In this document: piece by piece, positions 1 through 64,000 of the stretch
Position numbering within the stretch: position 1 is the first letter of the stretch
Layout: every line of letters starts with the position of its first letter
NCBI RefSeq assembly: GCF_025698545.1
Contig: NC_068572.1
Coordinates: 558,001-622,000, forward strand
DNA from: Gossypium raimondii
Taxonomy: Eukaryota; Streptophyta; Magnoliopsida; Malvales; Malvaceae
Length of the DNA stretch: 64,000 nucleotides
Direction: 5' to 3'
Program-made: the position numbers and the translations under genes
Notes under the pieces: model-generated
The model's input: the letters and a program-made list of their open reading frames with translations, nothing else
Database searches by the model: none
What the model was told of the DNA's origin: nothing

Positions 1-1960
1 AATCTGTACGAATCGACTAAATTGGTGGTTGAAATAATTTTTTTATATATTTTATGAATATCTTTAATGATTTATTTAATCGGATCGATAAATTGATGAC
101 TTGACCGATTTAATTATCAGTCCAATTTTAAAAACCTTAGTTGTGATGCAATTGTAATGCAAATCTAATTTACAAAGAAATAGCTAAATGGTACCACCTA
201 ATAAAAAGTATTTAAAATATACAAAAACTTTTATTATTATTTTAATGTGATTATATCAATTAATCCATTTACATAAATTTATAGATTTTCTTATTAAACC
301 AAATTTAAAATATTTTTTATATTGCATTTTAAAATTAACCATGACAAGCCTTCACCTACCCACTTGTTGAAGGCTTTGCTTTCTAACTCATCCTTTGTTG
401 TTGGCTAAAAACTCATTATTTTTTTTAAAAAAATATTACTTTTTATAAAGTAAATTAATTTTTTATATAAACTTAGTAAAATCTCACATGGTCGATTGAA
501 TATTAATTCGACCGGAATGAACATTGTTACGAATGTAAGAGGACATGGGTTTGAATGCGCTGAAACACATTATTCTCTTATTTATGGGTTGGGGAGTGAC
601 TATGGGTAGTTCTAGACATTGTGTCAAAAAAAAATAGATATAGTCAGAACTTATAATGAAACTGTTAAAATAAAATAAAATCTCGGATATAATGAGACTT
701 AAACTTAAAATATTTTAAATTTTAATCCATCAAATTTATAATTTTAATCAAAACTTTATTTAATTTTTACATAATTTTTAATGAATATATATTTTTACAT
801 AAAATTATTTTTATACTCAAATATTTTTTATCAAAACATAAGTTAATACTTATTCAAATGTGTTGACGGACTGAACATTGTATTCAACGCACTCATAATT
901 CTCCTTCATGATTTGTTTCCTTAACTTGACCCGCTGACTCGGTGGCTCGTTTTTATTTAAAAAAAAATTATTTTATATTTATATATTCTATATTAAGTTT
1001 AAAATAAATTATACAATATTGAGTGGAAATACGATAATACAATTTAAACTCGTGCCAATTTGGATTAAATCTTAATTTAGAGTTAGACGAATAATCCGAC
1101 CTTTGGGTAGGGTAAATTTTTTTATTGTATAAAACTAAACTAGCTTAAGGCATGTTGGATCGAATAATAGGAAGTTTAATGTTTTAAGTAAAAGTTTATG
1201 TTTGAATTTTTTAAATGGAGAAAATAGGATTGGACGGAGTATAAGTTTATTAAAATCGACCAATTCGCTTAAATCGATTCCAATTAACTTAATTTTATAG
1301 TTGAATCAATTTTAATCTTGGTTAGGATAAATTTATCTGTCGGTTATCAATTATTAAATTTATAATCGAATCGTTTAACTTAACGGTTTAATATATATTT
1401 TAAATTACTTTAAATATATAATATAAAAATTGAAAACAAGTCGATATTGATAAATGTTAAATTATTTTGATTAGGTCGATCAGGTTAAGTCAGTTAAATA
1501 TAAAAAATATAACAAACTGATCGACAATGGCATATGGGAGGGAGATAGGCAATCGTTTTGGCCCCTAAAATGAAAAATTTTAAATAGAAATCACAAGTCA
1601 ATATGACAATAAAATTGTATTTTAATCTATTTTTGATTCCCTAAAATAATCGCCCTACCGACGGACCTAGCTGATTGCTCACTTCTGACTTATCCTTTAT
1701 TTAGGAGAGATTTAAAAAGAAAATAGAAAAGGAAGAAGAATAGAGTTGGATGACGAGATGATATTCACATTTCAAACACGAAAAAGAAGAACAAACATTG
1801 GAAGGACTTAAATTGACTATATTTACCCAACAATAATGCCATTTTTGGTTGTTGTTGAATTAAAAATGATGATAATAACAAAAATAAAAAGAAATAAATT
1901 AAAAATTAAGTTCAACATATATTTTGGGCTTATTATTTTGTTTTTTCTTATTTTTTATTT
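1..1960. other. Intergenic, AT-rich, no gene seen
   Basis: No coding region is supported here. The stretch is AT-rich with many short homopolymers. One SINE lies at 485-634 and is listed separately. The last part (about 1700-1960) is the 3' flank of the arogenate dehydratase gene on the minus strand and may include its 3' UTR. Nothing else is recognised. Confidence 0.6.
485..634 (+). mobile_element. tRNA-derived SINE copy 1
   Basis: A roughly 150-bp unit with a box-B-like segment (GGGTTTGAATGCG), the conserved body 'TTATTTATGGGTTGGGG' and 'GGTAGTTCTAGACATTGTGTC', and a terminal A-run at 626-634. Related copies occur at 10761-10860 (+), 14076-14218 (-) and 56240-56385 (-). The last keeps a clear box A (TAGCTCAATTGG). 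Internal Pol III boxes plus a poly-A tail fit a tRNA-derived SINE. The family name is not assigned. Confidence 0.6.
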
Positions 1961-3253
1961 TCATGGGTTTGGGCACCAAGGCGTCATATCCATTGGGTAA
2001 CTGCCTAATACCCTCAAGAAAGAGGTGAATTCTTGAACCTCCGCCAACGCGTTTTGAGCTCTGACCTCCGCCATTGACGCTTCAAAATCCACGTAAAACA
2101 TGTATTCGAAATGCTTCGCCGTTCCTACATTGGCGTCGTCGACTAACCGGATCGGCCGGTTACGGTGTGGCCGTGACTCGATCTTCGTCAAACTGATGTT
2201 CCTAAACGCGAACGCCGACAACACTTTGAAAAGCACGCTGGTTCCTTCTTCGTGTGCGAAGACGATGCTCGTTTTGAACGGCCGGTCCGTGCGTGGAATG
2301 ATCGGATCACGAGCTAACATAACGAAGCGCGTGACATTGCTTGAATCATCTTGGATCCCGTCAGCGAGGACGTTGAGTCCGTAGAGTTCGGCGGCGCGTG
2401 CGCTCGCTATGGCTGCTGTGTCACGGAGGTTGTTTGTCGCGATATATTCGGCGGCTCCGGCTGTATCATCGACTGCTTCGCGCGTGACGTTGAGGCCGAG
2501 TTTGGTGACAGTGTTTTCACACTGTGACAGAGCTTGTGGATGAGAAATGACGCGCGTCAAATACTCTTTCCTAACTCCCGGGAGAGCTAAAAGACAGTGA
2601 TGGACAGGTAATTGAACTTCACCGACGATATGGAGTCGGTGACGGAGGAGAAGATCATAGTTCCGATGAATCGAACCGCCGAGTGAATTTTCCACCGGTA
2701 AAACAGCTCGATCAGCAATCCAAAGCTCAACCGCTTGAAACGCAACTTCAAACTGGTCACAAGGGATAGCTTCACAATTCGGATAAGCTTTCCCCGCCGC
2801 AGCTTCCGAGTAAGCACCGGGAACTCCTTGATAAGCCACACGCAACTGTGAACCGTGCATCGGAGCAGGAGACAAATCGGTAATAGTTAACGGCTTCTGT
2901 GGAGGCTGTTTAGCAGGTGGCTGAGGCTTGTTCTTCTTATCTAGAGGAACTAAGTTCAGATCCAAGGAAGTTTTATGACCGTTAACAGCCGCCGCCAGGT
3001 GATCGGAGGCGGAGGAAGTGTTCGATTTGTCACCGGAATCTTGATCCTGAGAGAAGACTTTGCTAGACAAAATAGCACACGAGCTTTGCCAATCCACCCG
3101 GCTTGAACCGACTCCATTGGGGAATTGAACCGAATCAGAGTGATACACACAACGTACAGGTACAGCTAACCGAACCGGCTTATCAAACCGAGGCTTCGAT
3201 CGGCGAATTATAAGGTACGAATTAAGATTTTGCACGTGAGAAATTGCCTGCAT
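1961..3253 (-). CDS. ADT: Arogenate dehydratase, chloroplastic (ADT3/4/5 type)
   Basis: Intronless gene for 430 residues. It converts arogenate to phenylalanine (with some prephenate dehydratase activity in the family) in the plastid stroma. Residues 1 to about 130 are a Ser/basic-rich plastid transit peptide and linker. The prephenate-dehydratase domain spans about 137-313, starting [17 protein letters not shown], with the signature NVTRF (306-310) holding the catalytic Thr of the TRF motif. The regulatory ACT domain spans about 326-417 and includes ESRPH (359-363), which belongs to the Phe-binding region. The C-terminus SYPMDMTPW is typical of the plant family. Length matches the 413-430 aa of intronless plant ADTs. 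The ATG at 3251-3253 is the first in frame. A TATA-like box and MYB-type AC elements lie upstream. It is head-to-head with the phosphatase gene at 7501. Recent duplicates in the family make the exact paralogue number unsure. Confidence 0.95.
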
Positions 3254-3411
3254 GTTTTCTTCTCGTTTCCCTTTTATTAAAAATCACACAGAGGAAAGCA
3301 AAGGAAAGACGAAGGAAAGGAAAGCGTTAAAATTTTAGGATTAAAAAAAGCTTGTTGTTCTCTTTGGAAGAAGGGAACGTCAAGCTGAGAAGAAAGAAAG
3401 GGGGAGAAGGG

Positions 3412-3421
3412 AATTTATATT
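3412..3421 (-). promoter_or_regulatory. TATA box of the arogenate dehydratase gene
   Basis: Read on the minus strand the sequence is TTAATATAAATTC, about 160 bp upstream of the ATG. A start site about 30 bp further on would give a 5' UTR of about 130 nt. Position and sequence fit a plant TATA box. The start site itself is inferred. Confidence 0.5.
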
Positions 3422-3438
3422 AAGAAAAGGGCCTGCCA

Positions 3439-3466
3439 AGTTGGTTCGGTCAATCTCACACCTACC
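3439..3466. promoter_or_regulatory. Candidate AC elements (R2R3-MYB sites) upstream of ADT
   Basis: ACCTACC lies at 3460-3466 on the plus strand. AACCAACT lies at 3439-3446 on the minus strand. Both sit 20-50 bp upstream of the TATA box. AC elements (ACCTACC, ACCAACC and ACCTAAC types) are known binding sites of R2R3-MYBs that control phenylpropanoid and lignin genes, so they suit a phenylalanine-supplying gene. Function is inferred. Confidence 0.4.
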
Positions 3467-3550
3467 CCCTGGCACCTTCTCTTTTTTTATTTTATTATTT
3501 TTCATATTAAAACAAATATGTAAAAAAAATTGTGTCAATATTGGAGTTAC

Positions 3551-3877
3551 GAATACATAATTGTAAGGTTAAATTTTTTCATAACTCCTTATACTCTTTA
3601 CAAATTTAAAATTTAGTCCTTGTCCTTTTATTTCCAAGAATTTAATCTTTTAGATTTCAAAATTTAGGTCCAATTATTAATACTGTTAATTTTTGTTGTT
3701 GGTATAACATTTTGAAATAAAAATATTATTAACGTGGTAATGAACTTGAATTTAACAAAATAATTTTAACGATATTAACAGTTGGACTGAATTTTGAAAT
3801 CTGAAAAGTATAGGGACTAAATTTTAAATTTATGAAGAGTATAAGGACTTATGACATATTTTAACCTTATTGTATTC
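3551..3877. mobile_element. MITE with about 80-bp terminal inverted repeats
   Basis: The left end (from GAATACATAATTGTAAGG, then a stretch with CTTATACTCTTTACAAATTT) matches the reverse complement of the right end (GAATACAATAAGG, then CTTATACTCTTCATAAATTT), including 'AAATTTAGTCC'. There is no coding capacity. The total length of about 330 bp fits a non-autonomous DNA element. No clear target duplication was found. Confidence 0.6.
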
Positions 3878-3904
3878 ATATTTGATTTTATATTTAGAGT
3901 TAAT

Positions 3905-4352
3905 TGCATTAGATATCCCTAAATTATGACCATCATTTTAAATTAGTCCTCAAATTTCAGAACGTTCTAATTACATCCCCAAACTATCAAGACTATATCA
4001 ATCATGGCATGCCAAATCTTATGTAACTAAATTTAAAATGATAACTTTTTTAAAAATAAGACATTGCAACATAACTTTTAAAAGTAAAAGCTAATAATAA
4101 ACTAAAACTGGAAAAATAGAAAATGAATAATAAAACATCCATAAATGCTTTGAAAACCTCAAAACTAATATTTTACCAAATTCATTTTAACAATATTAAT
4201 TTTTCTTAAAATTTTCATTTTAGATTAGCAGTTAAATTAATGATTCTGGTAACAGAAGGATTTGATCGATTTAATGTTAGTAATTTGAGGATGTAATTAG
4301 AATGATTTAAAATTTGAGGACTAATTTAGAATAAAAATCATAAAAGGTTTTG
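3905..4352. mobile_element. MITE-like inverted-repeat element
   Basis: The segment near 3935-3990 (TAAATTAGTCCTCAAATTT, then CTAATTACATCCCCAAA) recurs inverted at about 4255-4335. The two halves pair over about 90 bp with mismatches, separated by AT-rich sequence. No ORF. The ends are approximate. Confidence 0.5.
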
Positions 4353-4378
4353 CTAACAAAATATTTCGTATAATAATT

Positions 4379-7020
4379 TTATTAAAATAATAAATACCTT
4401 AAACACAAACCTTTCAAGAAAAAAAACTCCTTTCTTTAAATATCAATAATATTTTCTTTTGATGTAAGTGTACGTATTTATTGTTTTTACTCAATTCACT
4501 TCTTCCGTATATTAGGGTTAATTACATAAAAAGTCTTCAAATTGCGGTTCAACTTCTAAATTAATTCTTGCATCCACCAAGGCATGGATTCGAATCCTGC
4601 TATGCATAAACTCTTCCCTTTTTATAGTTTCTCTTGTGGCTCTCGGCCCAATTATGTGGATTTCCCCTAATTTGTAGCTCTTAACATTCGACTTTCGACA
4701 CCTCCATGTAAACTCTTCCCTAGAGACACCTCTTTTTCGAGGGACGTCTCTGGACCTTCCCTTGGGAAACACAATACCTTATTTGATGACGATAGTACTG
4801 ACAACTATATAAAGGGTTGCATGGTAACATACTCAATATCAATATCGATATCGTATATTTAAGTCATTCATCCGCTTAACCATTGCATGGGCAGGGGTGA
4901 ATATAAGAAGGGCATGCAAGGGTCCTGCCTCCCTCCCCCACATGCCCAAATGGAATATTGTAATTTAGCCCATTCAAAAATGATAAATTTATAAGTTAAT
5001 GTATAGTAAAATTGCACCTTGTTATATGATTATAATAATAACCCGACCTGGAATCCGACCTAGGGTTCGACCCTTATTATATAATAAGATTCTACAGATA
5101 TCTCAATAGGAGATCGGTTTCTTCTTCTCTACTGCTGGATTAGAATCTTCTCCATCTCAAGGGGGGATCGACTTCTTCTCTATTGCTGGACTAGAATCTC
5201 CTCCATCTTCAGATTCGTTGATCTAATATATCAACACACCCTCTACAAATAAAAGAAAAAATTGTTCCCTTTAAAAATGATGAAATCATAAACTAACGCG
5301 TGATAAAATTATATTTTGACCTCTAAAAAATTTACAATTCAATTTTGGCCCCTAAAAGAACTTCTAGATTCACCCATGATCATAGGCCTTCTACAAGTCT
5401 ATCAAATTTATCATGGAGCATATTTAAAATATATATGGATTAAAACATAAAAATTTGTACCTACTATACAAACATAAAACATATTTAGAATATATGAATC
5501 AAATTATAAATATTTGTATTCTTATTGTATAAGTAACTTGAATCCGACCATTATTCATATGATAAACATGCACATATTCAATTTTTATTCATATGTTTTA
5601 ATCATTTAATAATTGAATATATTTTTATTATTTAAATAATAATTTGGGTCGAATAAATATTAAAAAAAAAATTGGACTTATTGTTGTGGGAGACAAGTCC
5701 ATGTATTGTCTGTCCAAAGATGGGCCAAAAGTACTAAGGACCATTCGGGCATCACGTGAGGAGTCCCAACTCCCAAGGCAAAGGCCTACGGATGGGAGAG
5801 CCTTTTGTTTTGTTTTTTATTTAATTTGAAAAAAAAAAGAGAATTATTTATTTTATTTATAGTTTGAGGGAATTTGTTTGTTTTTGTTTTTAATTTTTCC
5901 TTTAATTTTCATATTTTTATCTTATTATTTTATCGTGTTATGAAAATGTAATTTTACACTTAATTATGTTCACCAATATTTACATAATAACTTATTTAAA
6001 AAATACATATTTATGTATTTTTATAGAAATAAATATTCTTGTTATACGCTATTCAATGTTCAATAGACTATTTTATCAATGCAAAATCGTTGAGCTTCAT
6101 CGTATTTTTAAGATTTATTTGTCAATAACTTTTTTGTGCACCAAGATTCGAGCTTGGGTCAAAGCTCGACATTATCTTAAAGATACCAATATTGTTGAAC
6201 TGAACATAGGGCTTTAAGCTTAAAACTTTGTAACATTTTAATTGAGTCTTTAAAACATCAATATTTTATTAATCGGATCTGTCTATTAGCCTGGTCATTA
6301 GCTTGAATGTTAAACGCTAACTCAATCTGACGTAAATAATATTTAAAACTTGCAAATCAATATATATGTGTATACATATTTAATGAATAATTTGCATATG
6401 ACGTGTTAAACATTATCAATCTTAAATTCTATTGATACCAACGTAGTTAGTATCATATTGATGGATGTATTGTTTTATTTTAATACCGATATGTATTGGT
6501 ATATGTGTGCTTTGATGTATTGTTTTGAGTTTTTTAATAATTTTAAATATTTTAATATATACATATAAATATATTTATATTCAAATATGAGTTTTAAATC
6601 TTTAATAAAGTTTAAGTAAATGATTATATTTTATTTTTAAATGTTACATTAAAATATTAAAATCTTGCACCCACCATATTGGTTGGTACACATTGATGCA
6701 AATCGGTATTAGTTGAAATGGACCAAATCACATCGAAACAATATTAATGGTTAAAAAAACTATTTATTTTTTTATATGTCGATCCAAATTATCTAGATAG
6801 TAGATACATTCAGATTTACAATCTCATCCATATGATTTAAACATACTCCAAGTCAAAGTCGAATTGGCATTTAATACTAAATTGGCAAAAGAATTGATTG
6901 ATGAAATATTGATGCTTTGAGGACTCAATTTAGAATGTTCTGAAGTTTAAAGATTAATTTTGAAACTATAAGGATAGTTTGAGGAATCTTTGATGAAATT
7001 CACCTAAGAAAAATTAACTT
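4379..7020. other. Intergenic with degraded repeats
   Basis: No gene is supported. At 5117-5210 a block of about 47 bp is repeated twice (GATCG..TTCTTCT..TGCTGGA..AGAATC). An inverted-repeat element of about 780 bp seems to span about 6210-6990: its left end (ACATTTTAATTGAGTCTTTAA) matches the inverted right end (GAGGACTCAATTTAGAATGT). The short open frames here have no family features. Confidence 0.5.
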
Positions 7021-7027
7021 TATGTTT

Positions 7028-7346
7028 TTGGGTTAATATACAATTTGGTACATAAATTTGGTTTCAATGTTCAATTTGGTATATATGTCTTTTTTTAGTC
7101 TCAGATTGGTGCTTAAGTTTGACTTCAATGTTCAATTTAGCATCGAGACCGAATTGAGACAAAAAAAAACTCAAGTATCATATTGAACATTGGAGCCAAA
7201 TTTATGTATTTAACCAAGACAAAAAAAAAACTCAAGTATCAAATTGAAAAAATCAAGTACCAAAGCGGATATATTGAATCCAAATTCAAGTACCAAATTG
7301 AACATTTAATCTAAACTCATATACCAAATAATATATTAACTCTTTT
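7028..7346. mobile_element. MITE with long terminal inverted repeats, upstream of the phosphatase gene
   Basis: The left end reads GGTTAATATACAATTTGGTA. The inverted right end reads GAGTTAATATATTATTTGGT. Pairing continues through 'ATGTTCAATTTGGTA' on both sides for about 65 bp. The element ends about 155 bp before the ATG at 7501, so it may lie in or next to that gene's promoter. Confidence 0.6.
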
Positions 7347-7500
7347 TAATCTTTAATAAAAAAATCTAGGTGGCGGTTTAGCTCATGAACTCGATAGAAA
7401 CAACGGTAACCATACAATAAAAAATAAATAAATAAATAACTGAAAATCGTAATATAAAAACCAAAATTCTCCAATAATTAAAAATAATAATAAATCCAAA

Positions 7501-10500
7501 ATGATATCCCTCGCAAATGCTCCTCTGCTGCTCCACGGCCGAGACCACCATCTCCCTACAAAGCGTCGAACTCCGTTCACCGTTCGGTCATCGTCGAGTC
7601 TCCAAGAGATCGATAAATCGCCGACGACGGCGGAAGATAGTAAGCTGAGATCGGAGCTTTGCGCGTTGGTTCCGTTTCCGCCGATAAAAGCAGCGAAGAG
7701 AGTGGTGCTGGTTAGACACGGGCAGAGCACGTGGAACGAGGAAGGTAGGATCCAAGGGAGCTCTAATTTCTCTGTTTTGACTAAGAAAGGTGAAGCTCAG
7801 GCTGAGACTTCCCGCCAAATGCTCATCGACGATTCCTTTGATATTTGCTTCTCCAGGTATTTCTTTTCAGTTTCCTTAGATTTAGTATTCGTATACTGTT
7901 TACGTATACTGTTTAAAGTAATAATATAATTTTTATTTAATTTAAAAGTTGACAAATTATTTTAAAATTTACAATGCATAGTAAAACACTTTGGTCACTT
8001 GGGATACTTTAGCAAAATCTAATTTAAATATTTACATTTTATTTGAAATTTATTTTTAAATAATATAAAAAAGAATGGTAAATGGATGCAGAAAAAGTGA
8101 AGTTCATACATATTTTTGGGCAATTAGGATCATAATATTCTGAAGAATTAAAATATGAAAACTTATTTTATATGAACACGAAATGTATGATTAATAAATA
8201 GGTAAAAATCAGGATAATTAATTACTGTGTTAATTCAATTGTATAAAAGATTTAATGCATGTTGAGTTCAAATCATAGGATTTCTTTTCTTATGAACTCT
8301 TAAAAGGGTTGATTTTCTTTCATATCTTTCAGCCCTCTGATTCGGTCAAAAAGAACAGCTGAAATCATATGGGGGACACGAGAAGACGAGATAATAACAG
8401 ACTCTGATTTAAGAGAAATCGATCTTTATTCATTTCAAGTATGGTTTTTTTTTTTTTTGCTTTCAATCATCAAAGTGTGTTTTGTGTTAATTGAAACTCA
8501 TAATGCCAAGTATATATATATTTGGTTAGGAAAGTTTAATGTCTTGTGATGATAATTTTTTATCTCAGTTTATTGGCGGATTTTAGGGCCTTTTAAAGCA
8601 TGAAGGGAAAGCCAAGTTCGGCCCTGCTTTTCGGCAATGGCAAGTCGATGCTGCGAATTTCAACATCGATGGTCATTATCCCGTAAGAGAGTTATGGGGT
8701 CGTGCTAGGAATTGTTGGACTAAAATCCTTGCTCATGAAAGCAAATCTGTTCTTGTGGTTGCTCACAATGCTGTTAATCAAGCTCTTGTTGCTACAGCAA
8801 TTGGTAATAGTTACATATATCTGTTACGTAGAGTGCGAGGGAATGTTGGTTCAAATTGGTGTAGACGTAACCGAAGAGAACGGTCGGTTTTTACTTATGT
8901 TTTCACCTTTGTTGATGTATCAGGATTGGGAACCGAGTACTTTAGGATTTTACTTCAGAGCAATTGCGGCGTAAGTGTGCTCGATTTCATCCCACATCCC
9001 GATGGAGGGTCTCCGCTTATCTGTCTCAATCGTTTAAACCAGGTACAGTACGAAATTACCGATGAATGGCAACTCTATAGCTGTTTTCATGCATATTGTT
9101 GGTCACCAAATAGTACTCGGTACCTTTGGCATTCTGATCTCAACATGTATATATCATGATCAATATGTTATGAGCTGAATTTCCGAATTTCCGGGAAGTT
9201 TTTTTCGCTTATGCAACTGGATTGGTCTCATTTTACCGGTACTAACTTAAAATTTTATAAATTTTGAAGTCTAAAGCAAATTTTCTCATTTTAGAGGGGG
9301 CTAAGGCCATTGCTTTTCCCCTGCCTTCTCCCCTGATATCATGATCAATAGGTTACGAGCTGAACTTCTGAATTTACGGGAGGTGTTTTTTGTTTATGCA
9401 ACTGCAATCAGTCTCGTTCTATTTGATTATTATTTGTTGCAGACACCGGGATCACCTGTTGCTACCGGGAGCTCTGCGGGAAGAAGGACCAGTAGACGGA
9501 TTATACTCGTTTGTCAAGGATCAACACAAGATTCAGAGGTATGCGAACAATAGCTCGGTAGCTTGCCCTTCGGTTCGTACCGAATGAATAGTCTGACTCG
9601 ATTATTCCACAGGCCACTGTTTCAAAGTTAGGTGATCAACAAATGAACATGCTTGGGGTTATACAGGTATATAAGATTAGTAGCATTTGTCGATTAATTT
9701 TCTCGAGTCATATTATTGAACTCGATTCATTGCTCTTAACAGGCCCAGAAAACTGCCGAGCTGCTTCTCGATCTGAAGGTGAGTACCATAATTAGCAGCC
9801 CAAACAATGCCTGTGCTCAAACAGCAACTATCATATCCCAAGTAAGCTCTTTGTTTAACTCAGCAAACAAAACAATGCTAGTAAGTTTTCGAGTTCTGTA
9901 ATTCCGAAAAGCTTTCTACATTGTAGGTACAAGAAGCTGCTGATTGCTTGGGCGCTGATTGTGTTCCTCGGTATGTTGAAATGAAGAATATACCGGACCT
10001 TGATGTTGCCGAAATCTTTCAGCCATCGACAAAGGTACGATACTTCGATTTCCATTTACGGAATGAAGAATTAGGAATCTCGATTATCGACTGTTCAATC
10101 ATTTAATGTCATAGACGATACCTGCAGGACACAACCGATATTTCATATCTACGCCCTGGTTGGTTAAATGGATTAGACGATACAGTCACATCAGCACTAC
10201 GGGAGCGATCTGGACAAGCCTGGCATTCATTGCTCACCGAACTATCTGACGAATCTGAGGAAGAAAAGATCGTTGTTGCCGTAGCTCACCCCGTAGCGCA
10301 CATAGCGTTGATAGGACACTGCCTAAACCTTACAGAAGAATGGCTGGGATCATTCCATCTTGATGCAGGGAGTATTAGTGTCGTAGATTTCCCTGACGGT
10401 CCAACTGGTAGAGGCATTATCCGGTGCATAAACTACACTGCGCATCTAGGGAGATGGTCTATACCGATTACGAGATCAACGGTGGACGATGATTCATTTT

Positions 10501-10502
10501 AA
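7501..10502 (+). CDS. 2-carboxy-D-arabinitol-1-phosphatase-like protein (tandem histidine-phosphatase/PGM domains), plastid
   Basis: Nine exons by GT-AG sites and open frame: 7501-7856, 8333-8438, 8587-8803, 8924-9042, 9443-9538, 9613-9666, 9743-9841, 9927-10034, 10128-10502. Total 1530 nt, 509 aa. Residues 1 to about 60 look like a plastid transit peptide. The first phosphoglycerate-mutase-like domain has the phosphohistidine motif VLVRHGQSTWNEEG (RHG at 72-74, His73), SPLIRSKRTAE (exon 2) and VVAHNAVNQAL (exon 3). A second, degenerate domain has ILVCQGSTQ where RHG is expected, and VAVAHPVAHIALIGH near the end. The family removes phosphate from 2-carboxyarabinitol 1-phosphate, the night-time Rubisco inhibitor, in the stroma. 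By memory it is closest to Arabidopsis At5g22620, which also adjoins an ADT gene. Substrate is inferred from family; a general plastid sugar-phosphate phosphatase is the alternative. Confidence 0.88.
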
Positions 10503-10760
10503 TTGTCAATATGTACATAGATCCTACATACTTATCTGGTACAAGAAACTTTCACTACTGAATTATTGATGATGTATAGGCAGTGTAATTTAAAATAAAT
10601 ATTATAAAGTATGAAATATATGACAATATTTTAAATTTTTTTATATAATTTGTGAATTTCAAACTTTATCTATAGTATTTTCTTCTAAAATCAAACATAA
10701 AATATTCAGGACATAATTAACAAATTTAATTAAGTAATCAACGCTATACAAAGAGATTTA

Positions 10761-10860
10761 CCTTGATTCATATGGGCATTGTTGTTAATGTATGAATATG
10801 TGGGTTCGAATGTATTGAACAACATTATCCTCCTATTTATGGGGTTATTGTGTTAAAAAC
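10761..10860 (+). mobile_element. SINE copy 2, 3'-shortened
   Basis: It shares 'GGCATTGTTGTTAATG', the box-B-like GTGGGTTCGAATG and 'CATTATCCTCCTATTTATGG' with the other SINE copies in the window. The segment before the tail is shorter. Orientation is plus. Confidence 0.5.
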
Positions 10861-11570
10861 TTTAGATTTTGTATTTATCTTATTTTATTAAAATAAAACC
10901 AGCAACACCTAATCGTTTCATAGTGTAATTGAAGTCTTTTGTTGAAAAAAGAATTTAATTTTGCTAGAAACAAATTCATGGTTTGGCAAAATTGACATTC
11001 TCAAGACTTTGGGGCAATGTTACATTCATACAACCCTCGAATGAAATCCTTCAATCTCTACACGATGATATTCCTGATGTAATGTGATCTCGCTTTATAT
11101 TGATTAGAGTTAACCTCTCTTTTGTATAAAAAAAATTAATCAAGTTGGGTATTAGGTATTTGGTTTTCTTGATTGAAGAAAATGGTCAACCATTTCATTT
11201 TTAAAAAATTGGGGTTTTTTTTCTAGGTTGATTACAAGTATTCACTTTTTACTCAACAAATAAAAAATTCTAATTTTTTTAAGAATAAGATGGTTGACCG
11301 ATTTTTCAATAAAAAACAAATATTTAATACACAAATTGATTAATCTTAATAACCCTAATATTTTGCTTTCCATTTCGATTTTTTCTACAAATAAAAGGAA
11401 ATAAATCTTAAAGTAAGGATTGAGTGTTATTGGTTTTATTTTAATAAGGTAAGATAAATACAAAATCTAAAGCTTAGAACCGTTTATTTTGATTTAATGG
11501 CTAAGATCATTTTGGTTCTCATTTTAGAAATTCTCACTATAGTTGTCATCATACAAAAATAAAAATAAAA

Positions 11571-11667
11571 ATTTTCTTTGTCAATGTATAAAATAATTAT
11601 TCGATTTAAAGCGAACTAAAAATTTTCTTTATCAATGTATAAAATAATTATTCAATTTAAAGCGAAC
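11571..11667. repeat. Two-copy 51-bp tandem repeat
   Basis: Two adjacent units share CAATGTATAAAATAATTATT and TTTAAAGCGAAC. They differ by G/A and C/G-A substitutions. This looks like a simple local duplication with no coding role. Confidence 0.7.
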
Positions 11668-12689
11668 AGAAAGAAATGGTGTTTATAAGATTTTGATGAT
11701 ATTTTCGATATAAATAATTACATTATAATAGAAAAGGGGAATGGATTACAAATATAGTGATACATTCTTAAACTCTAATATCAATCTATTTGAACTTAAA
11801 TGAGTTTTGGCACTAAACTCAAGACATGATTTGCAAATCTCATATTAATCTTATCTAATTTTTAAGTTTATCTCGAAAATTGAACTCAAAATCTAACTCA
11901 ATCAGTTTATAAGTAATTTTCAGTTAATTTAAAATTTAAATCTCAATATTCTCTCTAGACTTTGTCGAGAGTCTAAATGCAATGAGTTCACATAGCAAGA
12001 ACCCCTTGTCAAGTAGGGGCGTAACAAAAGGGGGGAGGCAAGGGTCTTTACTCCTATAATTGAAACTTTACATTGATAAGATTTTAATTTAATCATTTAA
12101 AAATAGATATTAGCAATCCAATGGTAAAATTGTATTTTAACTCTTATCAAAATTTATAACATAATTCCAACCCCAAAAATTTTCTGACTTTGCCTTTGTT
12201 GACGGGTGCATGATAAGGTGAATCATGCAAACTTAGTAGGGTTGAACACAATCCAATGCTCTAAAGCTTATAGCATTCTCACCCATATATAAGGGCAATT
12301 ATTGGTGAAAATGAGTACTATGCTTTACGATATAGGTTCAACTCCAATAACGGGCGTTGTGCATGGTTCGCCTTCTCAGACCCTTAATGAGACACTCTCA
12401 TTTTGCATATTTATCACCTCTTTGGCACTTGAGATTTTGACAGAGTCAAAAGACAAAATTCCCACAGAAACAACTTGTTAAGGGAACTGACAAAAAGTAA
12501 AAAATCCCTCGACAAATTCAAGAGTCTTGAATACAAATACATGCTCAATTTATATATATATATATAGGATTAGTTGTATAAATGTCGGAATATATATCGA
12601 ATCCATTCATACAAGCCATACACATAGATGCATAGAGAGATATACAATAAGAAACTAAAAACAGTCGTTTACTAATTTCTTCATAAAAA

Positions 12690-13071
12690 TCATGTTGCAG
12701 CCTTTACAACAACAGATGGGAAATCAAGCAACACGATCTTGTCAATGGCCGTAGAAAACGTTGCAGAGAATTCAACATGACAGGGGTGACCGACAAACGC
12801 AGTGTAACCTTGTTTGTCTTCGAATGTCATTAAAAAAGCATGAGTAAATCCTTGCCCAAGCATCTCTTCACCTTCAATGTCTTGTCCCCTGCAAGAAAAA
12901 TCAGTAAAAATCATAATGAACCAAAAAAACCAAAAAAAATTTCTTTCTTTACCATTCAAAGGACTTGACAGCATCAATCTCTGAAACAAGTTTTTGCATC
13001 CCTTTAAGTATGTCTTCCACGACCACATCCTCCTTAAACTTAACGATAACAAGATGCTTGAACCCTGCCAT
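12690..13071 (-). CDS. Stress-responsive A/B barrel (Dabb) domain protein
   Basis: Two exons on the minus strand: 12953-13071 (39 codons plus 2 nt) and 12690-12888, joined by GT-AG (GAATG|GTAAAG ... TTGCAG|GGGACA). Product 105 aa, starting MAGFKHLVIVKFKEDVVVED. The single Dabb domain includes VKSFEWGQDIEGEEM, GFTHAFLMTFEDKQGY and HVEFSATF. The length and the ferredoxin-like dimeric barrel pattern fit the plant family of about 100-111 aa, whose members are linked to stress and boiling-stable proteins. The molecular role of most is unknown. By memory, Arabidopsis At5g22580 is the match and lies near the ADT5 region, which supports the call. No signal peptide is seen; it is probably cytosolic. 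Confidence 0.88.
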
Positions 13072-15207
13072 TAATTATTTACATACCCTATTAGCCTCAT
13101 GAATTTATATATACATGTACATATACACACACCAGCACCAATTATTTGTGTGTCAACTTCCACAGTTCACTCTATTCAGTGTGTACCTCGTTACTTTTGT
13201 CAAGAGAAATGTCGAGTGAACTTTATGTATGGATAAGGTCTGAGATTTCATTAAGTTGGCTCCAGTCTAATCGTTATATGGTTGTCAGCTTTATCAATCC
13301 AATTGTTGCCGAAGGGACTATCTTACCCCTAAGGGGCATAAGACACCTTGACACGTGACCAACCTTTGCCTACTGATGATGGAAGAATGATTCTTTTTAG
13401 AGAAGTCTTTAAAGTATTGTTTGTCCGAAATTGACGAATCCTTCAATGGGTTAATGTTCATTTGTCTGAAGCAAATGGGCGGCTCAACAGGTTCATATTA
13501 TGTTTAGGTCAGGTTGAGATTTTGTCTCCCGACTTTGTGGAGACTAAAGAGATCGCTTGAGATGCAGGTTCATAGAGTTGGGGAGTATCGTCAAGTCAGA
13601 TCGTAAATGGTGCATGGCCACGAAATGGTGGTCATTTTGTCTATGGTAGGGTTTGGACCTCTAAGCAAAATGGACATCATTTCCTTTGGTGATCGTGTGC
13701 CACAATGGTCTAACTTTGTGAGGTGTTCTAACTCTGTGAAAACTTCAGTTCAACTTTGATGGTGTGGTAATTGGCATAATGGCAACCATGACCGGAAGGG
13801 CCAAAAAGGCAAAGTCTTTTTACCTCTAGTCTCGTCTTTGTTGGACACGATCTTCAGCTCAATATATGGCCTCACCTCATCACAGTGAAATTGTCGTCAA
13901 CCATAGTCGTATTCCTTTGGCTCTTTTTGCACATCAAATGGGGTAATAGGTACGTTTATAGCTCAGTGTCGGCTTTATATTCAATAAAAATTAATCTTTT
14001 GGGTTCTATATTATATCAATCAAATCTTAGTTTAGTATAGCAATCAATCTATGGATTGAAATTGAAATATTTGCTCTTTTTTTTGACACAATATTAAAAC
14101 TACCCATAGTCTTTCCTCAGTCCATAAATAAAAGGATAATGCGCTTCGGTGCACTTGTACCCACATTCTTTTGAATTGGTAACAATACACATGTCAATCA
14201 AACTAAAACTTAATTGACAATTTATTATGTATTTTTATATACTTTAAAAAAATTATATTTCTTTAAAACATTGCATATACAAATTTTTGAAAATATTTAA
14301 TTAATATAATTCATAAAATATCTAACACTTAAATTAACAAAATCCTTTATTTAATTTAATTACTTTTTTAATATGGTCTTCACACATGCACTCATGAATC
14401 AATGCAATTTGACAGATTTCAATTAATTAACAAATTAATGGTTAGTCAAAGTTAAATGTTTTAGCTTCTAAGCAACAATTTCTTCTCTCTTTGAATTTCC
14501 AAATGGAGTCCAAATTAATCTAAACTCTTCTTTATTTTATTGCTTCATAATTTTAGGATTAATTCCACCAAACATCTTAAACTATAACTCGGATTTTAAA
14601 TTAGTCCCCAGATTAAATATTCTAATCGAGTCCTCAAAATATTAATAACGTATCACTCATAAATTTAAAACACGTGAATTAACTTGTAAATGCATGTACC
14701 TATTGTATGAGCAACTTGGATTTAATGTGTTAAAAACATATCGTTAATAAAATTATAACGCCAATTTCTTTTTATTTAATATGTTAGATTAAAGCTATCT
14801 ATGCAGTTAATACACATAAATTTGCAATTTGATCCATATATTTTAAATATGTTCCACCTTAGACTTAAGTTGGCATTCAAAGCCCAAATTAATGTAGTTA
14901 GGCTTACGAAAGGACCAAATTGATATAATACGAATGCTTTGAGAAGTTAATAACATTTTTTTGAAACTTGGAATCAATTTAGAACAACAAATCCTAGAGA
15001 TGAACTCAGAAAACCAAGGACAATGTGCCCATCTTTGTCTTATTGTTTGCAACATTATGTTGATTCATGTCATCGTTAAGGATGAAATAACAAAAAAGAA
15101 AATTATTATTTTTAAAATGTCAAAGTGCAATTTTATTATTGTATTACATTACAATTTTATAACTTTAAAAGGGACTTTTATATAATTTTACCATTTTTGG
15201 GACAACT
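13072..15207. other. Intergenic, no gene supported
   Basis: 13140-13970 is less AT-rich and looks like an old degraded repeat. A 70-residue open frame at 13146-13358 has no family features. A SINE copy is at 14076-14218 (-). 14560-14990 carries segments of the 'ATTAGTCC/GGACCAAATT' MITE type, seemingly in inverted pairs. The rest is AT-rich. Confidence 0.45.
14076..14218 (-). mobile_element. SINE copy 3
   Basis: It starts with a T-run (the poly-A tail inverted), followed by GACACAATATTAAAACTACC and 'CATAAATAAAAGGATAATGCGC'. The box-B-like region is GTACCCACATTC on this strand. It matches the other copies in inverted orientation. Confidence 0.55.
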
Positions 15208-16713
15208 TTATTTCGGACTCTTTCGAGGAAAAATGTAAGGATACATACCAAAGAAGGCTTGAATCAAGGTCAATATTAAGAGTATAAGGGCAGCCATGGC
15301 CGACATGAAAGACCATGGCGTGTCAAAATACGTGTGCTTGAATCCGGCCCATCGGACATGCCAATCGTTCCGATAATACTCATTAACGTCCTCAAAAAGT
15401 TTAGATAGGTAACTCTTCTCTATGTCGAATGCCACGTCCTTGCGTATGTTATTAAAGAAGCGAGCGATTTCTTCGTCGGTCCCGAAGTAGTTCTCGATGA
15501 TTTTGTGGTCACATAAGAACCCGGCGTCACTCGGCGTGTTGATTAAACATCCCATGAAGGTCGCGTACGTCGTTACATGGTTCGTTATGTAGTGGTAACA
15601 TTGCTCAAAAGCGACGCAATTGAGGAAGACCGAGCTCGAGAAATCATCAATGGTGAGGAGCGGGATTTGAAGCACGCCGTTGTTGAATTTAACGTCTAAG
15701 AAGCTATCGCTTTTCCCCGGCTTGAATTGAATCCCGGCTAGGTGAAGCTTTTTGGCCGACGGGATCAATTGAAGGAATGTCGATGGTTCTTCGGTTGAAC
15801 TAGTACTCATTTTCGATGTTTCTTCGGACAGGCAAGTACTAATCGTTGATGTTCTCTCGGTAGAACTAGTGTTCCTAGACAGTTCTCCAGAAGAAGAAGT
15901 AGTACGATTTCTTGGTGTTACTTGAGAAGAAGATGGGAGAAAACTCATACGAAATAGATCGAGTAAATGTTTTCCGATAAGATCAGCATGATTCTCGATG
16001 ACTTCGACGGGTCTTTGTACCATGTAATTAAAAAACTCGAGGCTAAGCTGAGTTAACGAACGAACATTTTTTCGATCTGAACCCGAAATCGATAGTTTGA
16101 ACAATGTTTCGAGTACGAAAAAGGGGATTTGATTTTCTAGCCTAAGAAGATCACGCATTATAAACGTCAAAATCCATTGCATATTAAAGATTGGATCATC
16201 AATATTAGTATCCGATAACCCTCCAACAATACAAAAGAGTTCCACAACGAAACATCCGTCGAGAACCATCATCTTGACGAGACTGTTTTTGTCGATTTCG
16301 ATCATTTCTGAGTAGCATTCCCTTATCCTTTCTTCCATCTGTTCCACAGCTCGAAATAGGCGAACGAGGTCAACATTGTGTCTCTGTGTTCGACGAAGGA
16401 ACGATCCCAAGAACCTCCATTTATGCTCTTGCATCATCTCGAGATGATCTTTCCCGTAATGGTAAGGACCGATGGAAACAATGTGCGGTTGATAAGCCTT
16501 TTTATTGATCCCAACAAAGCTTTCGGGGACTCGAAAAATGCAACAAAACTCGTTACCGGCATTTTCACTCAACCGTCTAGGCGGTTGATTGATTTTTTCT
16601 TCCATGATTGTGATAACATGATGGAAGATCTCTCCATGGCTAGTGCCTTCCATTTCTACACTCTTTTCTTTTTCGATTGACACCATTTGTATGCCCATTT
16701 GCTTGAATTGCAT
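15208..16713 (-). CDS. DUF247 family membrane-anchored protein
   Basis: Intronless, 501 aa. Family hallmarks in order: FRVPESFVGINKKAYQPH (60-77), VSIGPYHYGKDHLEMM (79-94), VKMMVLDGCFVVELF (146-160), MRDLLRLENQIPFFVLETLF (186-205), LHLAGIQFKPGKS (323-335), the CVAFEQCYHYITNHV region (366-380) and a C-terminal transmembrane helix around 468-490 (MSAMAALILLILTLIQAFF). Plant DUF247 proteins (about 400-550 aa) are mostly of unknown function; some grass members act in self-incompatibility and others link to defence. An unusual Ser/Thr-rich insert at about 260-312 separates the two halves. Several in-frame Met codons (1, 6, 10, 21) leave the start uncertain; M21 is a plausible alternative. A pseudogene fragment of the same family is at 23205-23632. 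Confidence 0.9.
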   Translation of the reverse strand: MQFKQMGIQMVSIEKEKSVEMEGTSHGEIFHHVITIMEEKINQPPRRLSENAGNEFCCIFRVPESFVGINKKAYQPHIVSIGPYHYGKDHLEMMQEHKWRFLGSFLRRTQRHNVDLVRLFRAVEQMEERIRECYSEMIEIDKNSLVKMMVLDGCFVVELFCIVGGLSDTNIDDPIFNMQWILTFIMRDLLRLENQIPFFVLETLFKLSISGSDRKNVRSLTQLSLEFFNYMVQRPVEVIENHADLIGKHLLDLFRMSFLPSSSQVTPRNRTTSSSGELSRNTSSTERTSTISTCLSEETSKMSTSSTEEPSTFLQLIPSAKKLHLAGIQFKPGKSDSFLDVKFNNGVLQIPLLTIDDFSSSVFLNCVAFEQCYHYITNHVTTYATFMGCLINTPSDAGFLCDHKIIENYFGTDEEIARFFNNIRKDVAFDIEKSYLSKLFEDVNEYYRNDWHVRWAGFKHTYFDTPWSFMSAMAALILLILTLIQAFFGMYPYIFPRKSPK

Positions 16714-17620
16714 GAAGCAACTGCAATAAACTTAGGGTTTTTAAAGATGAATGTAAATAAAAATTATGGGAGTCAACATCTTTACAGTGACGCAATGAAG
16801 GAAGGAACTAAGAACTTGATTCATATGTAAACTACTTGACATTTCCCATTTTTTATTTTATTCATAGCATTGAAACTACAAAAATTTTCTTACACCTTTC
16901 ACTTAGTGCCAACCATTATCCTTGAGGATTACGAGATAACAAAATTTGTCTTCTGCCTTTTAACACCGTGGGAAACTAGGAAGAAACTATGAGAAATTAT
17001 TTTATCAATCCTTCCCATTACATCATTTATGATCATTTTTCAATTATTTAATAACATTTCAATAAATTTTTTCATGTAATTGACACATAATTTTGATAAT
17101 TTTTTACCCCAAACCTAAAACATTGAATTCTGACCTTGTATCTCGAACCTTAAACCCCAAACATTGAACCCGAACATGAACCTTGACCCTTGAACTTGAT
17201 TTAAGGTTTAAGATTCAATATTTGAAGTTTTGGTTTGGTGCTTAAGGTTTAAAATTTGGGGTTAAGGTTTAAAATTTAATGTTCAAGATTCATGGTTTAG
17301 GGTTTAAGATATAGGGTAAAAGATTTACTAAAATTATGTGTCGATAACATAAATTTTTTTTGAAATGTCATTAAATAATTGAAATGAAACTATGGATGCA
17401 TACATAAAATAATTTCTCCTAATGTATAGTTCAAAATGCAAATTTTTGTCTACACTTGTTAATTTGTTTAATTTATTTTTTTGTGTAACAATCATCTCGA
17501 GATTTCAAGAATTTTGTATGTAATTTTTTTTATTTAATAAAAGGAGCAAAATATAATTTTACAATTAATAGAGAGATACATGTGTGTATATATATATATA
17601 TGTATGTATGAATCTAGAGT
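16714..17620. other. Intergenic containing one foldback element
   Basis: Apart from the foldback repeat at 16985-17432 and a short (TA)n run at 17585-17605, nothing is recognised. The part next to 16713 should hold the DUF247 promoter. No clear TATA box stood out. Confidence 0.5.
16985..17432. mobile_element. Foldback/MITE element with about 200-bp inverted arms
   Basis: The left arm (from GAGAAATTATTTTATC, through TTCAATTATTTAATAACATT and GACACATAATTTT) matches the reverse complement of the right arm, which ends ATAAAATAATTTCTC. The inner arms hold many variants of AACCTTAAACC and its complement. Nearly the whole element is palindromic. It has no ORF. Confidence 0.65.
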
Positions 17621-19007
17621 TTAGAACATTTGATCAAGAAGAATAACTAAAGCCATTGCAAAATCCGTCCTGATATTATTAGGCTGAACAACAAGGCGGA
17701 AAATGTCGGTTCCGAAGGCGACCCCTCTGCCACCCTCTTTCCGCTTTATCTCTGCCGCTAACCTCCGCCTGTCATCCGACACGGCGCAACACCGTCGGGA
17801 ATAAGACCCCTCGATCTCGTACATTGTTTTGTTATTCCGACCATCACTCTCGCCGGCGGTAACGTAAGCCAAGCACTTGTTGTTAAAGATGTTCAGTGAT
17901 TTCTTGACTGAAAGTCGAGGAATCGCCATGGTTTCTTCTCCTTCGTAAACTAGCCAATTGTCACCCAGTCCCAGGCTCATTTTCTGACAGAATAAAAAGG
18001 TCAAAATATACTGTTAGGCCCTGTACTTTTACCAAAATTAAAATTTAGTCCATATACGTTAAATCTTTCATGCTAGTTTAGCAAATTTTGATAGAAAAAT
18101 ACTGATGATATTACTGTTTGGATGGATATTTCTAAATTGAAAATGTAACATAATTTTTAACCTAATGTAAATGATGAATGACCTAGATTTAAGCTGAAAG
18201 TAAAATTCGATTTTAATCCCTTTAATATTATTAAATTTCAGATTTAGTCTCTATACTTTCATTTAATATAAACTTGATTCATCAATTTTTAATGTCATTA
18301 GCTAGACTATTAATTATCTATACTATATTTAAGACTTTGACTGAGTTAATGTCGCAAGTCAACTAGATAATAACTCAAGTGGAAAATGATTACAAAATCC
18401 GTCTATTTAAAAGTAACAAATATTATTTATGTTTTTCTTTTAATTTTATATAAAATCTATAAAAAATAATTTAAACATGAAATGAATTCACAAATGAGTA
18501 ATATTTGTACCTAAGACATCAAGATCTTCAAAGCCTCAATTTTGTCATTTCATCCATCTGTTCCTTAATGTTTTTACACAATTTTCTTTTCCTCACATAA
18601 TCTATGATTTGTCGCAATCTAATATTGGTCTCAAACCAATATTATTTGAAGTAATTATCAAGAGATCAAATTCTGCGAAACTAAAAATATAGACACTAAA
18701 CCCTAAATTCGAGCATAATAGAAGGACCAAATCAACAATTAAACCAGAAAACGTAAGCTTATAATAATACCTTACGACGGAGAGTGAGTAGTGCTTTGCC
18801 ATTAGCATCCATAAGAAGGATGGATCCTTTATTCCCTTCCATATAATTATCCACCCTATATACCAGATCACCTTTACCATCAAACACCGTGAACCCATTA
18901 CAGTTGAATATCAACGACTTCTTCCACACCGTCATAACCTCCTCCATCTCCGCCTTACACGGCGGCACCCCGCCTGTAAAACTAGCGTTGGGATAAACCT
19001 TCGTCAT
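17621..19007 (-). CDS. LURP-one-related (LOR) protein, tubby-like C2 fold
   Basis: Two exons: 18771-19007 and 17621-17983, joined by AAG|GTATTATT ... TCTGTCAG|AAAATG. Product 199 aa. Exon 1 starts MTKVYPNASF and carries WKKSLIFNCNGFTVFDGKG and LVYRVDNY. Exon 2 carries the second half of the barrel (SVKKSLNIF, YEIEGSYSRRCCAV, VAFGTDIFRLVVQP, the last segment DFAMALVILLDQMF). The strand order matches the DUF567/LOR family of about 200 aa. LURP1 members act in defence against oomycetes in Arabidopsis; most others are uncharacterised. I chose the ATG at 19007 over the in-frame one at 19097, because a TATA box at 19121-19132 would put the start site at about 19090-19100 and because family members begin close to MTKVYP. 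Confidence 0.87.
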
Positions 19008-19120
19008 TCGAGTAAACGATTCCAGCCTTCCTTTCTCTCTTCTTTTTAACTCCAAAAAAACGATCAAAGCAAGTACGAATTGTGTTTGGATATACATATA
19101 TACATGAGTTAAGAAGAGCT

Positions 19121-19132
19121 AATATATATATA
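19121..19132 (-). promoter_or_regulatory. TATA box of the LOR gene
   Basis: An alternating TA run, CTATATATATATTA on the minus strand, lies about 115 bp upstream of the chosen ATG at 19007. It would give a leader of about 85-90 nt. The call helps decide the translation start. Confidence 0.5.
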
Positions 19133-19139
19133 GTGACAA

Positions 19140-20348
19140 AAGTTTACCATTGATAAAGACAAGAATCCCAACAATGGATTTGGACGGAGGAAATAGTTGA
19201 AGAAAAAAAGGAAAGGGATGTCGGGTACAGTTGACAAGACAAAGAAACAGGGGGCAGGCCCATAGCCATAGCTAAGCTTTACTTCAAAGACAACGAATAT
19301 TATGAGTACTAAAATAAAGGTTAAATTTTTGTGTGGTTGATAACTGCTTTACGGTGGGAAACAATGGAACACTTGTCGATCAGACAAGGGCTTTGTGTTA
19401 GATATTTTGATGAGGATGAAATTACGATAGTGTTTCCAGTAAAAATGACACGAGCTTGCAGCCGCTTTTTTTAAAAATTTTTAGGCGTCTTAGACGTGGA
19501 CATACCACACACTCATAAATTCACACGTGTAATTTGTGTGTTTTTCATATATTACCTTCAAATAAAAGCCGAATTAGTCCATTTAGAGTATACGCACAAG
19601 GTGAAAACGAAACGAAAAAGGTGAGGCTTGAAACTCGAACTTTCAAGGCTTGGAACATGAAATGGTTTAATATCGTTGAGGGAATTACCACTTTTTTAGA
19701 AGAAAATTTTTGAAGTACCATTTACCTAACTATCGACCAATCCCCCCGACTATGATAGATACTATCCCCGGTGGGATTCTATCTCCAACCCCTTCCCTTC
19801 TTCCCTTTTTCTTTTCTCAAATCCGACATAACAAGTGTTTGTCCAATATGGTCTAATTTCGATAAGGCATTCTTATTGTTTTTTTTAGATATGCCTAACT
19901 TAGGACTAGTGTTCTTATTTCAATTTGCTATTTCGTAATGAAAGCTTTATGTCGAACAATTACCCCCCCCCCCAACTTCATGAATGGATTTTAATTTCAT
20001 AAATAATTCTACATTATCGGGTCACTGATTTGATTAAAAATTCAGGGAAAAAAAACCCAATTCAACCGCTAGTTAAACAAGTCTGTACCAGTTCAGAGTC
20101 TAACCAATTCAAACTTTCAAAGCCATTTTCCAGACCAATGCCCCGATCAGTTCCCAATCCAGCCGGTCTGACTAACCAGTCTGGTCCAGTTCAAACATCC
20201 TTGCTACTAATGGAGTCATCAGAAAAGCATTCTTCAACCAAGACCTACCCCGATTCAATCATTACATCACTGCAAACTAAGGGTACATTTCATGCGTGCA
20301 ACCAAAGATTTAAAAAATTGAAGGCTAATAATAACAAACCCAATGTAG
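19140..20348. other. Intergenic, with a CCAGT/ACTGG-rich repeat at its end
   Basis: No gene is supported. 20060-20210 is rich in GGTTCAA, CCAGT and GGTCTG motifs. It resembles segments at 21300-21515 and 24615-24770, which lie inside the duplicated COX7a blocks. A C-run of 10 is at 19965-19974. The open frame at 20030-20359 is made of this repeat. Confidence 0.45.
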
Positions 20349-20722
20349 TTCAATTTTAGAACATGTAAATCATCTTTTAACGTAAGTGATTAACGCTAAG
20401 ACATTTTTTGTTTAGGAACTTCAATACACTTACCATATTGAGATATATATTCATGTCTACCAAAGATTAACAACTCAAAATCCAAATCCAAATTATGCAA
20501 TAATAATCATAAAACATCATGTTGAATCCTTGAGTTTCTTATCATTTAGCTTTTCAAGAGAATCCAAAACCAAACTAAAAAACATAACCCCAAAGGGTAT
20601 CTTTTAAGATCTCCATTTGGCATAAAAACCAAACAATTATTAGAGCAAATAAACAAACAATTTCATGCTAAAATGAAACCCAAAAAAAGAAAAACATGTC
20701 TTCTAACCACGAGTGAGAGCTC

Positions 20723-21043
20723 TCAATCCTTTTTTCCAATCCCATGAGACATGTTATAGATCCCTCGTCCCTGAAAAAAAATAACAAGCACACAACATAA
20801 GCAATAGTTTCATTGATCTTTTTATTCGACAAACGGGAGGTTTTAAAATTGTTTTAAGATAGTTTTACAATTACTAATGAAACTCACGATTAAAAACAAG
20901 GAACTTGCAGCTAGAGCGGCGGGAATGGCGACAGATGTGATCTTATCGTAAGGACCTTTCAAGTAAGTGTGTTTGTGGATGCCTTGAAAATATTTCTGAT
21001 ACTCGATAAGCTTTTCCCTAGGTCTGAATGGTGCCTCTGACAT
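20723..21043 (-). CDS. COX7A: Cytochrome c oxidase subunit 7a-like (COX7a), copy A
   Basis: Two coding exons: 20888-21043 (52 codons) and 20723-20770 (15 codons plus stop), joined at ATC|GTGAGT ... TTTCAG|GGACGAGGG. The product is 67 aa. Exon 1 begins MSEAPFRPREKL, continues through IHKHTYLKGPYDKITSVAIP and enters a membrane segment at about 40-52. Exon 2 gives GRGIYNMSHGIGKKD. This matches plant COX7a-like proteins of about 67 aa, small single-span subunits of mitochondrial complex IV. A further intron lies in the 5' UTR: acceptor TGTGACAG|CAGGATG just before the ATG, donor CTCTCAG|GTATTC at 22050-22052. Without the short second exon the frame would read into the intron and give a false 66-aa protein. 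Copy B differs at the last residue. Confidence 0.88.
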
Positions 21044-22051
21044 CCTGCTGTCACAAAGTTAAACATTCGGTTATACATCGAATAAGAGAATAAGATTTTT
21101 CCAAAACTCCCTAAACCTCAACCCAACTTAATCTCTTTTCCCAAATCGGCACAATCATGCATAGTATCTATCTTCATCTATTTTAACCAATAAAACAATT
21201 GAATCCACATTAACAAGCAGACATCGATAGTACCCGCATCAACAAAATACAAGAAACATCTTCCCCCCTATTTTTCAAAAGCTGCATTAAACAAGGGCAG
21301 ACAATACACTATAGCAAGGTTTTCAGAATCAGACTGGTGGTAGAACCAGTCAGGACACCGATTTGCCAGTTCAACCAGTTTTTTGCCTTGTTCAACCAGT
21401 CATTTGCCTTGTTCAACCAGTTATTACCATTTCCCAGATCAACTGGTTCAATGCCCTTCTCTAGCCCGGTACCTCGGCCAGTCTAGTCCGGTTCAAACAA
21501 CCTTGCAATATAGCCTAGAAATCAAATTTTGCGTCTCGAGATTTGAGAAGCCCCTACAAAGAAATATTTTCATATGTGCATACATTTTAACTCAAATAAA
21601 CTTAAAAAACTCTTCGATACTCGGTAACAAACCTCATCGTATCAGTGCCCTTTTTCCTAAAGAAATGCAATAAGACAAAATGGGGATCAATAAACCCAGT
21701 TCAAACTCAATTTACAGTCCACCAGGGGGAGAATTTTATGAATATTTGGCTAGAACAAGGATTATTTGGTTTCAATTACTCATAGACTTACAATCTTAAA
21801 CAATTAATTTACACTATTTTGAACAAAAAGAAAACAAGAAAAGAAGCTAGGTTGATTGCTTTGTTCTTGAATCAATACCTTCACAATCCACAAATAGCAT
21901 AGATCAAATCCAATTCTAATTACCCAAAAGCGTTTCCAGTAAATCAAATCAGCAGATTCAAAGATAAGAAAACTAAAAAAAATCAATTACTCAAAATTGA
22001 ATTAAAACACATTTCAATATCGGCTTCATAAGAGGAAAAAGAAAAGAATAC

Positions 22052-22140
22052 CTGAGAGAAAACCAAGCTTGATTCTTCCTCTTCTTTCTTAGATTAGGAA
22101 AAAGAAGACCCCTAGAATTTCTAGACGACTTTTTTGAGCC
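22052..22140 (-). other. 5'-UTR exon of COX7a copy A (non-coding)
   Basis: On the minus strand the sequence AATCTAAGAAAGAAGAGGAA leads to the donor CTCTCAG|GTATTC. The same segment and donor are conserved in copy B at 25330-25410. The roughly 1-kb intron ends 4 nt before the ATG. The upstream limit is a guess. Confidence 0.5.
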
Positions 22141-22159
22141 TTTAGGGATTTGGATTAAG

Positions 22160-23204
22160 TTCGGGAAAATGGTGTCTTGTATTATAAAAAAAATTCAAAA
22201 GTTTGTATGGGCTGAGAGTGGCTGGCCCAATTCATAAGAGGTTTTAATATGACCTTAGTCCCTGTACTCTTCAGAGTTTTGAACTTTAGTCCCTTTACTT
22301 GTTTGATTTGAAAATTAAAATCTTATTTATAACACTGGTAATTAATTTTCATTAAATTTTAAAAATAAAAATTTAAAAATTAAAAGCCAACATATATTCA
22401 ATATAGTAGAAGTTAATTAATTGTGTTAGCGATTGAATTTTAAATCGGAAAAATAAAGAAATTAAATTCTTGAAAATTAAAGTAAAGTGATTGGATTTAA
22501 AAATCCAAGAACACAAGGACTAAATTAAATACATCTGTAGTGATATAATCTTGACAAAGTTCATAAATCTCATAATCTATTAGGAATTTTTTAAAATATA
22601 TAAAACCATATAAATTTGTAATATATAGAGAATCTATTTGTTTTAATAAACCTGTTGAATCAAACAAATCACACATTCTCGATTGAATCGGTCTTACTTA
22701 ACCTAATGAATTTTAACACTCATTTACAATACATAAGAATTATATTTTGATATAATTCATATGAAACGCTTATACATAATATATTGATTTAATTCAATTT
22801 TCACAAATTGTTAATTTCAACATTATGCCTTACATATTGCATATATAGATAATTATCCTTCTCAAATATAAAAAAATGAAACCAAAATTCCATGTTATAC
22901 ATTAAACCTCGAATCAAATTTTTATGTGCATAATTACAATAAATTGAAATTTACGTATCAAATTATTATTTGTACGAAAATTCATGTATATTTTGAAAAT
23001 AAAATATTGTCATCATTGAATCTAACCTCTGTTTCTTACTCTTTCTTAATTTTCCAATACCCTAGTTTAATAGTAGCCTAGATTTCAATAAGTTTAGGTT
23101 CGGGTTTTGATCAATTCAAATTTGAGCTCTTTTTTAAAGATAGTCATTTGTGTTTAGATTGTTTTAGTTTCAAATAGCTTCAAATTTGGATAGTTTTAAA
23201 TTTG
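22160..23204. other. AT-rich 5' flank of COX7a copy A, no gene
   Basis: Homologous to about 25430-26350 behind copy B, with many indels. It should contain the copy A promoter near its start. No other feature is recognised. Confidence 0.5.
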
Positions 23205-23632
23205 TGTCAATTCGGAAAGACAACGACGTGTCGAAATATATGCGCTTGAATCCGACCCATCAAACATGCCATCATTCCGATAAGACTTGTTAACGTCCTC
23301 AAAAACTTCCGATAGGTAGCTCTTCTTCGTGTCAAATGCCACGTCCTTGCATATGTTGTTAAAGAAGTGAGCAATTTATCCCATGAAGGTCGCGAACATC
23401 ATTACGTGGTTCGTTATGTGGTGGTAACATTGCCCGAAAGCGACGCAATTGAGGAAGATAGAGCTCGTGAAATTGTCGACGGTGAGGAGCAGGACTTGAA
23501 GCACGCTGTCCTTGAATTTAACGTGTAAGAAGCGATTGCTTTTCCACGACTTGAATTGAATCCAGGATAGGTGAAGCATTTTGGCCAATGGGATCTATTG
23601 AAAGAATGTCGATGTTTCTTCTGTCGAACTAG
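23205..23632 (-). pseudogene. DUF247 pseudogene fragment
   Basis: Minus-strand similarity to residues of about 315-467 of the DUF247 gene at 15208-16713: AKMLHLSWIQFKSWKSN, LNCVAFGQCYHHITNHV, ATFMG and the segment before the membrane helix. Relative to the intact gene, about 80 bp are missing near 23378 (the part coding INTPSDAG...DEEIARF), and both the N-terminal two thirds and the membrane anchor are absent. It ends exactly where COX7a unit B begins (23632), so it may mark a breakpoint of that duplication. It is a dead remnant. Confidence 0.82.
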
Positions 23633-26350
23633 ATCAATTTTGAAACATGTAAATCATCTTCAAACATAAGTGATAAACACTAAGACCTTTTTTGTTTAGG
23701 AACTTCAATTCACTTATCATATTGAGATATATATTCATGTTTACCAAAGATTAAACAACTCAAAATCCAAATCCAAATCCAAATTATGCAATAATAATCA
23801 TAAAATATCATGTTGAATCCTTGAGCTTCTTATCATTTAGCTTTCAAGAGAATCCAAAACCAAACTAAAAAACATAACCCCAAAGGGTATCTTTTAAGAT
23901 CTCCATTTGGCATAAAAACCAAACAATTATTAGAGCAAACAAACAAGCAATTTCATGCTATAATGAAACCCAAAAATGAAAAACATGTCTTCTAACCATG
24001 AGTGAGAGCTCTCATTCCTTTTTTCCAATCCCATGAGACATGTTATAGATCCCTCGTCCCTGAAAAAAAAATAACAAGCACACAACATAAGCTATGGTTT
24101 CATTGATCTTTTATTCGGCAAACAGGAGGTTTTAAAATTGTTGTAAGATAGTTTTACAATTACGAATGAAACTCACGATTAAAAACAGGGAACTTGCTGC
24201 TAGAGCGGCGGGAATGGCGACAGATGTGATCTTATCGTAAGGACCTTTCAAGTAAGTGTGTTTATGGATGCCTTGAAAATATTTCTGATACTCGATAAGC
24301 TTTTCCCTAGGTCTGAATGGTACCTCTGACATCCTGCTGTCACAAAGTTAAACATTCGGCTATACATCGAATAAGAGAATAAGATTTTCCCAAAACTCCC
24401 TAAGCCTCAATCCAACTTATTCTCTTTCCCCAAATCAGCACATTCAAGCATAGTATCTATATTAATCTATTTTAACCAATAAAACAATTGAATTTACATT
24501 AACAAGCAGACATCCATAGTACTCGCATCAACAAAATACAAGATAAAACAGCAGCGACCCGTCTTCCCCCCTATTTTACAAAAGCTACATTAAACAAGGG
24601 CAAACAATACACTATAGCAAGGTTTTAAGAACCAGACTGGTGGTCAAACCAGTCAGGACACTGGTTTGCCGGTTCAACCGGTCCGTACCAGTTCCCGGGT
24701 CAACTGGTTAAATACCCTTCTCTGGACCAGTACCCCGGTCAGTCCAGTCTGCTTCAAACAACCTTGCAATATAGCCTAAAAGCCCCTACAAAGAAATGTT
24801 TTCATATATGCATACATTCTAACTCGAATAAGCTTAAAAACCTCTTCAATACTCGGTAACAAACCACATTGTATCAGTGCCCTTTTTCCTAAAGAAACGC
24901 AATAAGAACAGACAAAATGGGGATCAATAAACCTAGTTCAAACTCAATTTACAGTGCACCAGGGGGAGAATTTTATGAATATTTTGCTAGAACAAGGATG
25001 ATATGGTTTCAATTACTCATGGATTTACAATCTTAAAAAATTAATTTACACTATTTTGAACCAAAAAAAAAGAAAAGAAGCTAGGTTGATTGCTTTGTTC
25101 TTGAATCAATACATTCACAAGCCACGAATACCATAGACCGAATCCAATAAACCCAATTCTAATTACCAAAAAGAAACCCAAAATCAGGGAAAGCGTTTCC
25201 AGTAAATCAAATCAGCAGATTCAAAGATAAGAAAACTAAAAAAAAAAAAATCAATTCCTCAAAATTGAATTAAAGCGCATTTCGATACCAGATTCATGAG
25301 AAGAAGAAAAAAAATAATAAAAAGAATACCTGAGAGAAAATCAAGCTTGATTCTTCCTCTTCTTTCTTAGATTAGGGAAAAAAAACCCTAGAATTTCTAA
25401 ACGACTTTTTTGAGCCTTTAGGGATTGGGATTAAGTTCGGGAAAATGGTGTCTTATATTATAAAAATATACAAAAGTTTGTATGGGCTGAGAGTGGCAGG
25501 CCCAATTCATAAAAGGTTTTAATATGATCCTAGTCCATGTAGTCTTCCGATTTTTGAACTTTAGTCCCTTTACGATTTGAAAATTAAAATCCTATTAATA
25601 ACACCGGTAATTAATAGCGTTATCGATTGAATTTTAAATCTAAAAAAAAAATAAAAAGATTAAATTCTTGAAAATTAAAGTAGAATAATTGAATTTGAAG
25701 AGTCCGAATAGCACAAGTAATAATATCTTGTTAAAGTTCATAAATAGAGAAAATCTAATTTAAAAAAAAAATCAAAGTCTAGCAAAAAGAATTGTTTCAA
25801 TAAACTTACGGAATCAAATAAACCACATATTCTCGATTCAATCGGCCTTATTTAATTTAATGAATTTAACATAAAATCCACATGCAAATTAAAGTCTTGG
25901 TACAATTCATATAATTTTATAGCGTTTAACTCTGTTAATACACATCTCGATTTAATCCATATGTAATTTTCACATACCCTTAATATCATTATTGGTATAA
26001 CATTATGCTTTACATGTCCCACATGTATATAATTATTGTTATCAAATATAAAAAGAAAAATGAAACCAATAAAATTTCATATTACATATTTAAACTATAA
26101 ATCAAATTTTTACATGTATAATCACAATAAATCAAAATTCGCTTATTAAATTACTCATATTCTTCCTCTTTCTTAATTTTCAAATACCCTAAAACAAATA
26201 TACCCTAATAATAGCTTAGATTTCGAGTAGCAAACTTTGATCAATTCAAGTTTGAGTTATTTACGACTTTTTTTTTTCAAAATATTAGGTTACGTGTTTA
26301 AAGTCATTCGTGTTTAGATTATTTTAGTTTCAAATCAATTCAAGTTCACA
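23632..26350. repeat. COX7a tandem duplication, unit B
   Basis: Second copy of the block at 20349-23200, in the same orientation. The left boundary is sharp and abuts the DUF247 fragment. The right boundary fades near 26350, where shared CAAATCAATTCAAG and GTGTTTAGATT motifs end. Confidence 0.8.
24012..24332 (-). CDS. COX7A: Cytochrome c oxidase subunit 7a-like (COX7a), copy B
   Basis: Same gene structure as copy A: exons 24177-24332 and 24012-24059 with conserved splice sites. Product 67 aa, ending HGIGKKE (copy A ends KKD). Otherwise residues 1-52 differ from copy A only at position 4 (Val for Ala). The 5'-UTR exon and its donor (25328-25330) are also kept. Both copies thus look functional. 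The role is as for copy A: a small inner-membrane subunit of complex IV, with a basic N-terminus in the matrix or at the membrane surface and one membrane span at about 38-56. Nothing in the sequence shows which copy is the main expressed one. Confidence 0.87.
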
Positions 26351-26552
26351 TTCTCAAGATTTACGTTGAATCGGATTCAGATCATTTCAAGTTCACATTC
26401 TTAAAATTTACGCTTAAGATTTATGTTGAGTCGGATTCAAATCAATTCAAGTTCAGTTGCTGAAAGCACTTTCCTTTCACATTCCAAACCCGATAACTTT
26501 CAACTATTACCTCCACATTCTTAAGATTTGTGTTGTCATTTTCAGACATGAT
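25430..26552. other. AT-rich flank between COX7a copy B and the LTR fossil
   Basis: No gene. Near 26330-26450 a short segment (TTTACGTTGAATCGGATTCA and variants) is repeated two or three times. Confidence 0.5.
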
Positions 26553-26557
26553 ATTTG

Positions 26558-27797
26558 TGTTGAAATCATTTTTTTTGACAAAACAGGGTCGACTCGAATT
26601 TTGAAAACAAAAACGAAAACGGGAGTCGTCACCAATCCTTTTCGATGAGGTGTGATCGGATCACCTCGAAAATTTGTTGTTTTTAATAAACGATTTGATT
26701 TCATTAAAACAACGATTTTAGTCCACGAGATTCAAAAAAATAGGTTCGGGAGTCGATTACGTACGAGGAAGGATTAGCACCCTCGTAATGCCCAAAAATT
26801 GGTACTTAATCGATTAGTTAAAGTCTTAATGTCGAAAATTGAAAATTTTGAAGAGATTTAAAATATGATCCTTTATTTTAAAAAACTTATATAAATTAAG
26901 TTACTCGTGAAGACCCTCTCATTTCAGAAAGAAAAAATGTCACACCCAATGAGCTAGGGTACGATATTTTACCTCTTCAGAAATGAGCTTGTCTAAAAAC
27001 TAGTGCAATAAAGTTAAAAGGGTATTCAATTGTTTAAGTCATATAAAAAAATTGCAACTCAATATGTTAGGGTACGATTTCTCGTAATACTAAACATTGA
27101 ACATTGTCTTTATTTATTTTGTTATTATTATTTTTGAAAATCCTCGTCTCAAGAGAACAACACGTCATATCCAATGCATTAGGATACAATGTATTGAATC
27201 CTCGATCATCAGTTTTTATTTACGTTTTTATTTTAAAGAGCAATCTCGATTACGTAGATTCAACGAAGAAAATTGGAACCCAATACGTCAGGGCTCAATT
27301 CTCTCGAAGATCCCAAATACCGAGTATTGCTTTTATTTTGAAATTTTTCCGTTTTTTGACAAATCCGAATAAAAATGGATGTAACGTAATGATAATGATG
27401 ATAATGTAAATAAAATAATACAAGCAAGGGCTATAAAATAAAATAAATAAAAGACAAACTAATATAGTAAACCATAGCAAGCATATAAGCAATAAAATTA
27501 CAACATTCATTCTAAATATAGTGAATACGAATAAAGAAATGAACAAAGAAAATGAATAAGATTATGGAAATGTAAAAAGATATATACATATGTATACACA
27601 CAAAATCATAGGAATAATAAAATATATGTACATACTTTATCATTATATATGAAAAGGTAAGTAAATAAATGTGTATATATATATATATATATATATGCGT
27701 AGAAATATGCATACATGCAGGCCTATATATATAAATTATAAAAGGTATATAAAAGTATGTTTTGTATACATGTATTTAAAAATAAGTATACGTATAT

Positions 27798-27834
<37 letters not shown>

Positions 27835-28140
27835 TATGCATACATAAATTACAGGCTATATAAATATGCACGTAGACATATATGTGTATAAAACATAGAA
27901 TACAAATATATATAAGTACACATGAGTTATAAAACGAAAAAATATCCACAAGAAAATATATATTTTAAAAGCATAAAGAATATATAAGCGTATATACTTA
28001 TGGAAATAGGACATGGGTATAGATATATAAGTATACAAGTAATACAATATGAAGAATATATAAGTATATACATTGTAAAAATATAGAGTACAAATATACA
28101 TATAGGTACGTGCATGTATATAAAAAAGATTATAAAACAT

Positions 28141-28183
<43 letters not shown>

Positions 28184-29640
28184 AAACATGTATGTGTATA
28201 CATATGATTACAAGGAATATAAAGAATGCATATATATGATAAAAAAAATTGCAAGCATATATCTATATAAAAAATGAAATAACATAATATATATAAGCAT
28301 TTATGTGAACTAAAAATATAAAATAGCCATGATGATAAATAACAGAGAGAGTTAGACTAAATAGAATAAAAAAATAAAACTTGGGGTTGAATTGCAAATA
28401 AAATCGAAGGGGAGGGACCATATCGAACGCGCGAATAACATAGAGGGGCTGGAAGGGAAATTTTCTCTTATCCTCTAACAGCGTCGTTATAATAGGACCA
28501 AAATGCAATCGCGAAAAAAGTCATAGGGTAAAACTAAAAAATGAAAACACTTAATTGGAAAGCATAAAAGAGCAGAAGGACCTGGCGCATAAATATCCCT
28601 TTCACCGTAGAAACACGCGGATCCTGAGGGTGGACGGGTCAGGTCGGTTTGGCCTCCCTAAAACGACACTGTTTTGGCGCCTGGGGAGACAACTTAAACG
28701 ACGCCGTTTCTCACGAGCTATAAAGGCCCAAATTTTTTCAAAAAATTCCATTTTAACCTAGCTTTAAAAAAAACCTAACAAATCCTCTCCCCTCCCCTTA
28801 AAACAAATGACCCTTAGACCCTGGCCTCCGCCGCGCCGCCTCTACGGCCATTGGCCAGAGTTGAGTGAAACGGGCCTTTCAGCCCACACTTCACGGTGTC
28901 CCTGAAGGCCAGGCCTCCTCGACCGTGAGACCGAAGGATAAAGGAAAGGGCTCCTCTCCCTGTTCGACGCTGGCAACAGCGAAGACAGGCTCCGGCACCG
29001 GCTTTCAAAAAATAGGTATTCCTTTTTCCTTTTCGTCTCGTTTTTATTTAAAAGGGTTGTAAAAAAATAAATAAAAAAATAAACAAACATAAAAATAAAA
29101 AAGAAATAAAGAAAAAGTATACATGAACAGAAAAATAAAGGCAGTTAAACTGGAGTCAACCTTTTTAAAAGCTTTTGCTCTGTTCTTTTTTTATTAATCA
29201 GTCGTTGCAAAAAAAGAAGCCAATACAAAGGTGGTGCTCGGCTTTTTATAGCCGATTGGTTGCTATTTTTTATTATTTTTGCTGTTTACGTGTGTTCTCC
29301 ATTTTTCAGGGTTGATGGGCGACGATCGACGTGACAGTGACGGTGGCAGACTCGCGGCGGCCAGGAGACCAAAGGTCCAAAGCATGCAGCGGCACTTAGG
29401 GTTTCAAAAACTGAAACCCTAGGCTGACTTTAGTTTTCGAGTTTGGGCCTCGGTTAGGGTTAGGCTAGTTGGGCTCCAGGTTAATTTGATTTGGGCTTGA
29501 GAAATTTGGGGTTGGGGTTAATTAATTTTGGGTCTGTTTGTAATTGGGTTTAAGTTGGGTTAAAATGTAATTGGGTTGTTTTATTTTTTTGGTATGGTTT
29601 GGCTTATTTGGTGCGGGCCCGGGCTAAATTGGGCTTATAC
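26558..29640 (+). repeat. Left LTR of the fossil (about 3.1 kb)
   Basis: Starts TGTTGAAATC after the target repeat. The 3' limit is placed near GGGCTTATACA at about 29642, before sequence that looks like the primer-binding/leader zone. The LTR holds long TA-rich microsatellite runs (27672-27698, 27798-27832, 28148-28182) and a more GC-rich stretch at 28600-29000. Its first 758 bp recur inverted at 36824-37581. The right end of this LTR is uncertain. Confidence 0.6.
27672..28182. repeat. (TA)n microsatellites inside the LTR
   Basis: Three runs of alternating T and A of about 26-36 bp lie in a region of about 750 bp made mostly of TATA/CATA motifs. Low-complexity open frames on both strands here are not genes. 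Confidence 0.85.
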
Positions 29641-29744
29641 AGCTGCCACTCTTTATTCGTTATCGTGTAACGAGAACAGAGCAAAGACTAAGAAAGACTA
29701 ATTCCCGGTCTCGCCGAGTCTTGACTTCTTGGTGCTCATCTTCT

Positions 29745-30520
29745 CTTTCAATGTAGCTTTATTCCAGTCCACTGTGTCTTGTTGCTTCGATCCACTTCAC
29801 TAAACTTTAGAGAGATCTGATTTGTAGCTTCAATCTTCTTCACAGCAACTTCAGAGGTACGAGATTCATAGTTTTAGTCTGCTTCACTATAATGTCAAGG
29901 AGATAAGACTTGTTATGGTGTGATCCGCTCTACTTCAACTTCAGAGAGATAAGATCCATCATTTTAATCCGTTTCATTGCAACTTTAGGAGATAGGATTG
30001 GATGCGATCTGCTCTACTGCAACTTTAGAGAGATAAGATATGTGGTTTCAATCCGCTCCACTGCAACTTCAGAGAGATAGGATTTATAGCTTCTGTCTGT
30101 TTGCCAGGGAAGTAAGATTCGCTATTGTAGCTTCAATCTGTTCCACTATACCGCTAGGGAAATAAGATTTGTTGTTGTAGGTTCAATCTATTCCACTGTA
30201 ATGTCAAAGAGATAGGACTGGTGTCGTCAATCTGCTTCACTGCCAGTACATGAAGACAAGATCTGTTGTTTTTAGTCTGCTCTGCTGCAAACTCAGGAGG
30301 CAAGACTGGTGTTTTCGATCTACTTCACTGCTAGTACAGGAAGACAAGATCTGCTATTTTTAGCCTTCGACCTACTCTGCTGCTGCTTAGGGAGATAAGG
30401 CTAATGGCTTAAATCTGCTTCCCTACTACTTTGGAAAGATAAGATTCACCGTCTTTGATCTGTAATCTTCAACCTACTCCACTGCTACTCAGGGAGATAG
30501 AACTAATGGCTTCACCGATT
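29745..30520. repeat. Degenerate tandem repeat in the element leader
   Basis: About 12-14 imperfect units of about 50-65 bp share the pattern CTTCAATCTGCTCCACTGCAACTTCAGAGAGATAAGATTTGTTG in pieces (for example TCCACTGCAACTTCAG, GAGATAAGATT). The units vary in length. It lies between the LTR and the first coding part and is non-coding. Confidence 0.65.
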
Positions 30521-30779
30521 TGTTCTCTAGAGAACATGACCCGTATAATGAACCTAATTATGCCTAATGATTAAGATGTCATGATAAAAAAATGAATCAA
30601 ATGCTCCTAACTAGACATGTATGCATGAATACAAAATGTCATGAAAATGATCCCTCAATGTTTGAGTTGTTATTGCCCATTGTTCATCAAGGTTTTAATC
30701 ACTGACGCCCTTTTGTTCAGCTAGTATCTTCAACAGAAAAAGCCAAAGAAATAGTCGCAACTTAGACTAATCTTTCTCA

Positions 30780-32260
30780 AATACTTCCATTGGGGTACGT
30801 TGATAAAGCGGTTACAAATTTGTTTGATCGACTACAAAAGAGTCACGCATGTCCCAGTAAATTTGGCCGAGACATTTAAATCCTTGAGTGCGTGTCGAAG
30901 CACGGGTGAGGGAAGATTCATTGGATGCACACAGTTGTTACTAGTTTGGTTCCATAGTCATTTTTGGAAAATGGATAAAGTCTCCTATCGAGTATTTTCA
31001 GAAAACTACTCTCCGTTGAAAGAACTAACAACGACACCGAGATGTGACAACATTACTGTGGAAAAATAGATCGCAATTCTTCAAAATCTTAAAGACGAAG
31101 ATGTTGAATGAAAAGCCCCATGGTTAGTGCCCGACGAGATCTTGTATCATGTGAGGACTTCGATTGAGTCCCTTTACTCAGGATATGGGGAGCCGTTGGC
31201 TATACGTCTTTATTGGTACTAAAACAGTATAGGTCGAGACAGTTCGTACCTGTAACCCAAGGGCTATCATAGAGTGAGTTTTCGTATAAAGATGATGGTT
31301 ACAAGAAGAAGATTCGAGAAGTGACCAATGCTTGGAAGCAAATCCACAGAATGAAGAGACTTGCCGTTGGACCGATGGTGACCTCCGAATATGAGTGGTG
31401 GAGTAAGAGGGTCAATGACAATATACCCAAGCTGAGAGAAGAAGATGTTCGACCGATAGATAAGTATTTGCAAGTGGTCTCATTTGAGATAGAAATCATA
31501 AAACAATATTTTGAAAAAAAGAATTTGGAGTTGGGAAAGAAAATAGAGGAATTAGAGGAAGAAAAAATGCAACTAGGACTGGATGTCGACGTTCAAAAGT
31601 TAGAGACCGACAAATGGAGAAAAGAAAGAATAAGGCTAAAGAAGATTTGGACAGCCTGAAGGTGGACTACAAAAAGTTGCGTAGGTCAATAAGAATGGCC
31701 AGTTTGGGTAAGACGTGGAACAATGGCGACAAGAAATCCAAGAGAAAAAGACTAAAGTTGATCAATGGGAAAAGAAGTTCCAAGATGCTCAAGCTCGAGA
31801 AGTTGTTTTGGAAAAGAGTCTATTAGAGTGCCCAAATAAGAAAATGGGATTGAAAACTCGAGTAACCGAGTTAGAAAAGTCGCTCAACCAGTATCGTAGT
31901 TGTAATTCTACGATCGAGTTAAAAACAAGCTTAGGCAAAATTGAAAAATTGAAGGGACGAGTAGGAGAGCTCGAAAACGCATTGCAAAACAGTAAACTCC
32001 GAATAGAGCTTCTTGAGAGAAGTAATGAACAGTGACAAGAGCAATTCCATCGGTCTCAAGATCAGATTAGAGAAAGAAATTATATTATGGGCGAGGAGGT
32101 GGCTCAAGTAAGCGAAGTAGCCGATCATCTACAAACCCTAGCAGTTCAGGCTGATGTATTAAGTTTGAAGTATGAATCAGAATCGAACCGAGGCTGAGAA
32201 TTAGCTTGACTTCTTAGGAAGGTCAAGGCTTTGAGTATAAGGGCAAAGCCATATATGTAA
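30780..32260 (+). pseudogene. Upstream coiled-coil ORF region of the LTR fossil, broken
   Basis: Part of the fossil, upstream of gag. The stretch carries an N-terminal part with EYEWWSKRVNDNIPKL, then long Lys/Glu-rich heptads typical of a coiled coil. Similar extra ORFs before gag are, as I recall, frequent in large plant gypsy elements. It is broken several times. Confidence 0.6.
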
Positions 32261-32409
32261 TCTATTTTATGTAAAGAAATTTCTTTTCTAGTAAAGTTTT
32301 TCTAATGAAATTGAATCAGAGTCAATACCTCTTTTTTTGCATTCATTCATCTGCATTATATTTCATTATATGCATTAAGTATAATAAAATGACCCTAATA
32401 AACTAAAAT

Positions 32410-34370
32410 TATGACAGTTATCCTCGAATATCCTTACGGCACAAGAAAGAAAACAAAAGTAATGAATCAACGGTTAGAAAGATTGGAACAAATACAGAAA
32501 GAAATGCAAGATAAGATGCAAGAATAATTGGATAAAATCCAACAAGATGCGCTGGAATCCCAAATAACCATAATGAGCTAACTGGCACAATTATATGCTG
32601 ATAAAGGAAAGAGCCCTGTAATCAATTCGGGAGTTGATCAGAATGACCCTGTTTATCCTCCAGGTTTTGTCCCAACGAACACTCAGTCACAACTGGATAT
32701 GTGTCAACAAGGAGTGCGTGTTCACATTAGACCTCAATGCCAAGTTGGCGTTTCGGCACCGATGAACTTTCAGACAGACTCGGGTTCTAACCCGAGAGAT
32801 AATCCAGCAAACCCCGTTGTCCTTGATTTGGACGATGTAGTTGAAGTAGAGAAAGCAATGGTGGATTTACCAAAGCAACTTGAAGATAGGTGTAGGTGGC
32901 TAGAGGAAAAGTTCAAAGCAATGGAAAGTGCTGATTCCCGTTGCAATATTGACGCAAAATACCTAAGTTTGGTCCCTGACTTAGTTCTCCCGCCTAAGTT
33001 TAAAATGCCAGAATTCGAAAAGTATAACGGGACTAGTTGTCCTAAAGCCCATATTACCATGTTCTGTAGAAGGATGACGGGATATATCGACAATGATCAA
33101 TTGTTAATCCACTGTTTCCAAGATAGTTTGATCGGAGCGGTGGCCAAATGGTATAACCAACTGAATCGTGGTCAAATTAACTCATGGAAAGATTTGGCAC
33201 AAGCCTTCATGAAACAATATAGCCACACAACGGACATGACGCCCGATAGGATCACACTACAAAACATGAGAAGAAACAAAATAAAAGCTTTAAGTAGTAC
33301 GCCTAGAGATGGAAAGAGGTGGCAATCCAAGTCCAGCCGCCTCTTCTGGAAAAAGAAACCACAATTCTTTTCATTAATACTCTAAAAGCCCCGTTCATCA
33401 AACATATTTTGGGAAGTGCCACTAAGAGCTTCTCAAACATATTGATGACTGGTAAAATAATCGAAAATACGGTAAGAAGTGGTAAAATAGATACGGGGGA
33501 AACTCTAAAAGACCGGCCTCGAGGAAGAAAGAAGGCGAGGTGAATAATATGAGTGCATACAACAAGGGATACTAAAAGCCAATTACCGTTGACCCACCAA
33601 GGACAGTAGCTACTAGTCATCAATGCCCCCGAGGTAAGAGCCCAACTCGAGGTCAGAAAGACCCCAATTTACGCCTATCTCGATAATTTATAGGGAGCTA
33701 TATCAAAATCTATTTGATGCATATGTGGTAGCCCCTTTCTATCTGAAACCCATGCAAGCCTCGTTCCTTAAGTGGTATGACACAAACGCCCAGTGCGAAT
33801 ATCATATAAGGATAACAGGGCATTCGATCGAAAATTGCACCGCGTTTAAGAAGTTGGTCGAAAGGTTCATTAAAATGGATATCGTAAAGTTCGATGACCC
33901 CTCTGGACCTAACGTAACAGGAAACCCGTTACCTAATCATTCTGACAAAGGGGTAAAGGCGGTAGCTGAGAGTGGAAGTAAGAGAATCAAGGTAGACATA
34001 ATGGAGGTAAGAACCCCAATGAAATGTGTTTAGGAGCAGATGGTACGTAGAGGTCTAATCGCGCGAGATTCAATTGAAAGGCCTAAAAGAACAGAAACAT
34101 ACTGTGAGTTCCATGCCATGGAGGGTTATAATATCCAGGAATCTGCAAAGTTCAGGACCATAGTACAAAATCTGGTGGATAATAAGGAGATAGAAATTTA
34201 TAAAGAGAGTAAAGAATTTGAAGAACGAGAGGTCTGCGCCTTAGAAGAGAGACCCGCTGAAAGGGTCCAAAAGGTCAATCAGCCAGTGGTGATTATTTCA
34301 CGGCTAAGGAGCGATGAAGCAGGGATTCAAATGCCACCAAAAGTCATAATCCAAAGACCTGTATAATTTT
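32410..34370 (+). pseudogene. gag region of the LTR fossil, broken
   Basis: The gag core is recognisable (LVLPPKFKMPEFEKYNGTSC, VAKWYNQLNRGQINSWKDL, AFMKQYSH), followed by NAQCEYHIRITGHSIENC, a zinc-knuckle-like segment. Family Ty3/gypsy. It is broken several times. Confidence 0.75.
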
Positions 34371-34589
34371 CCTATAAGGATAACGAAAAGGTTCCTTAGA
34401 ATTATGACTGTAACGTAACAATTCTAAGAGAGAAGAACCCGATAAATACTTCAGAAGAGAGCAATGATGATGGCTGTTACACACGTAGCGGAAAACATTA
34501 CAATCCAGCAATTTCGAAAGCAGAGCCTGTAAAAAGAAAATGCGGTCCGATTTGAATCACTTGTCAATGAGCCAATAACGGAGAATGAA

Positions 34590-35313
34590 GCTAGAGAGTT
34601 TTAAAAAATTTTAAAGCACAGCGAATACAGTGTTGTAGAGGAGTTACATAAGCAGCCAGCTCGTATCTCGGTGCTAGCGTTACTCTTAAGCTCGGAAGTA
34701 CATCGCAGCGCGTTAATGCTGGTATTGAATGAAACATATGTTGCTTATGACATCTCTATGAACAAGTTAGACCGTCTAGTTGGTAACGTAAGTGCTGATA
34801 ACTTCATTTTCTATAACGATGATGAAATACCACCGGGAGGCATGGGATCGACCAAAACTCTGCACATTACAACCCGCTGCAAGGGGTACACATTGCCGGG
34901 AGTATTAATTGATAACTGATTAGCGCTAAATGTCTTGCCTTTATCCACCCTGAATAGGTTGCCCGTGGGCAGCTCAAATATGAAAACGTATCAGAACATA
35001 GTGAGAGCGTTCGATAGTACTGAAAGAAGAGTAATGGGAAGAATTGAAATTCCCCTTTTAATCATCCCAAGCACATACGAGATATATTTCCTGGAAATGG
35101 ACATCAAACCTTCTTATAATTGTTTATTAGGAAGGCATTGGGTTCATTCAGCAGGAGCAGTACCCTCATCGCTGCATCAAAAGTTAAAGTTGATAACAGA
35201 GGGTCGGCTGGTGACGATCAATGCAGAGGAGGATATCATTGCGACTGTAACTAGTGACACACCTATATTGGGACAAAAGAAGAAGCAATTGAATGTTCAT
35301 TCTGATCTCTGGA
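34590..35313 (+). pseudogene. Aspartic protease region of the LTR fossil, broken
   Basis: Retropepsin-like features are visible: the active-site neighbourhood around VLIDN and PLSTLNRLP, then MDIKPSYNCLLGRHWVHSAG. The protease ends abruptly at the inversion junction near 35313. No polymerase domains follow. Broken. Confidence 0.7.
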
Positions 35314-36823
35314 ACTCACAGTATGTTCCTGTCCTTTTAGGCCTTTCAACTGAATCTCGAACGATTAGACCCCTACGTACCATCTGCTCCTAAACACATT
35401 TCATTGGGGTTCTTACCTCCATTACGTCTACCTTGATTCTCTTACTTCCACCCTCGACTACCGTCTTTAACCCTTTGTCAGAATGATTAAGTAACGGGTT
35501 TCCTGCTACGTTAGGTCCAGAGGGGTCATCGAACTTTACGATACCCATTTTAATGAACCTTTCGACCAACTTCTTAAACGCGATGCAATTTTCGATCGAA
35601 TGTCCCGTTATCCCTATATGATATTCGCACTGGGCGTTTGTGTCATACCACTTAGGGAACGGGGGTTGCATAGGTTTCAGATAGAAATGAGCTACCACAT
35701 GTGCATCAAATAGATTTTGATATAGCTCCCTATAAGTTATCGGGATAGGCGTAAATTGAGGTCTTTCTGACCTCGAGTTGGGCTCCTGCCTCGGGGGCAT
35801 TGATGACTAGTAGCTACCGTCCTTGGTGGGTTAACGGTAATTGGCTTTGAGTATCCCTTGTTGTATGCACTCATATTATTCACCTCGTATTCTTTCTTCC
35901 TCGAGGTCGGTCTTTTAGAGTTTTCACTTGCATATATTTTACCACTTCTTACCGTATTTTTTATCATTTCACCGGTCATCACTATGTCTGAGAAGCTCTT
36001 AGTGATACTTCCCAAAATATGTTTGATGAACGGGGTTTTTAGAGTATTAATGAAAAGCATTGTGGTTTCTTTTTCCAAAAGAGACGGCTGGACTTGGATT
36101 GCCACCTCTCTCCATCTCTAAACGTACTGCTTAAAGCTTTTATTTTGTTTCTTCTCAATGTTTTGTAGTGTGATCCTATCGGGCGTCATGTCCGTTATGT
36201 GGCTATATTGTTTCATGAAGGCTTGCGTCAAATCTTTTCATGAGTTAATATGACCACGATTCAGTTGGTTATACCATTTGGCCACCGCTCTGATCAAACT
36301 GTCCTGGAAACAGTGGATTAACAATTGATCATTGTCGATATATCCCGTGATCCTTCTACAGAACATGGTAATATGGGTTTTAGGACAACTAGTCCCGTTA
36401 TACTTTTCGAATTCTGGCATTTTAAACTTAGGCAGGAGAACTAAGTCAGGGTACCTCCACCCTCCCTTGGAGGTACTTCCTGAGTCTTTTTCCAAGTAAA
36501 GCCTCTTTTCCAGCTATCATTTGTAGACCCATTCTCGTTGTTTTGGGTGTGGGGATCTTACTCCCTTCCATAATTAAGGTTGCATTTACAAATTCCAGAG
36601 ATCGGAATGAACATTCAATTGCTTCTTTTGTCCCTATATACGATGTGTCACTAGTTACAGTCGCAATGATATCCTCCTCTGCATTGATCGTCACCAGCTG
36701 ACCCTCTGTTATCAACTTTAACTTTTGGTGTAGCGATGAGGGTACTGCTCCTGCTGAATGAATCCAATGTCTTCTTAATAAACAATTATAAGAAGGCTTG
36801 ATGTCCATTACCAGGATCATTAT
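35313..36823 (-). pseudogene. Inverted arm: gag and protease fragments in opposite orientation
   Basis: 35313 to about 36455 is the inverted counterpart of about 32960-34110 (gag). About 36455-36823 is the inverted counterpart of about 35095-35313 (protease) plus about 150 bp not present in the plus arm. The junction at 35313 carries GGAA shared by both sides, and the order of parts is scrambled relative to a normal element. Broken. Confidence 0.75.
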
Positions 36824-37581
36824 TTGGGATCTTCGAGAGAATTGAGCCCTAACGTATTGGGTTCGAATTTTCTTCGTTGAATCTAAGTAATCGAGATTGC
36901 TCTTTAAAATAAAAACGTAAATAAAAACTCATGATCGAGGATTCAATACATTCTATCCTAATACATTGGATATGACGTGTTGTTCTCTTGAGACGAGGAT
37001 TTTAAAAAATAATAATAATAAAATAAATAAAGACAATGTTCAATGTTTAGTATTATGAGAAATCGTACCCTAACGTATTGAGTTGTAATTTTTTATATGA
37101 CTTAAACAATTGAATACCCTTTTAACTTTATTGCGCAAGTTTTTAGACAAGCTCACTTCTGAAGAGGTAAAATATCATACCCTAGCTCATTAGGTGTGAC
37201 ATTTTTTCTTTCTGAAATGAGCGGGTCTTCACGAGTAACTTAATTTATATAAGTTTTTTAAAAATGAAGGATCATATTTTAAATCTCTTCAAAATTTTTA
37301 ATTTTCAACATTAAGACTTTAACTAATCGATTAGGTACCAATTTTTGGGCATTACGAGAGTGTTAATCCTTCCTCGTGCGTAATCGACTTCCGAACCTGT
37401 TTTTTTAAATCTCTTGGACCAAAATCGTTGTTTTAATAAAATCAAATCGTTTATTAAAAATAACTATTTTTCGAGGTGATCCAATCACACCTCATAAAAA
37501 AATATTGGTGGCGACTCCCGTTTTCGTTTTCGTTTTCAAAATTCGAGTCGACCTCGTTTTGTCAAAAAAATGATGTCAACA
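36824..37581 (-). repeat. Inverted partial LTR (first 758 bp) at the right end of the fossil
   Basis: Read on the minus strand it matches 26558-27317 from TGTTG to AAGATCCCAAATA with roughly 5% differences. It is cut on its inner side at about 36823, where protease sequence begins. Confidence 0.85.
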
Positions 37582-37586
37582 ATTTG

Positions 37587-38205
37587 GGTTAAAAAACACT
37601 TTTTCACCACAATTTTGATCCCAAAAGCTTTTGCGGTCAAAAAGCACTTTTGGCTTCTCAAAAGCAATGAAGAACAGGGCCTCAATCTCGAAAGTAAAAC
37701 AACTTGAACAAGTAACCAATGTTGGAACTGGATAGGACAAACCAATTGAACTCAAGAGTTGAGTGTTGAATTTTCCATTAGTTAATGTTAAACTAGAAAC
37801 CAGAAGCTTGACTGGTTTGAGCTCCAACATTGCAAGTAACCAGAAATTACCAAAACCCGAAATGACCCAACCCGCCTAATTGATAGTACTAATGACAAGA
37901 ATATCTAAAATCTAGAACATGTGTTTAGCTTAATAAAAACGACTACCATAGAATTATCGAACCACCGGCAGATCGCCACCGTATTATCATAGCTAGAACA
38001 TGATAATAGAATCAACAATCATTCAACAAAACTCAACCATGTATTCCAGAAAGCCGCAATTATAACCAAAATGTTAATGTCATTAACTAAAACTTTCTCA
38101 AACAAAATCCGAGAAGAGCTAAAACCATATCCACCTACAAAATCCAAAACATTGAAAACTTACATACGAGGGACCCTAAAAAGCCTTGATATTTGCTTTG
38201 CTTGC
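37587..38205. other. Flank and 3' region of P2 copy A
   Basis: 37640-38205 matches 41515-42001 (downstream of P2 copy B). Shared motifs include CCAGTTTGAGCTC-like sequence, GTTTAGCTTAAT and ATAGCTAGAACATGAT. It probably contains the 3' UTR of P2 copy A. No further gene. Confidence 0.5.
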
Positions 38206-39890
38206 TTAGTCGAAGAGGCTGAAACCCATATCCTGCATTGAAACGAAATCGGATTAGTGAAGAACAAGCCAATTAAGAATCAATACAAGTAAAAAATTCT
38301 AAGTACACGTGATTACATCGTCGGATTCTTCCTTCTCCTCGACCTTCTCTTCTTTCTTGGCCTCATTGCAGTGCAAAGACCACCACCACCGCCACCAGTG
38401 CAGGAGGAAAGCAGCATAAAGACCACCACCGGAAGGAACGGAAGCTAACTTCTCCCTTCCACTAGCAATTAGCTCAGTAATATCTTTGCCCTTAACTTCG
38501 GATAATAGCAACTCTATCCTATCATCATCAGCCTCAGCTCCAACTGCAACATTTAAAAAAAAAATCGTTCGAGTAATTCACCAAGAAATTAATTCCTAAT
38601 TTGCCACTTTTCCTACTATTCGATAAAGTTTACGATCCCAAATTATCACAATAAGCAACAAAGTTTGAGATTTAATCCTTATAATTAAAAAAAATATTTA
38701 CTTTTTTTATTTAAAAATCCTAATTAAATTGATAGACAAACATATGTAATTTTAATTAAAATTTACCATCAATACAGTCATGTAACGGTACAAAATACAG
38801 AAGCAAATTTATGAAGTATAAACTCAATATGCATACCTGATAATAAGCAAATTCTGATGGAAAAATACGAAAAATGGGACTAGAATTTTAAAATTAAAAA
38901 TAATAGTACAGAAGATTTAATTTTACTTTTAAAACAAAGAACTTAATCTTAAATTTTGCTAGAATTAAGTACAATTAAAATGTGCTTAAACTAAAATAAA
39001 AAGTTAAATTCTGCAAACAGTCCCTGTATTTTTAAATATTAAAATTTTAGTGCTCAACAAACTATAACTGTTAAATTATTCCATTTCTAAAATCTAATGC
39101 TATAACATATTATCATATGTGTAATGACATACATCTTGTTATAAAGAATTACAATGGTCTAATTGAAAAATGAACAAATCTACGATTGTACGCAAAATAG
39201 AAGACTAACAATCGAATTTCACGAAACAAATTTAACTATTACCGTTTGGGAGAGGGCTAAAATTTCAAATTAGAAAAATACAACAACTAAACTAGATCGA
39301 ACAGAAGTATAGGGGCTAAATCCAAAATTTTTGAGAAGTACAGAAACTAATAGAAGAATTTAATCAAATAAAAATAAAGAATAGCGTTAGATCAGAGAGA
39401 TTTCAAATCGAAAAATAAAGCATAAAAATGAAAATAAAATAACATAGCTAAGTTTACCATAAATCATCCAAGAAAAATACCTCAGATCAAAGACGTTCCA
39501 AATATAAAATAAACTGATTAAAGAAAAAGAATGAGAAAAATTACCTGATCCGAGAATAACCTTCAAGTCATCGGCGGAAGGGGAAGCGTTTCCTCCGAGT
39601 ACGGCGAGCAAGTAAGCGGCGACCACCTTCATTTTTACTTTGATATCGAGGGAACGAGAAATGGAGCCGCGGAGGAAAACGAAGAAGCTAGGGTTTGCAC
39701 TTTGCTGTAAGAAATGATGAAATAGTGTGTTGCTAGGGTTTTTGGTTTTTTTTTTTTTTTTCTATTGTGGCTTCTGATTTAATTTCGGCCGTTGATTTTA
39801 AAGGCCCGACGTTACAGTTTGATGGGCTCTCTTTGAGCCCATCTTTGAAGTTTCTACCTGCGTAAATGGGCTCAAGCCCATATTTTTTTA
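37640..39890. repeat. P2 tandem duplication, unit A
   Basis: Matches about 41515-43560 in the same orientation, spacing about 3.7-3.8 kb. It includes 3' flank, three exons, promoter and the GGCCCGA / TTTGAGCCCATCTT segment upstream of the gene. Introns align only in parts. Confidence 0.78.
38206..39632 (-). CDS. RPP2: 60S acidic ribosomal protein P2, copy A with an altered hinge
   Basis: Three exons: 39545-39632, 38317-38543, 38206-38232. Splice sites are the same as in copy B. Product 113 aa. The N-terminal dimerisation domain is normal ([39 protein letters not shown], residues 1-67). The C-terminal peptide [12 protein letters not shown], which binds elongation factors, is intact. Between them the Ala/Gly hinge (71-89) reads [19 protein letters not shown]: the Gly codons GGT GGC GGT GGT GGT are read one base out of frame, and the frame returns before [14 protein letters not shown]2 pairs with P1 and binds P0 on the large-subunit stalk. 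Whether the altered hinge is tolerated is unknown. It could be an expressed variant or an early pseudogene. Confidence 0.75.
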
Positions 39891-39899
39891 TTTAAAGTC

Positions 39900-41510
39900 T
39901 ATAGAAATTGAATTATAAAATTTGAGGGACAACACAAAATGTAATGATTCAATAATTGGTACGATGGATCAGTATTCATCGACGAGTAAAAGAACATATA
40001 TTATATTCTAATCAATTTGACAAATAATTTTCGGGATCGAAGAAGAAAGTTGTTTAAATTTTAATTTACAGATTTATTATGGTCAAAACTTTTTAATGAA
40101 AAACTGAATAATAGAAGAGAAGGAATATGAGAGTTTTCGATTAATCTAGATGATGTGAACATAGAATGTCATACAACAAGAACAACAATTTTAACAAACT
40201 AATGATTTAAATGAAAACTTTCGAATAATTCAATAACTATTTTATAACTTTTAAAATTAACTAACCAAAATGTAATCTAATAATTTAGTGGCATCGATGC
40301 GTTTATAGTATAAATTTTTAGTTGGATTTGGTGTTAGAATCAATTTAATTAAGAAAATTCTTATTAAGCACAAATATGCTACAATGGATAAAAGTATCAC
40401 AAATACTTGTACATTAAAAGTTAAATTGTGTGATCTCTTTACTCAAAAATAAATAAATTAATCTCTAAATGATTGATCAAAGACTAGATTAATCGTTTTG
40501 TTAAAACTTTCATCCATTTTTCTTCTAAAATCAATTGTCATATGTTAACATGTAACACATGAAACACGCCATATGTAACTGTCTATTAATTGAACCACAC
40601 CGATTTTTAAATGAAATAAACTACTTTACTCTTTGATTTAATACAAAAATTAATTTACTCATTTTTGAGTAAAAACCAAAATACAATTTAACTCGTAATA
40701 CAAAAACCTTTCATAAACACATTCGATATTAATATAACTTTTTATATCAATATCATATAATTTTATAAATTTCCTCTATAATATAAATTCATATCATACT
40801 TTGTCTTATATTATTTTTTATATCTTATTTAAAATTATTTCAAATAAACCCTAAAATCAAAATACCATTAAAATTTCAAGATGCATGAAATTATCAGTGC
40901 ATTCAAAAAGAAAATCCAAAACATAAAAGAAAAACAATCTTAAATTCTTAACTTATATCATTATCATAACAAAAAAAAATAAAAAGTGACAAAACATTGC
41001 CCAAAAAGAAGTTGGTTTAGATCAGCTGTTCCTCAACCTGCAAGCATACGTATATATATAAATCAGCAGAGGAGAACAATGGGAGAATTAATATTATTAT
41101 AATTATATAAATTATATCAATGGAGAAAAGCATATAGTTGCTTTAATGTCTTATGGTTTTTTGTCGATGAACCGGAAGTTTGACTGGTTTGTGCAAGTAA
41201 AAATATTATGAAGACCCGACTTGGGAGTCGGAATCATTTTGCTCCCTCTATTTAAAACATGAGCAGATTAGTTTCTGTACGTTTGAGCAAAGAGAAAAAC
41301 TAATCTTTCTGTTAAAAATTTCATCCATTTCTACGGTTAAAACTTGATCCATGTACATCAACACACATCGTTGTCTAGTTATTCCGTCAATCACACTAAT
41401 TTTTAATTGTACGCATTGATAAAATTATTAACAGAAATGACCAATTTGCTCTTTGGTCAAACATATACGGATTAATTTGCTCATTCTTTGGGTAGTGAGG
41501 ACAAAATGCA
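39900..41510. other. Intergenic between the P2 copies, MITE remnant
   Basis: About 39945-40290 is a decayed copy of the 500-bp long-TIR MITE also seen at 51014 and 56803 (shared GGATCAGTATTCATCGACGAG, GAGAGTTTTCGATTA). About 40855-41060 matches about 50865-51005 together with 51520-51580. No gene is supported. Confidence 0.5.
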
Positions 41511-41514
41511 ATCG

Positions 41515-43560
41515 AACTTCTAGGGCCTCCATGGTACTTTTACCAGTTTGAGCTCTGGTTCGTTATTAAAATATTGCAAGGAGCCAAAAGTTACCAAAAC
41601 ATGAAATGACCAGACTAAATAAAACCATACCCCAAACCCAAATATGAAACTAACCCAACACAAATAATTCACAACGCTATTGACACGAAATATATAAGGC
41701 CTAGAATATGTTAGTTTAGCTTAATGAAAAAAAGACTACCAGAGATTTGTTCAGCCACCGGCGGGTCAAAACCGCATTATCTATAGCTAGAACATGATAT
41801 AAGTATCAACAGTCATTCAGCAAAACTCAAAATGTAATCCAGAAATCCACAATTATAACCGAGATGTTAATGTCATTAACCACACATTCTCAAAGAAAAA
41901 AGATCCGAGCCAAGACCAAGTTCAACTACAAAGCCAAAACATCAACAATAAAGGAACTTACGTATGAGGGATCTTTGAGCATTGATATTTGCTTTGCTTG
42001 CTTAGTCAAAGAGGCTGAAACCCATATCCTGCATCGAAACGAAATTGCATTAGTGAAGAACAGGCCAATTTAAGAATCAATGCAGGTTTTAACTTCTAAG
42101 TAGGAAGTGATTACGTCGTCAGATTCTTCCTTCTCCTCGACCTTCTCCTCTTTCTTGGCCTCAGCGGCAGGTGCGGCAGCACCGCCGCCACCACCAGCTG
42201 TAGGAGCGGCAACCGCAACAGCACCACCACCAGAAGGAACAGAAGCCAACTTCTCCCTTCCACTTGCAATTAGCTCGGTGATATCTTTGCCTTTAACTTC
42301 AGACAATAGCAACTCTATCCTATCATCATCAGCCTCAGCTCCAACTGCAGAATTTAGAACACACACAATCACACATTTATTTGACTTCATAATGCTAAAG
42401 AATTCGCCAAGAACTTAATTCCCAATTCATCATTTTGCCTACTATATGATAAAGTTTACGATTCCAAATGGTTAAATATGCAGTTGAATTTAATCCTTAT
42501 ACTTAAAAATCTATAACTAAATCCTCCTTTTTTTAAAATTTAGAATCCTAATCCAATTGTCGACAGCAGTTTGTAATATCAATCAAAATTTTCCATCAAT
42601 ACACATGTAATCATACAAACTTTAGAATCAAATTATTATTAAATCAATAAGCATATTTGAAAGTAAGGTTTTAACAGAAAAATACTATCAATGTCATCTA
42701 TTGAACTAGAATTTTAATTTGAAAAAAACATTTAAGAACAAGGACAGATTCTTAAAATTTGCTAAAATACAAGGACCAACGACATATTTAATCCGTTCCA
42801 AATTAATATAACCAAGTACAACGAAAAATGAACACAAACTAAAAATTAAGAATCCAAAATTAAATGGAAAATTTCCCTAAATTCCGTTCAAATCCAACTA
42901 AGGCGTGAAAATGAAAATACTTTTAAAGTCATCGACTAGACTAGAATTTTTAAATTGAAAATAAAAGACTATGTACAGGGACTGATTCTTAAATAATGCT
43001 AAAACACAATGACCGACGACATATTTTGACCATTCCAAATTAATGTAAACAAGAACAACGAAAAATGAACATAAACTAAAAAGATTGAGAATACAAAAAT
43101 TACAACATGGAAAATTTCCCTAAATTCCGTAGCTAAATTGACCATAAAATCATCCAAAACAAGCACCGTCAGATTTCAAAAACAGAGAGAGCAAATCGAG
43201 TAAAAGAGAAAAGAGTGAGAAAAATGACCTGATCCGAGAATAACCTTCAAGTCATCGGCGGAAGGAGAAGCGTTTCCTCCGAGCACGGCAAGCAAGTAGG
43301 CGGCGACCACCTTCATTTTACTTTGATATCTCGGGAACGAGAGTGGAAATGTAGCCGCGGAGGAAAAGGAAGAAGGCTAGGGTTTGCAGTGAAAGGATGA
43401 AAATGTGTGTTCTAGCTAGGGTTTTTGTTTTTTAGATCGTGGCCGTTTGATTTAATTTCAGCCGTTGATTTCAAAGTTAAAGGCCCGATTTTACGGGTTG
43501 ATGGGTGCTCTTTGAGCCCATCTTAGAAGCTTCAACCAGTATATTTGGGCTGAAGCTCGT
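41515..43560. repeat. P2 tandem duplication, unit B
   Basis: Counterpart of 37640-39890. The exons and the about 150 bp upstream of the ATG, including GGGTTTTTG and TTTAATTTC.GCCGTTGATTT, are best conserved. Confidence 0.78.
42002..43316 (-). CDS. RPP2: 60S acidic ribosomal protein P2, copy B
   Basis: Three exons: 43229-43316 (29 codons plus 1 nt), 42115-42344, 42002-42028. They are joined by TCAG|GTCATT ... CTGCAG|TTGGAG and GACGAC|GTAATC ... TGCAG|GATATG. Product 114 aa, the usual P2 length. It has an N-terminal dimerisation domain, a regular Ala/Gly hinge (about 71-90: [14 protein letters not shown]...), an acidic Lys/Glu stretch and the conserved end [13 protein letters not shown]. It acts in the lateral stalk of the 60S subunit as a P1-P2 dimer on P0, recruiting translational GTPases. 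The last exon codes only eight residues. Copy A lies 3.7 kb away in the same orientation. By memory, Arabidopsis also has two adjacent P2 genes (At2g27710/27720) close to CYP94C1. Confidence 0.92.
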
Positions 43561-43567
43561 ATTTTTA

Positions 43568-44294
43568 GAGTAAACTACATTGTTAATCACTCAACTATTA
43601 ATAAATTTATTTTTTATCACCTAATTATAAAAAATTACAAAATAATCACTAAACTATCAAAATTTTCTTTTTTCATTACCAACTATTCAAATTTTTTTGG
43701 TCATTTGTCGTTAAATTACTATTGGAAAGATAACTTGGCAACTTTAAAATTTGTATAATAATAACAACTTTAACCTTCAACATTTACACATTGTCTCAAT
43801 TTAGTCTTGATTCCAACAAAATTAACCCACAACATTCTCACATTGTGAAATTTAGTCCTTTTTTGCATATTTACTTTTATTTGTAACATTAAGGGTAAAT
43901 TTTTCAAAAATGATAAAAGATGAAATTTATTATGGATTTTAGGTTTTCCATCTTTGGTATATTTCCAATCAAATTTAGTTGATAGATTTTTTAGGTGAAA
44001 ATGTCACAAAGAAAAGTAAAATTGAAGAAAATACTAAATTACACAATGTGTAAATGTTGGGGGTTAATTTTTTTAGAATCAATATTAAATTAACACAACG
44101 TTTAAGTGTTGAGGGTTAAAATTGATATTATGTCAAATTTAAAAGATATCACGTCATCTTTATTGACCATTTAAAAGTTGTTGACCAAAAAATAAAAAAT
44201 CGAATAGTTGAGTGATCATTTTGTAACTTTTCATAGTTGGGTGGCCAAAAACAAAACAAACAAATAGTTGAGTGACTACATGTGTAGTTTACCC
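43568..44294. mobile_element. MITE with about 150-bp terminal inverted repeats and 8-bp target duplication
   Basis: The left end GAGTAAACTACATTGTTAAT matches the inverted right end GGGTAAACTACACATGTAGT. Pairing goes on through 'CACTCAACTATT' and 'AAAGTTACAAAAT'. Flanks TATTTTTA (43560-43567) and TATTTATA (44295-44302) make an 8-bp target duplication with one mismatch, which would suit a Mutator-like or hAT origin. No ORF. Confidence 0.72.
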
Positions 44295-44365
44295 TATTTA
44301 TAATTTAGCCTCTATAATTAAGAGTGGTGAAACGAGAAAAAATTTATATTAAAGGGTCAATATCA

Positions 44366-44892
44366 AATTAGAGGTAAATGTGTTTATGGGCCAGGGCTAA
44401 GAATGAGATTAACATAATTTATACTTACCCAAGCCCAACCCAGTTCAAAATGTGAGATTAAATTTTTACTCAAACCCGTCCATATTTGTATATAGCTAAC
44501 CCAAACCCATTTTAAGTATACTCATATTATTTTTTAAAATATATTTATATTATTTTTAATTTAATATTTAATAATTTTATTTATTAAAAATTTATATACA
44601 ATCATCTTAACATTTTTTTAATGTTTACATTATACTAGTATTATATACCACAATAGATTTAATTTTTGTGTGTTAGAAATTACATAATATAAAACATTAC
44701 AAACTTAAAAAGAGTCAGGCAGGGCTCGGGCCTTGAATGTTCAGCCTGAGCCTTACTCATATTTTAAATGGGTTTTCTTTTTGCCCAAGCTAATTTTCAG
44801 ACCTAATATTTTTATCCAAACCCTCGCAAATTTTGGTCAGGTCTTTAGGCTCGAGCCGATAGTCCGGCTCATGAACAGGTCTAATTAGAGGT
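44366..44892. repeat. Repeat bounded by AATTAGAGGT direct repeats
   Basis: The same 10-mer AATTAGAGGT lies at 44366-44375 and 44883-44892. Inside are GGGCCAGGGC at the left and GAGCCGATAGTCCGGCTCAT at the right, which look like weak inverted ends. Probably a non-autonomous DNA element, though the second 10-mer may belong to the next repeat. Confidence 0.4.
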
Positions 44893-46182
44893 GTTCATAA
44901 TCATAAGTCAGGTGACCCCAACCCACTTTGGGTCGGGATTGAGTTTAGTATTTTCAAGCTCAACTTGGCTTGGTTTATTGTTTAAAAATAATATATATTA
45001 TATTAATATTTATATATATCTTTATAATTATATTTAAATAAAGATATTTTTTATTTTTAAACAAGAGTAATTTGGGTGAAATCAGCTCAAAATTTTCTTT
45101 AAAATCGAGTCTAACACAACCATTAGCACCTCTAGATTAAATTATAATTTTTAAAAGGAAAACTATATAAGTTTATCATTTTATTAACAAAAAATGATAA
45201 ATGTTCGAAAGAACCAACGAAAAATCAAGCTCCCAACCTATTCTCTTTAGTACTGCCCTTAAATATACGAAAATATTTATTCAAAAGTGTTATAATTTAA
45301 TATCATAAAATTGCAAGTTGAATTTGGTGTGACAACTAACCGCGTCTCGGGGTGCGTGCACCGAGATTGAGAATCAACACTATAAAACAATCTAATATAG
45401 GCGGTATGCTGCAAGACAAAGTAGTTGTAATATTTATAATATTAATCGAGCACTCGAGTATTTTAAGGATCGAACCTAAGAGAATCAACGATTTATTGAT
45501 TTCTGCTCGACAAGCATGCAATAAATGACTCTAACTAGTTACTCTCTAATTTCTATATTACAACAACACATAATTTAAAGGTTAATTAATCTAATCAACT
45601 ACTTAGCATTGAAAAGGACTAAATTATAAAATAGATAAAATTAAGCATATAGCAATTAAATGAAAAACAACGATTGGTTGACTTTCATGTTGCTAACTAA
45701 CCTTTGGATTAGAGATCTAAATCACTAAAATCCTAATTTGGCTTAATTTTACTTTTCGGTCTCCACTTTACTAAATTAGACGAATTAATTTGGTTTATTT
45801 CTTGATCTTACCAAACTAATTCGGGACTATCGAAATGGTATTAAATAAGATCTCCTCTTGGTCTCACTTGTCTAATTTTTCCTTTAGGGACGTCAATCCT
45901 AAGTTTTGAAGTTTATTCAATTTAGTCTAATTTTTATGATTTAGTCCCTGTACCAAAAAAAACTAACCAGACAATGCTTCCATCAACCAACCACCTCAGA
46001 TTTAGCCACTCGTCCTCATTTCTAAACAAACAACTGTTAAATAAACACCCAAAGCATGTATTAAGTTAAGTGCAAGTGATAGGGTTAAGAAAGCTTAGGG
46101 CTTTCGTGAAAGATGCTTGAAGAAGATGACAATGACAACAAAGCTAATGCACAGGAACACTAAAAATTAGATTTTTATCTAA
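44893..46182. other. Degraded repeats, no gene
   Basis: Includes GGGTCGGGATTGAG-type repeat sequence to about 45140. From about 45328 (TGTGACAACTAACCGCGTC) comes sequence that continues on the far side of the solo LTR to about 49990. It looks like an old LTR-type repeat with no coding region seen. Confidence 0.4.
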
Positions 46183-47389
46183 AAAACTATAATAGTCCAT
46201 TTTCAGTGAAATCGGAACAGTGGTTTCGAGACCACAAATCTGAGTTCGAAAAGAAAAAATATTTTAATATTATTTTATGGTCTAAATTATGATAAAAATA
46301 TCATATGAAAAATTCTTTAGGAAAATTTTACCGATTACATGTTTAATTGATAAAATAACCAAATTGCATGAAATGCAAAAGTTGAGTTCTAGTAGCTATA
46401 GGGATCAAATAGCTATGAAATTCAAAATTTGAGGTCCTTATATGACAAATAGACCAATTAGTGGAGTTAGTAGATAAGTATGCTTAGTCATCCATGGAAA
46501 ATTAAATAAAGAAAAGGATGAGATTGAAAAGTGAATAAAATAAAAGATGATAAATAAAAAATCTAAAATCATCATTTATCATCATCTTTCCCAATTAAAA
46601 AAGATGGAAACCTTAGCTATGGAGAATTGAAGAAAGAGAAATTTATTTGGCCTAATTAGGTAAGCATTCTTGTCCCGTTTTTAGTAATTTTTATATTTTC
46701 GATATCGTAATAACTTAATCTAGCTATCTCGTGGGTTAATTTGCAAAGTTATCAAAGTATTAAAATTTTTCTATGGATGAGTATGCATGAATTATGAAGC
46801 TTTATGGTAGAAAATGAAAGGTTGTTGGTAGATAAACAACTTTTGCAAAGAGAACTTTGAAGAAATTGTGATTTAGGGACTAAATTGTAAAGATGAAAAA
46901 TTTATGGAAAAATTCTGAATTTTTTGAAATACATGGATTGCTATTGTGATATGTAAAAATCAACTAGGCTTGGAATGAGGATTAAATTGCATGAATTTCA
47001 TTTTCCGAGCCTAGGGATGAAATCATAATTAAATAAAAGTATATGGGCAAAATAGTAATTTTGCCTAAGATATGAATTGGATTGAATTGAATATAAATTG
47101 TATTAAATTGAGCTAAATTTACTCGTATAGGTCCGAATAGACCAAATACGGAATTGGATCAAGGAAAAGAAAAAGTGTCGGATTAGTAGACAACAAATTA
47201 ACGAACACTTGTCAAGGTAAGTTCGTGTAACTAAATTGTGTATATTTATATGTTTAAATTGAATTTTATGTATGTGTATTGTATAATTTACATGTATGAA
47301 AATCGGTCACATATTCGATAATGCTTGATAAGTATTATGTCCTGATTGAATAAATGAAATTCGATGGATACAGGGTTCCCGAATTGGTT

Positions 47390-47700
47390 GTGATCCTGCA
47401 TATGTTGTGGACACACCATAGCTCGAAAGAGCGTCCCATTATTAGCTCTCATGAGCATCCCGGTATGGCTCGCTTGAACTTCTCGATATATGGCTATCCA
47501 TAACTTCCCGATTAATGACTCTTCGAAGCTACCCGTTATTGGCTCACATGAGCTTCCTGATTATGGCTCTTATGAGCTTCTCGTTATACAGCCCGAATAA
47601 GCTTCCCGTTACATGGATCACATAGCTTCTCGTTATATGGCTCGAGAGAGAGCTTCCCGTTTATGTGCTCGTATGAGCTTTCCCGAATATGAATTGACGG
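47390..47700. repeat. Minisatellite of about 25-30-bp units in solo LTR 1
   Basis: About ten variable units carry TGGCTC..ATGAGCTTCCCGTTAT. The AGCTTCCCG core recurs most clearly. Each unit has a small palindrome (GCTC..GAGC). Confidence 0.7.
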
Positions 47701-48589
47701 ATTATAGTTTTGTACACTTTGTGTGTACTACCCTTGTATCCATCGAAATTTCAAATGGTTTGACGGACAAAGTTCTGATATGAGATAATATGGATTCGGA
47801 ATGGATTATTATTGAATATATCTGAAATACATGGAAATGGTTTGTACATGTTATATGAATCCATGATATGGAAAGTATATGTATATGACAATTCTATTGT
47901 TATGAGCTCATATATGTCCCTTGATATTTCTATGAAATACATGACTAACATGTTTATGAGGATATATGTTTAGGCTTTTGGCCAAGTTGTTTGGAATATG
48001 TTTTGTGTGCATACCTTTAATGTGATCAAATGGTAAGCTAAATTTCATGTTATACGGACTTATTAAGCATTATATGCTTATTCTGTTTTATTTTCCTTGT
48101 TTTATAGTACTCGGAAGCTTGTAAAGGTTGGAGGTTGGTCGGAGCATCATCACACTATCCCTCTGCTCATTTCAGTATAAATAGTAAACTTATTTTGGTT
48201 ATAATGGCATGTATAGGTTAATTAGCCAAAATGTTGGCATATAAATGTTTGATTGATAATAGCCATTTGAATGGCTTATGTTTGATATGTTTTGATGTAT
48301 ATATATAAGTGGATTTATCATGTTAAAAGTATTGAGCTTGATTTTGCATATATGCATTTGGTTATTTAGGTAAATATGAAGACTAAGTAGACATGATAAT
48401 AAGTTGTCATTTGAGGTGCCTAAGAGCACATTGGTTGTGTGTGGTAATATGTTATGTTTAAGGCATGATTTTGACTTGAATTGAATGTCTTGAATTGGTT
48501 GGTGAATGTGTTTAAGTGTTAATGTAGGTGAAAGACAAATTGGGTGAGAAATAAGACTTGGAAATGACCTTATTTTGTCCACACAGGCA

Positions 48590-48860
48590 AAGACACGGGT
48601 GTGTGTCTCAGCCGTGTGTCAGATGGGCGTGTGACTTGGCCATGTGTCCCCTGTATCTTAAAAATTTCAAAATAGAATGCTCAAAACTGATCACACAGCC
48701 TGGCACACGGGTGTGTGGCTTGGCCGTGTGACCCCTGCACCTACACACGGCCTAGCACACGGGCGTGTGACTTGGCCGTGTGACCCAAGTCAGAGAGTTA
48801 CACGGGTACAAACGCGGGCTGGGACATGACCGTGTGCCCCATTTCGAATGCCCACATGGC
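48590..48860. repeat. CACACGG/CCGTGTG palindrome-rich repeat in solo LTR 1
   Basis: Alternating CACACGGGTGTGTG, TTGGCCGTGTGACCC and ACACGGCCTAGCACACGGGC motifs in direct and inverted form, about five units. Much more GC-rich than its surroundings and able to form several hairpins. Confidence 0.65.
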
Positions 48861-49117
48861 CTGGCCAATCGGGCGTATATATCCTGCACCTAGGAAAAAT
48901 TTAGAAATTTCGTGAAAAATTCTCTAAGTACCCGGTTTAGTTCTGACTTGTTTCTAACGTATGTTTTGGGCCTTGAGGGCTCATATAAGGGACTTTATGA
49001 ATAATATATGACATGAATGTTAAATAATATGAAATGTATGTATTTGATCTGTTTATTCCGGTAATGCTCTGTAACCCTGTTTCGACGACAAATGCAGGTT
49101 AAGGGTGTTACAAAAAC

Positions 49118-52100
49118 TAAAAGCAGAACTAGGCTATAGTAATGGCTAAGGATGAAACTGAAATTACAAAAGAGTTTAGAGTACCAAATAACAATTAAAA
49201 CCAAGCTACATTGTTAACTAACTAACTATCTAAAACACTAAAAATAACCAGAAAAACACAAAACCTTAAGGAACTTTAGAGAAGAAGAGAAAAGAACTAA
49301 GTTAAAATATGATAAGCAAAAGGAATAAAAGATCCTCCTTTTTCATCCAACCAAAAGTGGCTTTAAACATCAGATTACAACCTATATTTTTGGACCAAAA
49401 TGTCCTTAGACATCTATTTTTTATTGGGGCTAAGGTTGGACAAGAACTACCCTTGCAGTTATTTTTTGTCTCTTCAAACAGTGGTGTTGTGAGACCCATG
49501 ACTCGATGTTGTAATACCAAGGGTAGTAAGCAACTTGGGCTCGTAGGGGTTCTTCATTGTCGCGACATCACTTCTCCAATGTCGTGACACCCAACTTTTG
49601 GCTCCACTTCTAGAGATATCACGACCTTGGTGCTTTGGTATCATGATTTTGGCTAGGTGTCGCAAGACTATCGACAATTTGCTTTATGTTGATTGCTCGT
49701 TGAAGTTTGGCATCCTCGAGGTGTCTGTGCTCGGCATCGCGACTTTCAGAAGATCAATGTCGAGACACCCACTTTAATTGGCCATTATTAACGTCCTACA
49801 TCCACTCAACAACCTCATTAGGTCCCCCGGGTCTCAAAAAGGTATAAAACACATAAATACCATTTATTAAAGATGAAAACCAAAACTAAAACAAAGTAAC
49901 AAACGACACTCAAATTGCTCAAGAATAAGCTCTTCAAATATAGTGAAGAGTCGAATTTGCTATATCAAATTACGACAAATCAATAACTAAACTTAATTAA
50001 GAAGATTATATAAAATTTAAAGTATGATAGAAATAATAAAACAAAGTGAAAATTATTTAAATGTTTTGATTTAAATAAATAAATAATTATTTAAAATTGT
50101 CTTAATAATGATTTACCAACTTCTTTTTTATTATAATAAACATGTGTAAAAGCTTTTTTTTAAATCATGTGTAAAAGCTAGAAAGTATTTTATCCTATTT
50201 TTCAATTAAAATAAATAAATAAATAAATAGTGGATCAAACTATTCAGCTAATGTAACTATATGGTCAAGTTTGTTTTGTTTTTCCTTTTAAGTTATTCAG
50301 ATATTTTCTGTCGTTTCTATCAGCTGTTTAGTTCTATTTCTTCAAGTTTGGTATTTAATGCACCGACCCACTTTGTCAATCAGATTTGAGGTGGGTGGAG
50401 TGGTGTAACCGGAAGGGTGAAAGCACAAAAATTTGTAGGGGTCGAAATTAAAATTTAATTTTTACGATAGTAAAATATAATTTTATTATTTTAATAATTT
50501 ATATTTTTATAATTTTTAAAAAATTAAATTAAATTTTTATTATTTTTAAATTAAAGTGTAATTCTATTTTTATTAATTTAAAATTTTAAAGAATTTAAAT
50601 GAAAATTTTTCTATTTTAACGGGTAGGTTCCTGCCCGTCCTTGACTATGGCCCTGTATAACGATCACTTCTCTCTATATTAATATCATCAGCTGATTTTT
50701 GTTTTAAAAAAGAACCTTGAGAAAAACTCATGAAAAAAATAGTGACTCAGCTCATAAATAATATCATCAGCTCATAAACCTTGTGTAAAATAAGTAAAAT
50801 ATGTAAATTCATATAATACTTATTATTATTATTTTATCTTATTTTAAAATTATTTTCAAATAAACCCTAAAATCAAGACACCATGACAAAAATTCAAACA
50901 AGAAGTTGCATGAAATTTGCAGTTCCTGTCTCTTAAAAAAAACAATATCCAAAACATAAAAATAAATCTTAAATTACTAACTTATTTCATTATCTTAATA
51001 AAAAATTTATAAAGGTAAGCTACACCCAAGATCATTAAACTATTAATAAATTTACATTTTAATCGCTTAATTTTAAAAAGTTATAAAATGGTCACTAAAC
51101 TATTTGAAAGTTTTCGTTTAAGTTTTTTTTTTAAGTTCGACTAGCAAACTCCATGCGATGACTCGACGATTGGTATAGTAGATCAGTATCCATCAATGAG
51201 TAGAAGAACATATCTTAGATCCAAGACAATTTGACGATCAGTATCAGAGATGGAAGAAAAAAACTGATTAGATTTTAGTTTGCAGATTCATGACATTCAA
51301 AATTGTTTCATGAAAAGAAAAACTGAATCATAGAAGAGAAGATGATGCAAGCGGCGTGAATAGAGAAAGCCATACAACAATGATTTTAACAGTCCGATGA
51401 CTTAAATAAAAACTTTCAAATAGTTCGATAACCATTTTATAACTTTTTAAAGTCGAGTAATTAAAACGTAAACTTACTAATAGTTCTGTGATTTTGATCG
51501 TAATTTACCTTAAAAGAAAGACATGGGCGAAAAAGAAGTTTGGTTTAGACCAACTGTTCCAGAACCTGCAAGCATACGTATGAGAGAATACTATTGCATA
51601 AAGGGGAACAATGTGAGAAATGACATGTATTACATGCATTAAGAAAACGTGGTAAACATGTTAAAAGCAATCCATTACATGACATGTTTTTATAGATGAA
51701 GTCGGCAGCAAAGGGACAAGTTCAAAGCTAACATCAAATACTAGTCTAAAGTATTTATTTATTCGAATTAAATATTATAGTGTAGAATTCAGATATATAT
51801 AATTTATCCTGAATCAAGATAATTTTAATAGTTTATATTTTTATAATTTTTAAAAGATTAAATTAATTTTTTATTATTTTAAAGGTTAAAGTGCAACTTT
51901 AACTTTACTGATTTAAAATTTTAAAATTTTTAAAGGACCTAAATAGACAATTTTTTAATTTAGGGGGCAGGCCCTACCAGCCCCTAGATACACCAGTGGA
52001 CCAAGCAACGAATTTAGAACATTTTTTAAGAGGGTTAGAATCAAAATTATAAATTTTTGAGAGGTTAAAATATTATTTTATTGTGTATTAGTTTAAGGTT

Positions 52101-52910
52101 TCGTCATTTTTTGAAAGAACTAAATAGAATTTTTTTCATTTCGGGGCTAAGTGTTATTTTACTATATATAAAATTATAATTTAATGAATTTTAAGGAGAT
52201 TGAATTGTAATTTCTTTTATTTTTGATCGGTTTTGCATGAATCACTCGACATCATTGAATTTAGACAATAAATCGATTGAATTGGTTTATAATTTATAAT
52301 TTATAATAATTTATTTAATTGAAAACAAAACAATAATCGAAACCTATCAAATCAATGGTTTTTTAGGCTCGACCACCAATTCGGTTTTAAAAATAATATT
52401 TTAGGTAAGACTTATATGTGGAGGGATTTAAATCAGATATAATTTTAGACAAAACTCAAACATAATTTTACGCATGAATAAATTTTGAACCCAAACACTC
52501 AACATCTAGTGTTTGGGCTTTTCCCAACTAAAATTTAAAAGGCATAATAATTTATTTAATCCTCTAACTTTACAAAAAAGTCATTTTAGTTTTCTATTTA
52601 ATTTTTCGTCTTTCTTTTTTTTTGGTCTTTTTTGTCAAATCACTCAAAAATAGATGAAAAAATTAATGTTTTTTTTAACTTTGCTGAAATGACATACACG
52701 TGGATGACATGTCATCTAGGGGTGAGGGTTCAACTGAATTGAATCGAATGAAAAATTTTGAGTTAATTGAGTTGACAAATCCTATTTTTTCATCCTAAAT
52801 CGATTTGAAATTTTTCCCGAATTGAGTTAAGTGAGATAAAATTTGAATCGAATCAAATATATTTGTTCGAGTTAAATTAAAAAAAATGAATTTGGGTTCT
52901 TGTAGCCACT
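49118..52910. other. Repeat-rich intergenic, no gene
   Basis: 49118 to about 49990 continues the old repeat cut by solo LTR 1. A short repeat of about 190 bp (TTTATATTTTTATAATTTTT..., ending near a CCTGCC motif) appears at about 50440-50650 and 51815-52000, and again at 62258-62440. 50865-51580 contains a copy of the 40855-41060 segment, split by the MITE at 51014-51509. 52725-52880 is AT-rich with GAATTGAATCGAAT motifs. Confidence 0.45.
51014..51509. mobile_element. Long-TIR MITE, type copy (about 500 bp)
   Basis: The left end GGTAAGCTACACCCAAGATC matches the inverted right end GGTAAATTACGATCAAAATC. Both continue with ACTATTA.TAA.TTTAC, AAAAAGTTATAAAATGGT and GAACTATTTGAAAGTTTT, about 110 bp in all. 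Related copies: 39945-40290 (decayed) and 56803-58600 (split by chloroplast DNA). It lies inside a segment shared with 40855-41060, where it is absent, so the insertion is directly visible. Confidence 0.72.
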
Positions 52911-55900
52911 GTCACTGTAACACCCCTTACTCGTATTCGACACCGGAATAGGGTACGAATTACTAGAATACATACACTTGTAAAGTATTAAATCGAGTTA
53001 CAAAATTTCATTCGAATTAAGGTTTTCCAAATTGTTAACATTCTTTTATAAATCTTCACGTTATAACTCAAAATATTATAATTATAACAAATAGGGCCTA
53101 CGAGACCCAATACTTACTCATGTAATTCAATGCTTCTTTTCCATTTCGTTTAATTCATAATTTCTCATGTTCACAATTCAAATAAATTTCTCAACCCAAT
53201 ATACATTTCAGTACCACAATAATTCTTTTAATTCAAAACATATCACTAGAAACTTCCATTTAATTCACGTACAATTCAATATCATTAAGTTCAATACTAA
53301 TACATATTCACTATTTAACTCAACGTTTATCGATTTTACCATTTATTAACACATTTATAAAATTCTTAGTAGTGCAAAGCAAACATCACTTAAGCTTAAA
53401 TAACAACATCGAATCAACTCATCATCCTCATTCCTCATTTTACTCTTCAAGTGTGAATTTAGTATTTCATTTTCTTTCCACATCCATTTCCTCTGAATAT
53501 CACACAAAACAATAACATATCAAATATAATTCACAATTTGTATTACCAACATGAGTTACCCCATATACCATTCATGGCCTTACTTCATACCAAATCATAT
53601 ACCAAATATACCATACATACATACTATGAAACTTTATTTTCTCACATGATCCATAACTAATAATGCACAATTATAAACATCATTTCTTTTCAATCGTTTG
53701 TCGATTATAAACGAGCATATGGCCAATTATACACAAATCATTCATATGTTCTTCCAATTTTCCTCCTCCTCCTCTCCATTCCACATCCTTAATGTGTATA
53801 ACACACTTAAACAACATTAACTACAATTTCACTATTCACTCACATGTATATTCAAAGCTGTCTATTCGAGTTAGAGTCACTAAATTATTTTTATCTGGAG
53901 CTACAAAGCTCCAAATTAAGATCCGTAAATTTTCCCTGAAACTAGACTCACATATCTTCTTACCATAAAATTTTCAGAATTTTTAGTTTGGCCAAATAGT
54001 AAATTTTATTCTTTAAAGATTCCCCTGTTTCACTATTCGACAGCTCTGACCCCTCTTCACTAAAAGTTAATTATCTCTTTGTACAGAATTCAAATGATGC
54101 TTCCGTTTTTTTCTATTGAAAATAGACTCATTGAGAAATTCAACCGTGTAAATTTCAGACCATAAATATTTTTGTACAATTTTTAGTGATTTTCCAAAGT
54201 CAGAACAGGGGATTTCAAAATCATTCTGACCCAGTCTCACTAAAATTCCAATATCTAAAAATATATAACTTCTTTGGCCATTCTTTCTATTTTATGTGAA
54301 AGTACACTCATTAAGATTTAATTTCATGTCTTATTCAACCACTAACTCAATTTCTATAATTTTTGGTGATTTTTCAAACTAACATCACTGTCACTGTCCA
54401 AATCTATTCTATTCCAACATCCCTCATTCACATAGCACTATAACCATTTATTTTATAACACAATACAAGACTTCATCACTTCAGTCACTCTTTCGCAACT
54501 TATCACGTTCCAATCACATACTCATATCTCACTGAACATGTCGGTATAACAACAAATATTTGGGGTTTTTCACACAGTACTACCCATGTTACTTTTATCA
54601 TTCAATACACGTAGTAGCCTCCACATAGTACTACACACGTGATCAAGTTTTACGGTTCACGTAGTAGCCTTCACATAGTACTACACACGTGACCAAAACT
54701 TTTCGATACACATAGTAGCCTTCACTTAGTACTACACATGTGACCATTATTTATCGATACACGTAGTAGCCTTCACACAGTACTACACACGTGTTCATCG
54801 ATACCTTATTCAAATCTTTACCATTTCGACAGTTCCACAAAGACTCTTACTTTCCAATAATTTACAATTTCTCCATATCACATCATAATATCAACTTTCC
54901 ACTCCACTCCATAACCAAATTAATAATTCGATTTAAATCACTTCAACCATTACTTGCAGTTGGTATATTCATAAACCAAGCTGATTTTAAACAAATCAAC
55001 TATCAATTTCAAATTTCTAACTTTAATATAACTATTTCATATCCAACCCTTTCGCATATATTGTCACGAAATATAACAAAAATAATTATAATAATTTATT
55101 AATTACATACAACTTTTTTTGGTGCAACAATATAGAAATTTAGCAATTTAGTCTTTAATCTTTTCTTTTATCCAATCAAGGTCGATTCCACTTCTTTCTT
55201 GAAATATAATAACACATTTGACTTATTTAACATGCACATTCATCAAAATAATCCTTAACTCAAACTTTGGCAAAATTATAATTTTGCCCCTAAACTTTTG
55301 CATATTTACACTTTTGCCCCAACGCTCGGAAATTAAAATTCATCTCTTATTCTTATGTTTTATTACATACTGAACATTTTTCCCTTCTATGGCAATGTCA
55401 AATTCCCACTCTAACACTTATTTATGAACATTAGGTATTTTTACCGATTATGTCTTTTACTCGTTTTCACTTAAAATCGCTTAGCAAAAGTTGTTTAACA
55501 TAATTTCTAGCTTTATAATCTATCATAAAACATCAAAATAAACACATTTCACCTATGGGTATTTTTCCAAATATAAACCCTAGGTTAAATTATTGCTAGA
55601 ATAAGCAAAATAAAGTTACCGAGACTCCAAAAACGTAAATAACATTAAAAACGGGGCTTAGAATCACTTACTATGGAGCTTGGAAGCTTGAAAACCCTAA
55701 AAATGGCTTCCCCCCTTGCTGATTTCGTCTAAATGAAGAAGATGGGCACAATTTGTCATCTTTTTCCCTTTTAATTCATTTTAATTACTAGATTACCAAA
55801 TTGCCCCTAACTTAAAAATTTCCTATTTCACTTATCTCATGCCCATTTTTGTCTACCAACTTAACCAATGGTCTAATTACCATATAAGGACCTCCAATTT

Positions 55901-56141
55901 AAAGTTTCATAACAATTGAACACCTCTAACATATAGAACTCAACTTTTACACTTTTTACAATTTAGTCCTTTTGACTAAATTGAGTGCCCAAACGTCGAA
56001 ATTTTCGAACGAAATTTTCACAAAATCATTTCGTGAAATCGTAGACCATAAAAATATAAGAAAAATAAATTTTTCATTGTCGAATTTTTGGTCCCGAAAC
56101 CACTGTTCCGACTAGTCCCAAAATCGGGCTATTACAGTCAC
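52911..56141 (+). mobile_element. Solo LTR 2 (plus orientation) with GTCAC target duplication
   Basis: The LTR spans 52916-56136 (3.2 kb), begins TGTAACACCCCTTACTCG and ends CAAAATCGGGCTATTACA. A perfect GTCAC target duplication lies at 52911-52915 and 56137-56141. No coding part is present, so this is a solo LTR fossil of a probable gypsy family. It shares the end motif GAAACCACTGTTCCGA with solo LTR 1. A 51-bp tandem repeat lies at 54568-54800. Confidence 0.85.
54568..54800. repeat. 51-bp tandem repeat (about 4.5 units) in solo LTR 2
   Basis: CACGTAGTAGCC starts near 54609, 54659, 54710 and 54761, followed each time by TTCACA.AGTACTACACACGTG. The units contain an imperfect inverted repeat (CACGTAGTA / TACTACACACGTG). 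Confidence 0.8.
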
Positions 56142-56802
56142 CCATCGTAATCAATGCTCATGTCTATCGAGCTAAGACTCAAAAAATTAAGTGTAGAAAT
56201 TTTTTTTGAATAATCTCATTATATGTTCTAATCATATATACTCTTTTTGAAAGAATGCCTAGAACTATTCATAGCTCTTTCCCCAACTCATAAATAGGAG
56301 GATAATGCGGTTCAACACACTTGAACCCACGTCCTCTTGCATTGGCAACAATGCCCATGCCAATTGAGCTAAGACTCAATCAGCAATTTGAATAAGTTTT
56401 TTAAAATAATTATTAATTGAATATTATCTAATTATATTTTGAATCAAATTAATTAAAATTATCTCTAATCATTTATATTAACAATGTAAATGAATTTTTA
56501 ATTTTTTAATTTTAAAAAAACTTAAGGAAATTAGTTTAAAGTGTTTTTTCAGGTTAGTTTAAACATTTTAAATGAATATATTTAATTATTACGAGATAGA
56601 GAAAGTCATATAAATAGCATATCAAATATATATGATACGTATATTCTTTTATTTTTATATATTGGCGTATACATTATTTTTATAAATACAATAAATTTCG
56701 TGCACCGTATGGAATAAAAACTAGTAATAAATAAGATTGACTTTCCCAATTGTCAATTTATGATAGTACTTGGAACATTGAACCCCCAAATTAAATTAAT
56801 AA
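56142..56802. other. Intergenic with SINE sequence
   Basis: 56158-56192 resembles the inverted SINE head (GAGCTAAGACTCA), directly next to solo LTR 2. 56240-56385 is a fuller SINE copy. The rest is AT-rich. Confidence 0.45.
56240..56385 (-). mobile_element. SINE copy 4
   Basis: On the minus strand it carries a good Pol III box A (TAGCTCAATTGG), then GCATGGGCATTGTTGCC and the box-B-like GTGGGTTCAAGTG. Further on are ATTATCCTCCTATTTATGAG and GCTATGAATAGTTCTAGGCA. The end has a short A/T run. Best preserved head of the four copies. Confidence 0.65.
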
Positions 56803-56920
56803 GAATAAACTACACCAACAAATTACAAAATAGTTACTGAATTATTCAAAAGTTTTTATTTAAATAATTAGATTATTACCTTTTTTTTGAAAGATCTGAC
56901 TATCAAGCTCTAAGTGACTG

Positions 56921-57241
56921 TCTCAATTCCCGGGCAATCGCACCAAAAATTCGAGTTCCTTTTGGATTTCCTTTTTGATCAATGACAACGGCAGCGTTGT
57001 CATCATATCGTATTATCATCCCGTTATCACGTTTGAGTTCTTTACGAGTACGTACAATTGCAGCTCTGATCACTTCTAATATTTCTAGAGGTGTATTTGG
57101 TACTGCTTCCTTGATCACATCAACAATAACGTCACCAATATGAGCATATTGGCGATTACTAGCTCCTATGATTCGAATACACATCAATTCTCGGGCCCCA
57201 CTGTTATCTACTACATTCAAATGGGTCTGAGGTTGAATCAT
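56921..57241 (-). pseudogene. rpl14: Plastid ribosomal protein L14 gene copy, truncated
   Basis: Starts [20 protein letters not shown] and is open to [10 protein letters not shown], residue 108. The plastid protein has about 122 residues; the last dozen or so are missing because the insertion ends here, and four foreign residues follow. A nuclear copy of a plastid gene without a transit peptide is not expected to function. Confidence 0.9.
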
Positions 57242-57379
57242 TTTTTAAATCTCTTTTTTCAATGTAACAAAGGACGAAGAAAAAAAGAAATATTGTTTGT
57301 CAAAAGAAAAAAAAAACTCGCAATTGTTTTTTTTATTCCCAAGACAAAACTTCTTTCCTTTGGTTCTATATTCCTATCC

Positions 57380-57785
57380 TCAAATAATGAATTAAGTTTT
57401 TATAGGCATTTTTGATGCCGCTATTGAAATAGCCTTTTTGGCTATATTTTAGGCTACTCCGCTCATTTCATAAAGTATTCTGCCTGGTTTAACAACAACT
57501 ACCCAATACTCAGGAGATCCTTTCCCCGAACCCATACGTGTTTCTGTAGGTCTTACCGTAACGGGTTTGTCTGGAAATATACGTACCCATATTTTTCCAC
57601 CACGGCGAACATTTTGTGTCATTGCGTTGTGCCCCGCTTCTATTTGTCTAGATGTAATCCAAGCGGGTTCAAGTGCTTGAAGAGCATATCTACCGAAACA
57701 AATCCGATTACCTCGATAAGATATCCCCTTCCTTCTTCCTCTATGTTGTTTACAAAATCGGGTTCTTTTGGGGTTATATTAATGG
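57380..57785 (-). pseudogene. rpl16: Plastid ribosomal protein L16 gene copy (exon 2), decayed
   Basis: Exon 2 is recognisable: [58 protein letters not shown] and [15 protein letters not shown]. After GVA the frame has an in-frame stop where Glu is expected, and a further TAA where CAA (Gln) is expected near the end, the latter a C-to-T change. The 9-bp exon 1 is not included in the insertion; part of the intron (57786 to about 58241) is. Confidence 0.88.
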
Positions 57786-58688
57786 TTGTTGTTTATGAAT
57801 TCCATCTCTACTACAGAATTGGACATGAGAGTTTCTTCTCATCCAGCTCCTCGCGAAAAGAAAAATGACTAAAAAAATATTTAATTCTTAGTCTTAAGAT
57901 ATACAGGTAGTTAATGAATAATTGAATTTTGGGATTCTTTGCTTTGTGATTTTATCTGATCTATTTGAAATTTGTATATCTTGTTTGGATCTATTGGATA
58001 TATATATACGAATATAAGGAATTAAACACGGATTCTATTTCTAGATAATGTCTTATCTTGGTTTTGTTATAATGTTATGACGAATCTTTATTTTTTTTTT
58101 ATCATATTCATATTAGATTCAGATCGAAAAAATTGAACAATCAAATAAAATTAAACTCAAATTTTCGCGGGCGAATATTTACTCTTTTTCTAGTTCAGTT
58201 GTCGGGTTAACCCATGACCTCTCAGAATCAGAATAAAAGAAACGATCGATACGACAGATTGGTATCCATCAACGAGTAGAAGAACATATCTTATATTCAA
58301 ATCGATTCGACGATCAATGTCAAGGATCAAAGAAGAAAATTATTTGGATTTTGACTCGCAGATTCATAACATTCAAAGTTATTTCTTGAAAAAAGAGTTG
58401 AACTGTAAAATAGAAAGAGAATGAGAGTTTTCGATTGGTGCAAGCAGTGCGGAAAAAAAATCATACAACAATGATTTTAACAGTTTAATAACTTAAATAA
58501 ATTTTTTGAATAATTCAATAACTATTTTGAAAATTTTTAAAATTAAATCACTAAAACATAAATTTACTAATAATTTAATCAGTGTAGTGAAATTAACCTA
58601 AATAAAATACCGCTCATAAAGAAATTCAGTGAAAAGAAAAAGAAAGTTCAATTTTAAGGCTTGGTTGGTGGTAGGCAACGCAACCAAG

Positions 58689-58694
58689 CACGTG
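58689..58694. promoter_or_regulatory. G-box CACGTG upstream of the CYP94C-type gene
   Basis: CACGTG lies 433 bp before the ATG. A related T/G-box (AACGTG) is at 58927-58932, about 195 bp before it. Both are known binding cores of MYC2-type bHLH factors in jasmonate responses. Use at this gene is inferred. Confidence 0.4.
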
Positions 58695-59053
58695 GTTGAA
58701 TCACAGCAAGCTTCAAAATAAAATCAGCCTAAAAAGGATAAACTAAACATTTAGTCCTTTAATAATTTTTATTAATTTGATCCCTAAATTTTTTTAACCA
58801 CGGTAACTTCGTATTTTTTAACTTGATTCATAAACTAGAATTCGGCTAAATTTTAAGAGATGAATTGGTATAATTTTGAAGTGTTACATTTTTATTATAT
58901 TTATGTCACTAAGAATCAATTGGAATAACGTGATTCCCACTTATCACCCATCGAAAGACCGTCGTTTTCTAGTTTTGGGCACGCGTTTTTCATGCAACAA
59001 TGAAAATCAATTTTCTCGCGTGCCAAACAACAATCTCCCCCACAAGAAAAACT

Positions 59054-59063
59054 ACATATAAAT
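59054..59063 (+). promoter_or_regulatory. TATA box of the CYP94C-type gene
   Basis: ACATATAAATAAC, about 70 bp before the ATG at 59127, gives a short leader of about 40 nt rich in C and T. Confidence 0.5.
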
Positions 59064-59126
59064 AACCTCATCATTTTCTCTTTCAAATCCCATAAATCTC
59101 TTCTTATTTTCTTTCCATCAATCAAA

Positions 59127-60665
59127 ATGAATCATTCAATTTCAAACCTTTCTTCTTCTTCTTCTTTATGGTTCAACTACACATGCACTATTTTCTCCTT
59201 CATCTTCTTCACTTTCACGTTCTCATTTTCCCTCTTTTCATTATCAATCTTCATTTTAAGATTAAAACTATGGTGTAAATGTTCAACTTGCCAATCATTC
59301 CTCACTTCAAGTTGGTCCAAAGATTTCAATAACCTTTGTGATTGGTATACTCACCTTCTTTCAAAATCGCCGACGGGAACAATCCATATTCATATCCTCG
59401 GCAATATCATCACCGCCGATCCTAAAAACGTCGAACACATATTAAAAACAAAGTTCGAAAATTACCCAAAAGGAAAACCATTCTCGATTCTCCTCGGTGA
59501 TTTACTCGGCAAAGGTATATTTAACGTCGATGGTGATTCATGGAAATTTCAAAGAAAAATGGCTAGTCTTGAACTTGGTAGTGTTTCCATTAGAATGCAT
59601 GCTTTTAATATCGTTAAATCGGAGATTCAAACTAGACTTATCCCTCTTTTAAACTCAGTTTCCGGTCAGGTTTTAGATTTACAGGATGTGTTTAGAAGAT
59701 TTTCTTTTGATAATATTTGTAAATTTTCATTCGGGTTTGATCCTTGCTGCCTTGAATTATCGTTGCCGATGCCTGCGTCGGAGTTTGCGGAGGCTTTTGA
59801 TTTGGCGTCGAAGTTATCGGCACAAAGAGGGTTGTCGTCGTCGTCTTTGATATGGAAAGTTAAAAGGGTATTGAATTTAGGGTCTGAAAAAGAGCTTAAA
59901 AGCGCCATTAAAATGGTGGATCAATTTGCTCAACGTATGATTAATCAACGACGGGAACTTGGTTTTTCCGACAAGAGTGATCTTTTGTCGAGATTTATGG
60001 CGACAATGATCGACGACGACAAGTATCTTCGTGACATTGTCGTTAGTTTCCTTTTGGCTGGTCGTGATACGGTTGCTTCCGGTCTAACTAGTTTCTTTTG
60101 GTTATTATCTCAAAACCCGAAAGTCGAGTTCGCCATTAGAGACGAACTCGAAAAGGTCACTGCCGGGTTTTCGCCGAGCGACGATCAAGATTTCGTAATG
60201 TTCGATCAAATGCGTGAAATGCATTATTTGCACGCGGCATTATGCGAGAGCTTACGGTTGTTTCCGCCGGTTCAATTGGACTCGAAGTTCGCTCAACACG
60301 ACGACGTTTTGCCTGATTTTACTTTTGTAAGGAAAGGTACTAGGGTCACTTACCATCCCTACGCGATGGGTCGGATGGAACGGGTTTGGGGCTCCGATTG
60401 TCTTGAATTCAAACCGGAAAGATGGTTGAAAAACGGTAGATATGTACCCGAAAACCCATACAAGTACCCGGTTTTCCAAGCCGGGTTAAGGGTTTGTTTA
60501 GGGAAGGAAATGGCATTAGTGGAGATGAAATGTGTGGTTCTAGCCATAATCAAACGGTTCAACATTCAGGTTGCTGATCCGAATCAAGCACCAAAGTTCG
60601 CCCCGGGTCTCACTGCCACCGTGAGAGGCGGCTTACCAGTTCTAGTCCAACGAAGGGAAGCTTAA
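59127..60665 (+). CDS. CYP94C1: Cytochrome P450 of the CYP94C type (jasmonoyl-isoleucine oxidase)
   Basis: Intronless, 512 aa. An N-terminal membrane anchor lies at about 20-48 (Phe/Leu/Ser-rich). P450 motifs: WKFQRKMAS (C helix, 139-147), AGRDT (311-315, oxygen activation in the I helix), ESLR (374-377, the ExxR motif), FKPERW (428-433) and the haem loop FQAGLRVCLG (450-459) with Cys457 as the iron ligand. The clan-86 style and the HYP..MGRMERVWG pattern place it in CYP94. Closest by memory to CYP94C1, which oxidises 12-hydroxy-JA-Ile to 12-carboxy-JA-Ile at the ER and so ends the jasmonate signal. Other CYP94 members act on fatty acids, so the substrate is inferred. G-box and T/G-box lie upstream, as expected for a jasmonate-induced gene. 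The Arabidopsis gene lies next to the P2 pair, matching the order here. Confidence 0.9.
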   Translation: MNHSISNLSSSSSLWFNYTCTIFSFIFFTFTFSFSLFSLSIFILRLKLWCKCSTCQSFLTSSWSKDFNNLCDWYTHLLSKSPTGTIHIHILGNIITADPKNVEHILKTKFENYPKGKPFSILLGDLLGKGIFNVDGDSWKFQRKMASLELGSVSIRMHAFNIVKSEIQTRLIPLLNSVSGQVLDLQDVFRRFSFDNICKFSFGFDPCCLELSLPMPASEFAEAFDLASKLSAQRGLSSSSLIWKVKRVLNLGSEKELKSAIKMVDQFAQRMINQRRELGFSDKSDLLSRFMATMIDDDKYLRDIVVSFLLAGRDTVASGLTSFFWLLSQNPKVEFAIRDELEKVTAGFSPSDDQDFVMFDQMREMHYLHAALCESLRLFPPVQLDSKFAQHDDVLPDFTFVRKGTRVTYHPYAMGRMERVWGSDCLEFKPERWLKNGRYVPENPYKYPVFQAGLRVCLGKEMALVEMKCVVLAIIKRFNIQVADPNQAPKFAPGLTATVRGGLPVLVQRREA

Positions 60666-63320
60666 TTGCTAAGAGAATTCCTTCACAAACTGTTAGAATT
60701 GAATTTGGTCGTAACTCAGTAAATTTAGATTAATTTCATACAAATGTTTGATGCGAGTTGACCTATTAAATTCCACAAAAAAAAATTTAACATCAGTCAA
60801 ATTTATTAATTCAATAGATTTAAATTCGAATCTTCCCATTATTATAAAATATTATATTATATGAAATTATAATTCCACGTTATCTTTATCTCTTTTCAAT
60901 AGGAGAATACTAAATAAATTTTTTTTTAAATTAAAATTTTAAAAAAACTGACATAAAATTACAGTTTCATACGGTCCCTCCTCAGCTCGCAAAGCAATAG
61001 AGAAGGTTCACATGTTAATTCATGAGAAAATAGTAAATTAATTTGTAGACCAAGAATAATATGGGCAACCGCCCCTGATTCGATGTGTACTTTTTAATTA
61101 TTAGTATTTATTTTTCTGTGACAAGGGGTAACATGCATGCTTTACCGACAAGTTCATTAAAATAAACACAACAAGAAGCAAGAAAATGAATATACAAAAG
61201 CTTAAATAAAAGGTCAATAATTAATTAATTCTTCAATTAAATTAAATATTTAATTAAGTCATCAAAAAAATCAATTTTTGTGTAAGTCCTTCAGGTCGTG
61301 CCACATGGTAAATTTGGGTATTTTCTAAATATTATTCAAAAATATAAAATTATAAAAAGTCTAGAATTTTGAAAAAAATTAAAATTAAAATTTTAAAAAT
61401 ATCATTCCCATATAGCAACTTCATATTTACACTTAAAGATTTAGACCATAAAATCAAGCAACATATATGTTTTACAGTCTTAAGTGCATTCTTAGAAAAA
61501 TGTTTCTCAACTCCATACCCTTTTAATTTACACATATTTTTAATATATAAGAGATAAGAGACAAGATTATATTAAAATATTCTCACAAAAGTCCAGAATA
61601 AATCAAAGATCTTTAAGATAAAATTTTAAACTGACCAAGTTAATTTTTACGAAATAAGGGATCCAGTTTATTTGATTCAAATAATTCGATCTTTAACGAT
61701 TTGTTGCTTCACAAAATATATATATCTTCAAATATAAGTCCGCACATATCCACAAAATAACAAGTAATATTAGTCGATATCTCAGTATATAAGATAAACA
61801 GATCATATAAAAATTTTTGAAAAGTAATATTAATTAATGACTCATTTTAATAATAAATATTACGAGATTAATTATACAATGTACATTTAATAAAAGACAA
61901 AAGAGACCAAACTTTAGACATTATATTTATGGTCTAGACTTAGACACGTCAATATACATAATATTTTCTATAAAGATACAAATTTGATTTTTTTCCCTAA
62001 ACCCATGTGCATAGTGGCAATATTTAATTTTGTTGCAAACTATAAGGTTTTGTTTATTTGTATATTTAAATAAATTAACCTATGAAAAGGTGAGACTAAT
62101 AATTTTATAATCATATTTTATTTTAATTAATCACGAGGCATATGGAAACATGAAATATCATGGAATTACGTGCATGGCAGCAAGGAATTTAAGATTCTTT
62201 AGCAGTTGACTCGTAAGATTAATGTATGTGCACAGAAAATTTTTAGGTGCGTCTAAATAAAATTTTAATTTTTAATAATTTACATATTAAATCAAATTTT
62301 TATAATTTTAGGAGGTTAAAGTGTAATTTTATTTTTACTAATTTAAAATTTTAAAAGTTTTTAAAGGACCTAAATAATAATTTTTTATTTTAGGGGGGCC
62401 GAGGCCCCTGCCAGACCCCCTAGATTCGCCTCTCTGTATGTGTAGTATTATTTATAGATATATTTAAAATATTATTATAAAAATTATTAAGATGATAATA
62501 TGTGTCTATTTATTTATTTTAATGTTGTCTCAATTAGTTCATTTTGTCAATCTAGTTATCACTTCTAAGTACTAAATGAGAGTCCACATATAATGTGGAA
62601 CATGTTTGAAGCACATGGATCAAATTATGAACTTATCAGTATTTATCTCATGGATAAATTAGATTTTATGTGTTATAGGAAATAGACAATTTCAGTAAAA
62701 TTTTGAAGGTTTTTTTTTTAACACGTAAGATTTAAGCTATCCATGTAATATGCAATGACAAAGTTAGGGGTAAGTAGGGGCCTTGGTCCCTTGATTGAAT
62801 GGTGTTATTTCAATTATAGCCTATTCTAGTAATTATTTTTAAGCCCCTAGATAGTTTACAATGAAAATTATGCATTTTAAGCCCTTCCAAAAGAATACTA
62901 TTTTTATTTCGTCCCTCTTAAAAAACTACTATCTTTACCTTTGGTAGTAGATATACACATGTTCTAAATACAATCCATATGAGATTTAAGCTAGCATTTG
63001 ACACCTAACCTAACAATTAGGTTTATCAATAGAGGCATGTCACAACCCCAAAATGGAAAATTGTTGCTCTAGACCCTCAAAATTAAAAAAACCCCTAACT
63101 TAATCTATGATAAAATTACAATTTGCTCCTCCCAAAAAATATATAACTTAATCTGGTTTCTTAAAAGAATTTATGATTTCACCCATGTTTATCAAAGACC
63201 ATATTAATACGACACCAATACTTAATCACTCAATTAAAACATTTTAATTCAAAATCAATTTTTTTTTGTGAAAAAGACAAACAAAACATATTAAACAATT
63301 AAAATCGGAAAGTTTGAAAC
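60666..63320. other. Intergenic, repeats, no gene
   Basis: AT-rich. The about 190-bp short repeat shared with 50440 and 51815 occurs at 62258-62440, ending in a GGCCCCTGCC..CCCCCTAGATTCGCC-type tail. 62440-63280 has several segments of the 'CCCTAGATAG/AAATTACAATTTG' intergenic type. No coding region is supported; the short open frames near 61350-61560 are AT-rich shadows. Confidence 0.45.
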
Positions 63321-63870
63321 TCTAGCAACTTCAACAATCACTGCTATCTCTTTTGGAATTTTTGCAAATACTTGTTAAAGCTAAATTTTTCTCTGAAGCC
63401 ATTTTTACAAGATTGTTCATAACTTGATTTCTCTCTTTGGGGGATATGCTTGAGTTCTCATTGCTCCATAGTTTGTAAGATCCATAGTCGTATGGATGTC
63501 TTGTTGAGCTTTGACCACCTCCAAATTGTCAATGTGAATGGAAACTTTCTTGCATCCTTCCCTTTAAACAAAGGTTAGACCATTTAAGATTCCCCACAAT
63601 TCGGCATCAAACACTGAACAAAAACCCAAATACCAATTATATCTAGCAATCCACAGGCCATCTAAGGTTAGCCCATCTTGCTTATACGCCACCCCTTCGA
63701 CAGCAACCCATTCTGCTTTCAACTTAACAACGCTATTAGTAAATAAGTGAAACCAAGTACCTGTTGAATCAGAAATGTGATCAAACTTGCGCGGTCCAAA
63801 AAGGTCTTGTTTGAGTGTTTCAAATTATTGTTTAGCCCAACTTATCGAAGATTTGATGGTTTCAGAGTTC
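63321..63870 (-). pseudogene. LINE 3' end: RNase H-like domain, decayed
   Basis: Minus-strand translation gives RNase H-like stretches typical of the plant L1-type LINE polyprotein C-terminus: AEWVAVEGVAYKQDGLTLDG, GFCSVFDAELWGILNGL (the DAELW motif with conserved Asp/Glu), and VSIHIDNLEVV. The frame is broken by several stops after the GL..TF segment. It runs toward the window end and may continue past 63870. A host RNase H-like (RVT_3) gene is the alternative but the stops argue against it. Confidence 0.6.
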
Positions 63871-64000
63871 CAAGAATTTTTTTTTAAAATTATAGAGATA
63901 AATTTAAAATCTAAAAATGTATGAATGAAATTAACCCAAAACAAAATCCCAAAAGTGGAATCTCACCATCTTTGTAGATCATTAATGCACACGACTCATG

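What the first reader, a model, noticed from the sequence alone, without database searches (positions are those of the whole stretch)
26553..37586. LTR fossil whose two outer ends are the same LTR end in inverted orientation, with a matching 5-bp target duplication
Integration normally joins the 5' end of one LTR and the 3' end of the other. Here both ends, read inward, begin TGTTG[A/C]ATCATTTTTTT. ATTTG stands immediately outside each, and homology stops exactly at the TG. So the composite seems to have been inserted in a single event as a molecule with two U3 ends. Such a molecule could come from strand switching during reverse transcription or from self-integration before insertion. Later inversion would need breakpoints exactly at the target repeats.
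Basis: partly seen in the sequence, partly recalled or inferred. Interest (0 to 1): 0.72.

Follow-up and report, generated by a model that had tools for sequence, protein, structure and literature searches.

The report
Jumping gene inserted with mirrored ends
A dead plant retrotransposon was apparently inserted with the same LTR end on both sides, and two other insertions in the same genome look alike, which suggests that a copying error during reverse transcription can still yield DNA that the element's integrase accepts.

Summary
Window 26558-37581 (11,024 bp) has the same LTR terminus, inverted, at both outer ends and a perfect 5-bp target duplication ATTTG. In several relatives a primer-binding-site-like motif adjoins this terminus, so both ends are U5 ends, not U3 ends. 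The element belongs to a Tat-like Ty3/gypsy family. On the + strand it reads: LTR reversed, 3' internal region reversed, gag-pro forward, gag reversed, pro reversed, LTR U5 end forward. The three arm pairs do not differ measurably in divergence (K 0.052-0.065), and the two pairs put in trees are sisters among the copies sampled.

The same genome holds two more two-U5 insertions with perfect 5-bp duplications: C6 (GGCTT) and C9 (26 kb, CCCAT). For C9, the joined flanks with one CCCAT match 40 of 40 scored copies of the target repeat, so that composite entered as one unit. Three other outward U5 pairs fail the test.

Best explanation: a DNA strand that starts at the minus-strand 5' end (U5), switches template polarity an odd number of times, and runs off a minus-strand 5' end. 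Against it: the window's own empty site could not be shown, and a repeat in its right flank stops at the insertion point. No U3/U3 control was possible.

The parts
26553..26557 (.). left copy of the 5-bp target duplication ATTTG
   Evidence: sequence
26558..29641 (-). A: complete LTR, reverse complement, U5 end outward; U3 start at about 29641
   Evidence: U5 end: PBS-like motif next to this terminus in relatives; U3 start and PPT-like tract by comparison with the ordinary element on C8:39.47 Mb
29642..30789 (-). B: PPT-like tract and 3' internal region, reverse complement, contiguous with A as in an ordinary minus-strand DNA
30788..30793 (.). J1: polarity switch, B to C, overlap 0-2 bp
   Evidence: relatives' matches end or begin here; of 40 scored hits (519 candidates) only the window spans it
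30790..35314 (+). C: 5' internal region with broken gag and pro pieces, forward
   Evidence: Retrotrans_gag E 2.9e-6 in 32582-33382
35310..35314 (.). J2: polarity switch, C to D, 5-bp overlap
   Evidence: of 40 scored hits (97 candidates) only the window spans it
35310..36451 (-). D: second gag copy, inverted repeat of 32974-34113, K 0.065
36446..36451 (.). J3: jump without polarity change, D to E, about 3-bp overlap
   Evidence: no genome search was made for this junction
36446..36816 (-). E: second pro copy, inverted repeat of 35089-35314 plus about 147 bp further downstream
36816..36817 (.). J4: polarity switch, E to F, no overlap
   Evidence: of 40 scored hits (2377 candidates) only the window spans it, but all the others are LTR matches
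36817..37581 (+). F: last 765 bp of the LTR, forward, U5 end outward; inverted repeat of 26558-27319
37582..37586 (.). right copy of the 5-bp target duplication ATTTG
   Evidence: sequence

Best explanation
This is the fossil of one integration event of an aberrant reverse transcript of a Tat-like Ty3/gypsy LTR retrotransposon. The + strand begins as ordinary minus-strand DNA primed at the primer-binding site: U5', R', U3', PPT', 3' internal. It then switched template four times: near 30789 onto a minus strand, so that sense gag-pro was copied; at 35310-35314 back to antisense gag; at 36446-36451 along antisense pro; and at 36816 onto a minus strand again, whose 5' end it copied to run-off. 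Three polarity changes leave a minus-strand 5' end, hence a U5 terminus, at both ends. Integrase joined the two U5 ends to one target and made the usual 5-bp duplication. Shown: the anatomy, the U5 identity of both ends, the duplication, arms of indistinguishable divergence, and two further two-U5 insertions, one with its empty site. Inferred: that the window flanks were neighbours, that the switches took place during reverse transcription, and which templates were used.
For: U5 identity: in 3 of the 16 plus-strand copies outside the window that one search shows correctly (L014, L035, L040) the terminus abuts the reverse complement of a PBS-like motif; so do termini on C8:39.47 and C9. For the 12 minus-strand copies that script printed the inner side, which says nothing. 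An ordinary relative (C8:39.47 Mb) has U3 start TGTAATAGG, U5 end TGTCAACA and 5-bp duplication GCAGT. Window A-B follows the order of normal minus-strand DNA. K2P: 0.059+-0.009 (LTR), 0.065+-0.008 (gag), 0.052+-0.016 (pro). In trees C/D (support 0.999) and A/F (0.987; 301 bp only) are sisters. Recurrence: C6:7555238-7566568, GGCTT both sides; C9:30474011-30500025, CCCAT both sides. C9 empty site: 40 of 40 scored of 2449 candidates match across the joined flanks at 91-93%: 33 over 1-315, 5 over 1-314, 2 over 3-315. 3 of 6 outward U5 loci pass the duplication test; by chance P(>=3 of 6) = 1e-7, or 3e-5 for >=2 of 5 without the window. Overlaps at junctions: window 0-2, 5, about 3 and 0 bp; C9 6; C6 5 at one of two. 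In C6 the switch point is a quasi-palindromic 59-bp piece lying inverted. Arm divergence of about 6% speaks against an assembly-made inverted duplicate.
Against: The window's left flank has no second copy but a 45-bp match nearby, so no empty site could be shown. The right flank begins at 37583 with a dispersed repeat that continues leftward in 4 of 6 copies compared, but the window's left flank does not carry the rest; one copy (L049) starts about 11 bp from the same place. Joining the left flank improves the match to none of 7 copies beyond shuffles. So the flanks may not be original neighbours. Overlaps at junctions also fit end-joining. In C9 the arm pairs differ in divergence (0.042+-0.005 and 0.063+-0.007) and two LTR types are present, so its history is more complex. 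No U3/U3 control was possible. Only one assembly was seen. The C9 empty-site alignments were not read base by base (loci not cut out), and they are other copies of the target repeat, not an allele.
Confidence: 0.62

Rival explanations
1. Two or more linear cDNAs, or fragments of them, were joined head-to-head by host end-joining before integration; integrase then used the two free U5 ends.
For: Overlaps of 0-6 bp at junctions fit alternative end-joining. C9 holds two LTR types, as if from two elements.
Against: The window needs four separate joins of internal fragments, while the outermost pieces still end exactly at U5. In C9 a 3' internal region is contiguous with the internal LTR, so that piece is not a finished cDNA.
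Confidence: 0.2
2. Two independent insertions in opposite orientation, followed by deletion and inversion; the ATTTG match is chance.
For: The repeat at the right flank stops at the insertion point and the left flank lacks its other part. Three other outward U5 pairs without matching duplications exist.
Against: Chance of a 5/5 match is 0.0017. The arms are sisters of indistinguishable divergence. C9 has the same end arrangement and an empty site.
Confidence: 0.12
3. An ordinary insertion was altered later by an inversion with one breakpoint exactly at the right target duplication.
For: Inversions between inverted repeats are common in principle; C9 may have undergone one between its PBS regions (inference).
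Against: Read inward, the two LTR termini (TGTAATAGG and TGTTGACACC) share only TGT, so there is little substrate for homologous exchange; the exact breakpoint would have to recur in C6 and C9.
Confidence: 0.04
4. Self-integration (autointegration) of a cDNA before insertion.
Against: It joins an LTR terminus to an internal site (recalled). None of the four window junctions is at an LTR terminus.
Confidence: 0.02

Closest known systems
Template-switching complexes of LTR retrotransposons (Sabot and Schulman 2007, PMC1950507; whole text read)
   Same: One integration event with a 5-bp target duplication; similar outermost LTRs; aberrant template switching proposed.
   Different: There the switch is between R regions of two RNAs and gives three LTRs sharing two cores, as I read it all in one orientation, so one U3 and one U5 outer end. 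Here polarity is switched, the outer LTRs are inverted and both outer ends are U5.
Tat-like Ty3/gypsy LTR retrotransposons (lineage name recalled)
   Same: LTR, PBS-like and PPT-like layout, gag-pro; relatives with RT, two RNase H domains and rve integrase.
   Different: The window copy has no detected pol and has inverted outer LTRs.
Retroviral/Ty1 autointegration products (recalled)
   Same: Rearrangement of element DNA before insertion, inversions included.
   Different: The junctions here are not at LTR termini.
DIRS elements (recalled)
   Same: Inverted terminal repeats.
   Different: DIRS elements use a tyrosine recombinase and make no target duplication; here there is a 5-bp duplication and a relative has an rve integrase.

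Membership tests
Tat-like Ty3/gypsy LTR retrotransposon | Domain order gag-pro-RT-RNaseH-second (archaeal-type) RNaseH-integrase | tested here: inconclusive
   L057 gives RVT_1, RT_RNaseH(_2), RVT_3 in this order and L058 gives rve beyond RVT_1; the window copy gave only Retrotrans_gag in 1 of 4 pieces. That a second RNase H marks the Tat lineage is recalled.
Tat-like Ty3/gypsy LTR retrotransposon | 5-bp target duplication, TG..CA LTR, PBS and PPT | tested here: met
   C8:39.47 Mb element and window; PBS and PPT recognised by eye, no tRNA matched
Sabot-Schulman template-switching complex | Flanking target duplication from one event | tested here: met
   ATTTG on both sides; empty site not shown for the window
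Sabot-Schulman template-switching complex | Outermost LTRs highly similar | tested here: met
   K 0.059 over 760 sites
Sabot-Schulman template-switching complex | Third, internal LTR between two complete cores | tested here: not met
   No internal LTR in the window; C9 does have internal LTRs
Sabot-Schulman template-switching complex | Outer LTRs in direct orientation | tested here: not met
   Inverted
Autointegration product | LTR terminus joined to an internal site | tested here: not met
   Four junctions, none at an LTR terminus
DIRS element | No target duplication; tyrosine recombinase | tested here: not met
   5-bp duplication; rve in relative L058

The most novel reading that the evidence does not exclude
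Two-U5-ended retroelement DNA is a recurrent class of natural integration product. Minus-strand copy-back in virus-like particles makes molecules that end in U5 on both sides, and the element's integrase inserts them with a normal 5-bp duplication, so one U3 and one U5 end are not needed for paired-end integration. Such insertions may make up a few per cent of this family, and tools that require direct LTRs would miss them.
Probability: 0.45. Interest if true: 0.75.

Novelty: new variant of a known kind. Interest (0 to 1): 0.6.

Why it matters
If true, the genome keeps a record of aberrant reverse transcription products that were still integrated. It bears on two points. First, the integrase of a plant Ty3/gypsy element would join two U5 ends with a normal target duplication in nature. 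Second, polarity-switching reverse transcription would leave a directional signature (U5/U5, not U3/U3) that can be counted in any genome. Pipelines that look for direct LTR pairs would not call these insertions, or would mis-orient them.

Tried and rejected
Rejected: U3 ends (a PBS-like motif adjoins the terminus in relatives). Autointegration (no junction at an LTR terminus). DIRS-like element (duplication present). Assembly-made inverted duplicate (arms differ by about 6%, whereas the C4 pair, whose flanks are exact reverse complements over 57 bp, may be one).

Outward U5 pairs that failed the duplication test: C7:41481531/41494175; C9:4669264 or 4679303 with 4704070; C4:1822909/1856753.

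Led nowhere: the window flanks gave no empty site (copy L046 was but not in 59-60). The C6 flanks have no second copy (2 of 2 hits are the two halves of the locus itself). Literature: ten searches showed no title or abstract start on two-U5-ended insertions. What I saw was capped: 20 of 23, 10 of 18, 6 of 6, 20 of 80, 12 of 3360, 8 of 20, 0 of 0, 3 of 3, 12 of 20 and 7 of 7 papers. Passages only were seen of PMC5668417, PMC11054761 and PMC10462705.
Full report
Check of the observation. ATTTG stands immediately outside both ends (26553-26557 and 37582-37586), and both ends read inward begin TGTTGA. The first 762 bp and the last 761 bp form an inverted repeat, 94.3% identical over 760 sites. Two 5-mers match by chance with probability 0.0017 at this base composition. 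Two more inverted repeats lie inside: gag (32974-34113 with 35310-36451) and pro (35089-35314 with 36593-36816).

Which end it is. The window lies in a 750.8-Mb genome in 281 contigs (the numbered contigs C1-C13 that I met are each 48-63 Mb; a cotton D genome is my recalled guess, no name was given). One search scored 40 of 4472 candidates for the terminus and cut out 30 loci, 2 of them the window itself. Of the 16 plus-strand copies among the other 28, three (L014, L035, L040) have just outside the terminus the reverse complement of a PBS-like motif; for the 12 minus-strand copies my script printed the inner side, so they say nothing. The same motif adjoins the terminus at C8:39473206, C9:30484105, C9:30491432 and C9:4679303. 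I recognise the PBS and PPT by eye and recall; no call matched a tRNA. An ordinary element on C8:39.47 Mb has target duplication GCAGT, U3 start TGTAATAGG after a purine-rich tract, and U5 end TGTCAACA. The inverted terminus is therefore U5. In the window the U3 start lies inside at about 29641, followed by the PPT-like tract in reverse.

Anatomy. Compared with relatives the + strand reads: A, complete LTR reversed, 26558-29641; B, 3' internal region reversed, to 30789; C, 5' internal region with gag and pro forward, 30790-35314; D, gag reversed, 35310-36451; E, pro reversed, 36446-36816; F, the last 765 bp of the LTR forward, to 37581. At three places where both parts are listed 9-18 kb apart (C11:29.0, C2:32.4, C1:12.1 Mb), the parts corresponding to B and C lie in opposite orientation; in the window both lie on +. 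J1, J2 and J4 are spanned by no copy but the window among the 40 hits scored per search (of 519, 97 and 2377 candidates); all other hits are LTR matches, so that test is weak. J3 was not searched. Overlaps are 0-2 bp (J1), 5 (J2), about 3 (J3) and 0 (J4). Domain hits (10 pieces): Retrotrans_gag in one of four window pieces (E 2.9e-6); RVT_1, RT_RNaseH, RVT_3 and rve in five of six pieces of relatives L057 and L058; four pieces gave no hit (three of the window, one of L058).

One age. K2P is 0.059+-0.009 for A/F, 0.065+-0.008 for C/D and 0.052+-0.016 for C/E. In a gag tree of 15 rows (one copy entered twice, as L008 and L055) C and D are sisters (0.999). In an LTR tree of 38 rows (A, F and 36 distinct sequences; 4 identical rows of 40 dropped; 301 bp) A and F are sisters (0.987). 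The copies are the nearest ones that capped searches gave. At a recalled rate of 1.3e-8 per site per year the age is roughly 2-2.5 million years. A duplicate made by the assembler would be nearly identical.

Other cases. C6:7555238-7566568 has U5 at both ends and GGCTT on both sides. It is an almost ordinary element whose 5' LTR is cut short; after the cut follow a 59-bp LTR piece in inverted orientation (100% identical, quasi-palindromic, so that a weak direct match also exists) and a 136-bp inverted U5 piece. C9:30474011-30500025 (26 kb) has U5 at both ends and CCCAT on both sides. Its order is LTR', 3' internal', gag', PBS', LTR', 3' internal', then after a junction with 6 bp overlap partial LTR, PBS, gag start, 3' internal, LTR. 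Its four LTR ends fall into two pairs: outer left with inner right match over 1.9 kb (K 0.042+-0.005), inner left with outer right over 1.5 kb and beyond (K 0.063+-0.007), while members of different pairs match over about 320 bp only (K 0.09-0.11). In those 320 bp alone the outer left/inner right pair stands at 0.076+-0.016, not clearly lower. Two parents seem involved and a later inversion is possible. The joined flanks of C9 with one CCCAT match across the join in 40 of 40 scored of 2449 candidates at 91-93%: 33 over 1-315, 5 over 1-314, 2 over 3-315. The target was a dispersed repeat and the composite entered as one unit. The alignments were not read, since those loci could not be cut out. 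For C6 no second copy of the flanks was found.

How often. I pooled 257 U5-end places from the lists, with the C9 right end added by hand and one place on C120 left out. Within 45 kb there are 9 outward pairs at 6 loci, 2 inward pairs and 33 same-orientation pairs. The lists are cut at 100 rows (40) and are not a census. Of the 6 outward loci 3 have a perfect duplication (window, C6, C9:30.47) and 3 do not (C7:41.48, C9:4.67, C4:1.82). P(>=3 of 6) by chance is 1e-7, and without the window P(>=2 of 5) is 3e-5. Of the same-orientation pairs, 25 are 6-16 kb apart; 2 of these lie inside the C6 and C9 loci, and of the other 23, which may be ordinary elements, only C8:39.47 was checked for a duplication. 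So a few per cent is possible but rough.

How it works. In ordinary reverse transcription the U5 terminus is set by the 5' end of minus-strand DNA and the U3 terminus by the plus strand primed at the PPT (established knowledge). A strand that begins as minus strand, changes polarity an odd number of times and then copies a minus strand to its 5' end has U5 at both ends. The window (three changes), C6 (one) and C9 (one) all fit this rule; no PPT-defined outer end is needed. The integration step is not strange: retroviral integrases are assayed in vitro with a viral-end oligonucleotide and give two-ended, concerted products (passages and a figure legend of PMC11054761). The reverse-transcription origin is inferred.

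Results against. The window's left flank has no second copy but a 45-bp match nearby. Its right flank starts at 37583 with part of a dispersed repeat; in 4 of 6 copies compared (L044, L045, L047, L048) the repeat continues about 130-250 bp leftward, and the window's left flank lacks that part. One copy (L049) begins about 11 bp from the same place, so a short form exists. Some alignments crossed the join weakly, but against shuffled left flanks none of 7 copies gains from the real one. This leaves room for a flank change at the window locus, though not at C9.

What is known. Sabot and Schulman 2007 (whole text read) describe complexes with three LTRs and target duplications from R-region template switching. 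I found no description of inverted outer LTRs with both ends U5 in the listings of my ten searches. The listings were capped and only open-licence papers are held, so this is weak evidence of absence. The kind (template-switched LTR insertion) is known; the two-U5 form looks like a new variant.

Noticed in passing
G000 C4:1822909-1856753 (L065, L066): Two outward U5 ends whose flanks are exact reverse complements of each other over 57 bp: a roughly 34-kb inverted duplication or an assembly palindrome (only the two ends were read).
   Followed up: partly
window 37583-37687: Right flank begins with part of a dispersed repeat found at C5, C11, C12, C2, C7, C1 and C6; the window's left flank does not carry the remainder.
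   Followed up: partly
L061-L063, C9:30474011-30500025: The 26-kb composite carries two LTR types in crossed order, which suggests two parental RNAs and perhaps a later inversion between its primer-binding-site regions.
   Followed up: partly
L052, C6:7566379-7566437: A quasi-palindromic 59-bp LTR piece lies inverted at the switch point, 100% identical to the left LTR.
   Followed up: partly
window 54001-56000: Strong negative GC skew (-0.395); the neighbouring 2-kb steps are -0.230 and -0.107.
   Followed up: no
window 26001-26346 and 22821-23186: Two stretches left of the element resemble each other in direct orientation (66-76%).
   Followed up: no
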